Shown piece by piece: positions 1 to 64,000 of a DNA stretch of 64,000 nucleotides (positions within the stretch are counted from its first letter, which is position 1; every line of letters starts with the position of its first letter). The notes beneath the pieces were generated by a model. It made no database searches and was not told where the DNA came from. It saw nothing but the letters and a program-made list of their open reading frames with translations. Where the stretch lies: contig CALLOB010000003.1 of the NCBI GenBank assembly GCA_938005315.1, positions 1 to 64,000 of the forward strand. Direction: 5' to 3'. This stretch comes from an uncultured Phycisphaerae bacterium (lineage in GTDB: Bacteria > Planctomycetota > Phycisphaerae > UBA1845 > PWPN01). Position numbers and translations under genes: made by a program.

Positions 1-111
1 CGCGCTCCGTCGCGTCCGCGATGGCGTGCCTGATGGCCGTCGTTTTTGCACGGCCCCGACAGAGCGGGGCCCTCCGAGCGCCCCCGGAGGGACGCGCTCC
101 GTCGCGTCCGC
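1..111. repeat. Left flanking copy of ~110-bp direct repeat carrying REP-like hairpins (BIME-like) next to RAYT
   Basis: Positions 1-110 align without gaps to 701-810 (8 mismatches counted by eye, ~93% identity). Contains hairpins GGCCCCGACAGAGCGGGGCC (52-71) and GGAG+GGACGCGCTCCGTCGCGTCC (86-109). Confidence 0.9.
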
Positions 112-154
112 AATTTTGCCTTTCCTGGCGTTGGCGGACGGATTTGGTACCCGG

Positions 155-628
155 TTACCACCAAGGCAACTCGTTGATTTCTCCCGCAAACGGCCAATCC
201 TGCGGATTGCCGACCAATCCCTTGCGGACTAGGTTCAACCTCACGTACTCCCATTTCGCTGAATAAGACTCACCCGCGCGCAGTTGCGTGTCCCAGAACG
301 ATTTCTGCCAGATCGGATGTTCATGAAGCCGGGGCCAGTGCCTGGAAGCGTGGGATTTCCAGAACTGCACCCAGTTGCTCAAGGGCGGCGCGTCCGCGCT
401 GCCCGGCGCACAGAAAAGGTGCACATGGTCCGGCATGAGCACGTAGCGGCCGATCTGCCACATCGACGCCTCTGTCCAGGCCTTGCGCAGCAGTTCATGA
501 ACGTCCGCCTGGGCCAGGATCGGCTTGCGCTTCTGCGTGCAGACCGTGACGAAGATAACGATCGGCCGATTGAACAGCTCTCGTGCCGGCAGGTGTATCG
601 GCGAATGCCGATCGGGGAGGTTGACCAT
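155..628 (-). CDS. REP-associated tyrosine transposase (RAYT, IS200-like Y1/HUH family)
   Basis: Protein MVNLPDRHSPIHLPARELFNRPIVIFVTVCTQKR...MPDHVHLF...YVRLNLVRKGLV. HUH motif (HVH) and the C-terminal Tyr helix Y-x(3)-N-x-V-x-K-G-L-V typical of Y1 transposases. Start set at the ATG at 628; the ORF-track extension to 814 reads into REP repeats. Confidence 0.9.
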   Translation of the reverse strand: MVNLPDRHSPIHLPARELFNRPIVIFVTVCTQKRKPILAQADVHELLRKAWTEASMWQIGRYVLMPDHVHLFCAPGSADAPPLSNWVQFWKSHASRHWPRLHEHPIWQKSFWDTQLRAGESYSAKWEYVRLNLVRKGLVGNPQDWPFAGEINELPWW

Positions 629-640
629 TTTGATCTCCCT

Positions 641-811
641 GGAGGGACGCGCTCCGTCGCGTCCGCCGTCGCGCGGTCCGAATCTGCGCCCCTGGAGGGA
701 CGCACTCCGTCGTGTCCGCGATGGCGTGCCTGATGGCCGTCGTCTTTGCGCGGCCCCGACGGAGCGGGGCCCTCCGAACGCCCCTGGAGGGACGCGCTCC
801 GTCGCCTCCGC
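641..811. repeat. Right flanking BIME-like block (REP hairpins; includes right copy 701-811 of the direct repeat)
   Basis: GGAG+GGACGCGCTCCGTCGCGTCC at 641-664, a variant at 694-717, GGCCCCGACGGAGCGGGGCC at 752-771 and GGAG+GGACGCGCTCCGTCGCCTCC at 786-809. Confidence 0.88.
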
Positions 812-819
812 CATCGCTG

Positions 820-3477
820 TCAGGGATTCAAGTTCGTCGTTAACGACACCCGTCGCAGGCCGATCCAGGCGAAACTGGCGTTGGTGTTGCTGTCCACCAG
901 CCGGATCCGCACTGTTCGCCCGCGCAGCCGGTCGTTCAGCGGCAGAATATGCCGCACCAGCTCATGCGTGCCGGGAGGCAGGATCTCCTCCAGAACCTGG
1001 CCGCTCTCGGCGTCCACGATCTGCAGGGCCAGGGTTTCCCGTCCACCTTCGCGATGGCTGTAACCGCCCTGAAAGAGGATTTCCATCGCGTCGAACTCCG
1101 GCCGGATCTCCACTGACGGTGACAGAGCCGTGCCGGTGGCGGCTTCAGGGGCCTGGCAGAGGGAATTCAGCGACGATCGGGGATTCAGGCCCCGTATCGG
1201 CCCGACGGCGAACGCCCCGGTCAGCGTCCAGCCATCCAGGTCCTCGGCCGAGGTCAGATCGAACACCGTCAGTCCGGCGGGCTTGACGGCCTGCCAGCGG
1301 GGTACGTCCGTCAGTCGTTCCAGGGCATCCTCCTCGGTCACCACAACCGCCTGCCGGCCCGGAACGGTCAGTTTCAGCGGCAACGTCGCCTTGCACGCCC
1401 CCTCGGCCGGCTGCCAGACGACCACTTCCGCTTCGCCGGGCTCGGTGAAACCGGTCAGGCGGGCTTCGGCCGGCAGGAACCCGGGGTTGACAAGGACGAC
1501 GGAGCGCCGCCCGGTGGCGGGCGACCGGAACGCGCCGGTCTTCATGCCGCCCTCGAGCCGCAGCGCATCTGCTCCCAGAGGTCGGCCGTCGATGAGCGTG
1601 GCCCGCAGTGCGTCACGCAACGCCAGCACTGCGGCGCAATACCCGGCCACCTCGGCCATCTCCGGGCCGCCCATGGGCTTGCGGTTCTCCGGGGCGATCC
1701 GCAGCCGGGCGCCGCTTCGGAGGGCTTCATTGATCGTGGAGCAGCCGTCCTGGTCGACCACGGCGAGCGCGGGCTTCCATGACGGAAAAGCCTTCGGCAG
1801 GGCACAGGATCCGGTCACCTCCGCCAGGCAGGTCGGGACCGGCCCGACCAGCCGGTCCCAGACGGTATCCGTGCAGACGGAGAAATCCGGATGGACCGAC
1901 CGGCCGGCCTTGAGGATGTCGGCGATGCACTCAAGGCCGCCTTCCCAGACGGCGCGATCCGGCGTTCGGCCGGTGGATGCGTTGAAGTCCAGCGGACGGG
2001 CGAAGAACCCCTGCAGGTACAGGCCGTCGATGCCCAGACCCGCCAGTCCGCGGGCCTGACCGGCCAGGAGCCTGCGCATTCCCGGATGGCCGGCATTGAG
2101 CCATGTCCGCCGCTGGCCGCTGCCGAAGCCGCCGGTCAGATGGCTGGGCGGCGACCCGTCCACCATGCTGTAGGGAACACCCCAGCGATCGGTGCACGCG
2201 TAACGGTGCAGTTCGTCGCGGTACCAGCCGTCCAGCTGATTGGCGGGGGAAAGGTCGAATCTCGCGACGATGCGGACGCCAAGATCGTGGCACTCACGGA
2301 TCGCCCGGGCCAGGTCCTCGCGGGTTCCGAAGCGGGGATCGGGCTCGAAGCGCGGCACGCCGTCGGCATGGCCGCCGATCTTCCAGTCGGTCAGCAGCAG
2401 GGCCTTGACGCCGGCCGCGGCGGCCTGGCGCGCGTACTCCGGCAGTTGCGAGAAGGGCACGCCGGGGCATTCGTGGAAGGCCTGGCATCCGGCCAGCCAG
2501 TCCGCGGTCGGCGATGGCGCATTACCGGCTTCGGCCGCGAAGGCGCCGTAGACGGCGGCGGCCGTGCGCCAGTCGCCGTCGTGGAAGCGGAGCACCGCCG
2601 GCGAGGCCTGGAAGTCCTGCCGCGGCGGCTGGTAGCACATGTGGACCAGGCTGATGCGCACGCCGGCCGGAAGGCCCTGGAGTTCCTCGGGTCTCGGCCA
2701 GTTGCCGTCGGCTCGTCCGGGAGCGATGCCGGGATCCATCTGCAGATGGAGGACCTTGAAACGGGCGATCGGATCGTGAGCCCCGAAATAGACCCCCTGG
2801 CCGAGCTGCGGGTGGCTCAGATCCATCCACGGCATCGACAGGGTGTCCGGGTAGCCGTGGAACTGCTCGGGCCCCATCACCCCCAGCCAGGAGAAGTTGG
2901 CGAAACTCTGGAAGATCGCCGCCCGGCGTATGCCCGCGCAGGCCGGCAGCACCAGTTCGGTCTTCCGGCGGAGCTCCGGCGTGTCGCCCAGGCCGAGGCA
3001 TCCGCCGAGGATCGGGCAGAAGACCTCGCCGATCTCCAGGTCGCTGCGGTTGCGGATCGTCAGATCGAAGCGGATATCCTCGCTGGCCAGGCGGATGGTC
3101 ATCTCGACCGACACGTCGCACCGTCGTCCGGTGACGCTGGTCAGCGGTCCGGCCCAGGTCAGCACCAGGGCGTCCTCGCGGAGTTCGTGCGACGTCAGCG
3201 TCTGCTCGCGACCGAGGATCTCGTGAGCCTCGGTCGCCTGCCAGGCGGCCTCGCCGCGCAACGGCATGGTGAAACGGAAGTTGTCCGCCAGCCGGGGCTC
3301 GGCGATCAGCTCCAGCCCGCGTTGCAGGTCGGCGACACGGGTGATCAGGCCGTGGGGCGGGCGGACCTCGACGACGTGGCGGTCGTTTCGCAGGACCAGC
3401 GGCCCCTCGGCCATGGCCGTGGAGGCCGCTAGGGCCGAACAGAGAATCACGAAGCTGCCAGGCAGGTCGGGTGCCAT
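820..3477 (-). CDS. Secreted glycoside-hydrolase-like (TIM-barrel, DUF6259-like) protein
   Basis: Signal-peptide-like N-terminus (MAPDLPGSFVILCSALAASTAMAEG). Central TIM-barrel-like segment LLTDWKIGGHADGVPRFEPDPRFGTREDLARAIRECHDLGVRIVARFDLS. Paralogous to the next gene. Confidence 0.6.
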   Translation of the reverse strand: MAPDLPGSFVILCSALAASTAMAEGPLVLRNDRHVVEVRPPHGLITRVADLQRGLELIAEPRLADNFRFTMPLRGEAAWQATEAHEILGREQTLTSHELREDALVLTWAGPLTSVTGRRCDVSVEMTIRLASEDIRFDLTIRNRSDLEIGEVFCPILGGCLGLGDTPELRRKTELVLPACAGIRRAAIFQSFANFSWLGVMGPEQFHGYPDTLSMPWMDLSHPQLGQGVYFGAHDPIARFKVLHLQMDPGIAPGRADGNWPRPEELQGLPAGVRISLVHMCYQPPRQDFQASPAVLRFHDGDWRTAAAVYGAFAAEAGNAPSPTADWLAGCQAFHECPGVPFSQLPEYARQAAAAGVKALLLTDWKIGGHADGVPRFEPDPRFGTREDLARAIRECHDLGVRIVARFDLSPANQLDGWYRDELHRYACTDRWGVPYSMVDGSPPSHLTGGFGSGQRRTWLNAGHPGMRRLLAGQARGLAGLGIDGLYLQGFFARPLDFNASTGRTPDRAVWEGGLECIADILKAGRSVHPDFSVCTDTVWDRLVGPVPTCLAEVTGSCALPKAFPSWKPALAVVDQDGCSTINEALRSGARLRIAPENRKPMGGPEMAEVAGYCAAVLALRDALRATLIDGRPLGADALRLEGGMKTGAFRSPATGRRSVVLVNPGFLPAEARLTGFTEPGEAEVVVWQPAEGACKATLPLKLTVPGRQAVVVTEEDALERLTDVPRWQAVKPAGLTVFDLTSAEDLDGWTLTGAFAVGPIRGLNPRSSLNSLCQAPEAATGTALSPSVEIRPEFDAMEILFQGGYSHREGGRETLALQIVDAESGQVLEEILPPGTHELVRHILPLNDRLRGRTVRIRLVDSNTNASFAWIGLRRVSLTTNLNP

Positions 3478-3518
3478 ATTTCCATTCTCCACGGTCGCCG
3501 GCATCCCGCGCCGGCGGT

Positions 3519-5621
3519 TCAATCCTCAACCACGAAGACCAGGCGTTCCGATTCAACGGTGATCGTCGCGGGCAGATCGGCCCGTACGGGGTCGCCCCCG
3601 GGCCGCCATATCCGAACCGCACGCCCGCGGCGGTCACCGAAAGCCTTCAGCGTGGCCGAGAGAGGTGCGGCAGCCCGGTTGGTCAGCACGCAGGCTCGCC
3701 GGCCGTTGTCCAGGTTTCGATAGACGGCGTGTTCCAGTCCTGCCGGAAGCGGTTCCTCGCCGAAGACCGCCTCGCCGGGCTCGAGCATCTCGCCCAGGAA
3801 CACGTCGTCGGCCAGCTCGTCGCGGATCCTCTTGACGTCGCGGATGTAACCGGCCAGCCCGCGCCACGGCTCGCAGTCCATCGAGCGGTTGAAGTGGAAC
3901 GGCGAGACCATGACCACCCAGCCCTGACGCACCGCGTCATTGACCCCGATGTAGTCGTAGGGCTGGTACAGGCCCACGGTTTCGGCCAGTTCGGGGAAGA
4001 CCCTGCGGGCGACCGACATGTTGCCGGCCCACCAGGTCGCGGCGCCGAAACTCAGGAAGCGGTCCCAGTTGGTCTCCGAGGAGATGCGGAAATCCGGGTG
4101 GATCGCCCGGCACTCGCGGGCGATGCGCTCGATCAGCCGGATGGTGCCCTCCCAGGGCGAACGGTCCGGGCTCATAACCACCCGGGGGTTGAGATTGATC
4201 GCCGACGGGAAGTTCTTGTCGATGTGGATGCCGTCGGCGCCGATTTCAGCCAGCCTCCGGAAATACGCCAGTTGCGGTTCCGCCAGCCCCGGAAACGAAG
4301 GATCGGCGAAGGTCATCAGCGGCGTGGTCAGGCCCATGCGCGAGGCCAGCGTGCCCATGCCCCAGCCGGCCAGCCAGGCCGGATGGCCGCTGACCATCTC
4401 GAAGTCGTAGTCCTTGAGCTCCCGCCGATACCACACGGTGTCCACGTTCTGCACGTGGATGTTGACGAAGAAGTACACCTTCACGCCCATCTCGTGGCAT
4501 TGGCGAACGGCCTCCCGAAGGTCGCCCCAGGTGCCCAGCCGCGGGTCGGGCTCGTAGTAGGGGTAGCCGTTGTCGTGCCCGCCGCACTGCCAGCCGGCGA
4601 TCTGCAACGACCGGATGCCATACTTGAGCCCGTCGCGGGCCAGGTCGGGGATCTGCCGGCAGATGTAGTTCACGTTGCCCTCCGGCAGCATGATCATGAT
4701 CATCTGGTAGAAGCTCTCCCGGCGGATCCAGTCGTCGGCGGGTTTCATCAGGCCGAACTGCCGGATGAACCAGGGCCGGTAGATCGTCCGTCCGGCGGAC
4801 ACCCAGTCGCCGGCGTGAAAGCGCACCACCAGCGGCGCGCCGACGAAGGTCTCGTCCGGGGCGACGAAGGGGTAATGGATCAGCCCGGCGCATACGTCGC
4901 TGTCGGGGCCGGTTCCGACCTCCTGAAAACAGAAACACCTGAAGCGCGCTTCCGGATCGTGGGCTCCCAGGTACATCGAACGCCCGGTGGCGGGGTTCTG
5001 CAGGTTCACGAATCCCATGTTCTGCGTCGGATAGGGCACGAGATACTCGCCGAACGGCCGCGAGAAGCGCTTGCCGGTATGCGGGGGCGGCTGAAGCGTC
5101 AGCGGGGCGGAAGCATCCGAAGGACCGAAGTTCAGCAGGCCGCCGATCCGGGGGTACCAGGCCTCCTGGACCCTGTGTTCGCCGCGGTTGACCAGTGCGA
5201 GGCGAAAAACGGCCGCCTCCTGCTCGAGGCTGACGGTCATGGTGACGTCCAGATCGTGCCTTCGGCCGCCGGCGTCGGTGAGTGGGCCGTTCCAGACCAG
5301 CACCAGGCTGTCCTGGCCCCTGCGGACCTGCGACAGGGGCTGGTCGCGGCCCTCCACGAAGTTGCGCGGCTCGTCGGGCACGGGCACGATCAGCCGGAAG
5401 TTGCCGGCCAGGGCCTCGGGCGGCCTGAGATCGACGCCGCCGGCCTTGTCCAGAAAACGCAGCAACCGGCCGTGCGCGGAGTCGAACTCCAGACGGTACA
5501 GCTCGTTCTCCAGGACCTCGACGTCGGGTCCGCCGCCCGCAGGCGCCGCTCCGGTCGCGGGAGTCGGCCACGCGGAGATCGCCAGCAGCGTCAAGGCCGA
5601 AAGGGCACGAATGGTCCTCAC
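3519..5621 (-). CDS. Secreted glycoside-hydrolase-like (TIM-barrel, DUF6259-like) protein, paralogue of 820-3477
   Basis: GTG start; signal peptide MRTIRALSALTLLAISAWPTPATGA. Segment QIAGWQCGGHDNGYPYYEPDPRLGTWGDLREAVRQCHEMGVKVYFFVNIH matches the neighbouring paralogue. Confidence 0.6.
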   Translation of the reverse strand: MRTIRALSALTLLAISAWPTPATGAAPAGGGPDVEVLENELYRLEFDSAHGRLLRFLDKAGGVDLRPPEALAGNFRLIVPVPDEPRNFVEGRDQPLSQVRRGQDSLVLVWNGPLTDAGGRRHDLDVTMTVSLEQEAAVFRLALVNRGEHRVQEAWYPRIGGLLNFGPSDASAPLTLQPPPHTGKRFSRPFGEYLVPYPTQNMGFVNLQNPATGRSMYLGAHDPEARFRCFCFQEVGTGPDSDVCAGLIHYPFVAPDETFVGAPLVVRFHAGDWVSAGRTIYRPWFIRQFGLMKPADDWIRRESFYQMIMIMLPEGNVNYICRQIPDLARDGLKYGIRSLQIAGWQCGGHDNGYPYYEPDPRLGTWGDLREAVRQCHEMGVKVYFFVNIHVQNVDTVWYRRELKDYDFEMVSGHPAWLAGWGMGTLASRMGLTTPLMTFADPSFPGLAEPQLAYFRRLAEIGADGIHIDKNFPSAINLNPRVVMSPDRSPWEGTIRLIERIARECRAIHPDFRISSETNWDRFLSFGAATWWAGNMSVARRVFPELAETVGLYQPYDYIGVNDAVRQGWVVMVSPFHFNRSMDCEPWRGLAGYIRDVKRIRDELADDVFLGEMLEPGEAVFGEEPLPAGLEHAVYRNLDNGRRACVLTNRAAAPLSATLKAFGDRRGRAVRIWRPGGDPVRADLPATITVESERLVFVVED

Positions 5622-5763
5622 GGGTCACCTCCCCTGTTTGACCGCATGGGCCGCAAGATCGCCAACCGGAATTGAAGCCCACGGTATGGCGGAAGGACGG
5701 CCGCCGGGCCCGATGCATGATACACCAACGGCACTATTCCGCCAGTGCTGTACAATGCCGTCC

Positions 5764-7056
5764 ATGCATGCCCGACGTGCCCGAGCACCCGTCGAGTGGG
5801 TCCGCGAGGACCGGATGCCCACGCTTGAGGAGATCGACTGGCTTCAGTCGCCGGAGGGAGCCGAGATTTGCCGCGAAATGGCCGTCGAACACCCGGCCGA
5901 TACGCCGGCGGCCATCGAACGGTGGCGGAAACGCGTCTCGGCCGAGCATGTTGCCGCGGCCTGGGCCCAGGTCGTCTACCGCCGGAAGGCCGGCGCGAAG
6001 TTCTCGCGGGCCGACCGGATGCTTTTCGACCGCGTCGGGCTGGAGCAGGCCACCGATGAGGTCACGGCCGCATACAAGGCCCGCCGTTTCGCCGGTCGCG
6101 GGCGGATCGCCGACCTTTGCTGTGGCATCGGCGGCGATACGCTGGCTCTGGCGGCCGTCGGGCCGGTGGTCGCGCTGGACACATCCTCGGTTCGCTGTGC
6201 CATGGCCCGCCACAACGCGGCGGTCTACGGCCATGAGATTGCCGTGATGACGGGCTTTGCCGGGGCCGAGCATCCCGAGGCCGATGCGATCCACGTCGAT
6301 CCCGACCGGCGGGCAGGGGGCGGTCGTGCCCACGAGCCGGCGTTCGCGTCGCCGGGGCCGGACGTTCTGGTCAACCTGGTGGGGCGGTATCGCCACGCCG
6401 CCATCAAGTTCTCGCCGGGAGCCGATCTGTCCGAGCTGGGTCTGGAGGGCGAAATCGAGTTCATCAGCCTGCACGGCGATTGCAAGCAGGCCGTGTTGTG
6501 GACCGGCGACCTGGCGACCACCGGCCGGCGGGCGACGATGCTGCCGGGCGGTGAGACCCTCTGCGCGGCCGGGGGAGAAGCGGCTTCGTGGCCCGAGCCC
6601 GCTCCGATCAAGGCCGGAGACGTGGTTTTCGAACCGGACCCGGCCCTGATCCGGGCGGATCTGGTGGGTCTGCTGGCGGCGCGGCTCGAGCTGCGGCCGG
6701 TGGATTCGGAGATCGCCTGGCTGGTGGGCTCCGGGCCGGTGTCGTCGGCATGGTTGCGGGGGTTTGGGGTGCTGAGTGTGATCGAGTGGTCGATGTCGAA
6801 GGCCCGGCCCTGGCTGGTCGCCCACGGCATCGGATCGCTGGAGATCAAGACGCGGGGTTTCGCCGGGCGGCCGGAAGACATCGCCCGCCGGCTTCGGTTG
6901 ACCGGTCCCCGGTCGGCGGTCCTGATGCTGACGCGCCTGGCCGGTCGGCCGACGGCGATCCTGGCCGAGCGGATGGATGCGAAAAACAACCCGGAAACAG
7001 GCGAGAAGCCGGGAAGCTCGAACGCAGGGTGCCCGACGCGTCCGTCGCCCGGATGA
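5764..7056 (+). CDS. Class I SAM-dependent methyltransferase with THUMP-like C-terminal domain
   Basis: SAM motif IADLCCGIGGDTLALAAVGPVVALDTS; DPDRRAGG motif and C-terminal region typical of THUMP-like methyltransferases. Start uncertain (ATG 5755, 5764 or 5815). Confidence 0.7.
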   Translation: MHARRARAPVEWVREDRMPTLEEIDWLQSPEGAEICREMAVEHPADTPAAIERWRKRVSAEHVAAAWAQVVYRRKAGAKFSRADRMLFDRVGLEQATDEVTAAYKARRFAGRGRIADLCCGIGGDTLALAAVGPVVALDTSSVRCAMARHNAAVYGHEIAVMTGFAGAEHPEADAIHVDPDRRAGGGRAHEPAFASPGPDVLVNLVGRYRHAAIKFSPGADLSELGLEGEIEFISLHGDCKQAVLWTGDLATTGRRATMLPGGETLCAAGGEAASWPEPAPIKAGDVVFEPDPALIRADLVGLLAARLELRPVDSEIAWLVGSGPVSSAWLRGFGVLSVIEWSMSKARPWLVAHGIGSLEIKTRGFAGRPEDIARRLRLTGPRSAVLMLTRLAGRPTAILAERMDAKNNPETGEKPGSSNAGCPTRPSPG

Positions 7057-7329
7057 CAGAACGGCGGCCGGGAAAGATGCTGCAAGCCGGGGCTGCCGAC
7101 CATCCGCCGGGAGGAACCGGGCCGGACGGGTCGCGCCGGTGCGAGGCGCCTGAAGTTATCGCGGCACACGCTTTCGGCCGTCCCGCCCGTGCGGCGCGGG
7201 GTGAATCGGAGCGCATCAGGCCCGCCGGCCGATCGCGCGAGTGTCGGGGGGTTGCAGTCCTCCTGGGGGCGCCTATGCTGATGGCTTCCGGAAGGGGTTT
7301 GCGCGGCGTCCGCGACGAGGTGCTCCGCC

Positions 7330-8766
7330 ATGGACGTGCTCCTGCTGTCCCGTCTGCAGTTCGCCCTGACGATCATGTTCCACTACCTGTTTCCCCCGCT
7401 GACCATCGGGTTGGGGGTGCTGCTGGTAGTGATGGAGGGCCTGTATCTGCGGACCGGCCGCATCGAGTACGAGGCGGCGGCGAAGTTCTGGACGAAGATT
7501 TTCGCGCTGAACTTCGCGATGGGCGTGGTCACCGGCATCGTGATGGAATTCCAGTTCGGGACGAACTGGGCGGCGTACTCCCGCTATGTGGGTGACGTGT
7601 TCGGCTCGGCCCTGGCCGCCGAGGGCATTTTCGCCTTTTTCCTGGAATCGGGCTTCCTGGCGGTGCTGGTGTTCGGCTGGGACAAGGTCTCGCACCGGAT
7701 GCACTTCTTCTCGACGGTGATGGTCGCGCTGGGCTCGATCTTCTCTTCGGTCTGGATCACGGTGGCGAACTCCTGGCAGCAGACGCCGGCGGGCTTCCAC
7801 ATCGTGACCAACACGGTCAACGGCCTGCCGCAGGTCCGCGTCGAGGTCACGGACTTCTGGGCGGTGGTGTTCAACCCGTCGACCATCCACCGGCTGGTGC
7901 ACGTGTGGATCGGGGCGTTCATTCTGGGGGCCTTCTTCGTGATGAGCGTCACCGCCTGGTACATCCTGAAGCGGCGGCACGAGGCCTTCGCGGCCCGGAG
8001 CTTCACCGCGGCGTTGTGGGTGGGGGCGGCGGCCTCGCTGGCGGCGGTGGTGTCGGGCCATTTCCAGGCCAGAAACGTCTACCGGCACCAGCCGGCCAAG
8101 CTGGCGGCCTTCGAGGGGCACTTCGCGACCGGCGAGGGCGGCGCTCCGCTGCACCCGTGGGGCTGGCCGGACGAGGAGCGTGGGGAGGTCCGGGGCGCGG
8201 TATCGGTTCCGGGACTCCTGAGCTTCCTGCTCTTCGAGGATTTTTCCCGGCCGGTGACCGGGCTGGACCGTTTTCCGCGCGACGAGTGGCCGCCGGTGTG
8301 GCTGTCGTTCCAGAGCTACCACCTGATGGTCGCCCTGGGGATGGCTTTCGTGGTGCTCACGCTGTACGCCCTGTTCAAGCTCTGGCGGGGCAGCCTTTTC
8401 CACTCCCGCCGGCTGATGTGGGTGTTCGTCTTCGCGGTCATCGGCCCCTATCTCTCCAACCAGGCCGGCTGGGTCGCCGCCGAGGTGGGCCGGCAGCCCT
8501 GGGTCGTGTACGGGTTGCTGAGGACCGCCGACGCCCTCTCCCCGTCCGTCACCGCCGGGCAGGTGCTGGGCTCGATCATCATGTTCGGGCTGATCTACGC
8601 GACGCTGTTCGGTCTGTGGCTGTACCTGCTGGACCGCAAGATCCGCGAAGGCCCCGCGCTGGTGGCGGCCGGGACCGGCGGACCTCCGGAAGGGTTCCTG
8701 TCCGCCGCCGCCCGGCGCGCGGACCACGCGGGCGATTCCATGACCGGCGTCCGGGAGGAGTCCTGA
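7330..8766 (+). CDS. cydA: Cytochrome bd ubiquinol oxidase subunit I
   Basis: [29 protein letters not shown]... with conserved [32 protein letters not shown]. Confidence 0.96.
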
Positions 8767-8769
8767 TCC

Positions 8770-9801
8770 ATGGACCTGTCGCACGAGACGCTGTGCCTGA
8801 TCTGGTTCGTGCTGCTGGTCGTGCTGCTGACCGGCTACGCGATCCTGGACGGCTTCGACCTCGGGGTGGGCATCCTGCACCCGCTGGCCCGGGACGACCG
8901 CGAGCGGCGGATCCTGATGAACTCGATCGGGCCGCTGTGGGACGGCAACGAAGTCTGGCTGGTGACCTTCGGCGGGGCCATGTTCGCGGCCTTCCCCAAC
9001 GCTTACGCCACGATCTTCTCGGGCTTCTACACGGCCTTCATGGCCCTGCTGTTCGCCTTGATCTTCCGGGCGATCTCGATGGAGTTCCGCAGCAAGTGGA
9101 CGTCGCCGGCCTGGCGCCGGACCTGGGACGCCTGCTTCTTCGTCGGCAGCACGCTGGCCACGCTGCTGTTCGGCGTGGCGGTCGGCAACGCGATGATCGG
9201 CATCCCGGTCGGGGCGGACATGGAGTTCAAGGGCTCGCTGACGGACCTTCTGGGGCCCTATCCGCTGCTGACCGGGCTGTTCGCGGTGGCGATGTTCGCG
9301 ATGCACGGGGCGATCTACCTGCATCTCAAGACCGAGGGCGCCCTGCAGGAACGGGTCCGCGGCTGGATGTGGCACAGCTTCGGGCTCTTTCTGGTGCTCT
9401 ACATGCTGACCACGATCTACACCCTGGCGAAGGTGCCGCGGGCCACGGCCAATTTCGAGCACCACCCCTGGGCCTGGCTGATCGTTCTGGCCAACGTGCT
9501 GGCGATCGCCAACATCCCGCGCTCGATCTACCTGGACCGTCCGGGGCAGGCGTTCATCTCCTCGTGCCTGACGATCGCGGCGTTCACCTTCCTGTTCTCG
9601 ATCGCCCTGTTCCCGAACCTGGTGACCTCGAACCTCGGCGACGGACTGGATCTGACGATCTACAACGCGGCCTCGTCGGCCCGCACCCTGGGCATCATGC
9701 TGATCATCGCGATCATCGGCATGCCGTTCGTGCTCGCCTACACCGCCGTGATCTACTGGGTCTTCCGGGGCAAGGTCCAGATCGGCGAGCACAGCTACTG
9801 A
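8770..9801 (+). CDS. cydB: Cytochrome bd ubiquinol oxidase subunit II
   Basis: ILDGFDLGVGILHPL, GPLWDGNEVWLVTFGGAMFAAFP; immediately downstream of cydA. Confidence 0.96.
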   Translation: MDLSHETLCLIWFVLLVVLLTGYAILDGFDLGVGILHPLARDDRERRILMNSIGPLWDGNEVWLVTFGGAMFAAFPNAYATIFSGFYTAFMALLFALIFRAISMEFRSKWTSPAWRRTWDACFFVGSTLATLLFGVAVGNAMIGIPVGADMEFKGSLTDLLGPYPLLTGLFAVAMFAMHGAIYLHLKTEGALQERVRGWMWHSFGLFLVLYMLTTIYTLAKVPRATANFEHHPWAWLIVLANVLAIANIPRSIYLDRPGQAFISSCLTIAAFTFLFSIALFPNLVTSNLGDGLDLTIYNAASSARTLGIMLIIAIIGMPFVLAYTAVIYWVFRGKVQIGEHSY

Positions 9802-9823
9802 TCCGCCCCCGGAGGCTCCGGGC

Positions 9824-10597
9824 ATGGTCATCGCGACCTGGAACGTCAACTCGATCCGCGCCCGGCTGGACCGACTGCGGGCCTGGCTCCAGCGGCGGCA
9901 GCCGGATGTGCTGTGCCTCCAGGAGCTCAAGGTGGTCGACGAGGCCTTCCCGGCCGGGCCGCTGCGGGAACTGGGCTACCACGCGGCGGTCCACGGCCAG
10001 AAGACCTACAACGGCGTGGCCATCCTCAGCCGCGCCGAGCCCCGGGAGGTCCACCGGGGCCTCGAGGACGACGACCCGCAGGCCCGGCTGATCTCCGCCC
10101 GCGTCGCCGGCGTGCGCGTGGTCAGCGTCTACGTCCCCAACGGCGAGACCGCCGGCTCCGAGAAGTACGCCTACAAACTGGCGTGGATGGAGCGTCTGCG
10201 GGACTGGCTCCGGCGGCGCTGCTCGCCCGACGAGCCGCTGGTGGTCTGCGGGGATTTCAACGTCGCCCCGGACGACCGCGACGTGGCCTTTCCGGACCTC
10301 TGGGCCGACAGCGTGCTGTGCCGGCCGGAGGTCCGGGAGGCGCTGGCCGGCATCCTGGCCTGGGGCCTGGAGGACGTCGTGCGCGGGCATCATCCCGAAG
10401 GCGGGGTATACTCCTGGTGGGACTACCGCATGCTGGCGTTCCCCCGGAACAACGGCCTGCGGATCGATCACATACTCGCGACGCCGGTGCTGGCCGGGCG
10501 CTGCACGTCGGCGGAGGTGGACCGTGACGAGCGCCGGGGAGACAAACCCTCCGATCACGCTCCGGTGATCGCGACCTTCCGGGAGGACCGCTCATGA
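9824..10597 (+). CDS. xth: Exodeoxyribonuclease III (AP endonuclease family)
   Basis: MVIATWNVNSIRARLDRL...DVLCLQELK...YVPNGE...CGDFNVAP...LRIDHIL...SDHAPV. Confidence 0.93.
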   Translation: MVIATWNVNSIRARLDRLRAWLQRRQPDVLCLQELKVVDEAFPAGPLRELGYHAAVHGQKTYNGVAILSRAEPREVHRGLEDDDPQARLISARVAGVRVVSVYVPNGETAGSEKYAYKLAWMERLRDWLRRRCSPDEPLVVCGDFNVAPDDRDVAFPDLWADSVLCRPEVREALAGILAWGLEDVVRGHHPEGGVYSWWDYRMLAFPRNNGLRIDHILATPVLAGRCTSAEVDRDERRGDKPSDHAPVIATFREDRS

Positions 10598-11406
10598 TCG
10601 AGGATTCCGAGCCCGCCCCGCGGGACCTTTCCGAACGGCTGGAACTGGCGGTGGCCGTGGCCCGCGAGGCCGGCCTGCTGACGCTGGACTATTTCAACCG
10701 GCGGGGCCTGGACGTGCAGCGCAAGTCGGACGGCACGCCGGTCACCGTCGCCGATCGCCGGGCCGAGGAGCACATCCGCGAGCGCGTCGGCGCAGCCTTT
10801 CCCGACGACGCCATCCTCGGCGAGGAGATGCCCGAGAAGACCGGCGCCTCCGGCTACCGCTGGATCCTGGACCCCATCGACGGCACCAAGTCCTTCATCC
10901 AGGGCGTTCCGCTCTACGGCACGCTGGTCGGCGTCGAGTACGGTCGGGCGTGCGTGATCGGCGCGATCGTCATTCCCGCGCTGAACGAGTGCGTCTACGC
11001 CGCGCGGGGCTCGGGGGCCTGGCACGTCCGCGGTGATGCCGAGCCGGTGCCGGCGCGGGTGTCGGCGGTATCCGAGCTGGCCGAATCGGTCTTCTGCGTG
11101 ACCTCGGTCAACGCCTTCCACCAGGCGGGCCGGGCGGAGGCGTTCGAGCTCCTGCGCTCCACGTGCCGTCTCACGCGCGGCTGGGGCGACTGCTACGGCT
11201 ACCTGCTGGTGGCCACGGGCCGGGCCGAGCTGATGATCGACCCGGTGCTGAGCCTCTGGGACATGGCCGCTCTGCCGCCGATCCTCGAGGAGGCCGGGGG
11301 CACGTTCACCGACTGGACCGGCAAGCCCACGATCTACGGCGAGGAGGGCATCGGCAGCAACGGGCTGATCCTTGAGCAGGTGCTGGCGATCACCCGCGAC
11401 CGTTGA
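10594..11406 (+). CDS. Inositol monophosphatase family / histidinol-phosphatase (HisN-type)
   Basis: GEEMPEKTGASGYRWILDPIDGTKSFIQGVPLYGTLVGVE; ATGA overlap with xth. Confidence 0.88.
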   Translation: MIEDSEPAPRDLSERLELAVAVAREAGLLTLDYFNRRGLDVQRKSDGTPVTVADRRAEEHIRERVGAAFPDDAILGEEMPEKTGASGYRWILDPIDGTKSFIQGVPLYGTLVGVEYGRACVIGAIVIPALNECVYAARGSGAWHVRGDAEPVPARVSAVSELAESVFCVTSVNAFHQAGRAEAFELLRSTCRLTRGWGDCYGYLLVATGRAELMIDPVLSLWDMAALPPILEEAGGTFTDWTGKPTIYGEEGIGSNGLILEQVLAITRDR

Positions 11407-11429
11407 TGCCGCCGGTCCGGAAGCGTCTC

Positions 11430-12872
11430 TCAGAGCACCGGTGAGGCCAGGCGGGCCAGGCCCATCAGAATCCCCTCCAGCGGCGGATGCCTGATCGCGT
11501 CGCGCAGCCTTACCGGCCGGGCGCCGGCTTTGAGCGTCTCGAAGTCGGCGTGCAGCTCCTCGGCCAGGGCCCGGCTGTACAACAGCGTGCTGAGCTCGAA
11601 GTTGGTCCGGAAGCTGCGCTCGTCCATGTTGGCCGAGCCGACCATCGCCCACTCCCGATCGACGATCATCACCTTGGAGTGCAGCATGATCCGGTCGTGC
11701 TCGAAGATCTCCACGCCCGCCCGGCACAGGTCGGCGTAGTATCCCCGGCCGGCCCAGAGGACCACGCGGTGGTCGGTGCGGGCGGGAATCATCAGCCGTA
11801 CGCGGACCCCGCGATAGGCCGCCGACTGCAACGCCAGCACCATCGTCGCGTCGGGAACGAAGTAGGGGGTGATGATCTCCAGCTCGGTGCGGGCGGCGCC
11901 GACCGCCGCGAAGAGCATCTGGTGCATGATCGGCGCGTCCTGGTCCGGCCCCGAGGGCACGATCTGCACCACGTGCCTGCCGTCGGCCCGGGGCTCGGGA
12001 AAATAGCGCTCGCTGAGCAGGCGTTCGCCGGTGGTGTAGTGCCAGTCCTCCGCGAACACGTCCTGCAGGTGGAGCACCGCCGGTCCGGTGATCCGCATGT
12101 GCGTGTCGCGCCAGGGACCGTATTTCTCGAGCCGCCCCCGGTACTCGTCCCCGATGTTCTTGCTGCCGGTGAAGCCCGTCAGGCCGTCGATCACCACGAT
12201 CTTGCGGTGGTTGCGGTAGTTGACCCGCCACCGGCCGCGCAGCGGAATCATCGGCAGGGCGAAGGCCACCTTCACGCCGGCCTCGAGCATCGGCCGGACG
12301 AAGGACCGCCCCAGCCGCCAGCAGCCGATGTAGTCCAGCAGCAGGCGGCACTCGACGCCGGCCCGGGCCCGGCCGATCAGCAGGTCGCGGATCATGCGGC
12401 CGGTCTCATCCGGCTGGAAGATGTAGTATTCCAGATGGATCGAGCGTGCGGCCGACTCGATGCCCTGCTGCAGCGCGGTGAAGACCGGCTCGGGCTCGTG
12501 GTAGAGCACCACCTCGTTGCCCCGCGTGGCCGGGAAGTCCGTCAGCCGCCGGGCCAGGCGCATCATGTTGTCCAGCCAGGCGGCCGGTTCGCCGGGGCTC
12601 GCCGCCCCGTGCAGCCGGTCCTGCAACAGCCGCGAGGCGCAGCGGCCCAGGCGGCGCCGGCGCCGGCGACGTCGGCGATGGTGCCAGCGGCGCCGCGGTT
12701 CCCCGAACGCCAGGTACAGCAGCAGGCCCAGGTAGGGCAGCAGAACCAGCGCCAGGATCCAGGCCAGCATGGTGCGCGGGTCGCGCGGGCGGATCAGCAT
12801 GCGCACGATGATCCACGCGACGATCAGCTCGTCCAGCAGCAGCAGCGCCGTCCATGGGCTGATGAAGGGCAT
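11430..12872 (-). CDS. cls: Cardiolipin synthase (PLD family)
   Basis: N-terminal TM helices (MPFISPWTALLLLDELIVAWIIVRMLI) and two HKD-like motifs (NHRKIVVIDGLTGFTGSKNIGDEY; LHSKVMIVDREWAMVGSANMDERSF). Confidence 0.93.
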   Translation of the reverse strand: MPFISPWTALLLLDELIVAWIIVRMLIRPRDPRTMLAWILALVLLPYLGLLLYLAFGEPRRRWHHRRRRRRRRRLGRCASRLLQDRLHGAASPGEPAAWLDNMMRLARRLTDFPATRGNEVVLYHEPEPVFTALQQGIESAARSIHLEYYIFQPDETGRMIRDLLIGRARAGVECRLLLDYIGCWRLGRSFVRPMLEAGVKVAFALPMIPLRGRWRVNYRNHRKIVVIDGLTGFTGSKNIGDEYRGRLEKYGPWRDTHMRITGPAVLHLQDVFAEDWHYTTGERLLSERYFPEPRADGRHVVQIVPSGPDQDAPIMHQMLFAAVGAARTELEIITPYFVPDATMVLALQSAAYRGVRVRLMIPARTDHRVVLWAGRGYYADLCRAGVEIFEHDRIMLHSKVMIVDREWAMVGSANMDERSFRTNFELSTLLYSRALAEELHADFETLKAGARPVRLRDAIRHPPLEGILMGLARLASPVL

Positions 12873-12900
12873 GTCTTGGTGCCCGGCGGCGGTCCGGGTC

Positions 12901-13995
12901 TCAGTATATCGGCTCCCGCCGGCGGCGGATACCGGCATCGGCCAGGGCGCGGTGGAGGCGTACCGCGTTTTCGGCCCGCTGCCCGGCATCCAGGTGGTAC
13001 TGGATCTCCAGCGGGCCGCCGGCGTTGGCCTCCAGCGTCCGCCGCACCCAGGCGTCCACTTCCGACGGCCGGGCCTCGGTCAGCAGCCGGTTGTCGGGCA
13101 GCAGATCCACCCGCAGCATGCCGAATCGCTGCCGCAACGCCGTCAGGCTGGTGCCGCCCCCGACGTTCAGGCAGGCCAGGGGCTCGATCGCGGCGAAAAC
13201 TTCCAGCAGATTGTCGGACCGTCCGCAGGAATGCAGCCGCACCGGTCCGGTTTCACGGGCCAGACGGCAGGTCGGCTCCAGCACGAAGTCGCGGAAACGC
13301 CCCGGCCCGATCATGCCCGCCGAACACTCGCCGACGTGCAGACCGGTCACGGTCATGCCCGCAGCCTTCGAGAAAAGCCGGATCAGTCGGGCGTAAGCCT
13401 CGGCCAGGGCTTCCAGGGCCGCCCGGGCATACGGTGGATCATCGGTCATCTGCAGCAGGAACTCCTGCCCGGCGAGCTTGACCGCCGTGGTCAGCAGGCC
13501 GTGAATCGTCGCCCGGCCGGTGGCGTCCCAGAAGAACGGCGGCACGACGACGTGGGTCCGGCCGAAGGTCTCCCTGGCCCGCAGCACCTGCTCCAGGAAC
13601 ATGGAAAACGGCCAGGTGGCCGCCCAGTCCGTCGCCTCCAGCCGATCGGGAATCCGTGATCCCGCCAGAGGCGCCGAGGCGATGTCGGGGTCCTTGTCGC
13701 CCGGGAACACCAGCGGCGCGCCCAGGGCCGCGCCCAGCAGGAGGTTCGGCTGCAGCCCGCCGATCAGCACCACCGGCCGCCGCCGCCCCTCGACCTGCAC
13801 GAGGCTGGCCTCCAGGACGTAGATCGGCAGGTCCGGGAAGCGGCTGGCGACGTATTCCTGCAGGATCCGCTCGCGCCGCAGCCGCGCGGAGGGATCCGTG
13901 AAGAAAGCCTCGTCGAAGACGAAGCCGCCCTCGGCGTGCAGCCAGCCGAAACTGACGCTGCCGGCCACGGCGATGCCGTCGATCGCGGTCGACAT
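12901..13995 (-). CDS. Uroporphyrinogen decarboxylase (URO-D)-family protein
   Basis: Overall URO-D/MtaA-like pattern with FRDFVLEPTCRLARETGPVRLHSCGRSDNLLEVFAAI and LNVGGGTSL. Confidence 0.65.
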   Translation of the reverse strand: MSTAIDGIAVAGSVSFGWLHAEGGFVFDEAFFTDPSARLRRERILQEYVASRFPDLPIYVLEASLVQVEGRRRPVVLIGGLQPNLLLGAALGAPLVFPGDKDPDIASAPLAGSRIPDRLEATDWAATWPFSMFLEQVLRARETFGRTHVVVPPFFWDATGRATIHGLLTTAVKLAGQEFLLQMTDDPPYARAALEALAEAYARLIRLFSKAAGMTVTGLHVGECSAGMIGPGRFRDFVLEPTCRLARETGPVRLHSCGRSDNLLEVFAAIEPLACLNVGGGTSLTALRQRFGMLRVDLLPDNRLLTEARPSEVDAWVRRTLEANAGGPLEIQYHLDAGQRAENAVRLHRALADAGIRRRREPIY

Positions 13996-14288
13996 GAGTT
14001 ACCCTCGTCCGGCCGGCCGCCGTCGCGGACGTGTCGCCGACATGTCGCCGGGCCGGTCGCAGCTCCGTCCGCAGGTCCGGGGGATTGTACCGCCGGTCAA
14101 GCGCCGCACCTACCGTTCCGGCGGGACTTCCATGCGGTCCGCGTCTTTCGCCCGCGTCCCCGGAACACCGCACGGACGGGCTTGGGACGTCTCCGGCCAG
14201 GTGGTATCATGCCGACTCCCCCGGGCGGCGGGCCGGCGATGCGCGTCGCGCCGACAGGGGTCTTGCGGAATCGAGGCAAAGGCAGCCG

Positions 14289-17171
14289 ATGGATCCATCA
14301 CCCGGCCGATACGACTTCACCGCCATCGAAGCCAGGTGGCAGAGCTTCTGGGCGGAGCATCAGACCTTCCGCACGCCGCAGCCGGGTGCGCCGGGCTTCG
14401 ACCCGGCCCGCCCCAAGCTCTACGTGCTGGACATGTTTCCCTATCCCAGCGGCGTCGGGCTGCATGTCGGCCATCCGCTGGGCTACATCGCCACCGATAT
14501 CTACGCCCGTTTCATGCGCATGCGCGGCTACAACGTGCTGCATCCCATGGGGTATGACGCCTTCGGGCTGCCGGCCGAGCAGTACGCGGTCGAGCACGGC
14601 GTGCCGCCGGCTGAAACCACCCGCCGCAACATCGACAACATGCGGGCCCAGCTTCAGCGGCTCGGGATGGGCTACGACTGGAGCCGCGAGATCGCCACCA
14701 CCGACGTGGAGTACTACCGCTGGACGCAGTGGATCTTCCTGCAGCTCTACAACAGCTGGTTCGACCCGTCGGTCCAGGCCGCCCGGCCGATCGCCGAGCT
14801 GGAGCACAAGCTCGAGCAGGAGCATCTGCTGGTCGACTTCAACGGCGAGCCGGTGCCGGCCTTCGACCGCGGCATGCAGGAGGTCTACGGGGATCCGATC
14901 GGCACGCGGCGCTGGGCGGAACTCACCCCGGCCGAGCGGCGCGCGGTTCTCGACGGCCAGCGGCTGGCCTATCTCGACGAGGTGGCGGTCAACTGGTGCC
15001 CGGCGCTGGGCACGGTGCTGGCCAACGAGGAGGTGACCAACGAGGGCCGCAGCGACCGCGGCAACCACCCCGTCTATCGCCGGCCGCTGCGCCAGTGGAT
15101 GCTTCGCATCACGGCTTATGCCCGCCGCCTGGAGGAGGAGCTGGACCTGGTCGACTGGCCCGAGCCGATCAAGCTCATGCAGCGCAACTGGATCGGCCGA
15201 AGCGAGGGTGCCGAGGTCGATTTCCCGCTGGCCGACGGCGACGAGGCCATCCGCGTCTACACCACGCGTCCCGATACGCTTTTCGGGGCCACCTACATGG
15301 TGCTGGCCCCCGAGCACGAGCTGGTCGAGCGGATCACCACGCCGGATCAGCGGGCGGCGGTGCAGGCCTACGTGGCCGCCGCGGCCGCCCGCAGCGAGCT
15401 GGACCGCACGGCCGACACGAAGGAAAAGACCGGCGTGTGGACCGGGGCTTACGCGATCAACCCGGTCAACGGGCAGCGCATTCCGGTGTGGGTGGCCGAC
15501 TACGTGCTGATGGGCTACGGCACCGGCGCGATCATGGCCGTGCCGGCGCATGACACCCGCGACTTCGAGTTCGCCCGGGCCTTCGGGTTGCCGGTCGTGC
15601 AGGTGGTCGAGCCGCCGCCGGGCGTGGACTGGCGCGGCTACACCGGCGACGGCACGGCCGTGAATTCGGGACCTTTCGACGGCCTGCCGACGCCCGAGTT
15701 CAAGCGCCGGATCACCGAGTGGCTCCAGGAGCGGCGCATCGGGCGCCGGGCGGTGCAGTACAAGCTGCGAGACTGGCTGTTCAGCCGGCAGCGTTACTGG
15801 GGCGAGCCTTTCCCGATCGTTCACGACCTGGACACCGGCGAGACTTTCGCGCTGGACGCATGCGAGCTGCCGGTCGAACTGCCGCACATCGACGACTACC
15901 GCCCGCAGGCCTCGGAGGACCCGATGGCCCCGCCGGCCCCGCCGCTGGGCCGGGCGAAGGACTGGGCCGAAGTCCGCGGCTGGGTGACCGACCGGGGCGC
16001 GGTGCGGCTGCTGCGGCCCGGCGCCGAGCCTCCGGCCGGCGCCGCGATCCGGCGCTTCCGGCGCGAGCTGAACACCATGCCGCAGTGGGCCGGATCCTGC
16101 TGGTATTACCTGCGCTACCTGGACAACCGCAACGCCGAGGCCTTCGTCGATCCCGGCATCGAGCGCTACTGGATGGCCTCCGGCCCGCTCAACAGGGCCG
16201 GCGGGGTGGACCTCTACGTCGGCGGCGCCGAGCACGCGGTTCTGCACCTGCTGTACGCCCGCTTCTGGCACAAGGTGCTGTACGACCTGGGTTACGTCAG
16301 CTCGCCCGAGCCGTTCGGCCGGCTTTTCAACCAGGGCTACATCCAGGCCTACGCCTACCAGGACGCCCGCGGCATGTACGTGCCGGTGGAGGACGTCGAG
16401 GAGCATACCGAGGACGGTAAGGTCGTCTGCCGCCGCAGGTCCACCGGCGAGCCGCTGACCCGCAGCCTGGGCAAGATGGGCAAGAGCCTCAAGAACGCCG
16501 TGGCCCCCGACGACATCTGCCGCGCCTACGGGGCCGACACGCTGCGGGCCTACGAGATGTACATGGGGCCGCTGGAGGCCAGCAAGCCCTGGAGCACGCG
16601 CGACATCGTCGGCCTGAGCCGCTTCATCCACGCGGTCTGGAAGCGCTTCGTCGCCGAGGACGGCTCGTTGAAGGTCCGCGATGAGCCGGTCGACGAGGCC
16701 TTGCGGCGGCTGCTGCACCGGACCGTCCGCAAGGTCACCGCGGACATGGAGAACCTGCGGTTCAACACCGCCATCGCCGCGCTGATCGAGCTGAACAACG
16801 CCCTCAAGGGCGAGGGCATCGCCCGCGAGGCGGCCGAGCCGCTGCTCAAGATGCTCGCGCCGGTCGCCCCGCACCTGGCCGAGGAACTCTGGCAGCGCAT
16901 GCAGGGCCCCGCCTGGCGCGGCTCCATCGCCGATGAGCCCTGGCCGGCGTGGGACGACAGCCTGTGCGTCGAGGCCGAGGTGGAGATCCCCGTCCAGGTC
17001 AACGGCAAGGTGCGTTCGCGGATCACGCTGCCGGCCGCGGCGGCCGGGGACGCCGCGGCCATGGAAGAGGCCGCCCGCAACGACGAACGCGTCCGGCGGG
17101 AGATCGCCGGCAAGACGGTCCGCAAGGTCGTCTGCGTGCCGGGCAGGATGGTCAACATCGTGGCCAGCTGA
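14289..17171 (+). CDS. leuS: Leucine--tRNA ligase
   Basis: FPYPSGVGLHVGHPLGYIATDI (HIGH motif), editing-domain signatures, LGKMGKSLKNAV (KMSKS-type), C-terminal anticodon-binding region. Confidence 0.96.
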   Translation: MDPSPGRYDFTAIEARWQSFWAEHQTFRTPQPGAPGFDPARPKLYVLDMFPYPSGVGLHVGHPLGYIATDIYARFMRMRGYNVLHPMGYDAFGLPAEQYAVEHGVPPAETTRRNIDNMRAQLQRLGMGYDWSREIATTDVEYYRWTQWIFLQLYNSWFDPSVQAARPIAELEHKLEQEHLLVDFNGEPVPAFDRGMQEVYGDPIGTRRWAELTPAERRAVLDGQRLAYLDEVAVNWCPALGTVLANEEVTNEGRSDRGNHPVYRRPLRQWMLRITAYARRLEEELDLVDWPEPIKLMQRNWIGRSEGAEVDFPLADGDEAIRVYTTRPDTLFGATYMVLAPEHELVERITTPDQRAAVQAYVAAAAARSELDRTADTKEKTGVWTGAYAINPVNGQRIPVWVADYVLMGYGTGAIMAVPAHDTRDFEFARAFGLPVVQVVEPPPGVDWRGYTGDGTAVNSGPFDGLPTPEFKRRITEWLQERRIGRRAVQYKLRDWLFSRQRYWGEPFPIVHDLDTGETFALDACELPVELPHIDDYRPQASEDPMAPPAPPLGRAKDWAEVRGWVTDRGAVRLLRPGAEPPAGAAIRRFRRELNTMPQWAGSCWYYLRYLDNRNAEAFVDPGIERYWMASGPLNRAGGVDLYVGGAEHAVLHLLYARFWHKVLYDLGYVSSPEPFGRLFNQGYIQAYAYQDARGMYVPVEDVEEHTEDGKVVCRRRSTGEPLTRSLGKMGKSLKNAVAPDDICRAYGADTLRAYEMYMGPLEASKPWSTRDIVGLSRFIHAVWKRFVAEDGSLKVRDEPVDEALRRLLHRTVRKVTADMENLRFNTAIAALIELNNALKGEGIAREAAEPLLKMLAPVAPHLAEELWQRMQGPAWRGSIADEPWPAWDDSLCVEAEVEIPVQVNGKVRSRITLPAAAAGDAAAMEEAARNDERVRREIAGKTVRKVVCVPGRMVNIVAS

Positions 17172-17247
17172 GCCCGCCAGACCGCCGCCGCCGCAGGGCC
17201 GGCACGCGACGGGGGAGGCATCGCGGCCGCGACATGGGGCAGGCGTC

Positions 17248-17820
17248 ATGGCCCTGGAGGTCGAAGCCAAGTTCCGGTCCGACCCGGTGCTGAACAGCGA
17301 CATGCCGCGCCGGCTCGCCGGGGCGGGGGGGCGCTTCCTCCGCCGCGTGCTGGAGATCAACCGCATCTTCGACAGCCCCGGCCGCGATCTGCTGAGCCGC
17401 GGCTGCGGCCTGCGGATCCGCGCGTACCGCCAGGTGGAGGGGGATCCCGCGCCCGCGACGCTGACCTACAAGGGCCCGCGGCAGGCCGGGCCGCTCAAGA
17501 GCCGCCGGGAGATCGAAACCGGCCTGGACGACCCGGCCGCGGCCGCCGGGATCCTGGCGGCCCTGGGTTTCGTCGAGGCGGTGAGCTTCCAGAAGCGTCG
17601 GGCGAGCTGGGTCCTGGGGAATTGCACCGTCGAGCTGGATGAAGTGCCTTATTTAGGTCATTTTATCGAGATCGAAGGCCCCGACGAGCCATCCGTGCTG
17701 GCGACCGGGGATGCGCTCGGGCTGGCCGGGATTCCCGTGGAGCCCCGAAGCTACGTCGCCCTGCTGGCGGAGTGGTGCCGGCAGCACGACCGGCCGCCGG
17801 TGGGCATCGCCTTCGAGTGA
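17248..17820 (+). CDS. CYTH-domain protein (class IV adenylate cyclase / thiamine-triphosphatase-like)
   Basis: MALEVEAKFRSD (ExExK-type), TYKGP, KSRREIET, FQKRRASW, VELDEVPYLGHFIEIEG. Confidence 0.88.
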   Translation: MALEVEAKFRSDPVLNSDMPRRLAGAGGRFLRRVLEINRIFDSPGRDLLSRGCGLRIRAYRQVEGDPAPATLTYKGPRQAGPLKSRREIETGLDDPAAAAGILAALGFVEAVSFQKRRASWVLGNCTVELDEVPYLGHFIEIEGPDEPSVLATGDALGLAGIPVEPRSYVALLAEWCRQHDRPPVGIAFE

Positions 17821-17847
17821 ACACGCGCATCCCCGCAGCCGCCGGCG

Positions 17848-19053
17848 TCAGCTCACCGCCGGCGCCACGTCGCGCATCGGCCCGGCGGCCCCGGCGGCCG
17901 CCCAGTTGCGGATCGCGTTGAGCGTCTGGGGCCACCTGCTCGACAGCCGTCGCCGCAGGAACACCCCGTAAAGCCCGTCCAGCGCCTCGATCAGCTCGCG
18001 GAGCTTCTGCATGCGGTCCTCGAACACGTCACGCGGCGTGGAGGCCTCGGTCGGCGGCGACAGCCGGATGCCGCTGCAGGACATGGCATCGCCCCGGAGC
18101 GCCAGCCCGAACGACTCGCCGCCGGAAGCGACCTGAAGTCCGGCCCGGACCGGATGTTTGCCGCCGGCCAGGGCGACGCGCGACTCGGGCAGGCCGGCCG
18201 GATCCTCGGCCCGCACGCTGATCGCCCCGTTCAGGTTGAACGTGCACTTGAGATCCAGAGCCTTCTCGAAGAACACCGCCACCGCGCGACCCGGGGCCAC
18301 GGCGATCTCCGCGGACTCCACCTCCGCGGCGTACCACAGCCAGGTGAGCCACTCGGTGCCCAGAAAGTCCCTGGAACGGGCCTCGTCGCCGATCGGCGGA
18401 CCCTCGGCCGGGTCGACGCCCTCCGGCGGGGGGACGAAGAAGGCCGGCCGGCAGTCTTCGAAGTACCTGTTTTCCCCGGCGCGCGCCGACCACCGGGCGG
18501 CCAGCTCTCCGGCCGACAGCGGCACGGCGGCCAGGTCGAATGTCTCCTGGAACAGCGTCGCGAACGCGTCGATCGCGGTCGTCGCGGCCGTGCCGAGATA
18601 GGCCTCGCCGCGGCGGAAGTCCCAGAAGACCGGGATGCTCTTCATCCGCCGGAAAGCCCCGGCCCGGGCTTCCTGCTCGGCCCGCGCCAGGGCCTGTTCG
18701 CGGGCTTCGCGCCGCTCGGTCCGCGAGAGAAATTCCCGGCCGGTGGCCTGAAGCATCGCCCGCTCGTTCTCCTTGCAGTAGCTGCGCACCAGATCGGCGG
18801 GGGGGCGATGGCTGTCGATCCGCATGGCGAAGTGCAGCCCGTCGGCGATCGCGTTCCTGGCGAAGCTGAAGTCCGTATCCAGAATGTGCTCGCCGGTGAT
18901 CCAGCCGACCTCCAGGTGGTCGGCCGGCCGCAGGCTGTCGGCTCCGATGGCGTGCGATGCCAGGGCCTCGATCATGGCCTCCTCCGCGCGGGCCGGAGCC
19001 TGGCCGGCGACCGAGAAACGCTTCAACGCGATCGAACCGCTTGCGAAAGCCAT
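17848..19053 (-). CDS. rdgC: RdgC-like recombination-associated protein
   Basis: MAFASGSIALKRFSV...GWITGEHILDTDFSF...; FLGTEWLTWLWYAAEVE motif characteristic of RdgC-family proteins. Confidence 0.65.
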   Translation of the reverse strand: MAFASGSIALKRFSVAGQAPARAEEAMIEALASHAIGADSLRPADHLEVGWITGEHILDTDFSFARNAIADGLHFAMRIDSHRPPADLVRSYCKENERAMLQATGREFLSRTERREAREQALARAEQEARAGAFRRMKSIPVFWDFRRGEAYLGTAATTAIDAFATLFQETFDLAAVPLSAGELAARWSARAGENRYFEDCRPAFFVPPPEGVDPAEGPPIGDEARSRDFLGTEWLTWLWYAAEVESAEIAVAPGRAVAVFFEKALDLKCTFNLNGAISVRAEDPAGLPESRVALAGGKHPVRAGLQVASGGESFGLALRGDAMSCSGIRLSPPTEASTPRDVFEDRMQKLRELIEALDGLYGVFLRRRLSSRWPQTLNAIRNWAAAGAAGPMRDVAPAVS

Positions 19054-19331
19054 CTGTGGCCGACTCCTTTCATCTTCCGTCGTGGTCCGCCAGCCCTCGA
19101 GCGTCGGCGCGCCCGGTCGCGAGCGTCGACGTCAACTATAGACGGATGCGGCAGGGCGTCAATCGCGTTCAGCGACCGGAAAACAGCGGTTTGTGAGTTG
19201 TCCGGAGGCCGATGGCATCCGCGGGTTGTGAATAACGGGCCGAGGTCCGGCCGGCGCCCGGTCGCACACGGGAGTTATGATCGGCCGCGGGAAAACGATG
19301 CGGCAGTGAGATTCGAGCGGCCGGGCGACGC

Positions 19332-19949
19332 TCATCGCTGCTCGTGCCCGGCGAACGCGTCCGGCGCGAGGCTCACGCGGTTCGGCGGGTACAGCAGGAA
19401 CGCCGCCAGCAGCAGGGCCCCGGACATCCCCAGGATGAGCTGACGGTATGGCGAGGTGACGAAGATGTCGGCGAACATCCAGCCGGGCAGCCAGCGCCCG
19501 GCCTGGCGCAGCCACGTCGGGGTCGGCGGGGGCGGAGCCTGGGGGCCGGTCGGCGGGAGGATCGCCGCCCCCAGATGCACCCGAACCGAGTTCAGCGTTT
19601 CGGGATCCCAGCGGATGAGCTCTTCGCCGGGGATGGTGCGGTTCAGCTCCCGCCGCACGATCCGCTCCATGACCAGCGGGTCGCTGCGCAGGGCCTGGAT
19701 CCGGGCCTCGTTGCGGCGGATCCGGGCCTCGAAGCCGGCCACCACCGCCTCCAGGTCGCGCTCGTATTCCCAGATTTCCAGCGCCTGCCTCCAGGCCGGC
19801 ATCAGCACACAGGGCGCGAACATCGCGACCGACAGGCAGGTCAGGGCCCAGAACATGATCGGGTGGGTCAGCGAACCGGCGGACGGGCACCCCGCGGCCT
19901 CACCCGCCCCGGGGGCGGAGCGGGAAGCCGCGTGGCTGGTCTCGATCAT
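19332..19949 (-). CDS. Septum formation initiator (FtsB/DivIC-like) family protein
   Basis: Single TM then coiled coil (EYERDLEAVVAGFEARIRRNEARIQALRSDPLVMERIVRRELN), then a second hydrophobic segment. Confidence 0.6.
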   Translation of the reverse strand: MIETSHAASRSAPGAGEAAGCPSAGSLTHPIMFWALTCLSVAMFAPCVLMPAWRQALEIWEYERDLEAVVAGFEARIRRNEARIQALRSDPLVMERIVRRELNRTIPGEELIRWDPETLNSVRVHLGAAILPPTGPQAPPPPTPTWLRQAGRWLPGWMFADIFVTSPYRQLILGMSGALLLAAFLLYPPNRVSLAPDAFAGHEQR

Positions 19950-20001
19950 CGCGGGCCGGCGGGCATCCATGCCGTCGAACCTCTCTGCCGCCGGAGGAGC
20001 C

Positions 20002-21324
<1,323 letters not shown>

Positions 21325-21483
21325 TTATGAAAACACTTCGCCGGAAAACACCCAAGACTATACTTCGGCCGCAGCCCCGGTCAAGCAACAGCCGATCCGC
21401 TGATGACCGGGGGGGCTGACCAGTCCGGCGACCGTCAACCCGGCGGGCCGGAAGCGTTCCTTTTGTCCCACGGGCCCCCCGGA

Positions 21484-21862
21484 GGCCCCGCTCCCTCGGG
21501 GCCGGGGATCCGTCTGGAGGGCCCCGCTCCGTCGGGGCCGCAAAGCACGACGGGTGAAAACCCGCGATCGCGGACGCGACGGAGCGCGTCCCTCGGGGCC
21601 GGGGATCCGTCTGGAGGGCCCCGCTCCGTCGGGGCCGCAAAGAACGACGGGCGAAAGCCCGCGATCGCGGACGCGACGGAGCGCGTCCCTCCGAGGCCGG
21701 GGATCCGTCTGGAGGGCCCCGCTCCGTCGGGGCCGCAAAGAACGACGGGTGAAAGCTCGCGATCGCGGACGCGACGGAGCGCGTCCCTCCAGGGCGATGG
21801 CGGACGCGACGCAGCGCGTCCCTCCGAGGCGGGGATTCGGACGCGACGCAGCGCGTCCCTCC
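21484..21862. repeat. REP/BIME cluster: ~97-98-bp tandem array with alternating hairpin classes A and B
   Basis: ggggatccgtctggagggccccgctccgtcggggccgcaaag... recurs at 21504, 21601 and 21699. Each unit holds one GGCCCCG/CGGGGCC and one GGACGCG/CGCGTCC hairpin; further B copies to ~21862. Confidence 0.92.
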
Positions 21863-21972
21863 GGGGCCGGGGATCACCGGGCCCGGCTGCCCGGCCCCCA
21901 CGGTCCCGTTCCTGCGGGGCGCAGCTTGAGGAAGATCGACGGCTTCCCCGGCCTGCCCCCCGGTGCCGCCGC

Positions 21973-23967
21973 TTACACCAGCACCCGCCGGCTGTAAACC
22001 AGCCATTCGATCAGCAGCAGGCCGCACAGGCCCAGCAGCAGCGCCGGCCACAACGGCCGGCGGGTGACCCTGTCCGTCCCGGAGATCTCCACGGCCCCGC
22101 TGGCGATCTGCAGACCTGCGGCGGGAGCCACGAGGCTTTCGCCCTCGTCCAGCAGGTTCACCGCCCGGGTTTCGTCGCCGTCCAGGGCCGGCGAAACCGC
22201 GTAGAAGCCCACGCGGTCCGTCCGGCCGTAGATCACCTCGCCTCGTCCGCGCACCTCCACCGTCTCGGAAGTCCCGTCCGGCCGCCGCACGGTCACCGAC
22301 GAGGTTCCCGGCCTGGCCGGCACGGTGAAGGCCTCCCCCGGCCGCACCGAGGGCCGTCGCCCGGCGGTCGTGGCCCCGGCCAGGTGCCGGAGGCCGTCGT
22401 ACATGAAGGCCACGAACCCCTCGTGGAAGACCCAGGTGGTGTTCAGAGCCGTGCGGGTTTCGTCAAACAGGCCCATCGCGCTGATCAGGTACTGGCTCCG
22501 CTCCCGACGCAGCAGCGCCAACACCGGGCCGGAGGGCGATTCGATCAGCGTGCGAGCTTCCGGCGGCAGGCGCAGCTTATACCAGGAGGCCGCCGCGATC
22601 GCCGGCACCGAAACGTGCTGCAGCACCGGGTGGGTATCATCCCAGTCCAGAAACGGCTCGCCTTCCACCTTGCCGGTCTGTTCCACACCATCGATCAGCG
22701 GGACTCCGCCCAGAAAGATGTAGTTGCCGGCCGGGAGACGCTCGGTCGAATGGCCGTCCAGCACCACCACGTCGAACCGGCTGCGGCCGTTGTCGCTGAG
22801 CTTCTCCTCCGGTGCCTGCTCATACTCCTGAGGCGTCCAGAACGTCCGGCCGGCCAGCGGCATGGCGTTCATCAGCTGTCGCAGGAACCGGTTGCCGGGA
22901 GTGACCACGAGCACCGACAGGGCCTGCGGCGGCGTCACCACCGCGAAAGCCCGGTCGTCGGCCGCCAGTGCATCGGCACCCGACAGCCGCACCTCGACCA
23001 GGGCCCCGGTATCCAGGTCCAGCTCGAAGGCCACCGGCAGGCTGCTTCCCTCGGAGGCGGGCCTGTCGGCCGCCGTTCCCGACAGTTCCTCCGGCGCGGC
23101 CGCCGGAGCCAGGGCTTCGACCCGCCGAACGTCCCGAAGACGCCCGTCCAACAGAAGCTGCACGTCCCGGGAGACCGAACGGGCGCCGAAGTTCCGGACT
23201 CGAGCCAGGACCGTCACCCGCACCGGCTGCTCGTGGCTGCGGCGCACGTCGAGGTTCACGATGCCCACATTCTCGGTCGCCCGACCGATGCGGATGACTT
23301 CCAGCGTCCCGTGCTCCAGCGAGACCCCGCCGGCGTCCGCCAGGCGCCCGTCGGTGAACAGCAGATGCGCGGTCCGGGCGATCCGCTGATCGGCGTCGGT
23401 GGCCTCGCCGGCCTTGGAGGCGTGGGCGTTGGCCAGGGCGATGGCCTCGGCCAGCCGGCCGGGGGCGTCGGTGGGGCGGATGGATTCGACCGCGCGGCGC
23501 AGCTCGGCGCGGTTGTCGGTGAACGGGGCCAGGACCCGCGCCCGGTCGGCAAACGCGATCACCATCGCCCTCTGAGACTCTCCGAGTCGGTCGATGAGCC
23601 GCAGGACCTCCTCGCGGGCGATGTCCAGCCGCGTCCGCCCGTCGCCCTCGTCGGCCGACATGGAGGCCGAGGCGTCCACGATGAAGACCGTCGCCTGCTC
23701 CAGCCGGCCGGCCCCGGCATGCATCGGCTCCCAGACCGCCAGGACGCCGGTCGCCACAATCAGCAGCTGCAGGATGAGCAGCAGGTTGTTGCGGAGCTTC
23801 TGGAACGGGGCGTTGACCCGCAGGTCCTGCACCGCCTGGAGCCACAGCAGCGTGGAACTGATCGGCCGCTCGTGCCGGCGGAGCTTCAGGAAGTACAGCA
23901 GCACCAGCGGCGGCACGGTCAGCGCCGCGGCCAGGGCCGGAACCGTCCACGGGGCCGCGAAGCTCAT
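21973..23967 (-). CDS. BatA-type vWA-domain membrane protein
   Basis: MSFAAPWTVPALAAALTVPPLVLLYFLKLRRHERPISSTLLWLQAVQDL (BatA N-terminus); ATVFIVDASASMSADE (MIDAS DxSxS); C-terminal TM. Confidence 0.87.
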   Translation of the reverse strand: MSFAAPWTVPALAAALTVPPLVLLYFLKLRRHERPISSTLLWLQAVQDLRVNAPFQKLRNNLLLILQLLIVATGVLAVWEPMHAGAGRLEQATVFIVDASASMSADEGDGRTRLDIAREEVLRLIDRLGESQRAMVIAFADRARVLAPFTDNRAELRRAVESIRPTDAPGRLAEAIALANAHASKAGEATDADQRIARTAHLLFTDGRLADAGGVSLEHGTLEVIRIGRATENVGIVNLDVRRSHEQPVRVTVLARVRNFGARSVSRDVQLLLDGRLRDVRRVEALAPAAAPEELSGTAADRPASEGSSLPVAFELDLDTGALVEVRLSGADALAADDRAFAVVTPPQALSVLVVTPGNRFLRQLMNAMPLAGRTFWTPQEYEQAPEEKLSDNGRSRFDVVVLDGHSTERLPAGNYIFLGGVPLIDGVEQTGKVEGEPFLDWDDTHPVLQHVSVPAIAAASWYKLRLPPEARTLIESPSGPVLALLRRERSQYLISAMGLFDETRTALNTTWVFHEGFVAFMYDGLRHLAGATTAGRRPSVRPGEAFTVPARPGTSSVTVRRPDGTSETVEVRGRGEVIYGRTDRVGFYAVSPALDGDETRAVNLLDEGESLVAPAAGLQIASGAVEISGTDRVTRRPLWPALLLGLCGLLLIEWLVYSRRVLV

Positions 23968-24863
23968 TTCAGCAGTCCCCTGCGCCGCAGATAGTTCAGC
24001 ACGAGCTGGTCGAACGGCACGGCCGTGCTCGTGAACATGTAGGTGACGCCCCGTCGCGTGCAGAAGTCGCGGAGCTGGCGGCTGTAGGCCTCGAGATTCC
24101 GCCTGTAGCGGTTGAGCAGCGCCCGCGTGACGGTGATCTCGGCGATGTCGCCGTCCTCGACGTCCCGCAGCCGCAGATCGCCCCGCAGATCCGGCTCGAT
24201 CTCCTGGGGGCTGAGCACCTGGATCGCGTAGAGGTCATACTGCCGCCCGACCAGGTAGCGCAGCCCCGGCTCGTAGCCGGCCTTGTCGAGGAAATCGCTG
24301 AGCAATACGACGACGCCCCGCTGGGGGTGGCGGATGGCGAACTGCCGGCAGGCCTCGGTCAGCCGGCCGGCCCCGGCGGGGCCCATCGCGACCAGGAGAT
24401 CCAGCACCCGGCCGACGAGGTGCCGGCCGCGGACCCCGGCCACCTCCGGCCCGTAGCCGCTGCCGAAGCCGGTGACCGTGACCCGGTTGTAGCGCACCAG
24501 CCCGATGTAGGCCAGGGCCGCGGCCACCCTGCGGACGTAGTCCAGCTTGGAGGGATCGCCGTAATCCATGGAGCCGCTGGCATCGACGATCACGCTGACG
24601 TGCAGGTCCTCCTCCTCGAAGAACAGCCGGATGAACAGCCGCTCCAGCCGCCCGTAGATGTTCCAGTCCAGGAAGCGCAGGTCGTCGCCGACGACGTAGT
24701 TGCGGTAGTCGGCGAACTCGACGGACTGCCCCTTGCGCTTCGAGCGCCGCTCGCCCTTCATGCGTCCGGCGAAGATCCGGCGCGAGACCACGTCCAGGCG
24801 CTCCAGCCGGGTCATGAAATCGGCGTCCAGCAGGTCGCCGGCCCTGTTGATCGTCGTCGCCAT
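23964..24863 (-). CDS. DUF58 domain-containing protein
   Basis: RRIFAGRMKGERRSKRKGQSVEFADYRNYVVGDDLRFLDWNIYGRLERLFIRLFFEEEDLHVSVIVDASGSM; ATGA overlap with the next gene. Confidence 0.93.
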   Translation of the reverse strand: MATTINRAGDLLDADFMTRLERLDVVSRRIFAGRMKGERRSKRKGQSVEFADYRNYVVGDDLRFLDWNIYGRLERLFIRLFFEEEDLHVSVIVDASGSMDYGDPSKLDYVRRVAAALAYIGLVRYNRVTVTGFGSGYGPEVAGVRGRHLVGRVLDLLVAMGPAGAGRLTEACRQFAIRHPQRGVVVLLSDFLDKAGYEPGLRYLVGRQYDLYAIQVLSPQEIEPDLRGDLRLRDVEDGDIAEITVTRALLNRYRRNLEAYSRQLRDFCTRRGVTYMFTSTAVPFDQLVLNYLRRRGLLK

Positions 24864-24927
24864 CGCCGTGTCTCCGTTCCGAGCCCTGCCCGCGATGCCG
24901 CAGGGGCCCGGGTCGGCTCGCCTGCGC

Positions 24928-25947
24928 CTACGCCGCGGCCTGCTCGATCGTGGGGGTGCGCCTGAGGATGTCCTGGACCACCGCGTCGGTGTCCAGGTTT
25001 TCCGCCTCGCCCTCGAAGTTCAACAGGATCCGGTGCCGCAATGCCGGCACCGCGGCGCGGCGGACGTCCTCGAAGCTGGTGTGGAACCGCCCGTCCAGCA
25101 GGGCGTTGACCTTGGCCGCCAGGGTCAGCGCCTGCGCGCCGCGCGGACTGGAGCCCCAGCGGACGAAGCGGTTGACCGTCTCGGTGGCGCAGTCGCTGCC
25201 CGGGTGGGTGGCCGAGATCAGCCGCACCGCGTAGTCCTGCACGTGCGGGGCCATGACCGTCCGCTGCACCAGCCGCTGGGCCCCGAGAATCTCCTCCTGG
25301 GTCATCACCGGCTCGATCTCCGGAACATGGCCGGTCGTCGTGCGGTCGAGGATTTGCTTGAGCTCCTCGCGGCTGGAGTAGCCCACCACCAGCTTGAAGA
25401 AGAAGCGGTCCAGCTGGGCCTCCGGCAGCGGATAGGTGCCCTCCTGCTCGATGGGGTTCTGCGTGGCCATGACGAAGAACGGCTCGGCCAGCGGATAGCG
25501 CGTGCCGCCGACGGTGACGGTGCGCTCCTGCATGGCCTCCAGAAGGGCCGACTGCGTCTTGGGCGTGGCCCGGTTGATCTCGTCGGCCAGCACGATCTGG
25601 GCGAACAGCGGTCCGTGCTGGAACTGGAACATGCGCCGCCCGGTTCCGGGATCCTCCATCACGATGTTCGTGCCGATGATGTCCGCCGGCATGAGATCGG
25701 GCGTGAACTGGATGCGGCTGAACTTCAGGCTCAGGGCCTGCGACAGCGTGCGGATCAGGTAGGTCTTGCCCAGCCCGGGCACGCCCTCCAGCAGCGCGTG
25801 CCCGCCGACGAACAGGCAGGTCAGCACCCCGTCGACGATCTCCCGGTGGCCGACGATCGCCTTGCCGATCTCCTCCCGCAGCCGGGCGAACTTCTGGCGG
25901 AACTCGTCGGTGGCCTTCTGCACTTTCGGGTCGATGGTGTCGGACAT
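24928..25947 (-). CDS. MoxR family AAA+ ATPase
   Basis: LFVGGHALLEGVPGLGKTYLIRTLSQAL, FQFQHGPLFAQIVLADEINRATPKTQSALLEAMQERTVTVGG, MATQNPIEQEGTYPLPEAQLDRF. Confidence 0.97.
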   Translation of the reverse strand: MSDTIDPKVQKATDEFRQKFARLREEIGKAIVGHREIVDGVLTCLFVGGHALLEGVPGLGKTYLIRTLSQALSLKFSRIQFTPDLMPADIIGTNIVMEDPGTGRRMFQFQHGPLFAQIVLADEINRATPKTQSALLEAMQERTVTVGGTRYPLAEPFFVMATQNPIEQEGTYPLPEAQLDRFFFKLVVGYSSREELKQILDRTTTGHVPEIEPVMTQEEILGAQRLVQRTVMAPHVQDYAVRLISATHPGSDCATETVNRFVRWGSSPRGAQALTLAAKVNALLDGRFHTSFEDVRRAAVPALRHRILLNFEGEAENLDTDAVVQDILRRTPTIEQAAA

Positions 25948-26015
25948 GTCCGTGCTCCTTCATAGCGGGTCTCTGTTCATTCCCGGCCCTCGCCCGCGCC
26001 GCCCGGCCACGCGCG

Positions 26016-26142
26016 GCACTGCAGCGCCCGGCGCGAGATCACGGCATCCTGCCGTGACGCGAAGCACTGTAGCGCCCGGCGCCAGGAAACGGCGTCTCGT
26101 CGTGACGCGAAGCGCTGTAGCGGCCGGCGCCCCCGCCGGCCG
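26016..26142. repeat. 48-bp imperfect tandem repeat ending in a 9-bp-stem hairpin preceded by GTAG (second REP-like family)
   Basis: Units begin at 26016 (gcactgcagcgcccggcgc...), 26064 (gcactgtagcgcccggcgc...) and 26112 (gcgctgtagcggccggcgc...). GTAG at 26117-26120 followed by CGGCCGGCG-CCCC-CGCCGGCCG (26121-26142). Confidence 0.85.
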
Positions 26143-26216
26143 TCGGTGTCGGTGTGCCACGGTCCCGCCGAAAACACCGCCTGTCGTGTACGCCGGGCGT
26201 ACATTCGCGGGGCGTT

Positions 26217-29200
26217 TCATCCTTTGCCCTCCCCGCGGTCGCGCATCTCGTCCTGCGCGCGACGCTTGGCCCGGCGCAGCCGGTCGGCCAGCGAGCCTTC
26301 GCCCGGCCCGGCGTCCTTGTCGGGTCCTCGATCCAGCGACGTCTCGGCCCGGGCCCCGCCCAACGCGTCGGTCAGGTCGCCGGAGGGTTCGCCGGCCGGG
26401 GCCTCGCCGAGGTCGAACCGCCGGGTCCGATCGACCATCGGGGCGGGGGTCGCCGGTTCCGCCGGCGCGGATTCGGTCCCCTGGCGCTGAGTCTCCATGT
26501 CTTCGCGGACCCGTTCGCGCACGCCCTTGAGCCGCGACAGGGCCGCGGCGCTGCGCCGCCCGGCTCCGGCCACTCCCGCCACGCCGGCCGTCAGGTAGGC
26601 CAGCGTCGGTCCGATGGACGCCCGCCGCACCGTCCACCCGATCGTCTCGGCCAGTACCAGCACGCCGAGGTATCCCCAGAAACCCCCGCCGGCGGCGTGC
26701 ACGCCGGCCCAGCCGATCACCAGCACGGTCGCCTCGACGTACAGCGACAGCGCCGGCAGCGCCGCCAGTCGCCGCACGGCCACATCCAGCACGAACAACG
26801 GCAGCAGCACCCACTGCACCAGCCACCGCCAGGCCGGGCGCCGCGAGACCGAGGGGGGCAGGTTGCGGTTGAACACGTCGTCGGTTGCCGGATCCATCGC
26901 CAGCACGCGCCCGCCGGTGCGGGCGGCGGCCTCCCGCAGCAGCGGCTCGTTGGCGCCCAGGTCCCGGAACTCCGGCGAATAGGCCATGCTCAGGCCGGTG
27001 CGGATCAGCCCGGATTCCCCCCGGCCGTCGCTGTACTGCAGGTTCGCCAGGTAGTTGCCCTGCTCGGTGACGTCGAAGCTCCCCTCGTACCGCCCCGGGC
27101 CGGTCTGATGCAGCTCCAGCGGCAGCCGTTCCATCGACGGCGTCATCAGCTTGCCGCGGATCTGGAGGAAATTCAGGTACCCGGCCTCCTTGTTCAGGGC
27201 CTCGATCACGATGTGTCCCCTGCTGCCCTCCAGCCGGGTGATGACGTCGAAATCGCCGGATCCCTCCTGGCGCATCGCCCAGCGCACCAGTTGGGCCCAG
27301 AGCTTGCCGAACTTGTCCCATCCGGCCCAGGCTCCGCCCCACCTGGGCCACCAGCCGCTGGTGAACACGGCCATCTTGCCCATCTCGAAGTTCCGGCAGG
27401 CCAGCACCGGGTCCGACATCCGCTCGCCGGCGTCGAGGCTCTCGCGCACGATCGGCACCAGGGCCTCGTCCTTGCGTTCGGTCAGCACCAGCCCTCCCAG
27501 CGTCGGCAGTTCGCCGGGCGAGATCCCCGCGGTGATCTCCGGGAAGCCGACCGACATCCGCGGCTGGAAGGGGCGCTCGCTGATCAGCGCCCGCTTCACC
27601 ACCCGGGCCTCCTTGACGAAGATCTGCGGCAGCCGGCTGGGATTCTTGACCGGGTAGAACCGGCCACCGGTGCGCCGGGCGATCCGCCGCAGCGGTTCTT
27701 CCAGCACGTGGCTGCCGTAGCCGATGCCGACCGTCGAACACGTGATCCGGTTGGCGACCATCTCATCGAGCGTCGCCTCCGAGGGCGGAGCCGGATCGCC
27801 GTCACTGATGATGATCATGTGCCGCTGAGCCGCGTCCGGCAGGGCCATCAGGTCGCGGACCGCGATACTCATCGTGGTCGCGAAGTCGGGCATGTCGCCG
27901 ATCTCCATGCCCCGGATCCTGCGGATCACCGCCTGCTTGTCGGTCGCCGGGGCCAGCGGCACCTCCCAGTTGGCTCCGCCCTTGCTGAAGGAGTAGGCGA
28001 TCACCCCGAGGTAATCCAGCGAGCTGATCGCCCGCACCGAGGCGATCGCGACCTCCTCGCCCCAGTAGTTGCCCCGCGGAATCTCGCAGCTGTGCATCAC
28101 GATGGCCAGCGCCCCGCGCGGCATCTGCTTCTTGTGGCGGATCTCGAACCGCACCGGGCTGACTTCCTCGATCGGCATGCCGATCCACCCGCCGGCCCCG
28201 AAGGCCTCGTTCCCGCCGGTCATGATCAGCCCGCCGCCGAAGTCCCGCACGTAGCTGGCCAGCGCCCGGTGCTGCTCGGCCGTGAAAGCGTCGGCCGGAA
28301 CGTTCGCCAGGATCACCGCTCCGTACTCCTGCAGCTGGAGCAGATCCAGGGCGAACCGGTCCACGGTCGTCAGATCGACGTCGACGCGCTCGCGCCGCAG
28401 GGCTTCGGCCAGCACCCGGTCGTCGGTGCTGCCGGCGGCCGAGAGGATCAGCACACGCCCGCGGTCCTCCACGAAGGTGAAGGCCGTCGCCCGGTTGTTG
28501 TCGGCGATCGCGTCGGCCGCCTGGTCCACCGGGGCGATCCGGGCGTCGAACCGGTGCACGCCGCCCTCGGTCAGCTCGACCGGCAGGGTCACCGGGTCGG
28601 GCTTCATGTCTCCGCTCAGATCCACGAAGGGGTCGGCCAGCGGAATCTCCGTGCCGTTGTGGTAGACCGTCAGACGCGCCCGCGTCGGCCTGCGGCTGCG
28701 CAGGACCATCCGCAGCGGCACCCGCGTCTGGCGGTCGGCCTGCGCGGGGGCGACCAGGCGGTCGAACACGATCTCGTTGTCGTAGCGGTAGCGCAGCGGA
28801 ACCACGTCCACGACGATGCCGTTGGCCGCGGCCGCGTCCAGCTCGTCGGTCAGGCGGCCGAGGTTCTCGTTGCCGTCGCTCAGCAGCACGATCCGCCGCG
28901 CGAAGCCCTCCGGAAAGGCGGCCATGGCCATCCGCAGCCCCGCCCCGATGTCCGTGCGGTCCGGGGCCTCGGGCATGCCGAAGCCGGTGATCTCGAACCC
29001 GACCCGGCTGGGCATCAGGTCCACCTGCGCCGCGGTGTCGAAGGCGATCACCCCGACGCGGTCGTCGCCCCGCGCGTCCCGCACCACCGCGCGGATGTAG
29101 TCCTCGGCAGCCTTGCGGCGCTCGTCCGGAATGCTCCGGGAACGGTCCAGGACGAACATCACCGCCACGCCGTCGTGGCGGCGCACGCATTCCACCCGGG

Positions 29201-29387
29201 CCAGCGCCGCGGCCAGCACCACGATCACCGCGGTCCGCAAAGCCAGGGTCGCCCGCCGCCGCGAAGGCTCCAGCCCGCCCAGCGCCCGCCGCGAGATCGC
29301 CGCCAGCACCGGCGCCAGCAGGGCCAGCAGCAGCCATTCCGGCCGGTCAAACGAAATCGGACTGGTCAGGGCGACCACCAACCGCAC
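26217..29387 (-). CDS. Large membrane-anchored vWA protein with GATase-like segment
   Basis: N-terminal TM; vWA (AVMFVLDRSRSIPDERRKAAEDYI); GATase-like loop (LASYVRDFGGGLIMTGGNEAFGAGGW); second vWA-like segment (MIIISDGDPAPPSEATLDEMV); C-terminal TM. GTG start. Confidence 0.78.
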   Translation of the reverse strand: MRLVVALTSPISFDRPEWLLLALLAPVLAAISRRALGGLEPSRRRATLALRTAVIVVLAAALARVECVRRHDGVAVMFVLDRSRSIPDERRKAAEDYIRAVVRDARGDDRVGVIAFDTAAQVDLMPSRVGFEITGFGMPEAPDRTDIGAGLRMAMAAFPEGFARRIVLLSDGNENLGRLTDELDAAAANGIVVDVVPLRYRYDNEIVFDRLVAPAQADRQTRVPLRMVLRSRRPTRARLTVYHNGTEIPLADPFVDLSGDMKPDPVTLPVELTEGGVHRFDARIAPVDQAADAIADNNRATAFTFVEDRGRVLILSAAGSTDDRVLAEALRRERVDVDLTTVDRFALDLLQLQEYGAVILANVPADAFTAEQHRALASYVRDFGGGLIMTGGNEAFGAGGWIGMPIEEVSPVRFEIRHKKQMPRGALAIVMHSCEIPRGNYWGEEVAIASVRAISSLDYLGVIAYSFSKGGANWEVPLAPATDKQAVIRRIRGMEIGDMPDFATTMSIAVRDLMALPDAAQRHMIIISDGDPAPPSEATLDEMVANRITCSTVGIGYGSHVLEEPLRRIARRTGGRFYPVKNPSRLPQIFVKEARVVKRALISERPFQPRMSVGFPEITAGISPGELPTLGGLVLTERKDEALVPIVRESLDAGERMSDPVLACRNFEMGKMAVFTSGWWPRWGGAWAGWDKFGKLWAQLVRWAMRQEGSGDFDVITRLEGSRGHIVIEALNKEAGYLNFLQIRGKLMTPSMERLPLELHQTGPGRYEGSFDVTEQGNYLANLQYSDGRGESGLIRTGLSMAYSPEFRDLGANEPLLREAAARTGGRVLAMDPATDDVFNRNLPPSVSRRPAWRWLVQWVLLPLFVLDVAVRRLAALPALSLYVEATVLVIGWAGVHAAGGGFWGYLGVLVLAETIGWTVRRASIGPTLAYLTAGVAGVAGAGRRSAAALSRLKGVRERVREDMETQRQGTESAPAEPATPAPMVDRTRRFDLGEAPAGEPSGDLTDALGGARAETSLDRGPDKDAGPGEGSLADRLRRAKRRAQDEMRDRGEGKG

Positions 29388-29465
29388 CTCGTCGCGTCAC
29401 GGCCAATGTCGGCGGCACGCCTCGCGCGCCGCCGCGCGATCCGGGACGCCGCGCTGCCCGGGGCC

Positions 29466-30404
29466 TCACCGGATCTCGAAGACCTGCACGCGGTTGTTTC
29501 CCGAGTCCAGCACGTACACCCGCCCGCCGGGCCCCGCGGCCACGCCCCAGGGTCCCAGGAAGCGCCCCGGCTCGCGCCCCGTGCCGCCCCAGATGCCCAG
29601 GCTCGCACCGCTGCGGTCGAAGCGCTGAACCCGGTTGTTTCCGAACTCGCTCACCAGCAGCGTGCCGTCCGGCCGCAGGGCCAGGCCGTAAGGATACTTC
29701 AACTGCCCGGGCCCGGCTCCCATCTCTCCGAACGATCCCAGCAGTCGCCCATCCGGGGAAAACCGGCAAACGCGGTGGTGGGTCGCATCCGTTACCCACA
29801 GCCACCCCTGCGGATCCCACACCAGACCCTGCGGCCGCTGCAGCGCCGCCGGGCCGGAGCCCGGACCGCCGAATGAGCCCATGTAGACCCCGTCCGCCGA
29901 AAAACGGCTGATCCGATCGTTGCCGCCGTACTCGCTGACGTACAGCCCCCCGGCGTCGTCCTCGGCGACGTCCGTGGTCAGTTCAAACTGACCCGGGCCG
30001 GTGCCGCGCGTGCCGAACCGCCCCAGTTCGTGCCCGTCGCGGTCGTAGATCATCACCCGGTGGTAGTGCGTGTCCGCCACCAGCACCCGGCCCCGGCGGT
30101 CCACGAACAACCCCGTCGGCTTCCCGGCTTCCCACTCCGGCATTTGCCAGGAGGTCTCGAACTCTCCGTCGCCGCTGAAACGCTGGATCCTCGCGGTCTT
30201 GTCCACGACGAACACGCACCCGTCCGGCGCGAGGGCGATCGCCCGCGGATAGACGAACTGCCCCGGCCCCAGCCCCTGTCCGCCGAACGTCAGTACCGGC
30301 AGCAGCCCGTCGGCCTCCGGCCGGTCGCATCCGCCGACGACCAGCAGCGCCAGCCGGACTGCCGCGGAGGCCGCCGACATCCGACGTCGTGCACAGGACT
30401 CCAT
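29466..30404 (-). CDS. NHL-repeat beta-propeller protein, probable exported/lipoprotein
   Basis: Repeated GxGPGQFxxPxGIAxxxxGxVYVxDxxNxRVQxF blocks; N-terminal LALLVVGGCDRP lipobox-like. Confidence 0.82.
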   Translation of the reverse strand: MESCARRRMSAASAAVRLALLVVGGCDRPEADGLLPVLTFGGQGLGPGQFVYPRAIALAPDGCVFVVDKTARIQRFSGDGEFETSWQMPEWEAGKPTGLFVDRRGRVLVADTHYHRVMIYDRDGHELGRFGTRGTGPGQFELTTDVAEDDAGGLYVSEYGGNDRISRFSADGVYMGSFGGPGSGPAALQRPQGLVWDPQGWLWVTDATHHRVCRFSPDGRLLGSFGEMGAGPGQLKYPYGLALRPDGTLLVSEFGNNRVQRFDRSGASLGIWGGTGREPGRFLGPWGVAAGPGGRVYVLDSGNNRVQVFEIR

Positions 30405-30410
30405 CCGGTC

Positions 30411-32045
30411 TCAGCCTCCACGCCCCAGCAGCCGGCCGCACGCGGTCATCAGCACCACGGCGCCGCCGACCATCGTCAGGCTCGTGGCGATCACGACATC
30501 GTCCCGGCCGTAGTGCATGTGCGTCAGCACCGTCAAAGCGATGCTCGGCAGGCCCGTCGGACTCACCAGATGAGTCGCCACGACCTCCGAAAGCGACAGC
30601 ACCGCCACGATCAGTCCGCCGGCCAGCAGCATCGGCGCGTGCATCGGCCAGAGCACGTGCGTCAGAACCGCCCACCTGTTGGCCCCGTCCGCTCGCGCCT
30701 GCTCCACCGCCGCCACGCTTCGACGACCCGTCGCCAGCCAGGCCACCAGCACCGCCACCGCCGCGTAGCGACCGACCAGCACCAGCGTCCAGGCGGCCGG
30801 AATGTCGGCGTAGAGAAACTCGAACAGCCGCGCGATTGCGGCGGCCCCGGGGAATCCCGGGCACGACCGATCCAGCCCGCTCAGCCCGTTGCAGACCAGC
30901 ACCATGCCCACTCCCAGCATGGCCGGCGGAGTCAGCGCCGACAGAAAAGGCAGGCCGGCCGCGACCCCCACCCGCCCGCGCGGTCCGGCGACGGTCCACA
31001 GCACCACCGTCAGCGCCACCGCCGCCGCCAGCGCGCCGGAAACCGCCGCCACGGCCGCCGAACTCGCCCATTGGGTGCCGAAAACGCGAAAACCCTCGGC
31101 CCAGGAGCGCGGATCGCGCCAGTTCATCACCATCAGCCCCGCCGGGAACCCGACCGTCACCGCCAGCACCCCGGCCGTAGCCCACCACATGCCCCGGCCC
31201 GCCGAACATGCGCCGTCGGCCCCTCGCCCGGTCTGCGCGCCGCCCGCCCAGGCCTCCTCGTCCTCCACCGCCTGCCACCTGCTGACTTCCCGGAGACTCC
31301 CGGCCGCCGCCGCCGCGCCCCCGACGGCCAGCAGGAACGGCCCGATCGCCAGACGGGCCACCTGTCCGGACGGCGCGCCCGCCTCGACCAGCAGCATCAG
31401 CTCGGTGGCGTGAACCCGTGTCAGCATGATGTGCGGAATCGCATACTCGATCGTCGCCACGGCGAACAGCGTGCCGGCCGCGGCAACCAGATGAGGCCGC
31501 AGAGCCGGCAGGGCCGCCGACACCAGGGCGCGAAACGGGCCGGTGTCCAGCAGGGCCAGTCTCCAGGCCCCCTGCCCGGCAGTCCGCCAGCCGGAGGCGA
31601 TGATCAGCGCCGCCGCCGGCCACAACCAGCCGGCGGTGATCAGCCCGCTGAAGATCAGGCCCGCGACGCCGGCGCGGACGCCCACCCCCGGCAGAAGACT
31701 CCAGGCATAGGCGTAGACCTGCGGCGGAATCAGCAGCGGGCATAAAACCAGCCCGAGCAGCCAGGGCCGGCCGCGCGCCGCCGAGCCCAGCAACCCGCCC
31801 GCCGGAATGGCCAGCAGCAACCCGCTCGCCGTCGCCACGCCGGAGAGCGTCAGCGTGTGGACCAGCAGCCGGCCCGGCGGCGGCGACCCCAGCGCCGCGG
31901 TCGAGACCCTGCGGGAATCGGCCAGCGCCATCGCGGACCCGCCGCACGGCGCGATCACTCCGGCGACCAGGACCACCCAGCCGAGAGCACAGGCCACCAT
32001 GATCGCCGCTCGCGCCATGCACGCGTTCCCGCCGAGCCGTGCCAA
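30411..32045 (-). CDS. ABC transporter permease, fused 2x MetI-like (ThiP/FbpB-type)
   Basis: About 12 hydrophobic segments. EAA-like motifs EQARADGANRWAVLTHVLWPMHAPMLLAG and ALLDTGPFRALVSAALPALRPHLVAA. Confidence 0.72.
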   Translation of the reverse strand: MARLGGNACMARAAIMVACALGWVVLVAGVIAPCGGSAMALADSRRVSTAALGSPPPGRLLVHTLTLSGVATASGLLLAIPAGGLLGSAARGRPWLLGLVLCPLLIPPQVYAYAWSLLPGVGVRAGVAGLIFSGLITAGWLWPAAALIIASGWRTAGQGAWRLALLDTGPFRALVSAALPALRPHLVAAAGTLFAVATIEYAIPHIMLTRVHATELMLLVEAGAPSGQVARLAIGPFLLAVGGAAAAAGSLREVSRWQAVEDEEAWAGGAQTGRGADGACSAGRGMWWATAGVLAVTVGFPAGLMVMNWRDPRSWAEGFRVFGTQWASSAAVAAVSGALAAAVALTVVLWTVAGPRGRVGVAAGLPFLSALTPPAMLGVGMVLVCNGLSGLDRSCPGFPGAAAIARLFEFLYADIPAAWTLVLVGRYAAVAVLVAWLATGRRSVAAVEQARADGANRWAVLTHVLWPMHAPMLLAGGLIVAVLSLSEVVATHLVSPTGLPSIALTVLTHMHYGRDDVVIATSLTMVGGAVVLMTACGRLLGRGG

Positions 32046-32367
32046 GGCTACTTCCAGGGCACAGGCGTTGCAAACCGGACCCTGGCGGCGCGATCACGAA
32101 ACACGCGTATCGAAATCGGACGCGCTCGGCACGCCGCGACCCCGCGCTATGCCGATGTCTTTTTTTACCACGGTGTGTTATGCTTACATGACCTCCGGCG
32201 GGAAACCGCGCCCGCCGGGATCGGGCGGCGGTCGTCCGCCCCCGCCGACCGCGGCGGCCCGCACGGGCGGACCGTCCCGGGGCGGCCGCGCGGGTGCAGC
32301 TCCGGTCTTCCCGGCCCGCAAACCGGCGGCGGCCCGTGAGTCCGCGGTACGCAAGGAGACCGATCAG

Positions 32368-32580
32368 ATGCCGATCACCAAGGTCTGGCTCGAGGAGAAG
32401 GACTGCATTTCCTGCGAGGCCTGCGAATCCGGATGCCCGGAAGTCTTCGTCATCCAAGACGGCGAGTGCAAGATCAAGCCGGAAGCCTCCGATCCGGCCT
32501 ACCTGGCCAAGTACTCCGACAAGATCAAGGAAGTGGCCGAGGCCTGCCCGGTCGAGTGCATCAAGTTCACCGAGGCCTGA
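32368..32580 (+). CDS. Ferredoxin (4Fe-4S)
   Basis: MPITKVWLEEKDCISCEACESGCPEVF...EACPVECIKF; cysteine pattern CxxCxxxxC...CP. Purine-rich RBS (gcaaggaga). Confidence 0.9.
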   Translation: MPITKVWLEEKDCISCEACESGCPEVFVIQDGECKIKPEASDPAYLAKYSDKIKEVAEACPVECIKFTEA

Positions 32581-32766
32581 CCGGGCCGATTGCCGCGCGA
32601 ACGGGGCCCGGAGGCTTGAGGTTGCCCCGGGCGTCGACAGGCATGGACCCGCGGATGGCTCTGAACGAGACGCCCGCGGGTCTTTTCGCCGCGCGGGTCG
32701 CTTTCCGGCCGCCGTCTGCCCGCCTACGATGGTAAGCCGAAGGACAACCCCTTGTGAGGCGTGAGC

Positions 32767-33723
32767 ATGGGCCGGCGGGCACTGGTGGCCGTTCGACGGG
32801 CAGCCGATTATGAAGCGGATGCGGTCCGTTGCGCGATCGCCGGCGTCATCGAGGCCTTCGGCGGCTGGTCGAGGCTGGTCCGGTCCGGCGACCGCGTCCT
32901 GGTCAAGCCCAACTGCATCGCCGGAGCCCCGCCCGAGCGGCCGGTACAGACCCACCCGGCGGTGATTCTCGAGGTCTGCCGACAACTCCTGGATCATGGT
33001 ACCCGCCCGTTCGTCGGCGATTCGCCGGCCTGGGGGTCACTGGAGGGCAACCTTGACCGGCTCGGCGTGCTGGGCGAGTTGCACCGCCTCGGCGTGCCGG
33101 TGGTGCCCTTCGCGCGATCCCGATCCGCCGGTGTCGTACATGTCGGCCGCCGGTTGCGGCTCAGGCTGGACGAGGCCGCCCTGGAGGCCGACGCCATTGT
33201 CAACCTCCCGAAGTTCAAGGCTCACGGGCAGCTGCTGCTGACCGTGGCCCTGAAGAACACGTTCGGCTGCGTCAACGGGCGGCGCAAGGCCCTGCTGCAC
33301 GTGACCTGCGGCGACCGCCGCAACGACTTCGGCCGGATGCTGGTCGAAACCTTCCGCCGCCTCAGGCCGGCGATCACGATCGTCGATGCGATCGTGGCCA
33401 TGGAGGGCCGCGGCCCGATCGGGGGGCGACCGCGGAGGCTCGGCCTGATCTTCGGCGGTACCGACGGGCCGGCCGTGGAACGCATCGCCGCCGAACTGGT
33501 GGCCGTCGATCCCGATGAACTTCGCACCCTTCGCGCTGCCCGCGACATGGGCTTCGGCACCACCGACCTGGCCGACATCGACATCGACGGTCCGCCGCTG
33601 CAGGAGATTCGCGTCGATGACTTCGAGCTGCCGGTGCTGATGCCGATCGGCTTCTCCGTCCCCCGTCTGATCACCGGCACGATCCGGCAGTTCCTTCACC
33701 TCCGCCGCCGGCGTAGCGCCTGA
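32767..33723 (+). CDS. DUF362 domain-containing protein
   Basis: VLVKPNCIAGAPPERPVQTHPAVILEV, GDSPAWGS, INVPKxKxH-like IVNLPKFKAHGQLLLTVALKNTFGCVNGRRKALLH. Confidence 0.87.
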   Translation: MGRRALVAVRRAADYEADAVRCAIAGVIEAFGGWSRLVRSGDRVLVKPNCIAGAPPERPVQTHPAVILEVCRQLLDHGTRPFVGDSPAWGSLEGNLDRLGVLGELHRLGVPVVPFARSRSAGVVHVGRRLRLRLDEAALEADAIVNLPKFKAHGQLLLTVALKNTFGCVNGRRKALLHVTCGDRRNDFGRMLVETFRRLRPAITIVDAIVAMEGRGPIGGRPRRLGLIFGGTDGPAVERIAAELVAVDPDELRTLRAARDMGFGTTDLADIDIDGPPLQEIRVDDFELPVLMPIGFSVPRLITGTIRQFLHLRRRRSA

Positions 33724-33782
33724 AAGCCGCGGTTGGCGCCGCGTCTGCGGGACCGGCCGGGGCCGGTGGGGCGGTCCGCGGT

Positions 33783-35309
33783 CTACTCGTCGGTTTTCGA
33801 TTTGGCCTCTTCACCGGCCGCCGTGGCCGGCCGCGAACGCCGGCGTTCGGGGGTGTCGGGAATCTGGTCGGTCAGCTCCTTGCGGCCGTCGGGCAGACGG
33901 GTCAGCGTGAAGGCGTCGTAAAGGTCGCCCAGGGCGGTGCGGGCCTCATAGCGCAGCACCGGCCCGTCGATGGAGATCACCTGGAACAGCTGCGTCTGCT
34001 CGGCCTGACGTCTCATCAGCGGATGGTGCTCTTCGGCCAGCGCGTACATCTTCGGGCCGCAGACCGACACCACGTAGACCGTGCCCGGCGAGACACCCGC
34101 GCCGCTCACGCCCGCCGCCGGCATCTGCAGCCCCGTGCGCCCGTAAACGTGATCGTGTCCGGTCAGCACCAGGTCCACGCCGTGGCTCTCAAGCACCGGC
34201 TGCAGCAGCTCGCGCAGCGCGCCGCTGTCGCGGTCCCTGGCCATGGCGAAGACGGGGTGGTGGAACGTCGCCACCGTCCACGTGGGCCGCTCGCCCGACA
34301 GGGCCGTCTCGAGCCAGGCGGCCTGCTCGGCCTGCCGCTCGTTGGTGTTCAGCGACACGATCCGCAGGTTCTGGTAGTCCAGCCGGTAGACCGTCTCCTC
34401 CAGCCCCGGCGGCCCGTTACGGGGGAAGGCGAAATGCGCCCGCCAGTGCGGCCCCAGACGTTTGATCGACTTGCCGTCGTCGGTCTTCTCGCTGAAGTGC
34501 TCGTGGTTGCCCGGCGTGGCGATCACCGGCACGCAGGCGTGCAGCCCGATCCCGGCGTCGAACCACTCGCCCCATTCCTCGTCGCTCTGGGCATGGTTGA
34601 CCAGGTCGCCGGCGTACAGCTGGAAAGCCGCGTGCGGCGCAAAGGCGAAGGCCCGGCGCAGCACCCGCGGCCACATCTCGCGGATGTCGTTCTGCACGTC
34701 GCCCAGATACAGGAAGCAGAAGGGCTCCGGTTCGGCCGGTGCCGTGCGGCAGGCGAACCACTCGCTGGCGTCCTCGTCGTGACCGACGCGGTAGAGATAC
34801 TGCGTCCCGGGCTGCAGATCCGTGAACGTCGCGGTGTGGATCAGATAATCGCCGCGGTCGGAGGTGAACGGGGTGCTGCCGGCCTCCACGCGCCGGGCCG
34901 TATTTCTGAAGGCCGGACCGGCCTGGGCCACGGCGATCTCGGCGTGCGCGCCCGAGACCGGCATGCTCGTGCGCCAGGTGACCGTCAGTTCGGTCCGGGG
35001 ATCGCCCGTCCACGTCAGGACGATCCGATCCGGCCGGGCGGACGCCGATCCGACTTCCACGACCGCCGCCGGTTGCGAGGTGGCGGGTGCCACCAGTACG
35101 GGACGGTCGGCCGCCTGCTGACGCAGCAGGCGCAGGCACCATCCCGTGGCCAGTACCGCGACCACCACGGCCACCACCGTCACCGCCGGCAGGATCCGCC
35201 CCGGACGGCGGGGGCCTGCAGGCCGAACCGTCCGCGCCCCGCCTGGGGTTCGCGCGCCGTCGTCGGTGTCCTGTGAGCCCGGACGATTCGAAGCCTTCGA
35301 AGAACCCAT
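33783..35309 (-). CDS. Membrane-anchored metallophosphoesterase with N-terminal FN3-like (purple-acid-phosphatase-type) domain
   Basis: N-terminal TM (ILPAVTVVAVVVAVLATGWCL); LTWTGDPRTELTVTWRTS; metal motifs YLGDVQND, YAGDLVNH, TPGNHEHF, VATFHHPVF, VLTGHDHVYGR. Confidence 0.9.
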   Translation of the reverse strand: MGSSKASNRPGSQDTDDGARTPGGARTVRPAGPRRPGRILPAVTVVAVVVAVLATGWCLRLLRQQAADRPVLVAPATSQPAAVVEVGSASARPDRIVLTWTGDPRTELTVTWRTSMPVSGAHAEIAVAQAGPAFRNTARRVEAGSTPFTSDRGDYLIHTATFTDLQPGTQYLYRVGHDEDASEWFACRTAPAEPEPFCFLYLGDVQNDIREMWPRVLRRAFAFAPHAAFQLYAGDLVNHAQSDEEWGEWFDAGIGLHACVPVIATPGNHEHFSEKTDDGKSIKRLGPHWRAHFAFPRNGPPGLEETVYRLDYQNLRIVSLNTNERQAEQAAWLETALSGERPTWTVATFHHPVFAMARDRDSGALRELLQPVLESHGVDLVLTGHDHVYGRTGLQMPAAGVSGAGVSPGTVYVVSVCGPKMYALAEEHHPLMRRQAEQTQLFQVISIDGPVLRYEARTALGDLYDAFTLTRLPDGRKELTDQIPDTPERRRSRPATAAGEEAKSKTDE

Positions 35310-35547
35310 CGGGAAGTCCCCCTTGCGTCTCCAAGGACCGATCGCGCGCCGGCGCGACGCCCGGTCGTCACGCTGCGGTGCCCGGTCGTGGCTGCCGGTG
35401 CGGAAGATTCGGAGCATTCTATGCCTCGATCCGGCTTTTTCCACCGCCCGACGGGTTTCGGCCGACGGAATCGTATCCATGACAGTTCAGGTGGCCATCA
35501 ACCGCGCCTGCGAGCCGCAAGAGCGTTTTTCGCCCGCTGGCCCCACG

Positions 35548-35752
35548 GAGGGCCCCGCTCCGTCGGGGCCGAAAACTGGAGGGCCCCGCTCCGTCGGGGC
35601 CGTGCGAAAGGGCGTGCGACGGGCCACAGGATCGGGGACGCGACGCAGCGCCTCCCTCCAGGGCCGAAAATCGGAGGGCCCCGCTCCGTCGGGGCCGTGC
35701 GAAAGGCGTGCGACGGGCCGCAGGATCGGGGACGCGACGCAGCGCGTCCCTT
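35548..35752. repeat. REP/BIME cluster (classes A and B) between divergent genes
   Basis: GGAG+GGCCCCGCTCCGTCGGGGCC three times and GGACGCGACGCAGCG[CG/CC]TCC twice; shares a composite module with 41030-41202. Confidence 0.9.
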
Positions 35753-35935
35753 CGCGATGGCCCGCTTGAGCCCGGGGCACGGCCACCAGGCCCCAACCGT
35801 CATGCCCCCGACGGAATCGTCCGCCGTCGCCGGACCGGCGGCGCTGCCGGACGTCGAAGGGCGAGGGTTTGACGGAAATCCAAGTGCCGCTAGGCTGGCC
35901 GGAAACCGCCCGGCGTTGGCCGGGAAAAAGTCCTC

Positions 35936-38161
35936 ATGCGAGGCACCGACATGGTCGCCGGCCAGGAATCAGAGGCTCTGCTGACGCTCTCGGCGTCGGT
36001 GTCTGCCGGCGTGCTTCTGGTGGCCCTGTCGCGGCGGCTGAACCTCTCGGCCATCGTGCTGCTGCTGGCCGGGGGCGTGCTCCTGGGACCGCAGTGCCTG
36101 GGGCTGGTCCACCCCGACAGCCTCGGTCAGGTGCTGCGGCCTCTGGTGTCGCTGTCGGTGGGGCTGATTCTCTTCGAGGGCGGCCTGTCGCTCGACCTGC
36201 AGGGCTACCGCTCGGCCTCGAGGGTCATCATCCGCCTGCTGACCGCCGGTGTGCTGGTCACCTGGTTGTGCACCGCGCTGGCGGCGAGGCTGCTGTTCGG
36301 CTTCGATATGGGCTTTGCCGTGCTGACCGGCAGCCTGGTGATCGTGACCGGCCCGACGGTGATCGTGCCGCTGCTCAAGCGTATCAAGGTCCGCCAGCCT
36401 CTGCACAGCATCCTGCACTGGGAAGGCGTACTGATCGATCCGATCGGCGTGTTCATCGCGATTCTCTGCTTCGAATGGGTCGGCGGCGGGGGCCAGTCGG
36501 CCCTGGGGCTTTTCCTGATGCGGGTGGTGGCCGGAGGCGCCCTGGGACTGGCCGGAGGCGCCGTCATGGCCTGGCTGATCCGGCGGCGGCTCGTCCACGA
36601 GGAGCTGATCGCCATCGTGCCGCTGGCCCTGGCGGTGCTGGTTTTCGCGCTCAGCGAGACCGTGGTGTCCCAGTCCGGGCTGCTGGCTACCACCACCGCC
36701 GGCTTCGTGCTGGGGGCGTCGCGCCCGGTGGAACTCAGGCAGATCCGGCTGTTCAAGGCTGCCATCACCGACCTGCTCATCGGCGCCTTATTCGTGGTCC
36801 TGGCCGCCCGGCTGGGCCCCGGGCAGTTCGCCGCCTTCGGGCCCCGGGGCGCGATCCTGGTCGCGGCGGTGATGCTCGTGGTCCGCCCGCTCAACATCCT
36901 GGCCTCCACGCTCGGCGAGCCGCTGGACTGGCGCCACCGGGCCTTCCTGGCGTGGGTGGCCCCGCGCGGCATCGTCGCGGCCTCGATGTCCTCGCTGTTC
37001 GCCCTCGCCCTGGCCGGGCGCGGCATCGAAAACGCCGCCTTTCTGGAGACCTTCACCTACTCGGTGATCGTGAGCACCGTGCTGGTGCAGGGCCTGACGG
37101 CCGGCCCGCTGGCCGGGGCACTCGGGCTCAGCCGGCCCGCGGCGACGGGCTGGATGATCGTCGGCGCCCATCGTTTCGGGCAGCGCATCACCGGCTTCAT
37201 CAACGAGGCCGCCGGTCTCCCGGCGGTCCTGGTCGACACCAACCCCCGCGCGGTCCGCGAGGCCCGGCAGGCCGGCCTGATCGCCCTGGCCATGGACGCC
37301 CGCGACGTGGAAGGTGCCGAGGACCGGCCGGAACTCCAGGGAATCGGTCACCTCCTGGCCCTGACCGACAACGAGGATCTCAACAACCTGTTGTGCCGCC
37401 GCTGGGCCGGAAACCTCGGACGCTACCGCGTGTTCGGATGGCACTCGGCCGTGGGCGCCGCCGACAGCGATCCGGAGGCCGCGTCTTCCATGATCTGGCA
37501 GCACCTGCCCAGGCCCTCGGTGCTCAGCAGCGACCTCGATCAGCAGCGGGCCACGTTGACGCTCGTCGATCTTCCCGGCCAGGCTGTTCCGCCGCGCGGC
37601 ACGCTGGCCCTGGCCGGCCGGGGACGTGTCGTCCTGGACCCTCCGGCCAGCAGGCCCGCTCCCGCCGGCCTCAACCGCGCGTTGGTGATGGAACGGCGCG
37701 GCAGCTACCTGATCGAGGCCCTGCGACCTGAACTGTTTCTGTGCCTGGAAACGCGCGATCTGGCCGAGCTTCTGGCCGCCATGGTCGACCGGCTGGTCTC
37801 GGTCGTGCCGCAATTGCCCGGCGGCGAGCTGCTGCGTGAACTGCTGGAACGCGAGAAAGTGTTCTCCTCGGCAATCGGCTCGGGCGTCGCGATTCCCCAC
37901 GTCTACCACCGCGCGGTGCAGGCCCGGCTGTGCGCCCTGGCGCGGGTCTCGGAAGCCCTGGATGTGGCGGGAATGGATGGGGCGCCGGTGCGTCTGGTTT
38001 TCCTGCTGGTGGGTCCGCCCGGCGACCCCCAGGGCCACCTGGCATTGATCGCCGAGATCGCACGCGTGGTGTCCGACGCCCCCACCCGGGCGCGGCTCCT
38101 GGAGGCCGCCACCTTCGACGCCGTGCTCGGTGCGATCCGCGCGGCCCCTCCGGGGGCGTGA
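35936..38161 (+). CDS. Cation:proton antiporter (CPA1/NhaP-type) with TrkA-N-like and C-terminal PTS EIIA-2-like domains
   Basis: TM antiporter core (GLILFEGGLSLDLQGYR, GPTVIVPLLKRI, EGVLIDPIGVFIA); WMIVGAHRFGQRITG Rossmann-like; C-terminal REKVFSSAIGSGVAIPHVYHRAV (EIIA-type GxAIPH). Confidence 0.88.
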   Translation: MRGTDMVAGQESEALLTLSASVSAGVLLVALSRRLNLSAIVLLLAGGVLLGPQCLGLVHPDSLGQVLRPLVSLSVGLILFEGGLSLDLQGYRSASRVIIRLLTAGVLVTWLCTALAARLLFGFDMGFAVLTGSLVIVTGPTVIVPLLKRIKVRQPLHSILHWEGVLIDPIGVFIAILCFEWVGGGGQSALGLFLMRVVAGGALGLAGGAVMAWLIRRRLVHEELIAIVPLALAVLVFALSETVVSQSGLLATTTAGFVLGASRPVELRQIRLFKAAITDLLIGALFVVLAARLGPGQFAAFGPRGAILVAAVMLVVRPLNILASTLGEPLDWRHRAFLAWVAPRGIVAASMSSLFALALAGRGIENAAFLETFTYSVIVSTVLVQGLTAGPLAGALGLSRPAATGWMIVGAHRFGQRITGFINEAAGLPAVLVDTNPRAVREARQAGLIALAMDARDVEGAEDRPELQGIGHLLALTDNEDLNNLLCRRWAGNLGRYRVFGWHSAVGAADSDPEAASSMIWQHLPRPSVLSSDLDQQRATLTLVDLPGQAVPPRGTLALAGRGRVVLDPPASRPAPAGLNRALVMERRGSYLIEALRPELFLCLETRDLAELLAAMVDRLVSVVPQLPGGELLRELLEREKVFSSAIGSGVAIPHVYHRAVQARLCALARVSEALDVAGMDGAPVRLVFLLVGPPGDPQGHLALIAEIARVVSDAPTRARLLEAATFDAVLGAIRAAPPGA

Positions 38162-38182
38162 CCGCGCCCGCCGGTACGCCGC

Positions 38183-39283
38183 TCAGGCGTCGGACATGGC
38201 CAGCTTCACCACCTCCGGCAGCACCCGCAGCGTCTCGAGGAACTCGGCGTCGCCGGCCAGCTCCAGGACTGCGGCCGCCGGCATCGCCAGCAGGTCGATC
38301 TCCACTCTCGGGGCGTAGCCCAGCAGGGCCAGGATGGCATCGGTCACCTGGATCATGGCCCGGGGGCGGCGGTGCGACTCGTCGGCGTCCTCCCGGCCGT
38401 GGTGCGCGCGGATGATCTCGCCGATCTGCGCCGGCAGCTTCCAGTGCTCGGCGATCATCTCGCCCATCAGCTCGTGGTACTCCTGGCAGAGGTACTCGAA
38501 CAGCGCGTCGGGCACCGGCCGGCCGGTGGTCGCGGTCACCTGGGCGCAGGAACGCAACACCACGACCTTGCCGATGTCGTGCAGCAGCCCCAGGAGGAAG
38601 GCTTCCTCCTTGGGGACGCCCAGCCGGTCGGCCAGCGTCGCCATGATGTAGGCCGAGGCCAGTGACTGCTTCCAGAGTACTTCGCCGCGCGACTGGCCGC
38701 CTCTGCCCCCGACCGCCAGGGTGACATGCTTGACGCTGCGGCTGATCATGAACGACCGGATGCCCTTCATCCCCAGCCGGGCCAGCGCCGCGTCCAGCGC
38801 GGTCACCTTGTTGACGCCCCCGTAGGCCACCGAGTTCGCCCGGCGCAGCAGGTCGGCCGAGATCACCTGGTCCTGCGAGACCAGCCGGGCGATGTCGCGC
38901 ATGTTGCTGGTCTCGCTGCGGGTCAGCAGCAGGACCTGGTGGGGGATGTGCGGCAGGTGCGGCAGTTCGATGTCCGGATCGCTGAGCGTCTCCTCCAGGG
39001 AGCGGAGGATGCCCGCCTCCACCTCCTGGCCGGCGCTGTTGAGGTCCGGCCGCGGCAGCACCGGCAGATCGATCACCCCGGCCCCCCGGGGCTTCCACCA
39101 GCAGGCGGCCTCGTCCACGACCGGCGGTTCAGGCTCCCGCGCGGCCCCAGGCAAGACCCGCGGCAGACGCCCGGCCGGCGGACGCTCGAGCACCGCCGTG
39201 CCGCCCCGTTCGGACCGGCGCGGCCCGGCCGGCCCCTCCGGCCTGCCATGCCACCAGTCCGAGATCGCTGACCAGAATGACAT
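38183..39283 (-). CDS. HDOD domain-containing protein
   Basis: LPHLPHIPHQVLLLTRSETSNMRDIARLVSQDQVISADLLRRANSVAYGG; ALARLGMKGIRSFMISRSV; FLLGLLHDIGKVV. Confidence 0.9.
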   Translation of the reverse strand: MSFWSAISDWWHGRPEGPAGPRRSERGGTAVLERPPAGRLPRVLPGAAREPEPPVVDEAACWWKPRGAGVIDLPVLPRPDLNSAGQEVEAGILRSLEETLSDPDIELPHLPHIPHQVLLLTRSETSNMRDIARLVSQDQVISADLLRRANSVAYGGVNKVTALDAALARLGMKGIRSFMISRSVKHVTLAVGGRGGQSRGEVLWKQSLASAYIMATLADRLGVPKEEAFLLGLLHDIGKVVVLRSCAQVTATTGRPVPDALFEYLCQEYHELMGEMIAEHWKLPAQIGEIIRAHHGREDADESHRRPRAMIQVTDAILALLGYAPRVEIDLLAMPAAAVLELAGDAEFLETLRVLPEVVKLAMSDA

Positions 39284-39591
39284 GCTTACACCCTGAGCCC
39301 GGATGTCCGGAGTCAAGAATACGAAACGCCGGCTGAGCGGAGCGCCGGAAATCGGCGCCCGGAAGGCCGTACGGGCCCGATAACTCCCGGGTCCGGCCGC
39401 CCTTTCCCGCACCGGGACCGCCGGAAAGACCCCCGGGCCGGTCCCCCGTGGAAGATCGGCAGATCCGCCCCCGAGTTCCTCTTGTTTTCCAGCAGGTCCG
39501 GTCCCGTTTGGCCGATCCCCAACGGGAGCACCGCCGCCGCGCCCCCCGGGGCCCGGCGGCCGATGCCGTCGCCCGCTGGAGGATGCAAGGC

Positions 39592-39822
39592 ATGGAATTC
39601 CGGATGAACGTCACCGTCGAAGTGAACCGTCAGGAGGATGCCATCACCGTCAAGGTTCCCGTGCCCCTCCAGATCGTCTATCAGTCCGGCCGATGGCAGG
39701 CCCAGTCCGCCGATCCCCCGGTGGCCACGGATTTCGTCGAAAGCCTCGAGGAGGCCCTGGTCGGAGGGGTCAAGGAGGTCATGGCCGAGATCCAGGCCGG
39801 CGCGGTGGCCCGGGTGGACTGA
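39592..39822 (+). CDS. Small hypothetical protein (76 aa)
   Basis: Compact ORF MEFRMNVTVEVNRQEDAITVKVPVPLQIVYQSGRWQAQ...; start ATG 39592. No family recognised. Confidence 0.5.
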   Translation: MEFRMNVTVEVNRQEDAITVKVPVPLQIVYQSGRWQAQSADPPVATDFVESLEEALVGGVKEVMAEIQAGAVARVD

Positions 39823-39842
39823 AGCCGATCCGCCGGCGGCGA

Positions 39843-40862
39843 TCAGTCCCGCGGCCGGGAGCCGGTCACGTCCTTCTTGTAGATCCTGGTCTCCAGCGCC
39901 CGCACATACTCCGTCCAGTCGCTGGCCGGATCGGGGTCGGCCTCGATGCGCTCCTTGAACATCTGCAGCTTGGCGTCCAGGTTGTCCAGGTAGTGCAGCG
40001 CCACGGCTTCGGGCATGGCTGGCAGCTTGGGGCTGCCGAACTCGTACTGTCCGTGGTGGCTCAGCACGATGTGCTCCAGTGCCGCCTTCAGCTCCGCCGG
40101 AAAAGGCCGGCCGGACTCCTGTTCCACCGCTTTGATCTTCTCCTCGATCCACACGATCGCCTTGACGATGTGCCCGACCAGCTGCCCCTCGTTGGTGTAC
40201 TGGAAACTGGTCTCGTACGTCAGCTCGTCCGTCTTGCCCAGGTCGTGCAGCAGGGCCCCGGCCAGCACCAGGTCCAGGCTCACCATCGGGTAACGCGGCA
40301 CCACCAGCAGGGCCAGCTCCAGCAGGTTGCAGGTGTGCTCCAGAAGCCCCCCGATGAACGCGTGGTGCATCTGCACCGCCGCCGGAGCCTTGCGGAAGCG
40401 GTCCATCAGCGGCTCGTCGCGCACGAACTGGGCCACCAGGGCCAGCAGGTGCGGGTTGCGGATCCCCCGGAGGATCTCCTTGACCCGCTCGAACATCGCG
40501 TCGATGTCCCGCGACGTCCGGGGCATGAAATCCGACAGGTCGATTCCCGCCGGGTCCACCGGACGCATCGCGTCGACGATGAACTGCAGGGACCCCTTGT
40601 AGTTCTCCACCCGGCCCTTGAAACGCATGAAGCCGCCTTCGGGCATCTGCTGGAACATCGGCTCGGTGGCCTGCCAGACCCGGGCCAGCAGCTGCCCCGT
40701 GCGGTCACGCAGCACCGCGTGAATGTAGAGCGAGCCGTTGGTCGTGGTCCGCAGGTCCTTGGCGTCGATCAGGAAGACCTGGTCCTCCAGCAAATCTCCG
40801 GCGGCCAGCTGGTTGACGAACTTGCGGGGCTTTGGGGCCGACCTGGCCGGGGAGGTGCTCAT
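39843..40862 (-). CDS. YhaM-like 3'-5' exoribonuclease (OB-fold + HD domain)
   Basis: VNQLAAGDLLEDQVFLIDAKDLRTTTNGSLYIHAVLRDRTG; HHAFIGGLLEHTCNLLELA; LAGALLHDLGKTDEL; LSHHGQYEFGSPKLP. Confidence 0.87.
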   Translation of the reverse strand: MSTSPARSAPKPRKFVNQLAAGDLLEDQVFLIDAKDLRTTTNGSLYIHAVLRDRTGQLLARVWQATEPMFQQMPEGGFMRFKGRVENYKGSLQFIVDAMRPVDPAGIDLSDFMPRTSRDIDAMFERVKEILRGIRNPHLLALVAQFVRDEPLMDRFRKAPAAVQMHHAFIGGLLEHTCNLLELALLVVPRYPMVSLDLVLAGALLHDLGKTDELTYETSFQYTNEGQLVGHIVKAIVWIEEKIKAVEQESGRPFPAELKAALEHIVLSHHGQYEFGSPKLPAMPEAVALHYLDNLDAKLQMFKERIEADPDPASDWTEYVRALETRIYKKDVTGSRPRD

Positions 40863-41022
40863 GAGTACTCCTGAAAAAGCGTGAAGCCGCGCCCGGCACG
40901 GTCGCCCGACGCTCGTGCGCTGCGGCCGGTCGTCCGGGCGGTCGTCCGCACCGGCAGAGCTTAGCCTTTGCCGCGACCGCCGCCAAGCCGCGCCCCGCAG
41001 GCCGTGTGGGGGCCGAAGATCG

Positions 41023-41202
41023 GAGGGCCCCGCTCCGTCGGGGCCGAAAACTGGAGGGCCCCGCTCCGTCGGGGCCGAAAACTGGAGGGCCCCGCTCCGT
41101 CGGGGCCGTGAGAAAGGTCATGCGACGAGCCACAGGATCGGGGACGCGACGCAGCGCGTCCCTCCAGGGCCGAAAATCGGAGGGCCCCGCTCCGTCGGGG
41201 CC
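41023..41202. repeat. REP/BIME cluster (classes A and B) between divergent genes
   Basis: GGAG+GGCCCCGCTCCGTCGGGGCC four times and GGACGCGACGCAGCGCGTCC once; same spacer sequences (gaaaact, acaggatcgg, agggccgaaaatc) as the 35.5-kb cluster. Confidence 0.92.
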
Positions 41203-41312
41203 TCAATCCGGCACAGGGCATGCTTCGTACCACCCTTCGCCCGGTGATCCGTCTATCATCATGTGTCACCGGTCCGGACACCCGACGCCCGGCCCGGGAC
41301 GGGAGGATCATC

Positions 41313-41930
41313 ATGATGCCCGCCTCACCCCCCTTCATGAACGTCGCCTCAGCCCCCCTCGCGGCATTCCGCCTGTCCGGATGCCTTCTTCTGGTCCTGG
41401 CCGGCTGCAGCACGAACGAGTCTTCCACCTCCGACCAGGCGGCCTCCGCGCCGGCCGCGTCCCGTCCCGTTCAGGGCGGCCTCCCGCCCCGCGACGACCT
41501 GATTCCCGTCGGCTCCAGGGCCCCGGACTTCACCGCCGAGGATCACCTCGGCCGGACGGTGTCCCTGGCCGAGCTGCGCGCCGCCGGCAAGGTCGTCCTG
41601 GTCTTCTACCCGGCGGACTTCACGCCCGGATGCACCCGCCAGCTCTGCGACATCCGCGACGACTGGTCCGCGTTCACGCACCGCGACGTGGCCGTGCTCG
41701 GCGTCAACCCCGCCGGCCGCGAGAAACACGCCGAATTCGCCGCCCGGCACAACTTCCCGTTTCCGCTGATCGTGGACGCCGGCTCGGCCATTGCCGCCGC
41801 CTACGGGGCCGCCGGAACCTTGTTCACGCAGCGGACGGTCTACGTGCTGGATTCCGACGGCACCGTGCTGCTGGCCGAACGCGGCATGGTTCCCCACGAC
41901 CGCATCTTCGCGGCCTGCGACCGACGCTGA
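41313..41930 (+). CDS. Peroxiredoxin (AhpC/TSA, Bcp-like), predicted lipoprotein
   Basis: Signal + lipobox (CLLLVLAGCSTN); VGSRAPDFTAEDHLGRTVSLAEL; VLVFYPADFTPGCTRQLCDIRDDW. RBS gggagga. Confidence 0.92.
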   Translation: MMPASPPFMNVASAPLAAFRLSGCLLLVLAGCSTNESSTSDQAASAPAASRPVQGGLPPRDDLIPVGSRAPDFTAEDHLGRTVSLAELRAAGKVVLVFYPADFTPGCTRQLCDIRDDWSAFTHRDVAVLGVNPAGREKHAEFAARHNFPFPLIVDAGSAIAAAYGAAGTLFTQRTVYVLDSDGTVLLAERGMVPHDRIFAACDRR

Positions 41931-41965
41931 TCCCTGGCCGCCTTTGGCCCGGTGCGACTGGTGCG

Positions 41966-44900
41966 TCAATCTCCGCAGCGGCCGGCGATCCGGTCCAGGA
42001 ACGCCTCGTCGGGCGGGCCATAGGGGCGGAACTTTTCCAGCACGCCCTGCTCCTCGCTGTAGTAGACCGCGCGGTGAAACCCGAGCCGGTTGGCCAGCGG
42101 CGAATCGATCAGCGTGCTGGAGTCCGCGGCGCTCATCTGGAAGAGCACCCGGTGGTCGAACTCGCGCAGCGTCTGGCGATCAAGCGTACGCTCCAGGGTC
42201 GCGGCGGTGTCGGCCCAGACGATGAAGTGGATGCCCAGGCCGGGCCCCTCGCGCAGCAGCTCGGCCAGTCGCAGATCCGGCCGGGGTTCGGCCTCGGCCT
42301 CGCCGCGGGTGAAGCTGAAGTCGTCCTCGCGGCGGCGCAACATGCGGAAGCGCTGCAGGCCGTTGATCAGCACGTAGATGCCCTGCGTGCCGCGTTCATC
42401 GCACGCCAGGCAACGCTGCATCTCGGCGGCCAGGCGTTCAAAGGCCTGCGGCACGTCGCGGTATTCGACGACCTCCAGCGGCCGGCCCAGACGGGCGGCG
42501 GTCCGCTCGATCCTCCCGGCCACCGGGGCGTCCGGCGGGCTGCCGTCCAGCAGGATGAAGCGCAGGTCGCCGGGACTGTGCTGGGCCGCCAGGCCGACCA
42601 GAGCGGCGCAGATCATCGCCGCCGCGGCGTCGTCCCTCTGGCCGACCAGCAGCAGATTAGCTCCGCTCTGCCGCCGCAGCACCGCGCAGGTCGGCTCCTT
42701 GATGGCCACGGCCTCGCCCAGCCAGATGCGGTCGGCTCCGGCGACGGCGGTGCGCCGGGCGACCTCCGGGTCGGCCAGGAAACTGTTGCGTTCCATCGCG
42801 GCCGGGGCGTTGCCCTCGAAGACCACCGGCGCAGGCCGGTGCACGCCCTGCCGGCGGGCCATTTCGGCGACGCGGTCGAGCTGTCGGTCGCGCACTTCGT
42901 CGGACAGCCAGGCGGTCTGGAAGGGGCTGTTGCCTTCCACGCGCCCGCCGGCGTCGTTGTAGATCGCCTCGCCGGGCCGCGACAGCAGCCGGGCGGCGGT
43001 GTTCTCGTCGTCGAGGATGAGCTGCGAGTCGGCCTCGGAGCACTGCAGGGCGATGCGCACGGCCATCTGCCCGATCGTGCTGCGCGGCAGGCCGGAGGTG
43101 CCGCCGAGGGTCTGCGAGCCGAGGATGACGTGGATGCCGAAGGCCCGGCCCTGGCGCACCAGCCGGTCCAGGAGGATCGCCGCGTCCTGGGCGAGCTTGT
43201 CGTCCTCGGAGAAGAAGACCTGGAACTCATCCACGATCAACAGCGTCCGCGGCAGCTTGCGACCGGTGGCCGACCGCCAGGCGGCCAGGTCCTGCGCGCC
43301 GGCCGAGCGGAACATCGCCCCGCGGCGGTCCATCTCCTCGTCCAGCCGCTGCAGCACGCTGAGGCCGAACTCGCGGTCGCTCTCGATGGCCACCGCCCGG
43401 GCATGGGGCGGCTCGTGCGTGGCGTAGGTCTTGAACTCCACGCCTTTCTTGAAGTCCACGAGATAGAACTCGACCTCGTCCGGCGGATACCAGAGCACCA
43501 GGTTGGTGATCAGAACGTGCAGCAACGTCGACTTGCCCGAGCCGGTCTTGCCGGCGATGAGGGCGTGCTGGGCGACGCCGCGCCCCAGACGCAGATACTG
43601 CAGCCGGACGGCCCCGCTGCGCCCCACGGGCACGCGCAGCTCCTCGCGGCTCTCCAGCGACCAGAGCCGCTCCTGGTCGGGGGCGATGACCTCGAAGGGC
43701 ACCTCGACGCGCAGCGAATCCCGGGCGGCCCGGCCCGCGGCGTGCATCAGGCGGGTCAGCAGCTCCTCCGGCGGCCCGGCGTCGAGCGCCAGCGGCACGC
43801 GGTCCAGCCCCGGCTCCTGCCAGGACCAGCCGCCGGCGGTACGGGACACATGCACGCTGTGGGCCCGCAGATCCTCGATCTGGAAACCGGCCGGCAGCGG
43901 CTGGCGGCGGTCGTGCACCACCAGGGCGTGCACGCCGCAGCGGGGCCCGCTGCTGACGATGCTGCACAGGCGGCGGGCGGTCTCGTCGGTGAAGTGCGTG
44001 GGGAAGTTCGCCACCACCAGGAAGCGGTACGGCTCGGCCAGCTCGCCGGCCTGGCGGTTGTACTCCTCGATGGTCCGGAACTCGTTGCGCAGGTACTTCT
44101 GGATGACGTTCTCCATGTGCCCGGTGAGATTCGCCAGCTGCTGCTCGATGTGCAACGGCTCGGTCCAGATCCGGCCGCCGACCAGCGACTCGTCGTGGTC
44201 GGCCAGATGCATGAAGCCGGCGAAATTCTCGCCCAGCCCCACCGGATCGACGATCGTGAATCGCACCCGGCCCGGCGGCAGGGCGGTGACCAGCCGCACC
44301 ATCACCGAACGCAGCGCGCCGATGGCCTCGGAAAGCCCCTGCTGGTCGGTCTCGATCAGCAGCGACGCCCGGCCGCTCAGGTCCAGCAGCGCGGGAAAGA
44401 TGAGCTCGCCCGCTGCCGGGACGGCGCCGATCGTCGCCCGTACCGCCGGGTCGATCGCATCCAGATCCAGCCGGCACGTTCCGAAGCGGATCGCGTCCGC
44501 CCCCCCGGCCGACGGCTCCCACTGCTGCCAGACCTCCGCTTCCCACTCCGGCAGCAGACGCCCCAGCTCCGCCGCCGCCTCGCGCAGCCGCTCGATGTCC
44601 GCCGTCGCCTCGCGCCAGCGCTTTTCCAGCGCCGCCCGCGCCGAACCGTGCCGCTCGGCCAGCTCACGCCCGCGATCCGCCCCGCGACGGCGGGCCTGCT
44701 CGATCAGCGCCGTGTAACGCTCGCGCAGGCGGGGGCCGCGGTCGTCATGCGCCTGCGCCACGGATCGCAACCCGTCGTCCCGGCGGGCCTCGATCTCGCC
44801 TTTCACGCGGGCAAAGGTCTCCTCGATTTTCGTCGTGGCCGCCCGGCGCTGTTCGTCCAGGCCGGCCATCATCTGCTCGAACTCCTCACGGGCCTTCCTC

Positions 44901-45886
44901 ACGGCCTCGTCGCGGGCCGCGATCATGGCCTGTCCGCGGTTCAGCAGGTCCCGTTCGGCGGCCTCGAGGCGACGCTGCAACGCGGCCTCGGCGATCTGCA
45001 GGGTCTGTCGCAGCGGAATGTAGACCGAGCACACCTGGAGCTCGGCCATCCGCCGCAGCCAGCGACCGGCCGCCCATGTGATGGCGGCCGTCAGCCCGAC
45101 CCCCGCCGGCAGCGTCGGGGCCAGCCACCGCGCCGGCAGCAGACCGACCGCGGCCAGCAGGGCGATCGTGCCTCCTACCACCACGCTCGGCGCGGCGGCC
45201 AGCACGTACGGCGTTCCCCCGCGAAAGAGCGCCGGCAGCGACAGCGTCGCCAGGCGGGCCTGCAGGGCCCGGGCCTGCTCGAGCTGCCCGCGAAATGTTC
45301 CGGCCGGATCGCCCTCGGGGAGGGCTTCAGCCGGCGGCACCTCCGGCAGCCCCATGCGGTAGGCCGCAACCGTCCACTCGGCCTGTTCGACGGCTTCGGT
45401 GAGCACCCTCTGCAGCGCGGGCCGCTCGGCCTTGAGACGCTCGGCCTCTTTCTGGAGGTGAGTCTTTTCGGCCTCCACGACGCTGTCGGCCAGCCAGATC
45501 TCCTGGTCGCGCTTCTCCCGCGCCTGGCGGATAGCGTTTTCAACGTCGCTGACCACGCGTTCGCGGGCCCCGGCGGCGTCCTTCTCGAGCCACTCCATCT
45601 CGGCCCGGTAACGCTCCTCGATCTGCCGGAGGGCCTCTTCGCGGGCCTCCCGAAGCTGCCGGTCGAGCCGCTCGAACCGGTCGCCCAGGCGGGCGGCGAG
45701 CCGCTCGTAACGACCGGTCAGTGCCAGACGGTTCTCTTCGAAGGGTTTGTCGATCCGCTCGGCATCCCGCCGGACCGAGTCCCGGGAGACGGCCTCGAGC
45801 GACGCGACCGCCCGCCGCAGGAGCCCGAGATGATCGGGCGCCTGGGGCGCGGGGTCGCCGCCGGACTGGTCGCTGGGCTCGTGCAT
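41966..45886 (-). CDS. FtsK/SpoIIIE-type ATPase (EccC/EssC-like, tandem P-loop domains), T7SS-like
   Basis: N-terminal coiled coil; two TM helices (PYVLAAAPSVVVGGTIALLAAVGLLPARWL...); Walker A AGKTGSGKSTLLHVL, Walker B RTLLIVDEFQVFF; second degenerate ATPase-like domain (ANLLLVGQRDDAAAAMICAAL). ATG 45886 preceded by GGCGGGATCACC. Confidence 0.88.
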   Translation of the reverse strand: MHEPSDQSGGDPAPQAPDHLGLLRRAVASLEAVSRDSVRRDAERIDKPFEENRLALTGRYERLAARLGDRFERLDRQLREAREEALRQIEERYRAEMEWLEKDAAGARERVVSDVENAIRQAREKRDQEIWLADSVVEAEKTHLQKEAERLKAERPALQRVLTEAVEQAEWTVAAYRMGLPEVPPAEALPEGDPAGTFRGQLEQARALQARLATLSLPALFRGGTPYVLAAAPSVVVGGTIALLAAVGLLPARWLAPTLPAGVGLTAAITWAAGRWLRRMAELQVCSVYIPLRQTLQIAEAALQRRLEAAERDLLNRGQAMIAARDEAVRKAREEFEQMMAGLDEQRRAATTKIEETFARVKGEIEARRDDGLRSVAQAHDDRGPRLRERYTALIEQARRRGADRGRELAERHGSARAALEKRWREATADIERLREAAAELGRLLPEWEAEVWQQWEPSAGGADAIRFGTCRLDLDAIDPAVRATIGAVPAAGELIFPALLDLSGRASLLIETDQQGLSEAIGALRSVMVRLVTALPPGRVRFTIVDPVGLGENFAGFMHLADHDESLVGGRIWTEPLHIEQQLANLTGHMENVIQKYLRNEFRTIEEYNRQAGELAEPYRFLVVANFPTHFTDETARRLCSIVSSGPRCGVHALVVHDRRQPLPAGFQIEDLRAHSVHVSRTAGGWSWQEPGLDRVPLALDAGPPEELLTRLMHAAGRAARDSLRVEVPFEVIAPDQERLWSLESREELRVPVGRSGAVRLQYLRLGRGVAQHALIAGKTGSGKSTLLHVLITNLVLWYPPDEVEFYLVDFKKGVEFKTYATHEPPHARAVAIESDREFGLSVLQRLDEEMDRRGAMFRSAGAQDLAAWRSATGRKLPRTLLIVDEFQVFFSEDDKLAQDAAILLDRLVRQGRAFGIHVILGSQTLGGTSGLPRSTIGQMAVRIALQCSEADSQLILDDENTAARLLSRPGEAIYNDAGGRVEGNSPFQTAWLSDEVRDRQLDRVAEMARRQGVHRPAPVVFEGNAPAAMERNSFLADPEVARRTAVAGADRIWLGEAVAIKEPTCAVLRRQSGANLLLVGQRDDAAAAMICAALVGLAAQHSPGDLRFILLDGSPPDAPVAGRIERTAARLGRPLEVVEYRDVPQAFERLAAEMQRCLACDERGTQGIYVLINGLQRFRMLRRREDDFSFTRGEAEAEPRPDLRLAELLREGPGLGIHFIVWADTAATLERTLDRQTLREFDHRVLFQMSAADSSTLIDSPLANRLGFHRAVYYSEEQGVLEKFRPYGPPDEAFLDRIAGRCGD

Positions 45887-45917
45887 GGTGATCCCGCCGC
45901 CCGCAGCGGTCGAGGTC

Positions 45918-46142
45918 TCAGTCCGACGCGTCGGCACAGTCGCGGCGAACCTGCTCGACCACCGTGTCCATCCGGCTCATGGCCTCCTGGGCGTCGCACA
46001 GCGCGGCCAGCAGGGGCTCCAGGAACTCGGTTTCGAAACGCCGCGCGACCTCGTCGTGCCAGTAGCTTCGGGTTTCCGCCCACCGTGCGGCGAGTTCCTT
46101 GCCGGCCTCCTTCAGCTTGGCCTGCCCGGTGGAGACGCTCAA
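45918..46142 (-). CDS. Small helical protein (74 aa), T7SS-like operon member
   Basis: MSVSTGQAKLKEAGKELAARWAETRSYWHDEVARRFETEFLEPLLAALCDAQEAMSRMDTVVEQVRRDCADASD. TTG start overlapping the upstream stop (TTGA). Confidence 0.65.
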   Translation of the reverse strand: MSVSTGQAKLKEAGKELAARWAETRSYWHDEVARRFETEFLEPLLAALCDAQEAMSRMDTVVEQVRRDCADASD

Positions 46143-46762
46143 GTCCGGTCCTCCCGCGCGTCCCCGGAGACTCCGTCCCGGGAGGTGCCGTCGGCATGGT
46201 CTCCGGTCTGGTCGGGTTCGCCCGGCCGGGCCATGCCCCCGCTCGCCGCCGAACCCGCAGGCGGCTCGGAGACGGCGGGCTTGAGCGACACATAAGCGTC
46301 CAGACGGTCGAGGATGCGGTCCAGCTCCGCCAGAGCCCTGGGAATGTCGCTTTCGGCCGCCTGATTCAGCGCCCGCACACCGCCGCGGTAGTTGAAGACC
46401 TCCTGGTCCAGCTGGCGGATCCAGCGACGGACGGCGGCTTGTTTGCGTTCAGCCTCCTCGAACCGTCGCTGGGCCACGGCCAGGGCCTTCTCCTCATCGA
46501 CCCCCGACTGCCGCCCGCCCAGCGGCGTCTTCTGCAGCTTCTTGCGGGTCAGCTCCAGCTTCGCCCGGGCCAGGGCCTCGCCGCGTTTGGCGAGCTGGGC
46601 CGACCAGTAGCCGGTCATGTCCTGCCGCAGCCACATCGCCGCCCGCTGGATCTCGGCGTCCGCCTCCAGCAGACCCGCCCGGACCTTCTCGCCGAACAGG
46701 CACAGCGCCGTCCGAAAGGCCGCGATCGCCTCGATTGAATCCACCCGGGCCGGATCGCTCAT
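46139..46762 (-). CDS. Coiled-coil-rich hypothetical protein (207 aa), T7SS-like operon member
   Basis: MSDPARVDSIEAIAAFRTALCLFGEKVRAGLLEADAEIQRAAMWLRQDMTGYWSAQLAKRGEALARAKLELTRKKLQK... ATG 1 nt after the stop of the WXG100-like gene. Confidence 0.7.
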   Translation of the reverse strand: MSDPARVDSIEAIAAFRTALCLFGEKVRAGLLEADAEIQRAAMWLRQDMTGYWSAQLAKRGEALARAKLELTRKKLQKTPLGGRQSGVDEEKALAVAQRRFEEAERKQAAVRRWIRQLDQEVFNYRGGVRALNQAAESDIPRALAELDRILDRLDAYVSLKPAVSEPPAGSAASGGMARPGEPDQTGDHADGTSRDGVSGDAREDRT

Positions 46763-46763
46763 C

Positions 46764-47036
46764 TCAACGCTGCCTGAGGTACTCCTCGATCAGTCCCGCC
46801 TTGCGGTTCAGGAAGGCCACGTGCTCGTCGGACATCTCGATGAACCGCCCGAGCGTCTTGATCATCTGCTCGAACTCCTCGGCGAAGCGGCGCTGCTCCT
46901 GGTCGCGCCAGCTCTTCTCCAGGGCCATCATCCGCCCGTGGAGGCCGCTGATGAGTGTCTGCAGCTGGGCACTGAAGTTCTTGAGTTCCCGCGCGAAGCG
47001 GCGGAGTTCGCCCGGATCGACGTTGGCCTGGGGCAT
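46764..47036 (-). CDS. WXG100-family-like protein
   Basis: 90-aa protein MPQANVDPGELRRFARELKNFSAQLQTLISGLHGRMMALEKSWRDQEQRRFAEEFEQMIKTLGRFIEMSDEHVAFLNRKAGLIEEYLRQR. Helix-W-R-D-helix hairpin in the WXG position; adjacent to the FtsK-type ATPase. Confidence 0.75.
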   Translation of the reverse strand: MPQANVDPGELRRFARELKNFSAQLQTLISGLHGRMMALEKSWRDQEQRRFAEEFEQMIKTLGRFIEMSDEHVAFLNRKAGLIEEYLRQR

Positions 47037-47082
47037 GACGCGGTCCTTTCGCGCCTCGACACGCAAGCGAGGTCGGCGCCTA

Positions 47083-47112
47083 AGGATAGAGTCGTTACCG
47101 CGGACCAGTCAA
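47083..47112 (-). promoter_or_regulatory. Predicted sigma70-type promoter upstream of the WXG100-FtsK operon
   Basis: On the minus strand: TTGACT (47112-47107), 18-nt spacer, TATCCT (47088-47083), ~45 nt before ATG 47036. Confidence 0.5.
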
Positions 47113-47231
47113 AAAGAGCTCGCACGATCGGGGCCGGGAACCTGTCCAGCGGCCCGCGGACCCGTGCCCGCCCTGGCCCCGGACCCGCGCCCGGCGAGGC
47201 CGGACCCTAGTCCGCCGACCGCCCCGGACGC

Positions 47232-48278
47232 TCAGTCGACCAGGCGATCGCCCGGCAGCGGGGGGGACGCCGCCGCGGACAACGCCGCCCGCAGCACCGC
47301 CTCCACGGCCCGGGGGTCGCGCGGCAGGGCGTACGTCTCGAGCCGCCGCTCGCCCGCCCGCACCAGCGTCAGGCCCGCGGGTCTCGAGGTCAGGTTCAGC
47401 ACCAGATCGAGCCGGCGCAGATCGCAGGTCCTGATCTCCGGCCGCCGGCTCAGGGCTCCGAAACGCACCACCTGCATGAGCCCCGGCGCGAAACGCAGGT
47501 AGCCGGACCGCCCCAGCAGGGCCAGCAGGAAGTACGACCCGTAGAACATCAGAATGGCCACCAGCAGCACGGCGTTGAACAGTACGGCCCGTTGCCACTG
47601 GCCCTGGCGGAGGATGTCCGTGACCAGCGTGTACAGCAGCACGCCCACGGGCACCAGGACGACGGCGGTCCAGGGCGAAGGCCCCGGCGGGGTGACCACC
47701 ACAGGGGCGAACCCCGCGGCCGGGTCCGGCGGCAGCGCCGGCGGCGGACCGGAATAGTAGACGTAGACCCTCCGGTGGTGGGGGAGGCGGGGACGGATGA
47801 TGCCGTCCCAGACCAGGGCCGCGGGTGGCAGCCGTCTCCAGACCTCCGAGACCAGCAGGGCGTAACGGTGCAGATGCAGGCCGGCCCGGACCCAGTTGCC
47901 GTCCCGGACCGCCTGCTCAATGGCCTCGGCGTCGCGGCGGGCGTGCTTCCAGAGCCGCCACCAGGTTCCGACGGACCGGACGGTCAGGTAACCCAGGCAG
48001 ACCACGAAGATCAGCACGTACCGCATCAGCACTTCCGGCGGTGAGGCTGCCGGTCGGCCGAACGGCCAGAGCGGCGCCGAAACCCAGCGGGCCCAGAGCA
48101 TCGCTCCGGCGACGACGACCGCAACGGCCGGCCAGGCCGGGATCGCGGCGGCCAGCGAGATGCGCGGTCCGGCCGGCCTGGGAATCCACCACACCGCGGC
48201 CGGCCCGACGTTGTCGATCCGCGGGGGCTCGAGATCCCGCCCGGCCCGGCCGTGCGTCAGTGCATCTCGACTTCGCAC
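47232..48278 (-). CDS. Integral membrane protein of unknown function, upstream of T7SS-like operon
   Basis: GTG start overlapping the stop of the NagB-like gene. About 4 predicted TM helices ([70 protein letters not shown]) and a C-terminal soluble domain. Confidence 0.65.
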
Positions 48279-49186
48279 GTGCCGATGCCGCCGCGGTAGT
48301 AGTTGAACTGCACGTTGGGATGATCGGCCAGCAGCGACATCGGCACCGAGCTGTCCGGCAGCCGCCGGGAGATCATCAAAGCCGTCAACCGGATGCCGAA
48401 CGCGTTGTCGTGGTGCCCGGGGTGCCAGATCGAGACCCGCTCGGCCTTCCAGGTCTCCACCGGCCCGACGGACACCGCCTGCCGGGGCACCAGCGGGATG
48501 TTGCCGCCGCCGGACGTCCGGGCGTTCTGGACGATGGTCAGCGGGTGCAGATCGACGACCCGCGTGCCGAGCTTGCGGTACTCCTCCGGGGGCGGCGGCG
48601 CGTCGGTCCAGGGGGCCTGACGCTTGGGCGGGTCGTTGAATGCCCAGTGCTTGACCTCGCCCTGCCCGCCCTGCATGACCACGCAGCGGGCGGTTTCATA
48701 GCTGCGGACGTAGGCCGTCGGGTCGGCCGCTGGAAAGTGGAGGTTCGCCGCCGGCATGGCCAGGTCCTTGCGGATGCGGTTGAAGCAGAGCTCCTTGTCC
48801 GTGCGGGCGAACGACAGCGGGTGGCTCTCGGGCACCTCCCGGCCGTCCATGTACCACTCGTCCATGCCCCAGAAGTGAGCGTGCCGCAGGTTCAGTTCCA
48901 GGGCGTTGACCAGCCGGGCGACCAGCGGAAGCTGCTCGGTCGGACCGATCGGGCCGCAGATGCCCGCCGGCCGGTCGGGGGTCGCCTGCCGCCAGGCCTC
49001 GATGTACTCCAGGGCCTCGGCCAGGTAGAAGTCCTCCAGCGTGTCGTACATCACCACGCGGAAGCCGTCGCGCGACAGTTTCTCCAGGTCCCGGGCGGTC
49101 AGCCGCGAGGCCTCGTCCAGGAGCTCCCGCGGAAGCGTGGTGTAATCCCACCAGTCCGGTGCGATGCTGCTGAGCGGTCGTGCCAT
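48257..49186 (-). CDS. Glucosamine-6-phosphate isomerase/deaminase-family (NagB-like) protein
   Basis: [21 protein letters not shown]...[19 protein letters not shown]...[11 protein letters not shown]...HHDNAFGIR. Confidence 0.75.
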
Positions 49187-49326
49187 GATCCGTGCCCTCG
49201 TCGTGGATGTCCGCCGGTCCGCGGTTCCCGGCGGCGTTCGCGCGGGCGCCGGGTGCTTCGACCCGGACCGGTCGCCGCAAGCTTACGGGGCGTTTCCGCC
49301 GGCGGCAATCGGCGCCGGTTCGGTGT

Positions 49327-50493
49327 TCAGCGCGCCTGAGCCGGGCGGGTGGCGGCCGGACCTGTCGGCACGTCGGGCAGCAGCTGGCCGGCCTGAAGCT
49401 GTTCGATCAGGCGGTCCCCGGAGCCCAGCCGCCGGGCTTCCCGCAGCAGGCCGTCGGCCCGGTCGCGCTGCCCGCTGAAGCTGTAGACGTAGGCCAGCAC
49501 CAGCAGGCGGTCGGTGTTGCGGGGATCGTCGCGCAGGGCCTGCTCCAGGGCAGCCAGGTGAGTCTGGAAGTCCTCCTTGACGCCGTAGTCCTCCCGCAGG
49601 TCGTAGTCCAGCAGGGCGATCTTCGGCTGCATGTCGAACGCGTGCCGCAGATACCCGGCGGCGTCGCGGTATCGGCCGATGGCAAACAGGGCGTGGGCGG
49701 CGTAGATCGCCGCGGCGGGGTCGCCCTGGTTGCTTTCGGCGGCCAACTTGAACGCCGCGGCCGCGGCCCGGTAGTCCCCGGCCCGAAGATGCTCCAGCCC
49801 GGCCTGCAGCCGGCGGCCGGACAAAGCCCGCACGGCGTGGCCGCGCTCGTCGGCCCGGGCCTCGAACCGCCCGCGGTCGTAGCCGCGCAGAAAACCGAAA
49901 CGGTAGGAGGCGCCGTCATCGTCGTCGCCGTATCGCCCGTAGTACTCACGGTCGTAGCCGTAACGAGAGGGTCGGCCGCCGAAGTAACGGTAGTCGGACC
50001 ATCGCCTCTGGCGGGCGGTGAGTCCTGACCCACCGGGACGGTAGTAGCCCGGGCCGTGGTCGCCGGGCGCGACGTACACGTTGACGCTTCCGGGGGACGA
50101 GGTGTCGGCGGAGGGAGATTCGGGGCCTGCACCCGGATCGCCGCCGAGATCCGCCTGGACCGGTGTCGGCGGTCGGGCGACGGTCGGCGCGGCGCCCGCG
50201 ATCCGCGAGGATTCTTCATCGGCCGGCACGGAGGAGGCCGTCGGCAGGTCCCGGGGTCTGCGGGCCGGCAAAGGGATGCGGTACAGCCGGACCAGGGCTC
50301 TCTGAACGGCGCCGGGTTCAGCGGACCCTGAGATGATATCGTCGGCCGGACGGGTTTCTGCCGGGCGCGTGGCGGGGGTGTCATCCCGACCGTGGGCGTC
50401 CATGGACGCGTGAGGGATAGTCTGACCCCCGGCCGGGGCCTGCGCCAGCATGGCCGCCGCGACCATCAGGTAGATGGGCTGCACGCTCCGCAT
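49327..50493 (-). CDS. Exported TPR-containing protein
   Basis: Signal peptide MRSVQPIYLMVAAAMLAQAPAGGQ; Tyr/Gly/Arg-rich linker; TPR-like AGLEHLRAGDYRAAAAAFKLAAESNQGDPAAAIYAAHALFAIGRYRDAAGYLRHAF. Confidence 0.75.
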   Translation of the reverse strand: MRSVQPIYLMVAAAMLAQAPAGGQTIPHASMDAHGRDDTPATRPAETRPADDIISGSAEPGAVQRALVRLYRIPLPARRPRDLPTASSVPADEESSRIAGAAPTVARPPTPVQADLGGDPGAGPESPSADTSSPGSVNVYVAPGDHGPGYYRPGGSGLTARQRRWSDYRYFGGRPSRYGYDREYYGRYGDDDDGASYRFGFLRGYDRGRFEARADERGHAVRALSGRRLQAGLEHLRAGDYRAAAAAFKLAAESNQGDPAAAIYAAHALFAIGRYRDAAGYLRHAFDMQPKIALLDYDLREDYGVKEDFQTHLAALEQALRDDPRNTDRLLVLAYVYSFSGQRDRADGLLREARRLGSGDRLIEQLQAGQLLPDVPTGPAATRPAQAR

Positions 50494-50744
50494 CGCGGGT
50501 CTCCCGGCCGGCGGGGTCTACGCGGCACCCATGATTATGCCGCCTGCAGGCGGCGGCCGCAAGCTTGAACCCGGCAAACCGGTCTTTACAATGGAGCCAT
50601 CGACACGGTCGGCGGGGGAACCGCCGGCCGGTCCCTCGCGACGCGGGTCGGCAGGACGTCGCAGGGATCACGGACCCGCCTGCCCGTCGCCTTCCGCAGG
50701 GCATGCCGCCCGGGCCTGACGCCCCGCACGAGAACGCCGCAGGC

Positions 50745-51512
50745 ATGCTGACCAAGCGGATCATCCCCTGTCTCGACGTGCACGCCGGCCGGGTGGTCAA
50801 GGGCGTGAACTTCGTCAACCTCCGGGACGCCGGCGACCCGGTGGAGATCGCCCGCTCCTACGAGGAGGCCGGGGCCGACGAACTGGTCTTCCTGGACATC
50901 ACCGCCAGCCACGAGGGACGGGACATCATTTTGGAAGTGGTGCGCCGGGTGGCCGAGGAGTGCTTCATGCCCTTCACGGTCGGCGGCGGCATCCGGAACA
51001 TCGAGGATGTCACCCGCCTGGTTCAGGCCGGTGCGGAGAAGGTCTCGATCAACACCGCCGCCGTGCTGAACCCCGGGCTGATCACCGAGACCGCGCGGCG
51101 CTTCGGACGGTGCTGCACGGTGGTCAACATCGACCCCAAGCGCGTGATGCGGGACGGCGTGGAGTTCTGGGATGTGCACATTCACGGCGGCCGGACGCCG
51201 ACGGGGCTGCAGGCGGTGGAATGGGCTCGGCGCGTCGAGGAGCTGGGCGCCGGGGAGATCGTGCTGACCTGCATGGATGCGGACGGAACGCAGGACGGGT
51301 ATGATCTGGAGATCACGGCGGCGGTGTCCGAGGCGGTGTCCATCCCGGTGGTCGCCTCGGGCGGCGCGGGGAAGCCGGAGCACCTGGCGGATGCGGTCAC
51401 TCTCGGCGGCGCGGACGCCGCCCTGGCGGCCAGCATCTTCCACTTCGGCGCGTACACCATCCGCCAGACCAAGGAGCTGATGGCCGCCCGGGGGATCCCG
51501 GTGCGGCTCTGA
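50745..51512 (+). CDS. hisF: Imidazole glycerol phosphate synthase subunit HisF
   Basis: [61 protein letters not shown]. Confidence 0.97.
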
Positions 51513-51607
51513 ACGCCGCGGGGGACCGCTTTGCGCCGTCCCCCGCGGGCCGCACAAGCGTATTTGATCCGGGCGCGAACCCGAACCCGGACGTGGAGTG
51601 AGCATTC

Positions 51608-52801
51608 ATGGCGGACATCGAGAACCGCAGCGACGATCTGGAACTGGGCGAGGGCGACGGGCAGGAGGCGGCGGCGCCTGCGCCCGTGCCGGCCGCCCCG
51701 AAGAAGGAACCGCGGGTCCACCGCTACCTCAGGTACGTCTCCAAGCTCAAGGCCACCGACCTGCACTTCAAGAGCGGCGCCCGCGTGCATATCCGCTTGA
51801 AGGGCGACCTCAAGCCGGTCAATGAGCCTCCGCTGTCGGCTCAGGACGTGGAGGACATCTGGTTCGAGATCATGAGCGAGCATCACCGCCGGCAGCTCGC
51901 CGAGCGCGGGGCCAGCGACTTCGCCTACCAGCTGGGCGACGGCGACCGCTTCCGCATCAACATCTTCCGCCAGCGCGGCACGCTGAGCGTGGCCTGCCGG
52001 CGGGTTAACGCCGAGATCCTCGACTTCCGCCAGCTCCACCTGCCGGAGTCGATGTACAGGATCACCGAGTTCTACCAGGGGCTGGTGCTGCTGGCCGGCA
52101 TCACCGGCTCGGGCAAGTCCACGACCATCGCGGCCGCCCTGGACTACATCAACCAGACGCGGGCCTGCCACATCGTGACCATCGAGGATCCCATCGAGTA
52201 CCTGTTCCGCGACAAGAAGGCCCTCATCAACCAGCGCGAGGTCGGGGTGGACGTGATCAACTTCCAGGACGCCCTGAAGTACCTGATGCGGGAGGACCCC
52301 GACGTCGTGCTCGTCGGCGAGATGCGCGACGAGGAGACCTTCATGGCGGCTCTCAACGCCGCCGAGACCGGCCACCTGGTCTTCGGGACCATCCACGCCT
52401 CCGGAGCCGCCCAGACCATCGGTCGCGTGCTGGATCTGATCCCCGAGGGCTCGCGCGACCTGGTCCGCCAGACCTTGGTGTTCAATCTCCAGGCGATCAT
52501 CTGCCAGAAACTGCTGCCGTCGATCAAGCCCGGCGTGCCGCGCGTGCCGGCGGTGGAGATCATGTTCGCCAACCCCACCATCCGCAAGCTGATCGACGAG
52601 AAACGCGACGACGAGATCCCCAAGGTCATCCGGTCCTGTCAGGCCGAGGGCATGCTCGACATGAACGAATGCCTCAAACGCCTGGTCGAGGAGGAGTTCA
52701 TCGCGGTCGAGGAGGCCTACGAGGCCTCGCCCAACCCCCAGGAGCTCAAGATGCGCCTCAAGGGCATCTCCTCCGGCGGAACCTCGAGCATCCTGGGCTG
52801 A
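51608..52801 (+). CDS. PilT/PilU-like type IV pilus twitching ATPase
   Basis: ATDLHFKSGARVHIRLKGDL; GITGSGKSTTIAAALDYIN; VTIEDPIEYLF; GEMRDEETFMAALNAAETGHLVFGTIHASGAAQTIGRVLD. Confidence 0.9.
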   Translation: MADIENRSDDLELGEGDGQEAAAPAPVPAAPKKEPRVHRYLRYVSKLKATDLHFKSGARVHIRLKGDLKPVNEPPLSAQDVEDIWFEIMSEHHRRQLAERGASDFAYQLGDGDRFRINIFRQRGTLSVACRRVNAEILDFRQLHLPESMYRITEFYQGLVLLAGITGSGKSTTIAAALDYINQTRACHIVTIEDPIEYLFRDKKALINQREVGVDVINFQDALKYLMREDPDVVLVGEMRDEETFMAALNAAETGHLVFGTIHASGAAQTIGRVLDLIPEGSRDLVRQTLVFNLQAIICQKLLPSIKPGVPRVPAVEIMFANPTIRKLIDEKRDDEIPKVIRSCQAEGMLDMNECLKRLVEEEFIAVEEAYEASPNPQELKMRLKGISSGGTSSILG

Positions 52802-52845
52802 TCGGACCGGATCCGGCGCCGCGACCGGCGGCCTCCCCGGGGCGC

Positions 52846-54108
52846 CTACTTCAGGCTGATCCCGCTGAGGCGGGCCTTGAGCTTCTCGGCCTTGTCGCCG
52901 CAGTGCTCGATGCCCACGTGGTAGTCGATCCATTCGTCCATGATCAGCTGGTAGAGCGAATCCACGTAGGTGACGCACCCCAGCTCCTTCATCGCCGGCT
53001 TCTCCATCTCCTCCACCGCCTCGACGTACCGCCGCTCGCGGATGTACCGCCGGGTCAGCGGGTTGGGGATGAAGATCTCATAGGCCGGAACCACTCCGAT
53101 GCCCGGCTTGATGCACGGCAGCAGCCGCTGGTTGATGATCGCCCCCAGGTTGTCGGCCAGCGTGCCCAGAATCCTCTGCTGCTCGATGTTGTCGTAGTAC
53201 GCCAGGATGCGGTCGAAGGCCTGCCCGACGCCCTCGCAGTGCAGCGTGCCGAAGATCAGATGCCCGGCCTGCGCGGTCTTGAGCGCCGCCTCCAGCGACT
53301 GGCGGTCCCGCATCTCGCCGGCCAGCCCGACGTCGGGGTCCATCCGCACGAGATTGCGCAACGCGATCTCCTCGCTGGGAATGCCGTCCTCGCCGATCTC
53401 GATCTGCACCACGATCGACTTCTTGGGGACATAGACGTACTCGATGGGGTCCTCGATGGTCACGATCTTGCGGTGGAAGTTCCGGTTGACGTGCTCCAGC
53501 ATCGCCGCGATCGAGGTGGTCTTGCCGCTGCCCGTCGAGCCGGACATGATCACGAAGCCGCGGTGGTTCTCGGCGATGTCCAGATACTTCCGGGGCAGGT
53601 TGTAGGCCGAAAAGTCCCGGATCTCGTCGAACCGGCGGACCGAGATGCTCCGCCCGTTGAAGGACTGCACGATGTTGATCCGGAACCGCGTGCGGTCCAG
53701 ATGGTATGAGAAGTCGATGCAGTGGTTCCGCTCGAAACGCTGTCGCTGCAGGTCGTTCATCAGCGCGTTGGAGATCAGCACCACGTCCTGCTCGCTGAGC
53801 TTGTTGCTCTTGACGCTGCGGATCACCCGCTCGATGCGGTAGTCCGGCGGCCGGTTGACGTTGATGTGCAGGTCCGTGGCCCGGCCGTGCCCGTCGGGGG
53901 CCGCCTCCATCTGACGCAGCAGCAGCTCGGCGACCGCCCGGGCATTCTGCGGGGTGATGGTCAGCGAGGCCTGCCCGGCGGCCGGGGGCGGGGGCGGCGG
54001 CGCGGCCGGTGACGCCGGTGGCGGTGATCCGCCGGCCCCGGCGGCCTGCGGCGCACGGGGGGCGCCTCCGACGGGCGTTACAGGCTCGACAGGCTGCTGC
54101 GGAGTCAT
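52846..54108 (-). CDS. PilT-like type IV pilus ATPase (second paralogue)
   Basis: ATDLHINVNRPPDYRIERV; GSTGSGKTTSIAAMLEHVN; VTIEDPIEYVYVPKKSIVVQIEIG; AGEMRDRQSLEAALKTAQAGHLIFGTLHCEG. Pro-rich N-terminal linker. Confidence 0.88.
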   Translation of the reverse strand: MTPQQPVEPVTPVGGAPRAPQAAGAGGSPPPASPAAPPPPPPAAGQASLTITPQNARAVAELLLRQMEAAPDGHGRATDLHINVNRPPDYRIERVIRSVKSNKLSEQDVVLISNALMNDLQRQRFERNHCIDFSYHLDRTRFRINIVQSFNGRSISVRRFDEIRDFSAYNLPRKYLDIAENHRGFVIMSGSTGSGKTTSIAAMLEHVNRNFHRKIVTIEDPIEYVYVPKKSIVVQIEIGEDGIPSEEIALRNLVRMDPDVGLAGEMRDRQSLEAALKTAQAGHLIFGTLHCEGVGQAFDRILAYYDNIEQQRILGTLADNLGAIINQRLLPCIKPGIGVVPAYEIFIPNPLTRRYIRERRYVEAVEEMEKPAMKELGCVTYVDSLYQLIMDEWIDYHVGIEHCGDKAEKLKARLSGISLK

Positions 54109-54442
54109 AACATGCCTCCAGCGACGGACGTGAAACCCTTGACCGGCCCTGCTCGCCGGCGCCGCTTGCGACCCGGGCAACCCCGGCAAGCGTCGCCGTC
54201 CGGCCCGGCCCGGCCAGGCCCGACGGGCGGGCCTTCCTCCAGGATGTGACCCTACAACTATATCGGCCCGGCCCGGACCGGACAATCGCCGGCTGAATCC
54301 CGTCTCCCGACCGCTTGGAAGGCCCTGCGATCCCGAGCGGCAGCCCGGTGCATCGTTGTCCTCGGTCGGTTTCTGAGTTATCATGATGGGTGCTCTCGGC
54401 GTGCCACCTGCGGCCGCCCGCGGATCCCGTTCGGGTCTTGCC

Positions 54443-55543
54443 ATGAAGCGCAACAAGTCGGATCGCCAGGGCCGGTCGGCGCCTCCGCGGGTGACTCTCG
54501 CTCACGTGGCCAGTCGGGCGGGCGTGTCCACCGCTACTGTCTCGCTGGTGCTCTCGGACCGCCAGGAATACGTCTCCCAGTTCAGACCTGCCACCGTGGA
54601 GAAGGTCCGTCGAACCGCCCAGCGCCTCGGCTACCGGGCGAACATCTTCGCCTCCGGGCTGCCGGGCAAGGCCACGCCGTTCTTCGCCCTCGTCATTCGC
54701 GACCTGGGCCGGCAGGACACCCATTCCTGGCACGCTTGGGCGTTCGAAGGCGAACTCCTGGCCGGCATCGTCAGCGTCGCGGCCGCCGAGGGGCTCTACC
54801 CCATCGTGGCGACGCTGGACCACAAGAGCCCGGACTCCGGCGTCGGCTCCACCGAACGGGTGATCGCCGGCGGAGTGCTCGGCTCCATCGTCCGCGCCCA
54901 GAACCCCCCCCTCGAGAAGTTCCTCCGCCAGCAGCTGCGCCGCAATCAGCGGATCGTGGTCATATTCCCCGACCAGATCAACCGTTGGCGCGAGAACGCC
55001 ATTATCGCCGACAACCTGGACATCGGACGCCGCGCGGGCCGGCTCCTGGCCGCCCGGAACTGCCGCCGCTGGGTGTTCGCCCGATACGACGTCAAGACCA
55101 TGCGCGATTCGCATGTTCTGCGCCTCGATGGATTCCGCGAGGTCGCCGAGGAAGTCGGGGCCCAGCTGAAGGTCGTCCGCCTGCCGCGGGACGCCGCCGA
55201 GGTCAACGGCGCTGCGGCTCGCATCCAGCTGCCGCCCTGCGACGGGATCTTTGCGGCCGACTCCGTCCTCTCCATCGGGACGCTGATGATCTGCCGACGG
55301 GCCGGGCTCCGCGTCGGCGGCGATGTCCAACTGGTGGGGGTGAACTGCTCGCGATGGAGCGCCGCCGACTCCCCCCAGATCACCTCGGTGGACATCTCCT
55401 GGCGCGAGGTCGGCGAGCTCGCCATGCGCGAACTCGTCCGCCTTACCGAGACCGGCGAGCACCGCTTCCCCAGCGTCCTGGTCGCCCCGCGCGTCGTGCC
55501 CGGCGAGACCTGCCCCGTGCCGCCCGGGCCCGAGGCGATCTGA
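54443..55543 (+). CDS. LacI-family transcriptional regulator
   Basis: VTLAHVASRAGVSTATVSLVLSDRQEYVSQFRPATVEKVRRTAQRLGYRAN HTH and a periplasmic-binding-like C-terminal domain. Confidence 0.92.
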   Translation: MKRNKSDRQGRSAPPRVTLAHVASRAGVSTATVSLVLSDRQEYVSQFRPATVEKVRRTAQRLGYRANIFASGLPGKATPFFALVIRDLGRQDTHSWHAWAFEGELLAGIVSVAAAEGLYPIVATLDHKSPDSGVGSTERVIAGGVLGSIVRAQNPPLEKFLRQQLRRNQRIVVIFPDQINRWRENAIIADNLDIGRRAGRLLAARNCRRWVFARYDVKTMRDSHVLRLDGFREVAEEVGAQLKVVRLPRDAAEVNGAAARIQLPPCDGIFAADSVLSIGTLMICRRAGLRVGGDVQLVGVNCSRWSAADSPQITSVDISWREVGELAMRELVRLTETGEHRFPSVLVAPRVVPGETCPVPPGPEAI

Positions 55544-55571
55544 TCCTCCGGGAGACCGGCCTGCCTCCCGT

Positions 55572-57347
55572 TCACGCTCCGATCCGCGCGATGACGTACA
55601 GCACCCCGACCAGCAGGAAGGAACTCAGCAGCGTGACCAGAAAGCCGATGACGCTGCGCCGGCTGGGCACCTGGATCTCCCAGTCCCGGTGATCGATCAG
55701 CTTGCGTGAAGGCGGAGGCGCCACGCCGGCCGGCAGCGTGAACGGAGCCGTGATCACCTCTCCCGGCGAGACCGGCGTCCGCAGCACGCCGTAGAAGCGG
55801 TCCAGACGGGCCGCGTCCGGCCGTCGGCCCAGCAGGCTGCCGATCACCACGCCGGCGCAGCCGGCCGCCAGGTAGGCCAGCATCTGCCAGTGCAGCGCCA
55901 GTTGCCCTTTCCAGAGCATGAACGCCGGCAGATCGTCCGCGAGGCGGGCGTTGAAACTCCAGATCAGCCGTCCACCGAGCTGGATGTCGCTGGTCGCCAG
56001 CAGCACCGCGAAGGCCCCCAGCGTCCCGGCCCAGGCTCCCGCCGCGTTCGCCCGCCGCCAAAACAGCCCCGCCCAGAAGGCGATGCCCATCAGCGCCGAG
56101 ATCTTCCAGAACAGCTCCAGCCCGCGCAGCACGCTCTCGAATTCGTAGGCGAACGCCACCCCGCCCAGCACGCACGCCCCGGCCGCCGCACGCCCCACGT
56201 TGACGTAATGCCGCTCGGACTTCCGGCCCCCGGTCAGCGGACGGTAGAGGTTGTGGGTGAACAGCCCCGAGCAGGAGATCATGAAGGCGTCGCAGGCCGC
56301 CATGATCGACGCCAGCAACGAGGCCGTGAAGACCCCGATCAGACCCGGCGCGACCTGCGGCAGCAGTTTATGGGCCAGCATCCCGAACGCCCGGTCGATG
56401 TCCTCCTTGGCGGTCATGCCCGGAAAGATCACGAAGGCACACATCGCCAGCAGACACCAGGAGATCGAACAGATCCGTTTCATGATCGTGCCGGTGACCG
56501 CACCGATCTGGGCGTCCCGGTCGGTCCGCGAGGCGTTGGAGGTCGGAATGCCCGAGGGCTGACCCACGACGCCGACCAGCGCGTTGAAGGTCAGCACCGC
56601 CACGTAGAAAAGCGTGATCTCGCTGTCGGGCGGAGCGACGATGCTCCACATCGCCTCCGCGCTGCTCACGCCCGGGGCCCCGTGCTCGGCAAAAACCCGC
56701 CGTACTCCCTCCTGCAGCCCGGAAAACCCGCCGACCTCCCGCAGGGCGAACGGCAGCAGCAGGAAACTGAATACGATGGTCAGCATGCCCTGCACGAAGT
56801 CGGTCACTACCGCCGCCACCAGCCCGCCGGCCATGCCGTAGACCACAAAGACCACCGTGACCAGGGCGATGACCATCTCCTCGCTCAGCTTGCCGCCGGT
56901 GGTGGCGGTGATGAGGGCCCCCGAGCCCTTGAGCATCGTGCCGATCGTGACCATCAGGTTGAGCATGCCGATGATCACGAACAGCATGGCCACGCTGCGC
57001 CCGAACCGGACCTCGAAGTAGTCGGCCGAACTGATCGCCCGGCAGCGGCGCAGCATCGCGTAGATCAGCCAGTAGAACGGGGTCGCGAAGAGGTAGAGCC
57101 ACTGGTACCAGATGCCCGACAGGCCGGTGGTGTACACCTTGGCGGTCAGGCTGACCGCCTGGTCGGAGTGCGTGCCGGCCCCGAAGTTCAGGAAGGTGGA
57201 AAACAGCTTGCCGAACCGCCGCCCGCCGACGAAGAAATCCGTGGTGTTGCGGACCGTCCGCGAGATCCACAGCCCCAGGATGGTGATGCCCACGAAATAG
57301 GCCACCAGCGTGCACAGGTCCGCGGGCGCCAGTCCGATCCTCTCCAT
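55572..57347 (-). CDS. Sodium:solute symporter (SSS) family transporter
   Basis: LCTLVAYFVGITILGLWISRTVRNTTDFFVGGRRFGKLFSTFLNFGAGTHSDQAV...; SSADYFEVRFGRSVAML; multiple TMs. Confidence 0.9.
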   Translation of the reverse strand: MERIGLAPADLCTLVAYFVGITILGLWISRTVRNTTDFFVGGRRFGKLFSTFLNFGAGTHSDQAVSLTAKVYTTGLSGIWYQWLYLFATPFYWLIYAMLRRCRAISSADYFEVRFGRSVAMLFVIIGMLNLMVTIGTMLKGSGALITATTGGKLSEEMVIALVTVVFVVYGMAGGLVAAVVTDFVQGMLTIVFSFLLLPFALREVGGFSGLQEGVRRVFAEHGAPGVSSAEAMWSIVAPPDSEITLFYVAVLTFNALVGVVGQPSGIPTSNASRTDRDAQIGAVTGTIMKRICSISWCLLAMCAFVIFPGMTAKEDIDRAFGMLAHKLLPQVAPGLIGVFTASLLASIMAACDAFMISCSGLFTHNLYRPLTGGRKSERHYVNVGRAAAGACVLGGVAFAYEFESVLRGLELFWKISALMGIAFWAGLFWRRANAAGAWAGTLGAFAVLLATSDIQLGGRLIWSFNARLADDLPAFMLWKGQLALHWQMLAYLAAGCAGVVIGSLLGRRPDAARLDRFYGVLRTPVSPGEVITAPFTLPAGVAPPPSRKLIDHRDWEIQVPSRRSVIGFLVTLLSSFLLVGVLYVIARIGA

Positions 57348-57623
57348 TCGACTCCTCCGCCGCGGGCTCGCGACGCCCGGGCTCGGGGAAACCGCGTCTC
57401 TCTCAGCATCCCCGACCGGGCCCGCCTCGGCCGCCGCAGGCTCGGGAAACCTCAGGTTCAGCGCTACCGCAGGCCCGGGACGTCCCGGGCCCGCCGCAGG
57501 GCAGGACCTGACCGGGAGACCACGTTGCCGCGCACAGGGCAAAAGCGCCGGACGGGATGCGGCGCCGCGTTTCGCCAGAATAGCGGTTTTCCGTCGCCCG
57601 GCCAACACCCCCCGGACCGGAAA

Positions 57624-57710
57624 CGGGCCGCCGAGTGTGTGAGGATGTGAGCATGACCCGTCACGTCCGTAGGGTCTCCGAGCACCGGGCCGCCGAGTGT
57701 GTGAGGATGT
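57624..57710. repeat. 25-bp exact direct repeat, spacing 62 bp
   Basis: cgggccgccgagtgtgtgaggatgt at 57624-57648 and 57686-57710. Confidence 0.85.
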
Positions 57711-57819
57711 CAGACCGGTCGAGAGAGCGTGCCGCCGCTGTTTTGCGGTCCGACCGAGGGGGCCGTCCAGGTAAGGGGTTGGGAGAGGAGGGGAGTGCGA
57801 AGCAGAAGTTGTGCGGTTT

Positions 57820-57952
57820 CGGAGGGACGCGCTCCGTCGCGTCCTCGATCGCCCGATCCAGGTCCGCGGCCCCGACGGAGCGGGGCCCTCCGCCTGGCGC
57901 AACGTCTTCGTCGCGTCGCGCCACCTGCGGCCCCGAGGGAGCGGGGCCCTCC
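57820..57952. repeat. REP/BIME cluster (classes A and B)
   Basis: ggagggacgcgctccgtcgcgtcc, ggccccgacggagcggggccctcc and ggccccgagggagcggggccctcc. Confidence 0.88.
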
Positions 57953-57980
57953 AGATGGGTCTGTCGTCTCAGACGCAAGA

Positions 57981-58008
57981 AAAAGGGATCGCCCTGATAA
58001 GCGATCCC
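57981..58008 (-). terminator. Intrinsic (Rho-independent) terminator on minus strand
   Basis: Minus strand GGGATCGC-TTATCAGG-GCGATCCC followed by TTTTTCTTGCG: 8-bp perfect stem plus T-tract. Confidence 0.75.
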
Positions 58009-58512
58009 CGGTCAAGGAGTGGCGTGATGTCACCGGCGGCGGGGGGTTTCCGGTGGTCTGGCCTCTTCCGCCCTTCAGTCCCGCTGCGGCCCTGCAGTCT
58101 TGATGCATGAAAGCATCCTGACGTCGGCCGGTGTCGCGCTCACACCGGGGTCCTCAGTCACAGGCCCGCCCGGTTGTATCCCAATCTCCAGGCCCTGCCG
58201 GCCGGATCCCCGTGATAGGCTCTCCGACCGTTCGTTCGGGCCACCTGGAGGATATACATCCGGCGTGCCAGCACTGAAAACGCGGCTAAGACCCCAGAAG
58301 GGCCGATTGGATGTCGAGCGAGCGGGCACTATTACCCATCCACCAAGACTCGTGGGCTTTATTGCCCAACCGGAATGAAGCTCTGCTCGGGCGGCCCATC
58401 TTGCGGCCCGCAGCGATATCAAACATACGTCCGAAAGCTTCGTTTTATGCTGAGGATAGGGACCCATGTGTAATAAATAGCAATATAGTGTTATGTTTTA
58501 TGACAATTCCGC

Positions 58513-58539
58513 TTGACGGCTGGGGATTTCTGGTATATT
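58513..58539 (+). promoter_or_regulatory. Candidate sigma70-type promoter upstream of the ABC-GNAT gene
   Basis: TTGACG (58513-58518) and TATATT (58534-58539), 15-nt spacer (short), in the most AT-rich stretch of the window, ~70 nt before ATG 58610. Confidence 0.35.
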
Positions 58540-58609
58540 CAAGTTAGGTGTTTGTTCGCATTCTGATTCGTGGGCGGCGGGTCGCACAGGTCAGCGAAGG
58601 AGGGGAAGG

Positions 58610-60682
58610 ATGAGGGGTCGGCAACCGGGGTTCGATGAGCTCGGCGAACCGGCTGGGTGTGGCCGGGAGGGATCCGAAGGGCTCGCTCGCCCGCATGCGG
58701 TTGAGGATCAGGCCGGCAAGGCGGCCGGGGCTCGAGGGGAGGCCCCGGTTCCGCCGCCGGCCGGCGAACTGGTGTCAGACATCGCGCGTCCCATTCCACC
58801 CAAGGGACGGCCGGAACGGGCAGTTCCGGACGGCGATAGTTTGCAGGCGAATGCTCAACCGGGCAGACGGCCCGAGCGGGCCGTTTCAACGCGAACCTCG
58901 CCGGGCAGGCGTCCGCAGTCTGAGCGGGTGATTTCCGCAAGGCCGGCGCCTGCGATGCGCCTGCGACCTGCGCGGATGATTCCGGCAGGGTCGGTCAGCC
59001 CGGCGGACCGGCCGCGTGAACGGGTGATTCCATGCCCGGATACGCCCGAATTGCGTTTGCGTCTCGAACGGTCGACCGCGGAGGGCGATGCTCTGGACCG
59101 CGCCGGGCTGGAAAGGCGTGGGGCGATGAGGACTTCGCCGGATACTGCCTCGCCGCGCAGCCCGGCACGGGCCGGCGAGGCGCGGGTCAGTGACTCTCCG
59201 GACGGCGATGTTCCCCAAAGCCGTGTGCTTCAGGGTGTGGTGTCGGACGCCGGCGCGCCTAAGGGTGAGGGCCGATCCGGCACATCCGTCGCTGGGGCCG
59301 TGTTGAAGGTGGCCTGGCCTGAGGCGGCGCCGCGGTCGTCGCCTCGGGTGCTGGAAGTCGTATTGCGCTTCGGTCAGCCGGCGGACGGCGGCATGCGGGT
59401 CATCGCCGACGGCCTGCGCCTGTCGCTCGCGCCGGCAACGATCACGCTGCTGCTGGGGCCCAGCGGCGCGGGCAAGTCTTCGCTGCTGGCGGCGGTGGCC
59501 GAGGCGCTGCCGGGCACGCGTGCGATCCATGCGGAGTGTTTCCCACGCGACGTGGCGGTGATCGACGCCGTGGCGCCGGCCCGGCCGGTGGCCGAAGCCA
59601 TGCGGGCCCTGACGGCCTGCGGGCTGGGCGAGCCGGCCTGCTGGACGCGGCGTTTCTCGCAGCTGTCGGAGGGGGAGCGCTTCCGGGCCCGCCTGGCGCG
59701 GGCGATCACGTTGCACCGCAGGGCGGGAACGGAGGCCCCCCTGCTGTGCGACGAGTTTGGGGCCCTGCTGCACGCCCGGCTGGCCCGGGCGACGGCGTTC
59801 AACCTGCGGAAACTTGTGAGCCGGGAGCGGCTGCGCATGGTGGTGGCCACCAGCCGCGCGGATGTGGTGGCGGACCTGCGGCCCGACACGGTGGTGCGGC
59901 TGGGACCGTCGGGGGTGCAGGCCGTGCTCGCGAAGCAGGGTTTGCCGGCCGGCGCGCCGGAGTTTTCGCTCTGGCGGTCGCTCCGGATCGAGCCGGGGGG
60001 TCTGAAGGACTACGCCGCGCTGGGGCACATGCACTACCGGGGGGATGCGGCGGTGGGATTCGTGGACAAGGTTTTTGTCTGCCGGGAGTACCCCGGCGGC
60101 GAGGTGCTCGGCGTCGTGGTCTATGGTCGGCCGGCGCTGGAGCTGAGCCCGCGCAACGCCTGCACGGCTGGGCGGTTTGTGCGCCGCCCGGACCTGCTGA
60201 ACCGCGAGGTGCGCTGCATCAAGCGGCTGGTCGTGCATCCGGACGTGCGCGGCTGCGGCATCGGGCATCGGCTGGTGCGGGCCACGCTGCCGATGGTCGG
60301 GACGCGGTTCGTGGAGACGCTGGCCGCCATAGGCGAAGTGAACCCCGTGTTCGAGAAAGCCGGAATGACACGCGCGGGCTGCACGGAGCCGCCGGCGTCG
60401 ATGCGGACCGCGCTGGGCCGGCTGGCGCGGATGGGGGTGGATCCGCGGGATGCGGATTTCGCCGTCCAGGTGCGGACCCGGCCGGCGGTGCGGCAGACCG
60501 TCGTGGAGGCGGTGCGGGCGTGGTACCGGGCGACGACCGGCGGACTGGCGGAGCGTCGCTGTCGTCAGGCCGACGGACGGTTGCCGCAGGTGTTCCGCCA
60601 GTTGGCCGGTTCGCGGCCGGTTTACTACATCTGGGCCCGCGATGCGGCCGACTGGCGGATGATCCGGGCGCGCAGCGCGTGA
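58610..60682 (+). CDS. ABC-type ATPase fused to GNAT-like acetyltransferase domain (COG2401-like)
   Basis: Walker A LLLGPSGAGKSSLLAAV; signature LSEGERFRARLARAI; Walker B APLLCDEFGALL; GNAT motif KRLVVHPDVRGCGIGHRLVRATLP...EVNPVFEKAGM; about 220-aa low-complexity N-terminal extension. Confidence 0.8.
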   Translation: MRGRQPGFDELGEPAGCGREGSEGLARPHAVEDQAGKAAGARGEAPVPPPAGELVSDIARPIPPKGRPERAVPDGDSLQANAQPGRRPERAVSTRTSPGRRPQSERVISARPAPAMRLRPARMIPAGSVSPADRPRERVIPCPDTPELRLRLERSTAEGDALDRAGLERRGAMRTSPDTASPRSPARAGEARVSDSPDGDVPQSRVLQGVVSDAGAPKGEGRSGTSVAGAVLKVAWPEAAPRSSPRVLEVVLRFGQPADGGMRVIADGLRLSLAPATITLLLGPSGAGKSSLLAAVAEALPGTRAIHAECFPRDVAVIDAVAPARPVAEAMRALTACGLGEPACWTRRFSQLSEGERFRARLARAITLHRRAGTEAPLLCDEFGALLHARLARATAFNLRKLVSRERLRMVVATSRADVVADLRPDTVVRLGPSGVQAVLAKQGLPAGAPEFSLWRSLRIEPGGLKDYAALGHMHYRGDAAVGFVDKVFVCREYPGGEVLGVVVYGRPALELSPRNACTAGRFVRRPDLLNREVRCIKRLVVHPDVRGCGIGHRLVRATLPMVGTRFVETLAAIGEVNPVFEKAGMTRAGCTEPPASMRTALGRLARMGVDPRDADFAVQVRTRPAVRQTVVEAVRAWYRATTGGLAERRCRQADGRLPQVFRQLAGSRPVYYIWARDAADWRMIRARSA

Positions 60683-61046
60683 AGGACGCGTGTGAAGCAC
60701 CCGAGTGACGGACGTGCAACGCCTGCGGGAATGCGGGTGAATGCCGGCTGATTCGGGAAGGCGGCATGTGGAGGCAATCGGACGGGGCTCTCGGCGTGCA
60801 GGAGCCTCGCGCACCGCGAGGGCCGGCAGGGCGGGGCAGCGTCGGCGAGGCGGCTGGCGGCTGATCCGGCCGGAAACTGCAGGCGGGGTACACCTGCACG
60901 GAACGGCGGTGGCGATGTCGGTTGACGGAGCGAGGCATGGGATGGACGGGACGGGCGGTCAGGTTGGTTTTGCGGTCGGCTTACCGGGCGGGGGGACGGC
61001 GGGGTGGAAGCCGGGAACGAAAGCGGCTGGAGGAGGGGAGACGGCG

Positions 61047-61256
61047 ATGTGGGACTTGGCGAGGCGTGTGCTCAGGCCGCTGGCTTCGCGGAAGGTGCGG
61101 GTGGCTCTGGCGACCGTGCTTTCGGCGTACGCGGCCGAAGTCGGGCTGGGGATCGGCGAGGAGCTGGTGTTGACGATCCTGGGCGTGGGGGCGGCGCTGA
61201 TTCTGGGCATCGCCCACGAGGATGCGGCGGCACGGCTGCGGGAGGCCCGGCGATGA
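61047..61256 (+). CDS. Small membrane protein (69 aa), holin-like
   Basis: MWDLARRVLRPLASRKVRVALATVLSAYAAEVGLGIGEELVLTILGVGAALILGIAHEDAAARLREARR; strong RBS GGAGGAGGGGAG; ATGA overlap with the next gene. Confidence 0.65.
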   Translation: MWDLARRVLRPLASRKVRVALATVLSAYAAEVGLGIGEELVLTILGVGAALILGIAHEDAAARLREARR

Positions 61257-61831
61257 GCGGTCGGCGACAGGAGCTGCGTGCCTGTCTGAATCGGATGTGT
61301 GCGTCGCGGCACGCGCCGGTTGCGAAAGCGGCGACCGAGACGCGGGGGGTGGCGTGGACGCTCTCGCTGGTTGCGATACTGCCGACCGCCGCCGGTTGCG
61401 GCGGGGATGCGGGCGTGGAGTTCGCGGCCGCGGATGCCTTGCGAGCGGCCGCGGCGGGGATGCAGACGGCCGTGGCGGAGTATCACGCGGAGGTCGTGGC
61501 GGCCGACGACCGGCGTGAAGCGGAGCTGGTGGAGGCGCTGATCGCGCGAAGCCGGGCGTCGCGCGACGATGAGGCGGCTCTGGCTGCGCACGCGGCCTCG
61601 TTCGGGGAAGCGATGCGGAAGTTGCGGCAGGACCGCCAGGTGGAGGATGCCCGGCGGGCGGCGGCCGTGGAGCACGCCGAGGTGGTCGAGGAAGTGGCCG
61701 CGGGGCTGGAGCGGATCGCGGTGGAGAGCCTGAGTCTGCGGGACGAGGTGCGGCGTTACGTGCGGGCCTGGTCGCAGCTGCGGCGGCAGGCGCAGGCCCG
61801 CGAAAACCGGGCGGCGGAGGGGAACCGATGA
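61253..61831 (+). CDS. Coiled-coil predicted lipoprotein (spanin-like?)
   Basis: Hydrophobic segment with lipobox-like LPTAAGC, then Ala/Glu/Arg-rich coiled coil. ATGA coupling at both ends. Confidence 0.6.
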   Translation: MSGRRQELRACLNRMCASRHAPVAKAATETRGVAWTLSLVAILPTAAGCGGDAGVEFAAADALRAAAAGMQTAVAEYHAEVVAADDRREAELVEALIARSRASRDDEAALAAHAASFGEAMRKLRQDRQVEDARRAAAVEHAEVVEEVAAGLERIAVESLSLRDEVRRYVRAWSQLRRQAQARENRAAEGNR

Positions 61832-62115
61832 GCGCGGAAAGCGTGCAGGGCGTACTGGACGATCTGCTGGCCACGCTGGAGCGAGGGTTGGCGCGATCGG
61901 CGGGGACGGGTCCGGGCGAGGCCCTCCGTGGGTCCCGCGATGCGATCGACGCGATGCTGGCAGACCCGCCGCGGCGGACGGAGGTGCGGTCGCTGCGCCG
62001 GGCGCCGGAGGTGGAGGCCTTCCGGGAGGCGCTGGTGGACGGGCTGGTGCGGGCGGACACGGTCAACCGGCTGTTGCGGCTGGTGAACGACGTGCTTCTG
62101 CGGGTCTGGCGGTGA
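61828..62115 (+). CDS. Small hypothetical protein (95 aa)
   Basis: ATGA-coupled to the upstream gene; MSAESVQGVLDDLLATLERGLARSAG... No family recognised. Confidence 0.55.
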   Translation: MSAESVQGVLDDLLATLERGLARSAGTGPGEALRGSRDAIDAMLADPPRRTEVRSLRRAPEVEAFREALVDGLVRADTVNRLLRLVNDVLLRVWR

Positions 62116-62210
62116 ACGCAGCCTGCGCGCGGGGCCGGCGCGGGTCAGGGGCTTCGGCGGGCGGGCCGGGAGCGCACGGATCCCCTGGGGCTCAGATAAC
62201 GATGTCATAA

Positions 62211-62612
62211 ATGAGTCGCTTCATCGGGCAGGGATTCGGCGAGCGGGAAAGGGGGGATCGGGTGGGGTGGGAGGCGCCGGCGGCGGTGGTTACGGTGGTG
62301 GGGCCGCTGGTGGGCGTGCCGATGGGGCTGGCGGCGTTGTACCTGCGCGGGGTGCGCGAACAGCAGGCGGCCGCGGCGCGGGAGCTGGGACGTCGGCTGG
62401 ACGGGGTGGAGGCGGCGCTGCGCGAGCTGACGCGGTGCGTGGGCGAGTTCGAGCGGCAATACGCGACCAAGGAGGAATGGGTCCGCGAGTCGATGCACGC
62501 CCGGCGGCGGATCGACCGGCTGGCCGAGGGGCTGTCGCGGGTGTGTGGTGAGATGGAGGCGTTGCGCGAGCGGGCCGGCGGATGCGGCGGGGAGGGCGGC
62601 GATGGGGCGTGA
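62211..62612 (+). CDS. Membrane-anchored coiled-coil protein, phage DUF2730-like architecture
   Basis: One TM (APAAVVTVVGPLVGVPMGLAALYL), then coiled coil (ARELGRRLDGVEAALRELTRCVGEFERQYATKEEW...). Start overlap with the next gene. Confidence 0.5.
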   Translation: MSRFIGQGFGERERGDRVGWEAPAAVVTVVGPLVGVPMGLAALYLRGVREQQAAAARELGRRLDGVEAALRELTRCVGEFERQYATKEEWVRESMHARRRIDRLAEGLSRVCGEMEALRERAGGCGGEGGDGA

Positions 62613-62916
62613 GAGCGGGGCGCGGCAGATCAAGCGGGTGCGGCAGGAGACGCTGGCGGTGCTGAAGATCCTGTACCCGGCCGGGTTGCAGGGCGGGCAG
62701 CTGCTGCGGACGCTGCTGGCGGTGTTTCCGCAGCTGGAGTGGGAGCAGTTTCGCAAGGACCTGGCGTACCTGTGCGAGAAGGGTTACCTGCAGCGGGTGG
62801 CCACGCAGAGCGAGGCCGACGAGCGTTACACGCCGTGGCGGCGGCGATGGTTCCGGCTGACGCCGGCGGGCGTGGAGATCGCCGACCGCTGCGTGCGCGA
62901 CGAGGCCTTGGAGTAG
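62602..62916 (+). CDS. Winged-helix-like DNA-binding protein, phage-type
   Basis: MGRESGARQIKRVRQETLAVLKILYPAGLQGGQLLRTLLAVFPQLEWEQFRKDLAYLCEKGYLQRV...WFRLTPAGVEIADRCV; winged-helix pattern. Confidence 0.6.
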   Translation: MGRESGARQIKRVRQETLAVLKILYPAGLQGGQLLRTLLAVFPQLEWEQFRKDLAYLCEKGYLQRVATQSEADERYTPWRRRWFRLTPAGVEIADRCVRDEALE

Positions 62917-63126
62917 GTCGCATGACTGCCTTCTCGAGAAACGGGAGATTGTTCGTCCCGTCAGGCCGCAGTGTCGTGCGGCGCCAGGCCGCCGCGCCGC
63001 CGGACGCGGATTGCGCACGTCGGCCGGCCGGGCCGGCGGCACGCGTCGTGGTCATGCCCGGCCCGGCAGGCTACCATGTCGCCCGGCGGGCCGAGGCCTG
63101 AAGCGGCCGCCTGACGGACGAACCGC

Positions 63127-64000
63127 ATGCTCATTGGCGTACACAACCTCCACGAACCGATCGCCCGCCACGTCCGCCGCGAGTTCAGCACCATTCCGGC
63201 CGGGGCCACCGTCGGAGAAGCCCTGGCGGCGCTGCGCTCGCAGCAGCTGGGCGAGCGCATCGTCTATTTCTACGTCACCGATGACGACGGCCGGCTGGTC
63301 GGCGTGGTGCCTACCCGGCGCCTGCTCATGAGCCCGCTGGACCGGCCCATCGAGCAGATCATGTCCCGGGAGGTCTGGACGATCCGCGCCTCGGCCTCGG
63401 TTCTCGAGGCCTGTGAGGAGTTCATGCGCCACCGGTTCCTGGCCCTGCCGGTGATCGACGGGGACGGCCGGCTGGTCGGAGTCATCGACGTCGGCATGTT
63501 TACCGACGAGGTCGTCGTCCAGGCCGAGCGGATGGAGTCCGAGCGGGCGTTTCAGCTCATCGGCGTGCACGTCGCCCTCGGCCGTCAGGCCCCGCTGCTG
63601 GCCAGCTTCAAGGACCGCTTCCCATGGCTGCTGTGCAACATCGCCGGCGGGATTCTCTGTGCTCTGCTGGCCAGCCGGTTCGAGTCGCTGCTGGACGCGG
63701 CCATCGTCCTGGCGATGTTCATCCCGGTGGTGCTCACCGTGGCCGAGAGCGTGAGCATGCAATCGCTGACGCTCACCCTGCAGGGCCTGGAGCACCGCAA
63801 CATCCATTGGCGCCTGGTGGCCGCGGGGCTGCGCAAGGAGTTCCTCGTGGCCCTGCTGCTGGGCTCGGCCAGCGGCTCGGTCGTCGGGCTGATCTGCTTG
63901 GTGTGGAAGGGGGGGCTGGTCGTGTCCGCGGCCATCGCCCTGAGCATCACCCTGGCGATGGTCACCGCCTGCCTGCTGGGGGTAGCCATCCCCACGGCAG
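63127..64000 (+). CDS. mgtE: Magnesium transporter MgtE-like (CBS domains + TM), truncated by window end
   Basis: Own translation from ATG 63127: MLIGVHNLHEPIARHVRREFSTIPAGATVGEALAALRSQQLGERIVYFYVTDDDGRLVGVVPTRRLLM...IMSREVWTIRASASVLEACEEFMRHRFLALPVIDGDGRLVGVID...AIVLAMFIPVVLTVAESVSMQS. Open to the end of the window; missing from the supplied ORF track. Confidence 0.85.
   Translation, partial: MLIGVHNLHEPIARHVRREFSTIPAGATVGEALAALRSQQLGERIVYFYVTDDDGRLVGVVPTRRLLMSPLDRPIEQIMSREVWTIRASASVLEACEEFMRHRFLALPVIDGDGRLVGVIDVGMFTDEVVVQAERMESERAFQLIGVHVALGRQAPLLASFKDRFPWLLCNIAGGILCALLASRFESLLDAAIVLAMFIPVVLTVAESVSMQSLTLTLQGLEHRNIHWRLVAAGLRKEFLVALLLGSASGSVVGLICLVWKGGLVVSAAIALSITLAMVTACLLGVAIPTA

Follow-up and report, generated by a model that had tools for sequence, protein, structure and literature searches.

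GGAG-footed REP hairpins of two stem classes as the probable ends of a heterodimeric, RAYT-linked mobile unit

The hairpins arrayed at 21480-21862 of the window (the whole 64,000-nucleotide stretch of DNA analysed) are probably the REP ends of a heterodimeric mobile unit of the BIME/REPIN type belonging to the REP-associated tyrosine transposase (RAYT) encoded at 155-628 (-), a reading to which we give a probability of about 0.78. It is built on the anatomy of the hairpins, their linkage to the RAYT gene, the rule by which the two hairpin classes, A and B, are inverted relative to each other, and the covariation of stem pairs 3 and 5 across genomes.

Hairpin arrays and the RAYT gene

The array comprises nine 24-nt copies with a repeating unit of approximately 97-98 bp, with A copies on the forward strand (21480, 21516, 21613 and 21711) and B copies on the reverse strand (21572, 21669, 21767, 21802 and 21839). 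One A>B< heterodimer unit occupies 21516-21595 (+) and consists of A (21516-21539), a 32-nt spacer containing a small hairpin (CGGGTGAAAACCCG) and an inverted B (21572-21595). The array copies bear out an earlier note on this DNA, which described 7-bp stems (GGCCCCG in A, GGACGCG in B) closed by a 6-nt CTCCGT loop and differing by compensated changes at pair 3 (C:G to A:T) and pair 5 (C:G to G:C). The variant loops that it mentioned are likewise confirmed, CTCCCT occurring in A at 21480 and CTGCGT in B at 21802 and 21839. The GGAG foot, described as unchanged, is indeed common to A and B but is damaged in 2 of the 9 copies (CGGA, in register, in A at 21480; CGAG in B at 21572), so it is not invariant. 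Similarly, the architecture is that of a canonical REP in placing a tetranucleotide foot 5' of a hairpin, but not in the foot itself, which is GGAG and not GT[AG]G.

The array is flanked by genes for enolase (20002-21303, -) and, on the other side, BatA/VWA (21973-23967, -). A sigma-70-like promoter match at 21357-21384 (-) lies between the array and the enolase gene, and the array may therefore be outside the eno transcript. Further REP arrays in the window are found at 35547-35753 (A (+) at 35547, 35578 and 35673; B (-) at 35636 and 35730), 41022-41202 (A (+) at 41022, 41053, 41084 and 41179; B (-) at 41142) and 57821-57952 (B (+) at 57821; A (-) at 57868 and 57929). Tandem multiplication also occurs in single REPs that lack their partner, as in the three A copies at 31-bp spacing within 41022-41107, and B copies elsewhere stand in tandem 37-39 bp apart.

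The 157-aa product of the gene at 155-628 (-) passes the cut-off of NCBIfam NF047646 (REP_Tyr_transpos; 96.8 bits, cut-off 80). It has the HUH residues H68 and H70 and a tyrosine, Y128, which aligns with tyrosine 115 of its best solved relative, E. coli TnpA_REP (4er8). A and B copies lie on both sides of the gene: downstream, within 52-109, A (-) at 52-75 and B (+) at 86-109; upstream, within 641-809, B (+) at 641-664, a B variant (+) at 694-717 with the stem GGACGCA/CGTGTCC, A (-) at 752-775 and B (+) at 786-809. Each side has inverted A/B pairs, and the copies nearest to the gene (86 and 641) are parallel B copies. With a GC content of 0.60, the RAYT gene ranks beneath every one of 437 predicted genes except one. 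Among 393 genomes sampled from the phylum, 4 were found to encode a RAYT of this closeness, and a search of 114 genomes of the order found the REP pattern in a single genome besides this one, a rarity that suggests recent gain. The genome encodes two further Y1_Tnp proteins, which are 21-22% identical to this RAYT and fall below the NF047646 cut-off; no A or B REPs were found in the 3.3-kb stretches around their genes, which we therefore rejected as partners of these REPs.

Allowing up to 2 mismatches, we found 150 A-like and 179 B-like matches in the 3.76-Mb genome, compared with 0 for reversed-pattern controls. A 630-kb portion of the genome, made up of the window, sampled stretches and the surroundings of exact copies, yielded 325 copies, 145 of class A and 180 of class B, in which fully paired stems were of two kinds, 120 GGCCCCG and 143 GGACGCG. 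Only 49 of the 325 copies were inside predicted CDS, against a coding fraction of 0.80, with genes predicted by a simple codon-usage model, which failed to call the RAYT gene. The elements are, as REPs are, short palindromes of high copy number found mainly outside predicted CDS. Of 96 REP clusters, 36 could not be assigned to a gap between two predicted genes; a large share of these lie at contig ends, where the repeats may have broken the assembly. Two loop changes recur in a class-specific manner, suggesting subfamilies: CTGCGT (C to G at loop position 3) in B only (27/180; for example, 21802, 21839 and 41142) and a CTCTGT-type change in A (15/145).

Orientation and covariation

The proposal that A and B act as a pair, usually inverted, proved to hold without exception in this genome. 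Within 250 bp, all 138 A-B neighbours were inverted (89 feet-out, A>B<, and 49 feet-in) and all 91 same-class neighbours were parallel, with class and orientation locked in 229/229 neighbour pairs, although copies inside one cluster are not independent events. There was no facing homodimer among the 325 copies. Two inverted REPs and a spacer recur here as a unit, as in BIMEs and REPINs, and arrays grow both by tandem copying within a class and by whole units.

Within this genome, the A/B compensation represents two founder alleles, that is, one historical difference and not many independent tests. Individual copies look as if they are decaying neutrally, without regard to pairing: among 81 altered stem pairs, 63 were broken, 16 were G-T and 2 were compensated. 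Given the proportion of broken pairs, we rejected within-genome covariation as proof of selection on every copy; two founder alleles with decaying copies imply a constraint on transposition-competent ends, not on each copy.

We next turn to other genomes. RAYT relatives with 45-59% identity come from records labelled Desulfobacterales, Latescibacterota and Ignavibacteriales and from other genomes of the same phylum. GGAG hairpins adjoin the RAYT gene in all of these relatives but one (locus L138), and REPs are present on both sides of the gene in loci L127-L130 and L136 as well; in L128 and L129, both flanking REPs are of one stem class. In most of the relatives, the stems beside the gene (for example, GGCCACG, GGACCCG, GGGCACG and GGACGTG) differ from those of A and B and are fully compensated, and the relatives' genomes contain further types (GGTCACG, GGCCGCG, GGACGGG and others). 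Variation is almost confined to pairs 3 and 5, which take almost any Watson-Crick type among the relatives. In 31 distinct sequences, collected with search patterns that placed no constraint on either arm at pairs 3 and 5, these pairs were Watson-Crick in 26/31 and 27/31, respectively, compared with 8.8 and 10.5 expected by permutation. Across 49 distinct sequences, 92.7% of cells were paired versus 79.3% after shuffling, double changes numbered 52 versus 14.8, and the covariation score was 0.369 versus 0.107 for shuffled sequences and at most 0.195 for slid structures; part of this set was added by hand (on foot/loop likeness, or as consensus or RAYT-flanking copies), its related sequences are not independent, and its foot and most loop positions are constant because they were fixed by the search.

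Stem covariation across genomes is thus strong, and, together with the exceptionless A/B pairing, it supports the earlier note's view that selection acts on the folded single strand. Neither of the outcomes named there as refuting, an absence of covariation and (in this genome) unpaired, independent classes, appeared.

Three observations concern individual elements among the relatives. The Desulfobacterales RAYT (L127, 1501-1962) reads WDCVRKN where others have W-x-Y-V, its catalytic tyrosine being replaced by cysteine, and despite this RAYT its genome has about 340 REP matches. One REP (G508:C449:992-1015) has mixed arms (GGACCCG/CGTGACC), as if recombined through the loop. Finally, a distant RAYT from a genome of the same family (L132, 1404-2018; 35% identical over 90 residues) is flanked by canonical GTAG REPs of the form GTAG-CGGTCGCC-CCCCGY-GGCGACCG.

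A model for unlike ends and its rivals

On our reading, the mobile unit is a REP heterodimer that has an A hairpin at one end and, beyond a spacer, an inverted B hairpin at the other, the GGAG foot of each pointing outward. By analogy with other TnpA_REP systems, the RAYT would bind the hairpins in folded, single-stranded form via the foot, the loop and the five stem pairs that hardly vary, would cleave beside the foot and would spread the unit. In those systems, the transposase binds REP DNA as a folded single strand, the foot helps to choose the cut site, loop contacts matter in perfect-palindrome REPs, and the last two foot bases, AG, have been proposed to select CT (PMC8266576). These two bases are kept in GGAG. 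The sequence 5' of the foot fits a CT cleavage site only in part, the base before the foot being a pyrimidine in about 95% of copies and CT being present in about 28%. GGAG-CTCC pairing between the foot of one hairpin and the loop of another is possible; an intramolecular foot-loop pseudoknot was set aside on the reasoning that the foot joins the stem base without a linker and could hardly span 7 bp.

Identical ends, on this model, would fold together as a single long hairpin or cruciform, which the RAYT would read poorly and host nucleases would attack. That this is why the ends differ at both free pairs seems to us an even bet. A broader reading, which we advance tentatively, is that selection in this GGAG REP/RAYT lineage, spread over several phyla, keeps unit ends mutually non-complementary: the RAYT would read the foot, loop and five fixed pairs, and the free pairs 3 and 5, both used in every unit, would serve as an orthogonality code weakening the long cruciform. 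In DNA folding with natural spacers, the advantage of the long hairpin over a pair of local ones was 20.5 kcal/mol with identical ends, 13.0 kcal/mol with one differing pair and 5.4 kcal/mol for the A/B consensus. In natural units, the long hairpin was favoured by 3.5 kcal/mol and the local fold was preferred in 17/87. The modelling suggests that the two-pair difference removes about 15 of the 20 kcal/mol favouring the long A:B hairpin; most A>B< units still slightly prefer it, so the difference weakens this fold and does not abolish it. A weakened long hairpin fits both the hairpin-versus-clover idea (PMC3116915) and the suggestion that SbcCD spares heterodimers (PMC3733652).

The A/B difference could instead be functionless, a chance-different heterodimer having been amplified in each lineage and the inversion reflecting the copying of whole units. 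The occurrence of only two stem classes in this genome and the apparently neutral decay of copies are in keeping with such a founder effect, and unit copying is enough to explain the inversion rule within one genome. Comparison between genomes points the other way. Among the matches listed for six genomes, 235 of 236 inverted neighbours differed at both pairs 3 and 5, and the sole equal-class inverted pair faces outward, with its copies about 100 bp apart. Moreover, in each of seven distinct combinations, which come from several lineages, both free pairs differ, an outcome whose probability by chance is 0.002 if all combinations are taken as equally likely, 0.006 under random draws and 0.028 when the existing stems are re-paired. 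These values make a two-pair rule beyond chance suggestive, not conclusive, and the founder effect therefore keeps weight, although we hold it to be somewhat doubtful.

The earlier note also left open whether the folded strand is a transposase substrate or an RNA structure. The presence of a cognate RAYT makes the substrate branch likelier. If the hairpins were terminators, mRNA stabilizers or processing sites, with selection acting on RNA structure, their position mostly outside predicted genes would be natural, and REPs elsewhere have been reported to act in mRNA (PMC3733652). However, REPs show no marked enrichment between convergent genes (13/57 gaps with REPs versus 30/160 without), the terminator-like match within 21480-21862 is the spacer hairpin and not a REP, and the altered stem pairs of individual copies are mostly broken; we consider an RNA function improbable. 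A terminator scan of the array found no T-tail on the REP hairpins and an Rfam search no match to them, leaving a terminator role or a known RNA family, likewise without marked convergent bias, unsupported. No relation was seen between class polarity and the direction of codirectional genes (14 with, 19 against). Also improbable is a two-transposase reading, in which A and B form distinct REP families, each with its own enzyme reading pairs 3 and 5. Class is tied to orientation without exception and two more Y1_Tnp proteins exist in the genome, as this would lead one to expect, but those proteins are the divergent, sub-cut-off ones that lack A/B REPs nearby, and the near-free choice of Watson-Crick type at pairs 3 and 5 among relatives also speaks against it.

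Relation to known REP/RAYT systems

REPs, BIMEs, REPINs, RAYTs, heterodimers and compensated stem subtypes are already known; new here is a GGAG-footed, strictly heterodimeric form of these elements. The published rule for the REP foot is GT[AG]G, and the families of a 2018 survey have GTAG or GTGG (PMC6006769), whereas the REPs of this genome and those of the RAYT relatives have a GGAG foot. We did not find a GGAG foot in the REP/RAYT literature searched, of which coverage was partial and comprised text without figures. REP/RAYT systems are thereby extended to a foot that searches based on GT[AG]G would miss.

As in the E. coli REP/BIME system (Y, Z1 and Z2) with TnpA_REP, a tetranucleotide foot stands 5' of the hairpin, the RAYT is linked to its own REPs, and unlike REP types are joined as inverted pairs (PMC8266576, PMC6006769). 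In contrast to the GTAG foot and long bulged stems of E. coli, the elements here have GGAG, a perfect 7-bp stem and a 6-nt loop, and their two classes, unlike the E. coli REP types, differ at just two stem pairs. Pseudomonas REPINs share the inverted REP doublet and spacer as a RAYT-linked mobile unit, and alternative long-hairpin and clover folds were already proposed for them (PMC3116915); the GI REPINs of SBW25 are symmetrical, with one long hairpin predicted, whereas the units described here have unlike ends and a weakened long hairpin.

The closest parallels in stem design are with the GTAG REP heterodimers of Di Nocera et al. (2013), which likewise form HH dimers of unlike stems and have stem subtypes arising by complementary changes (PMC3733652). 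Those elements carry GTAG or CGTC feet; here the foot is GGAG, facing homodimers are absent from the 325 copies, and the same two stem positions are used in several lineages. The 2013 study saw no obvious explanation for the preference for heterodimers and suggested protection from SbcCD (PMC3733652). The present system reduces this puzzle to two base pairs in a nearly constant 24-nt element. Several phyla supply natural replicates and the transposase is at hand, so that a few oligonucleotides would suffice to test the heterodimer question.
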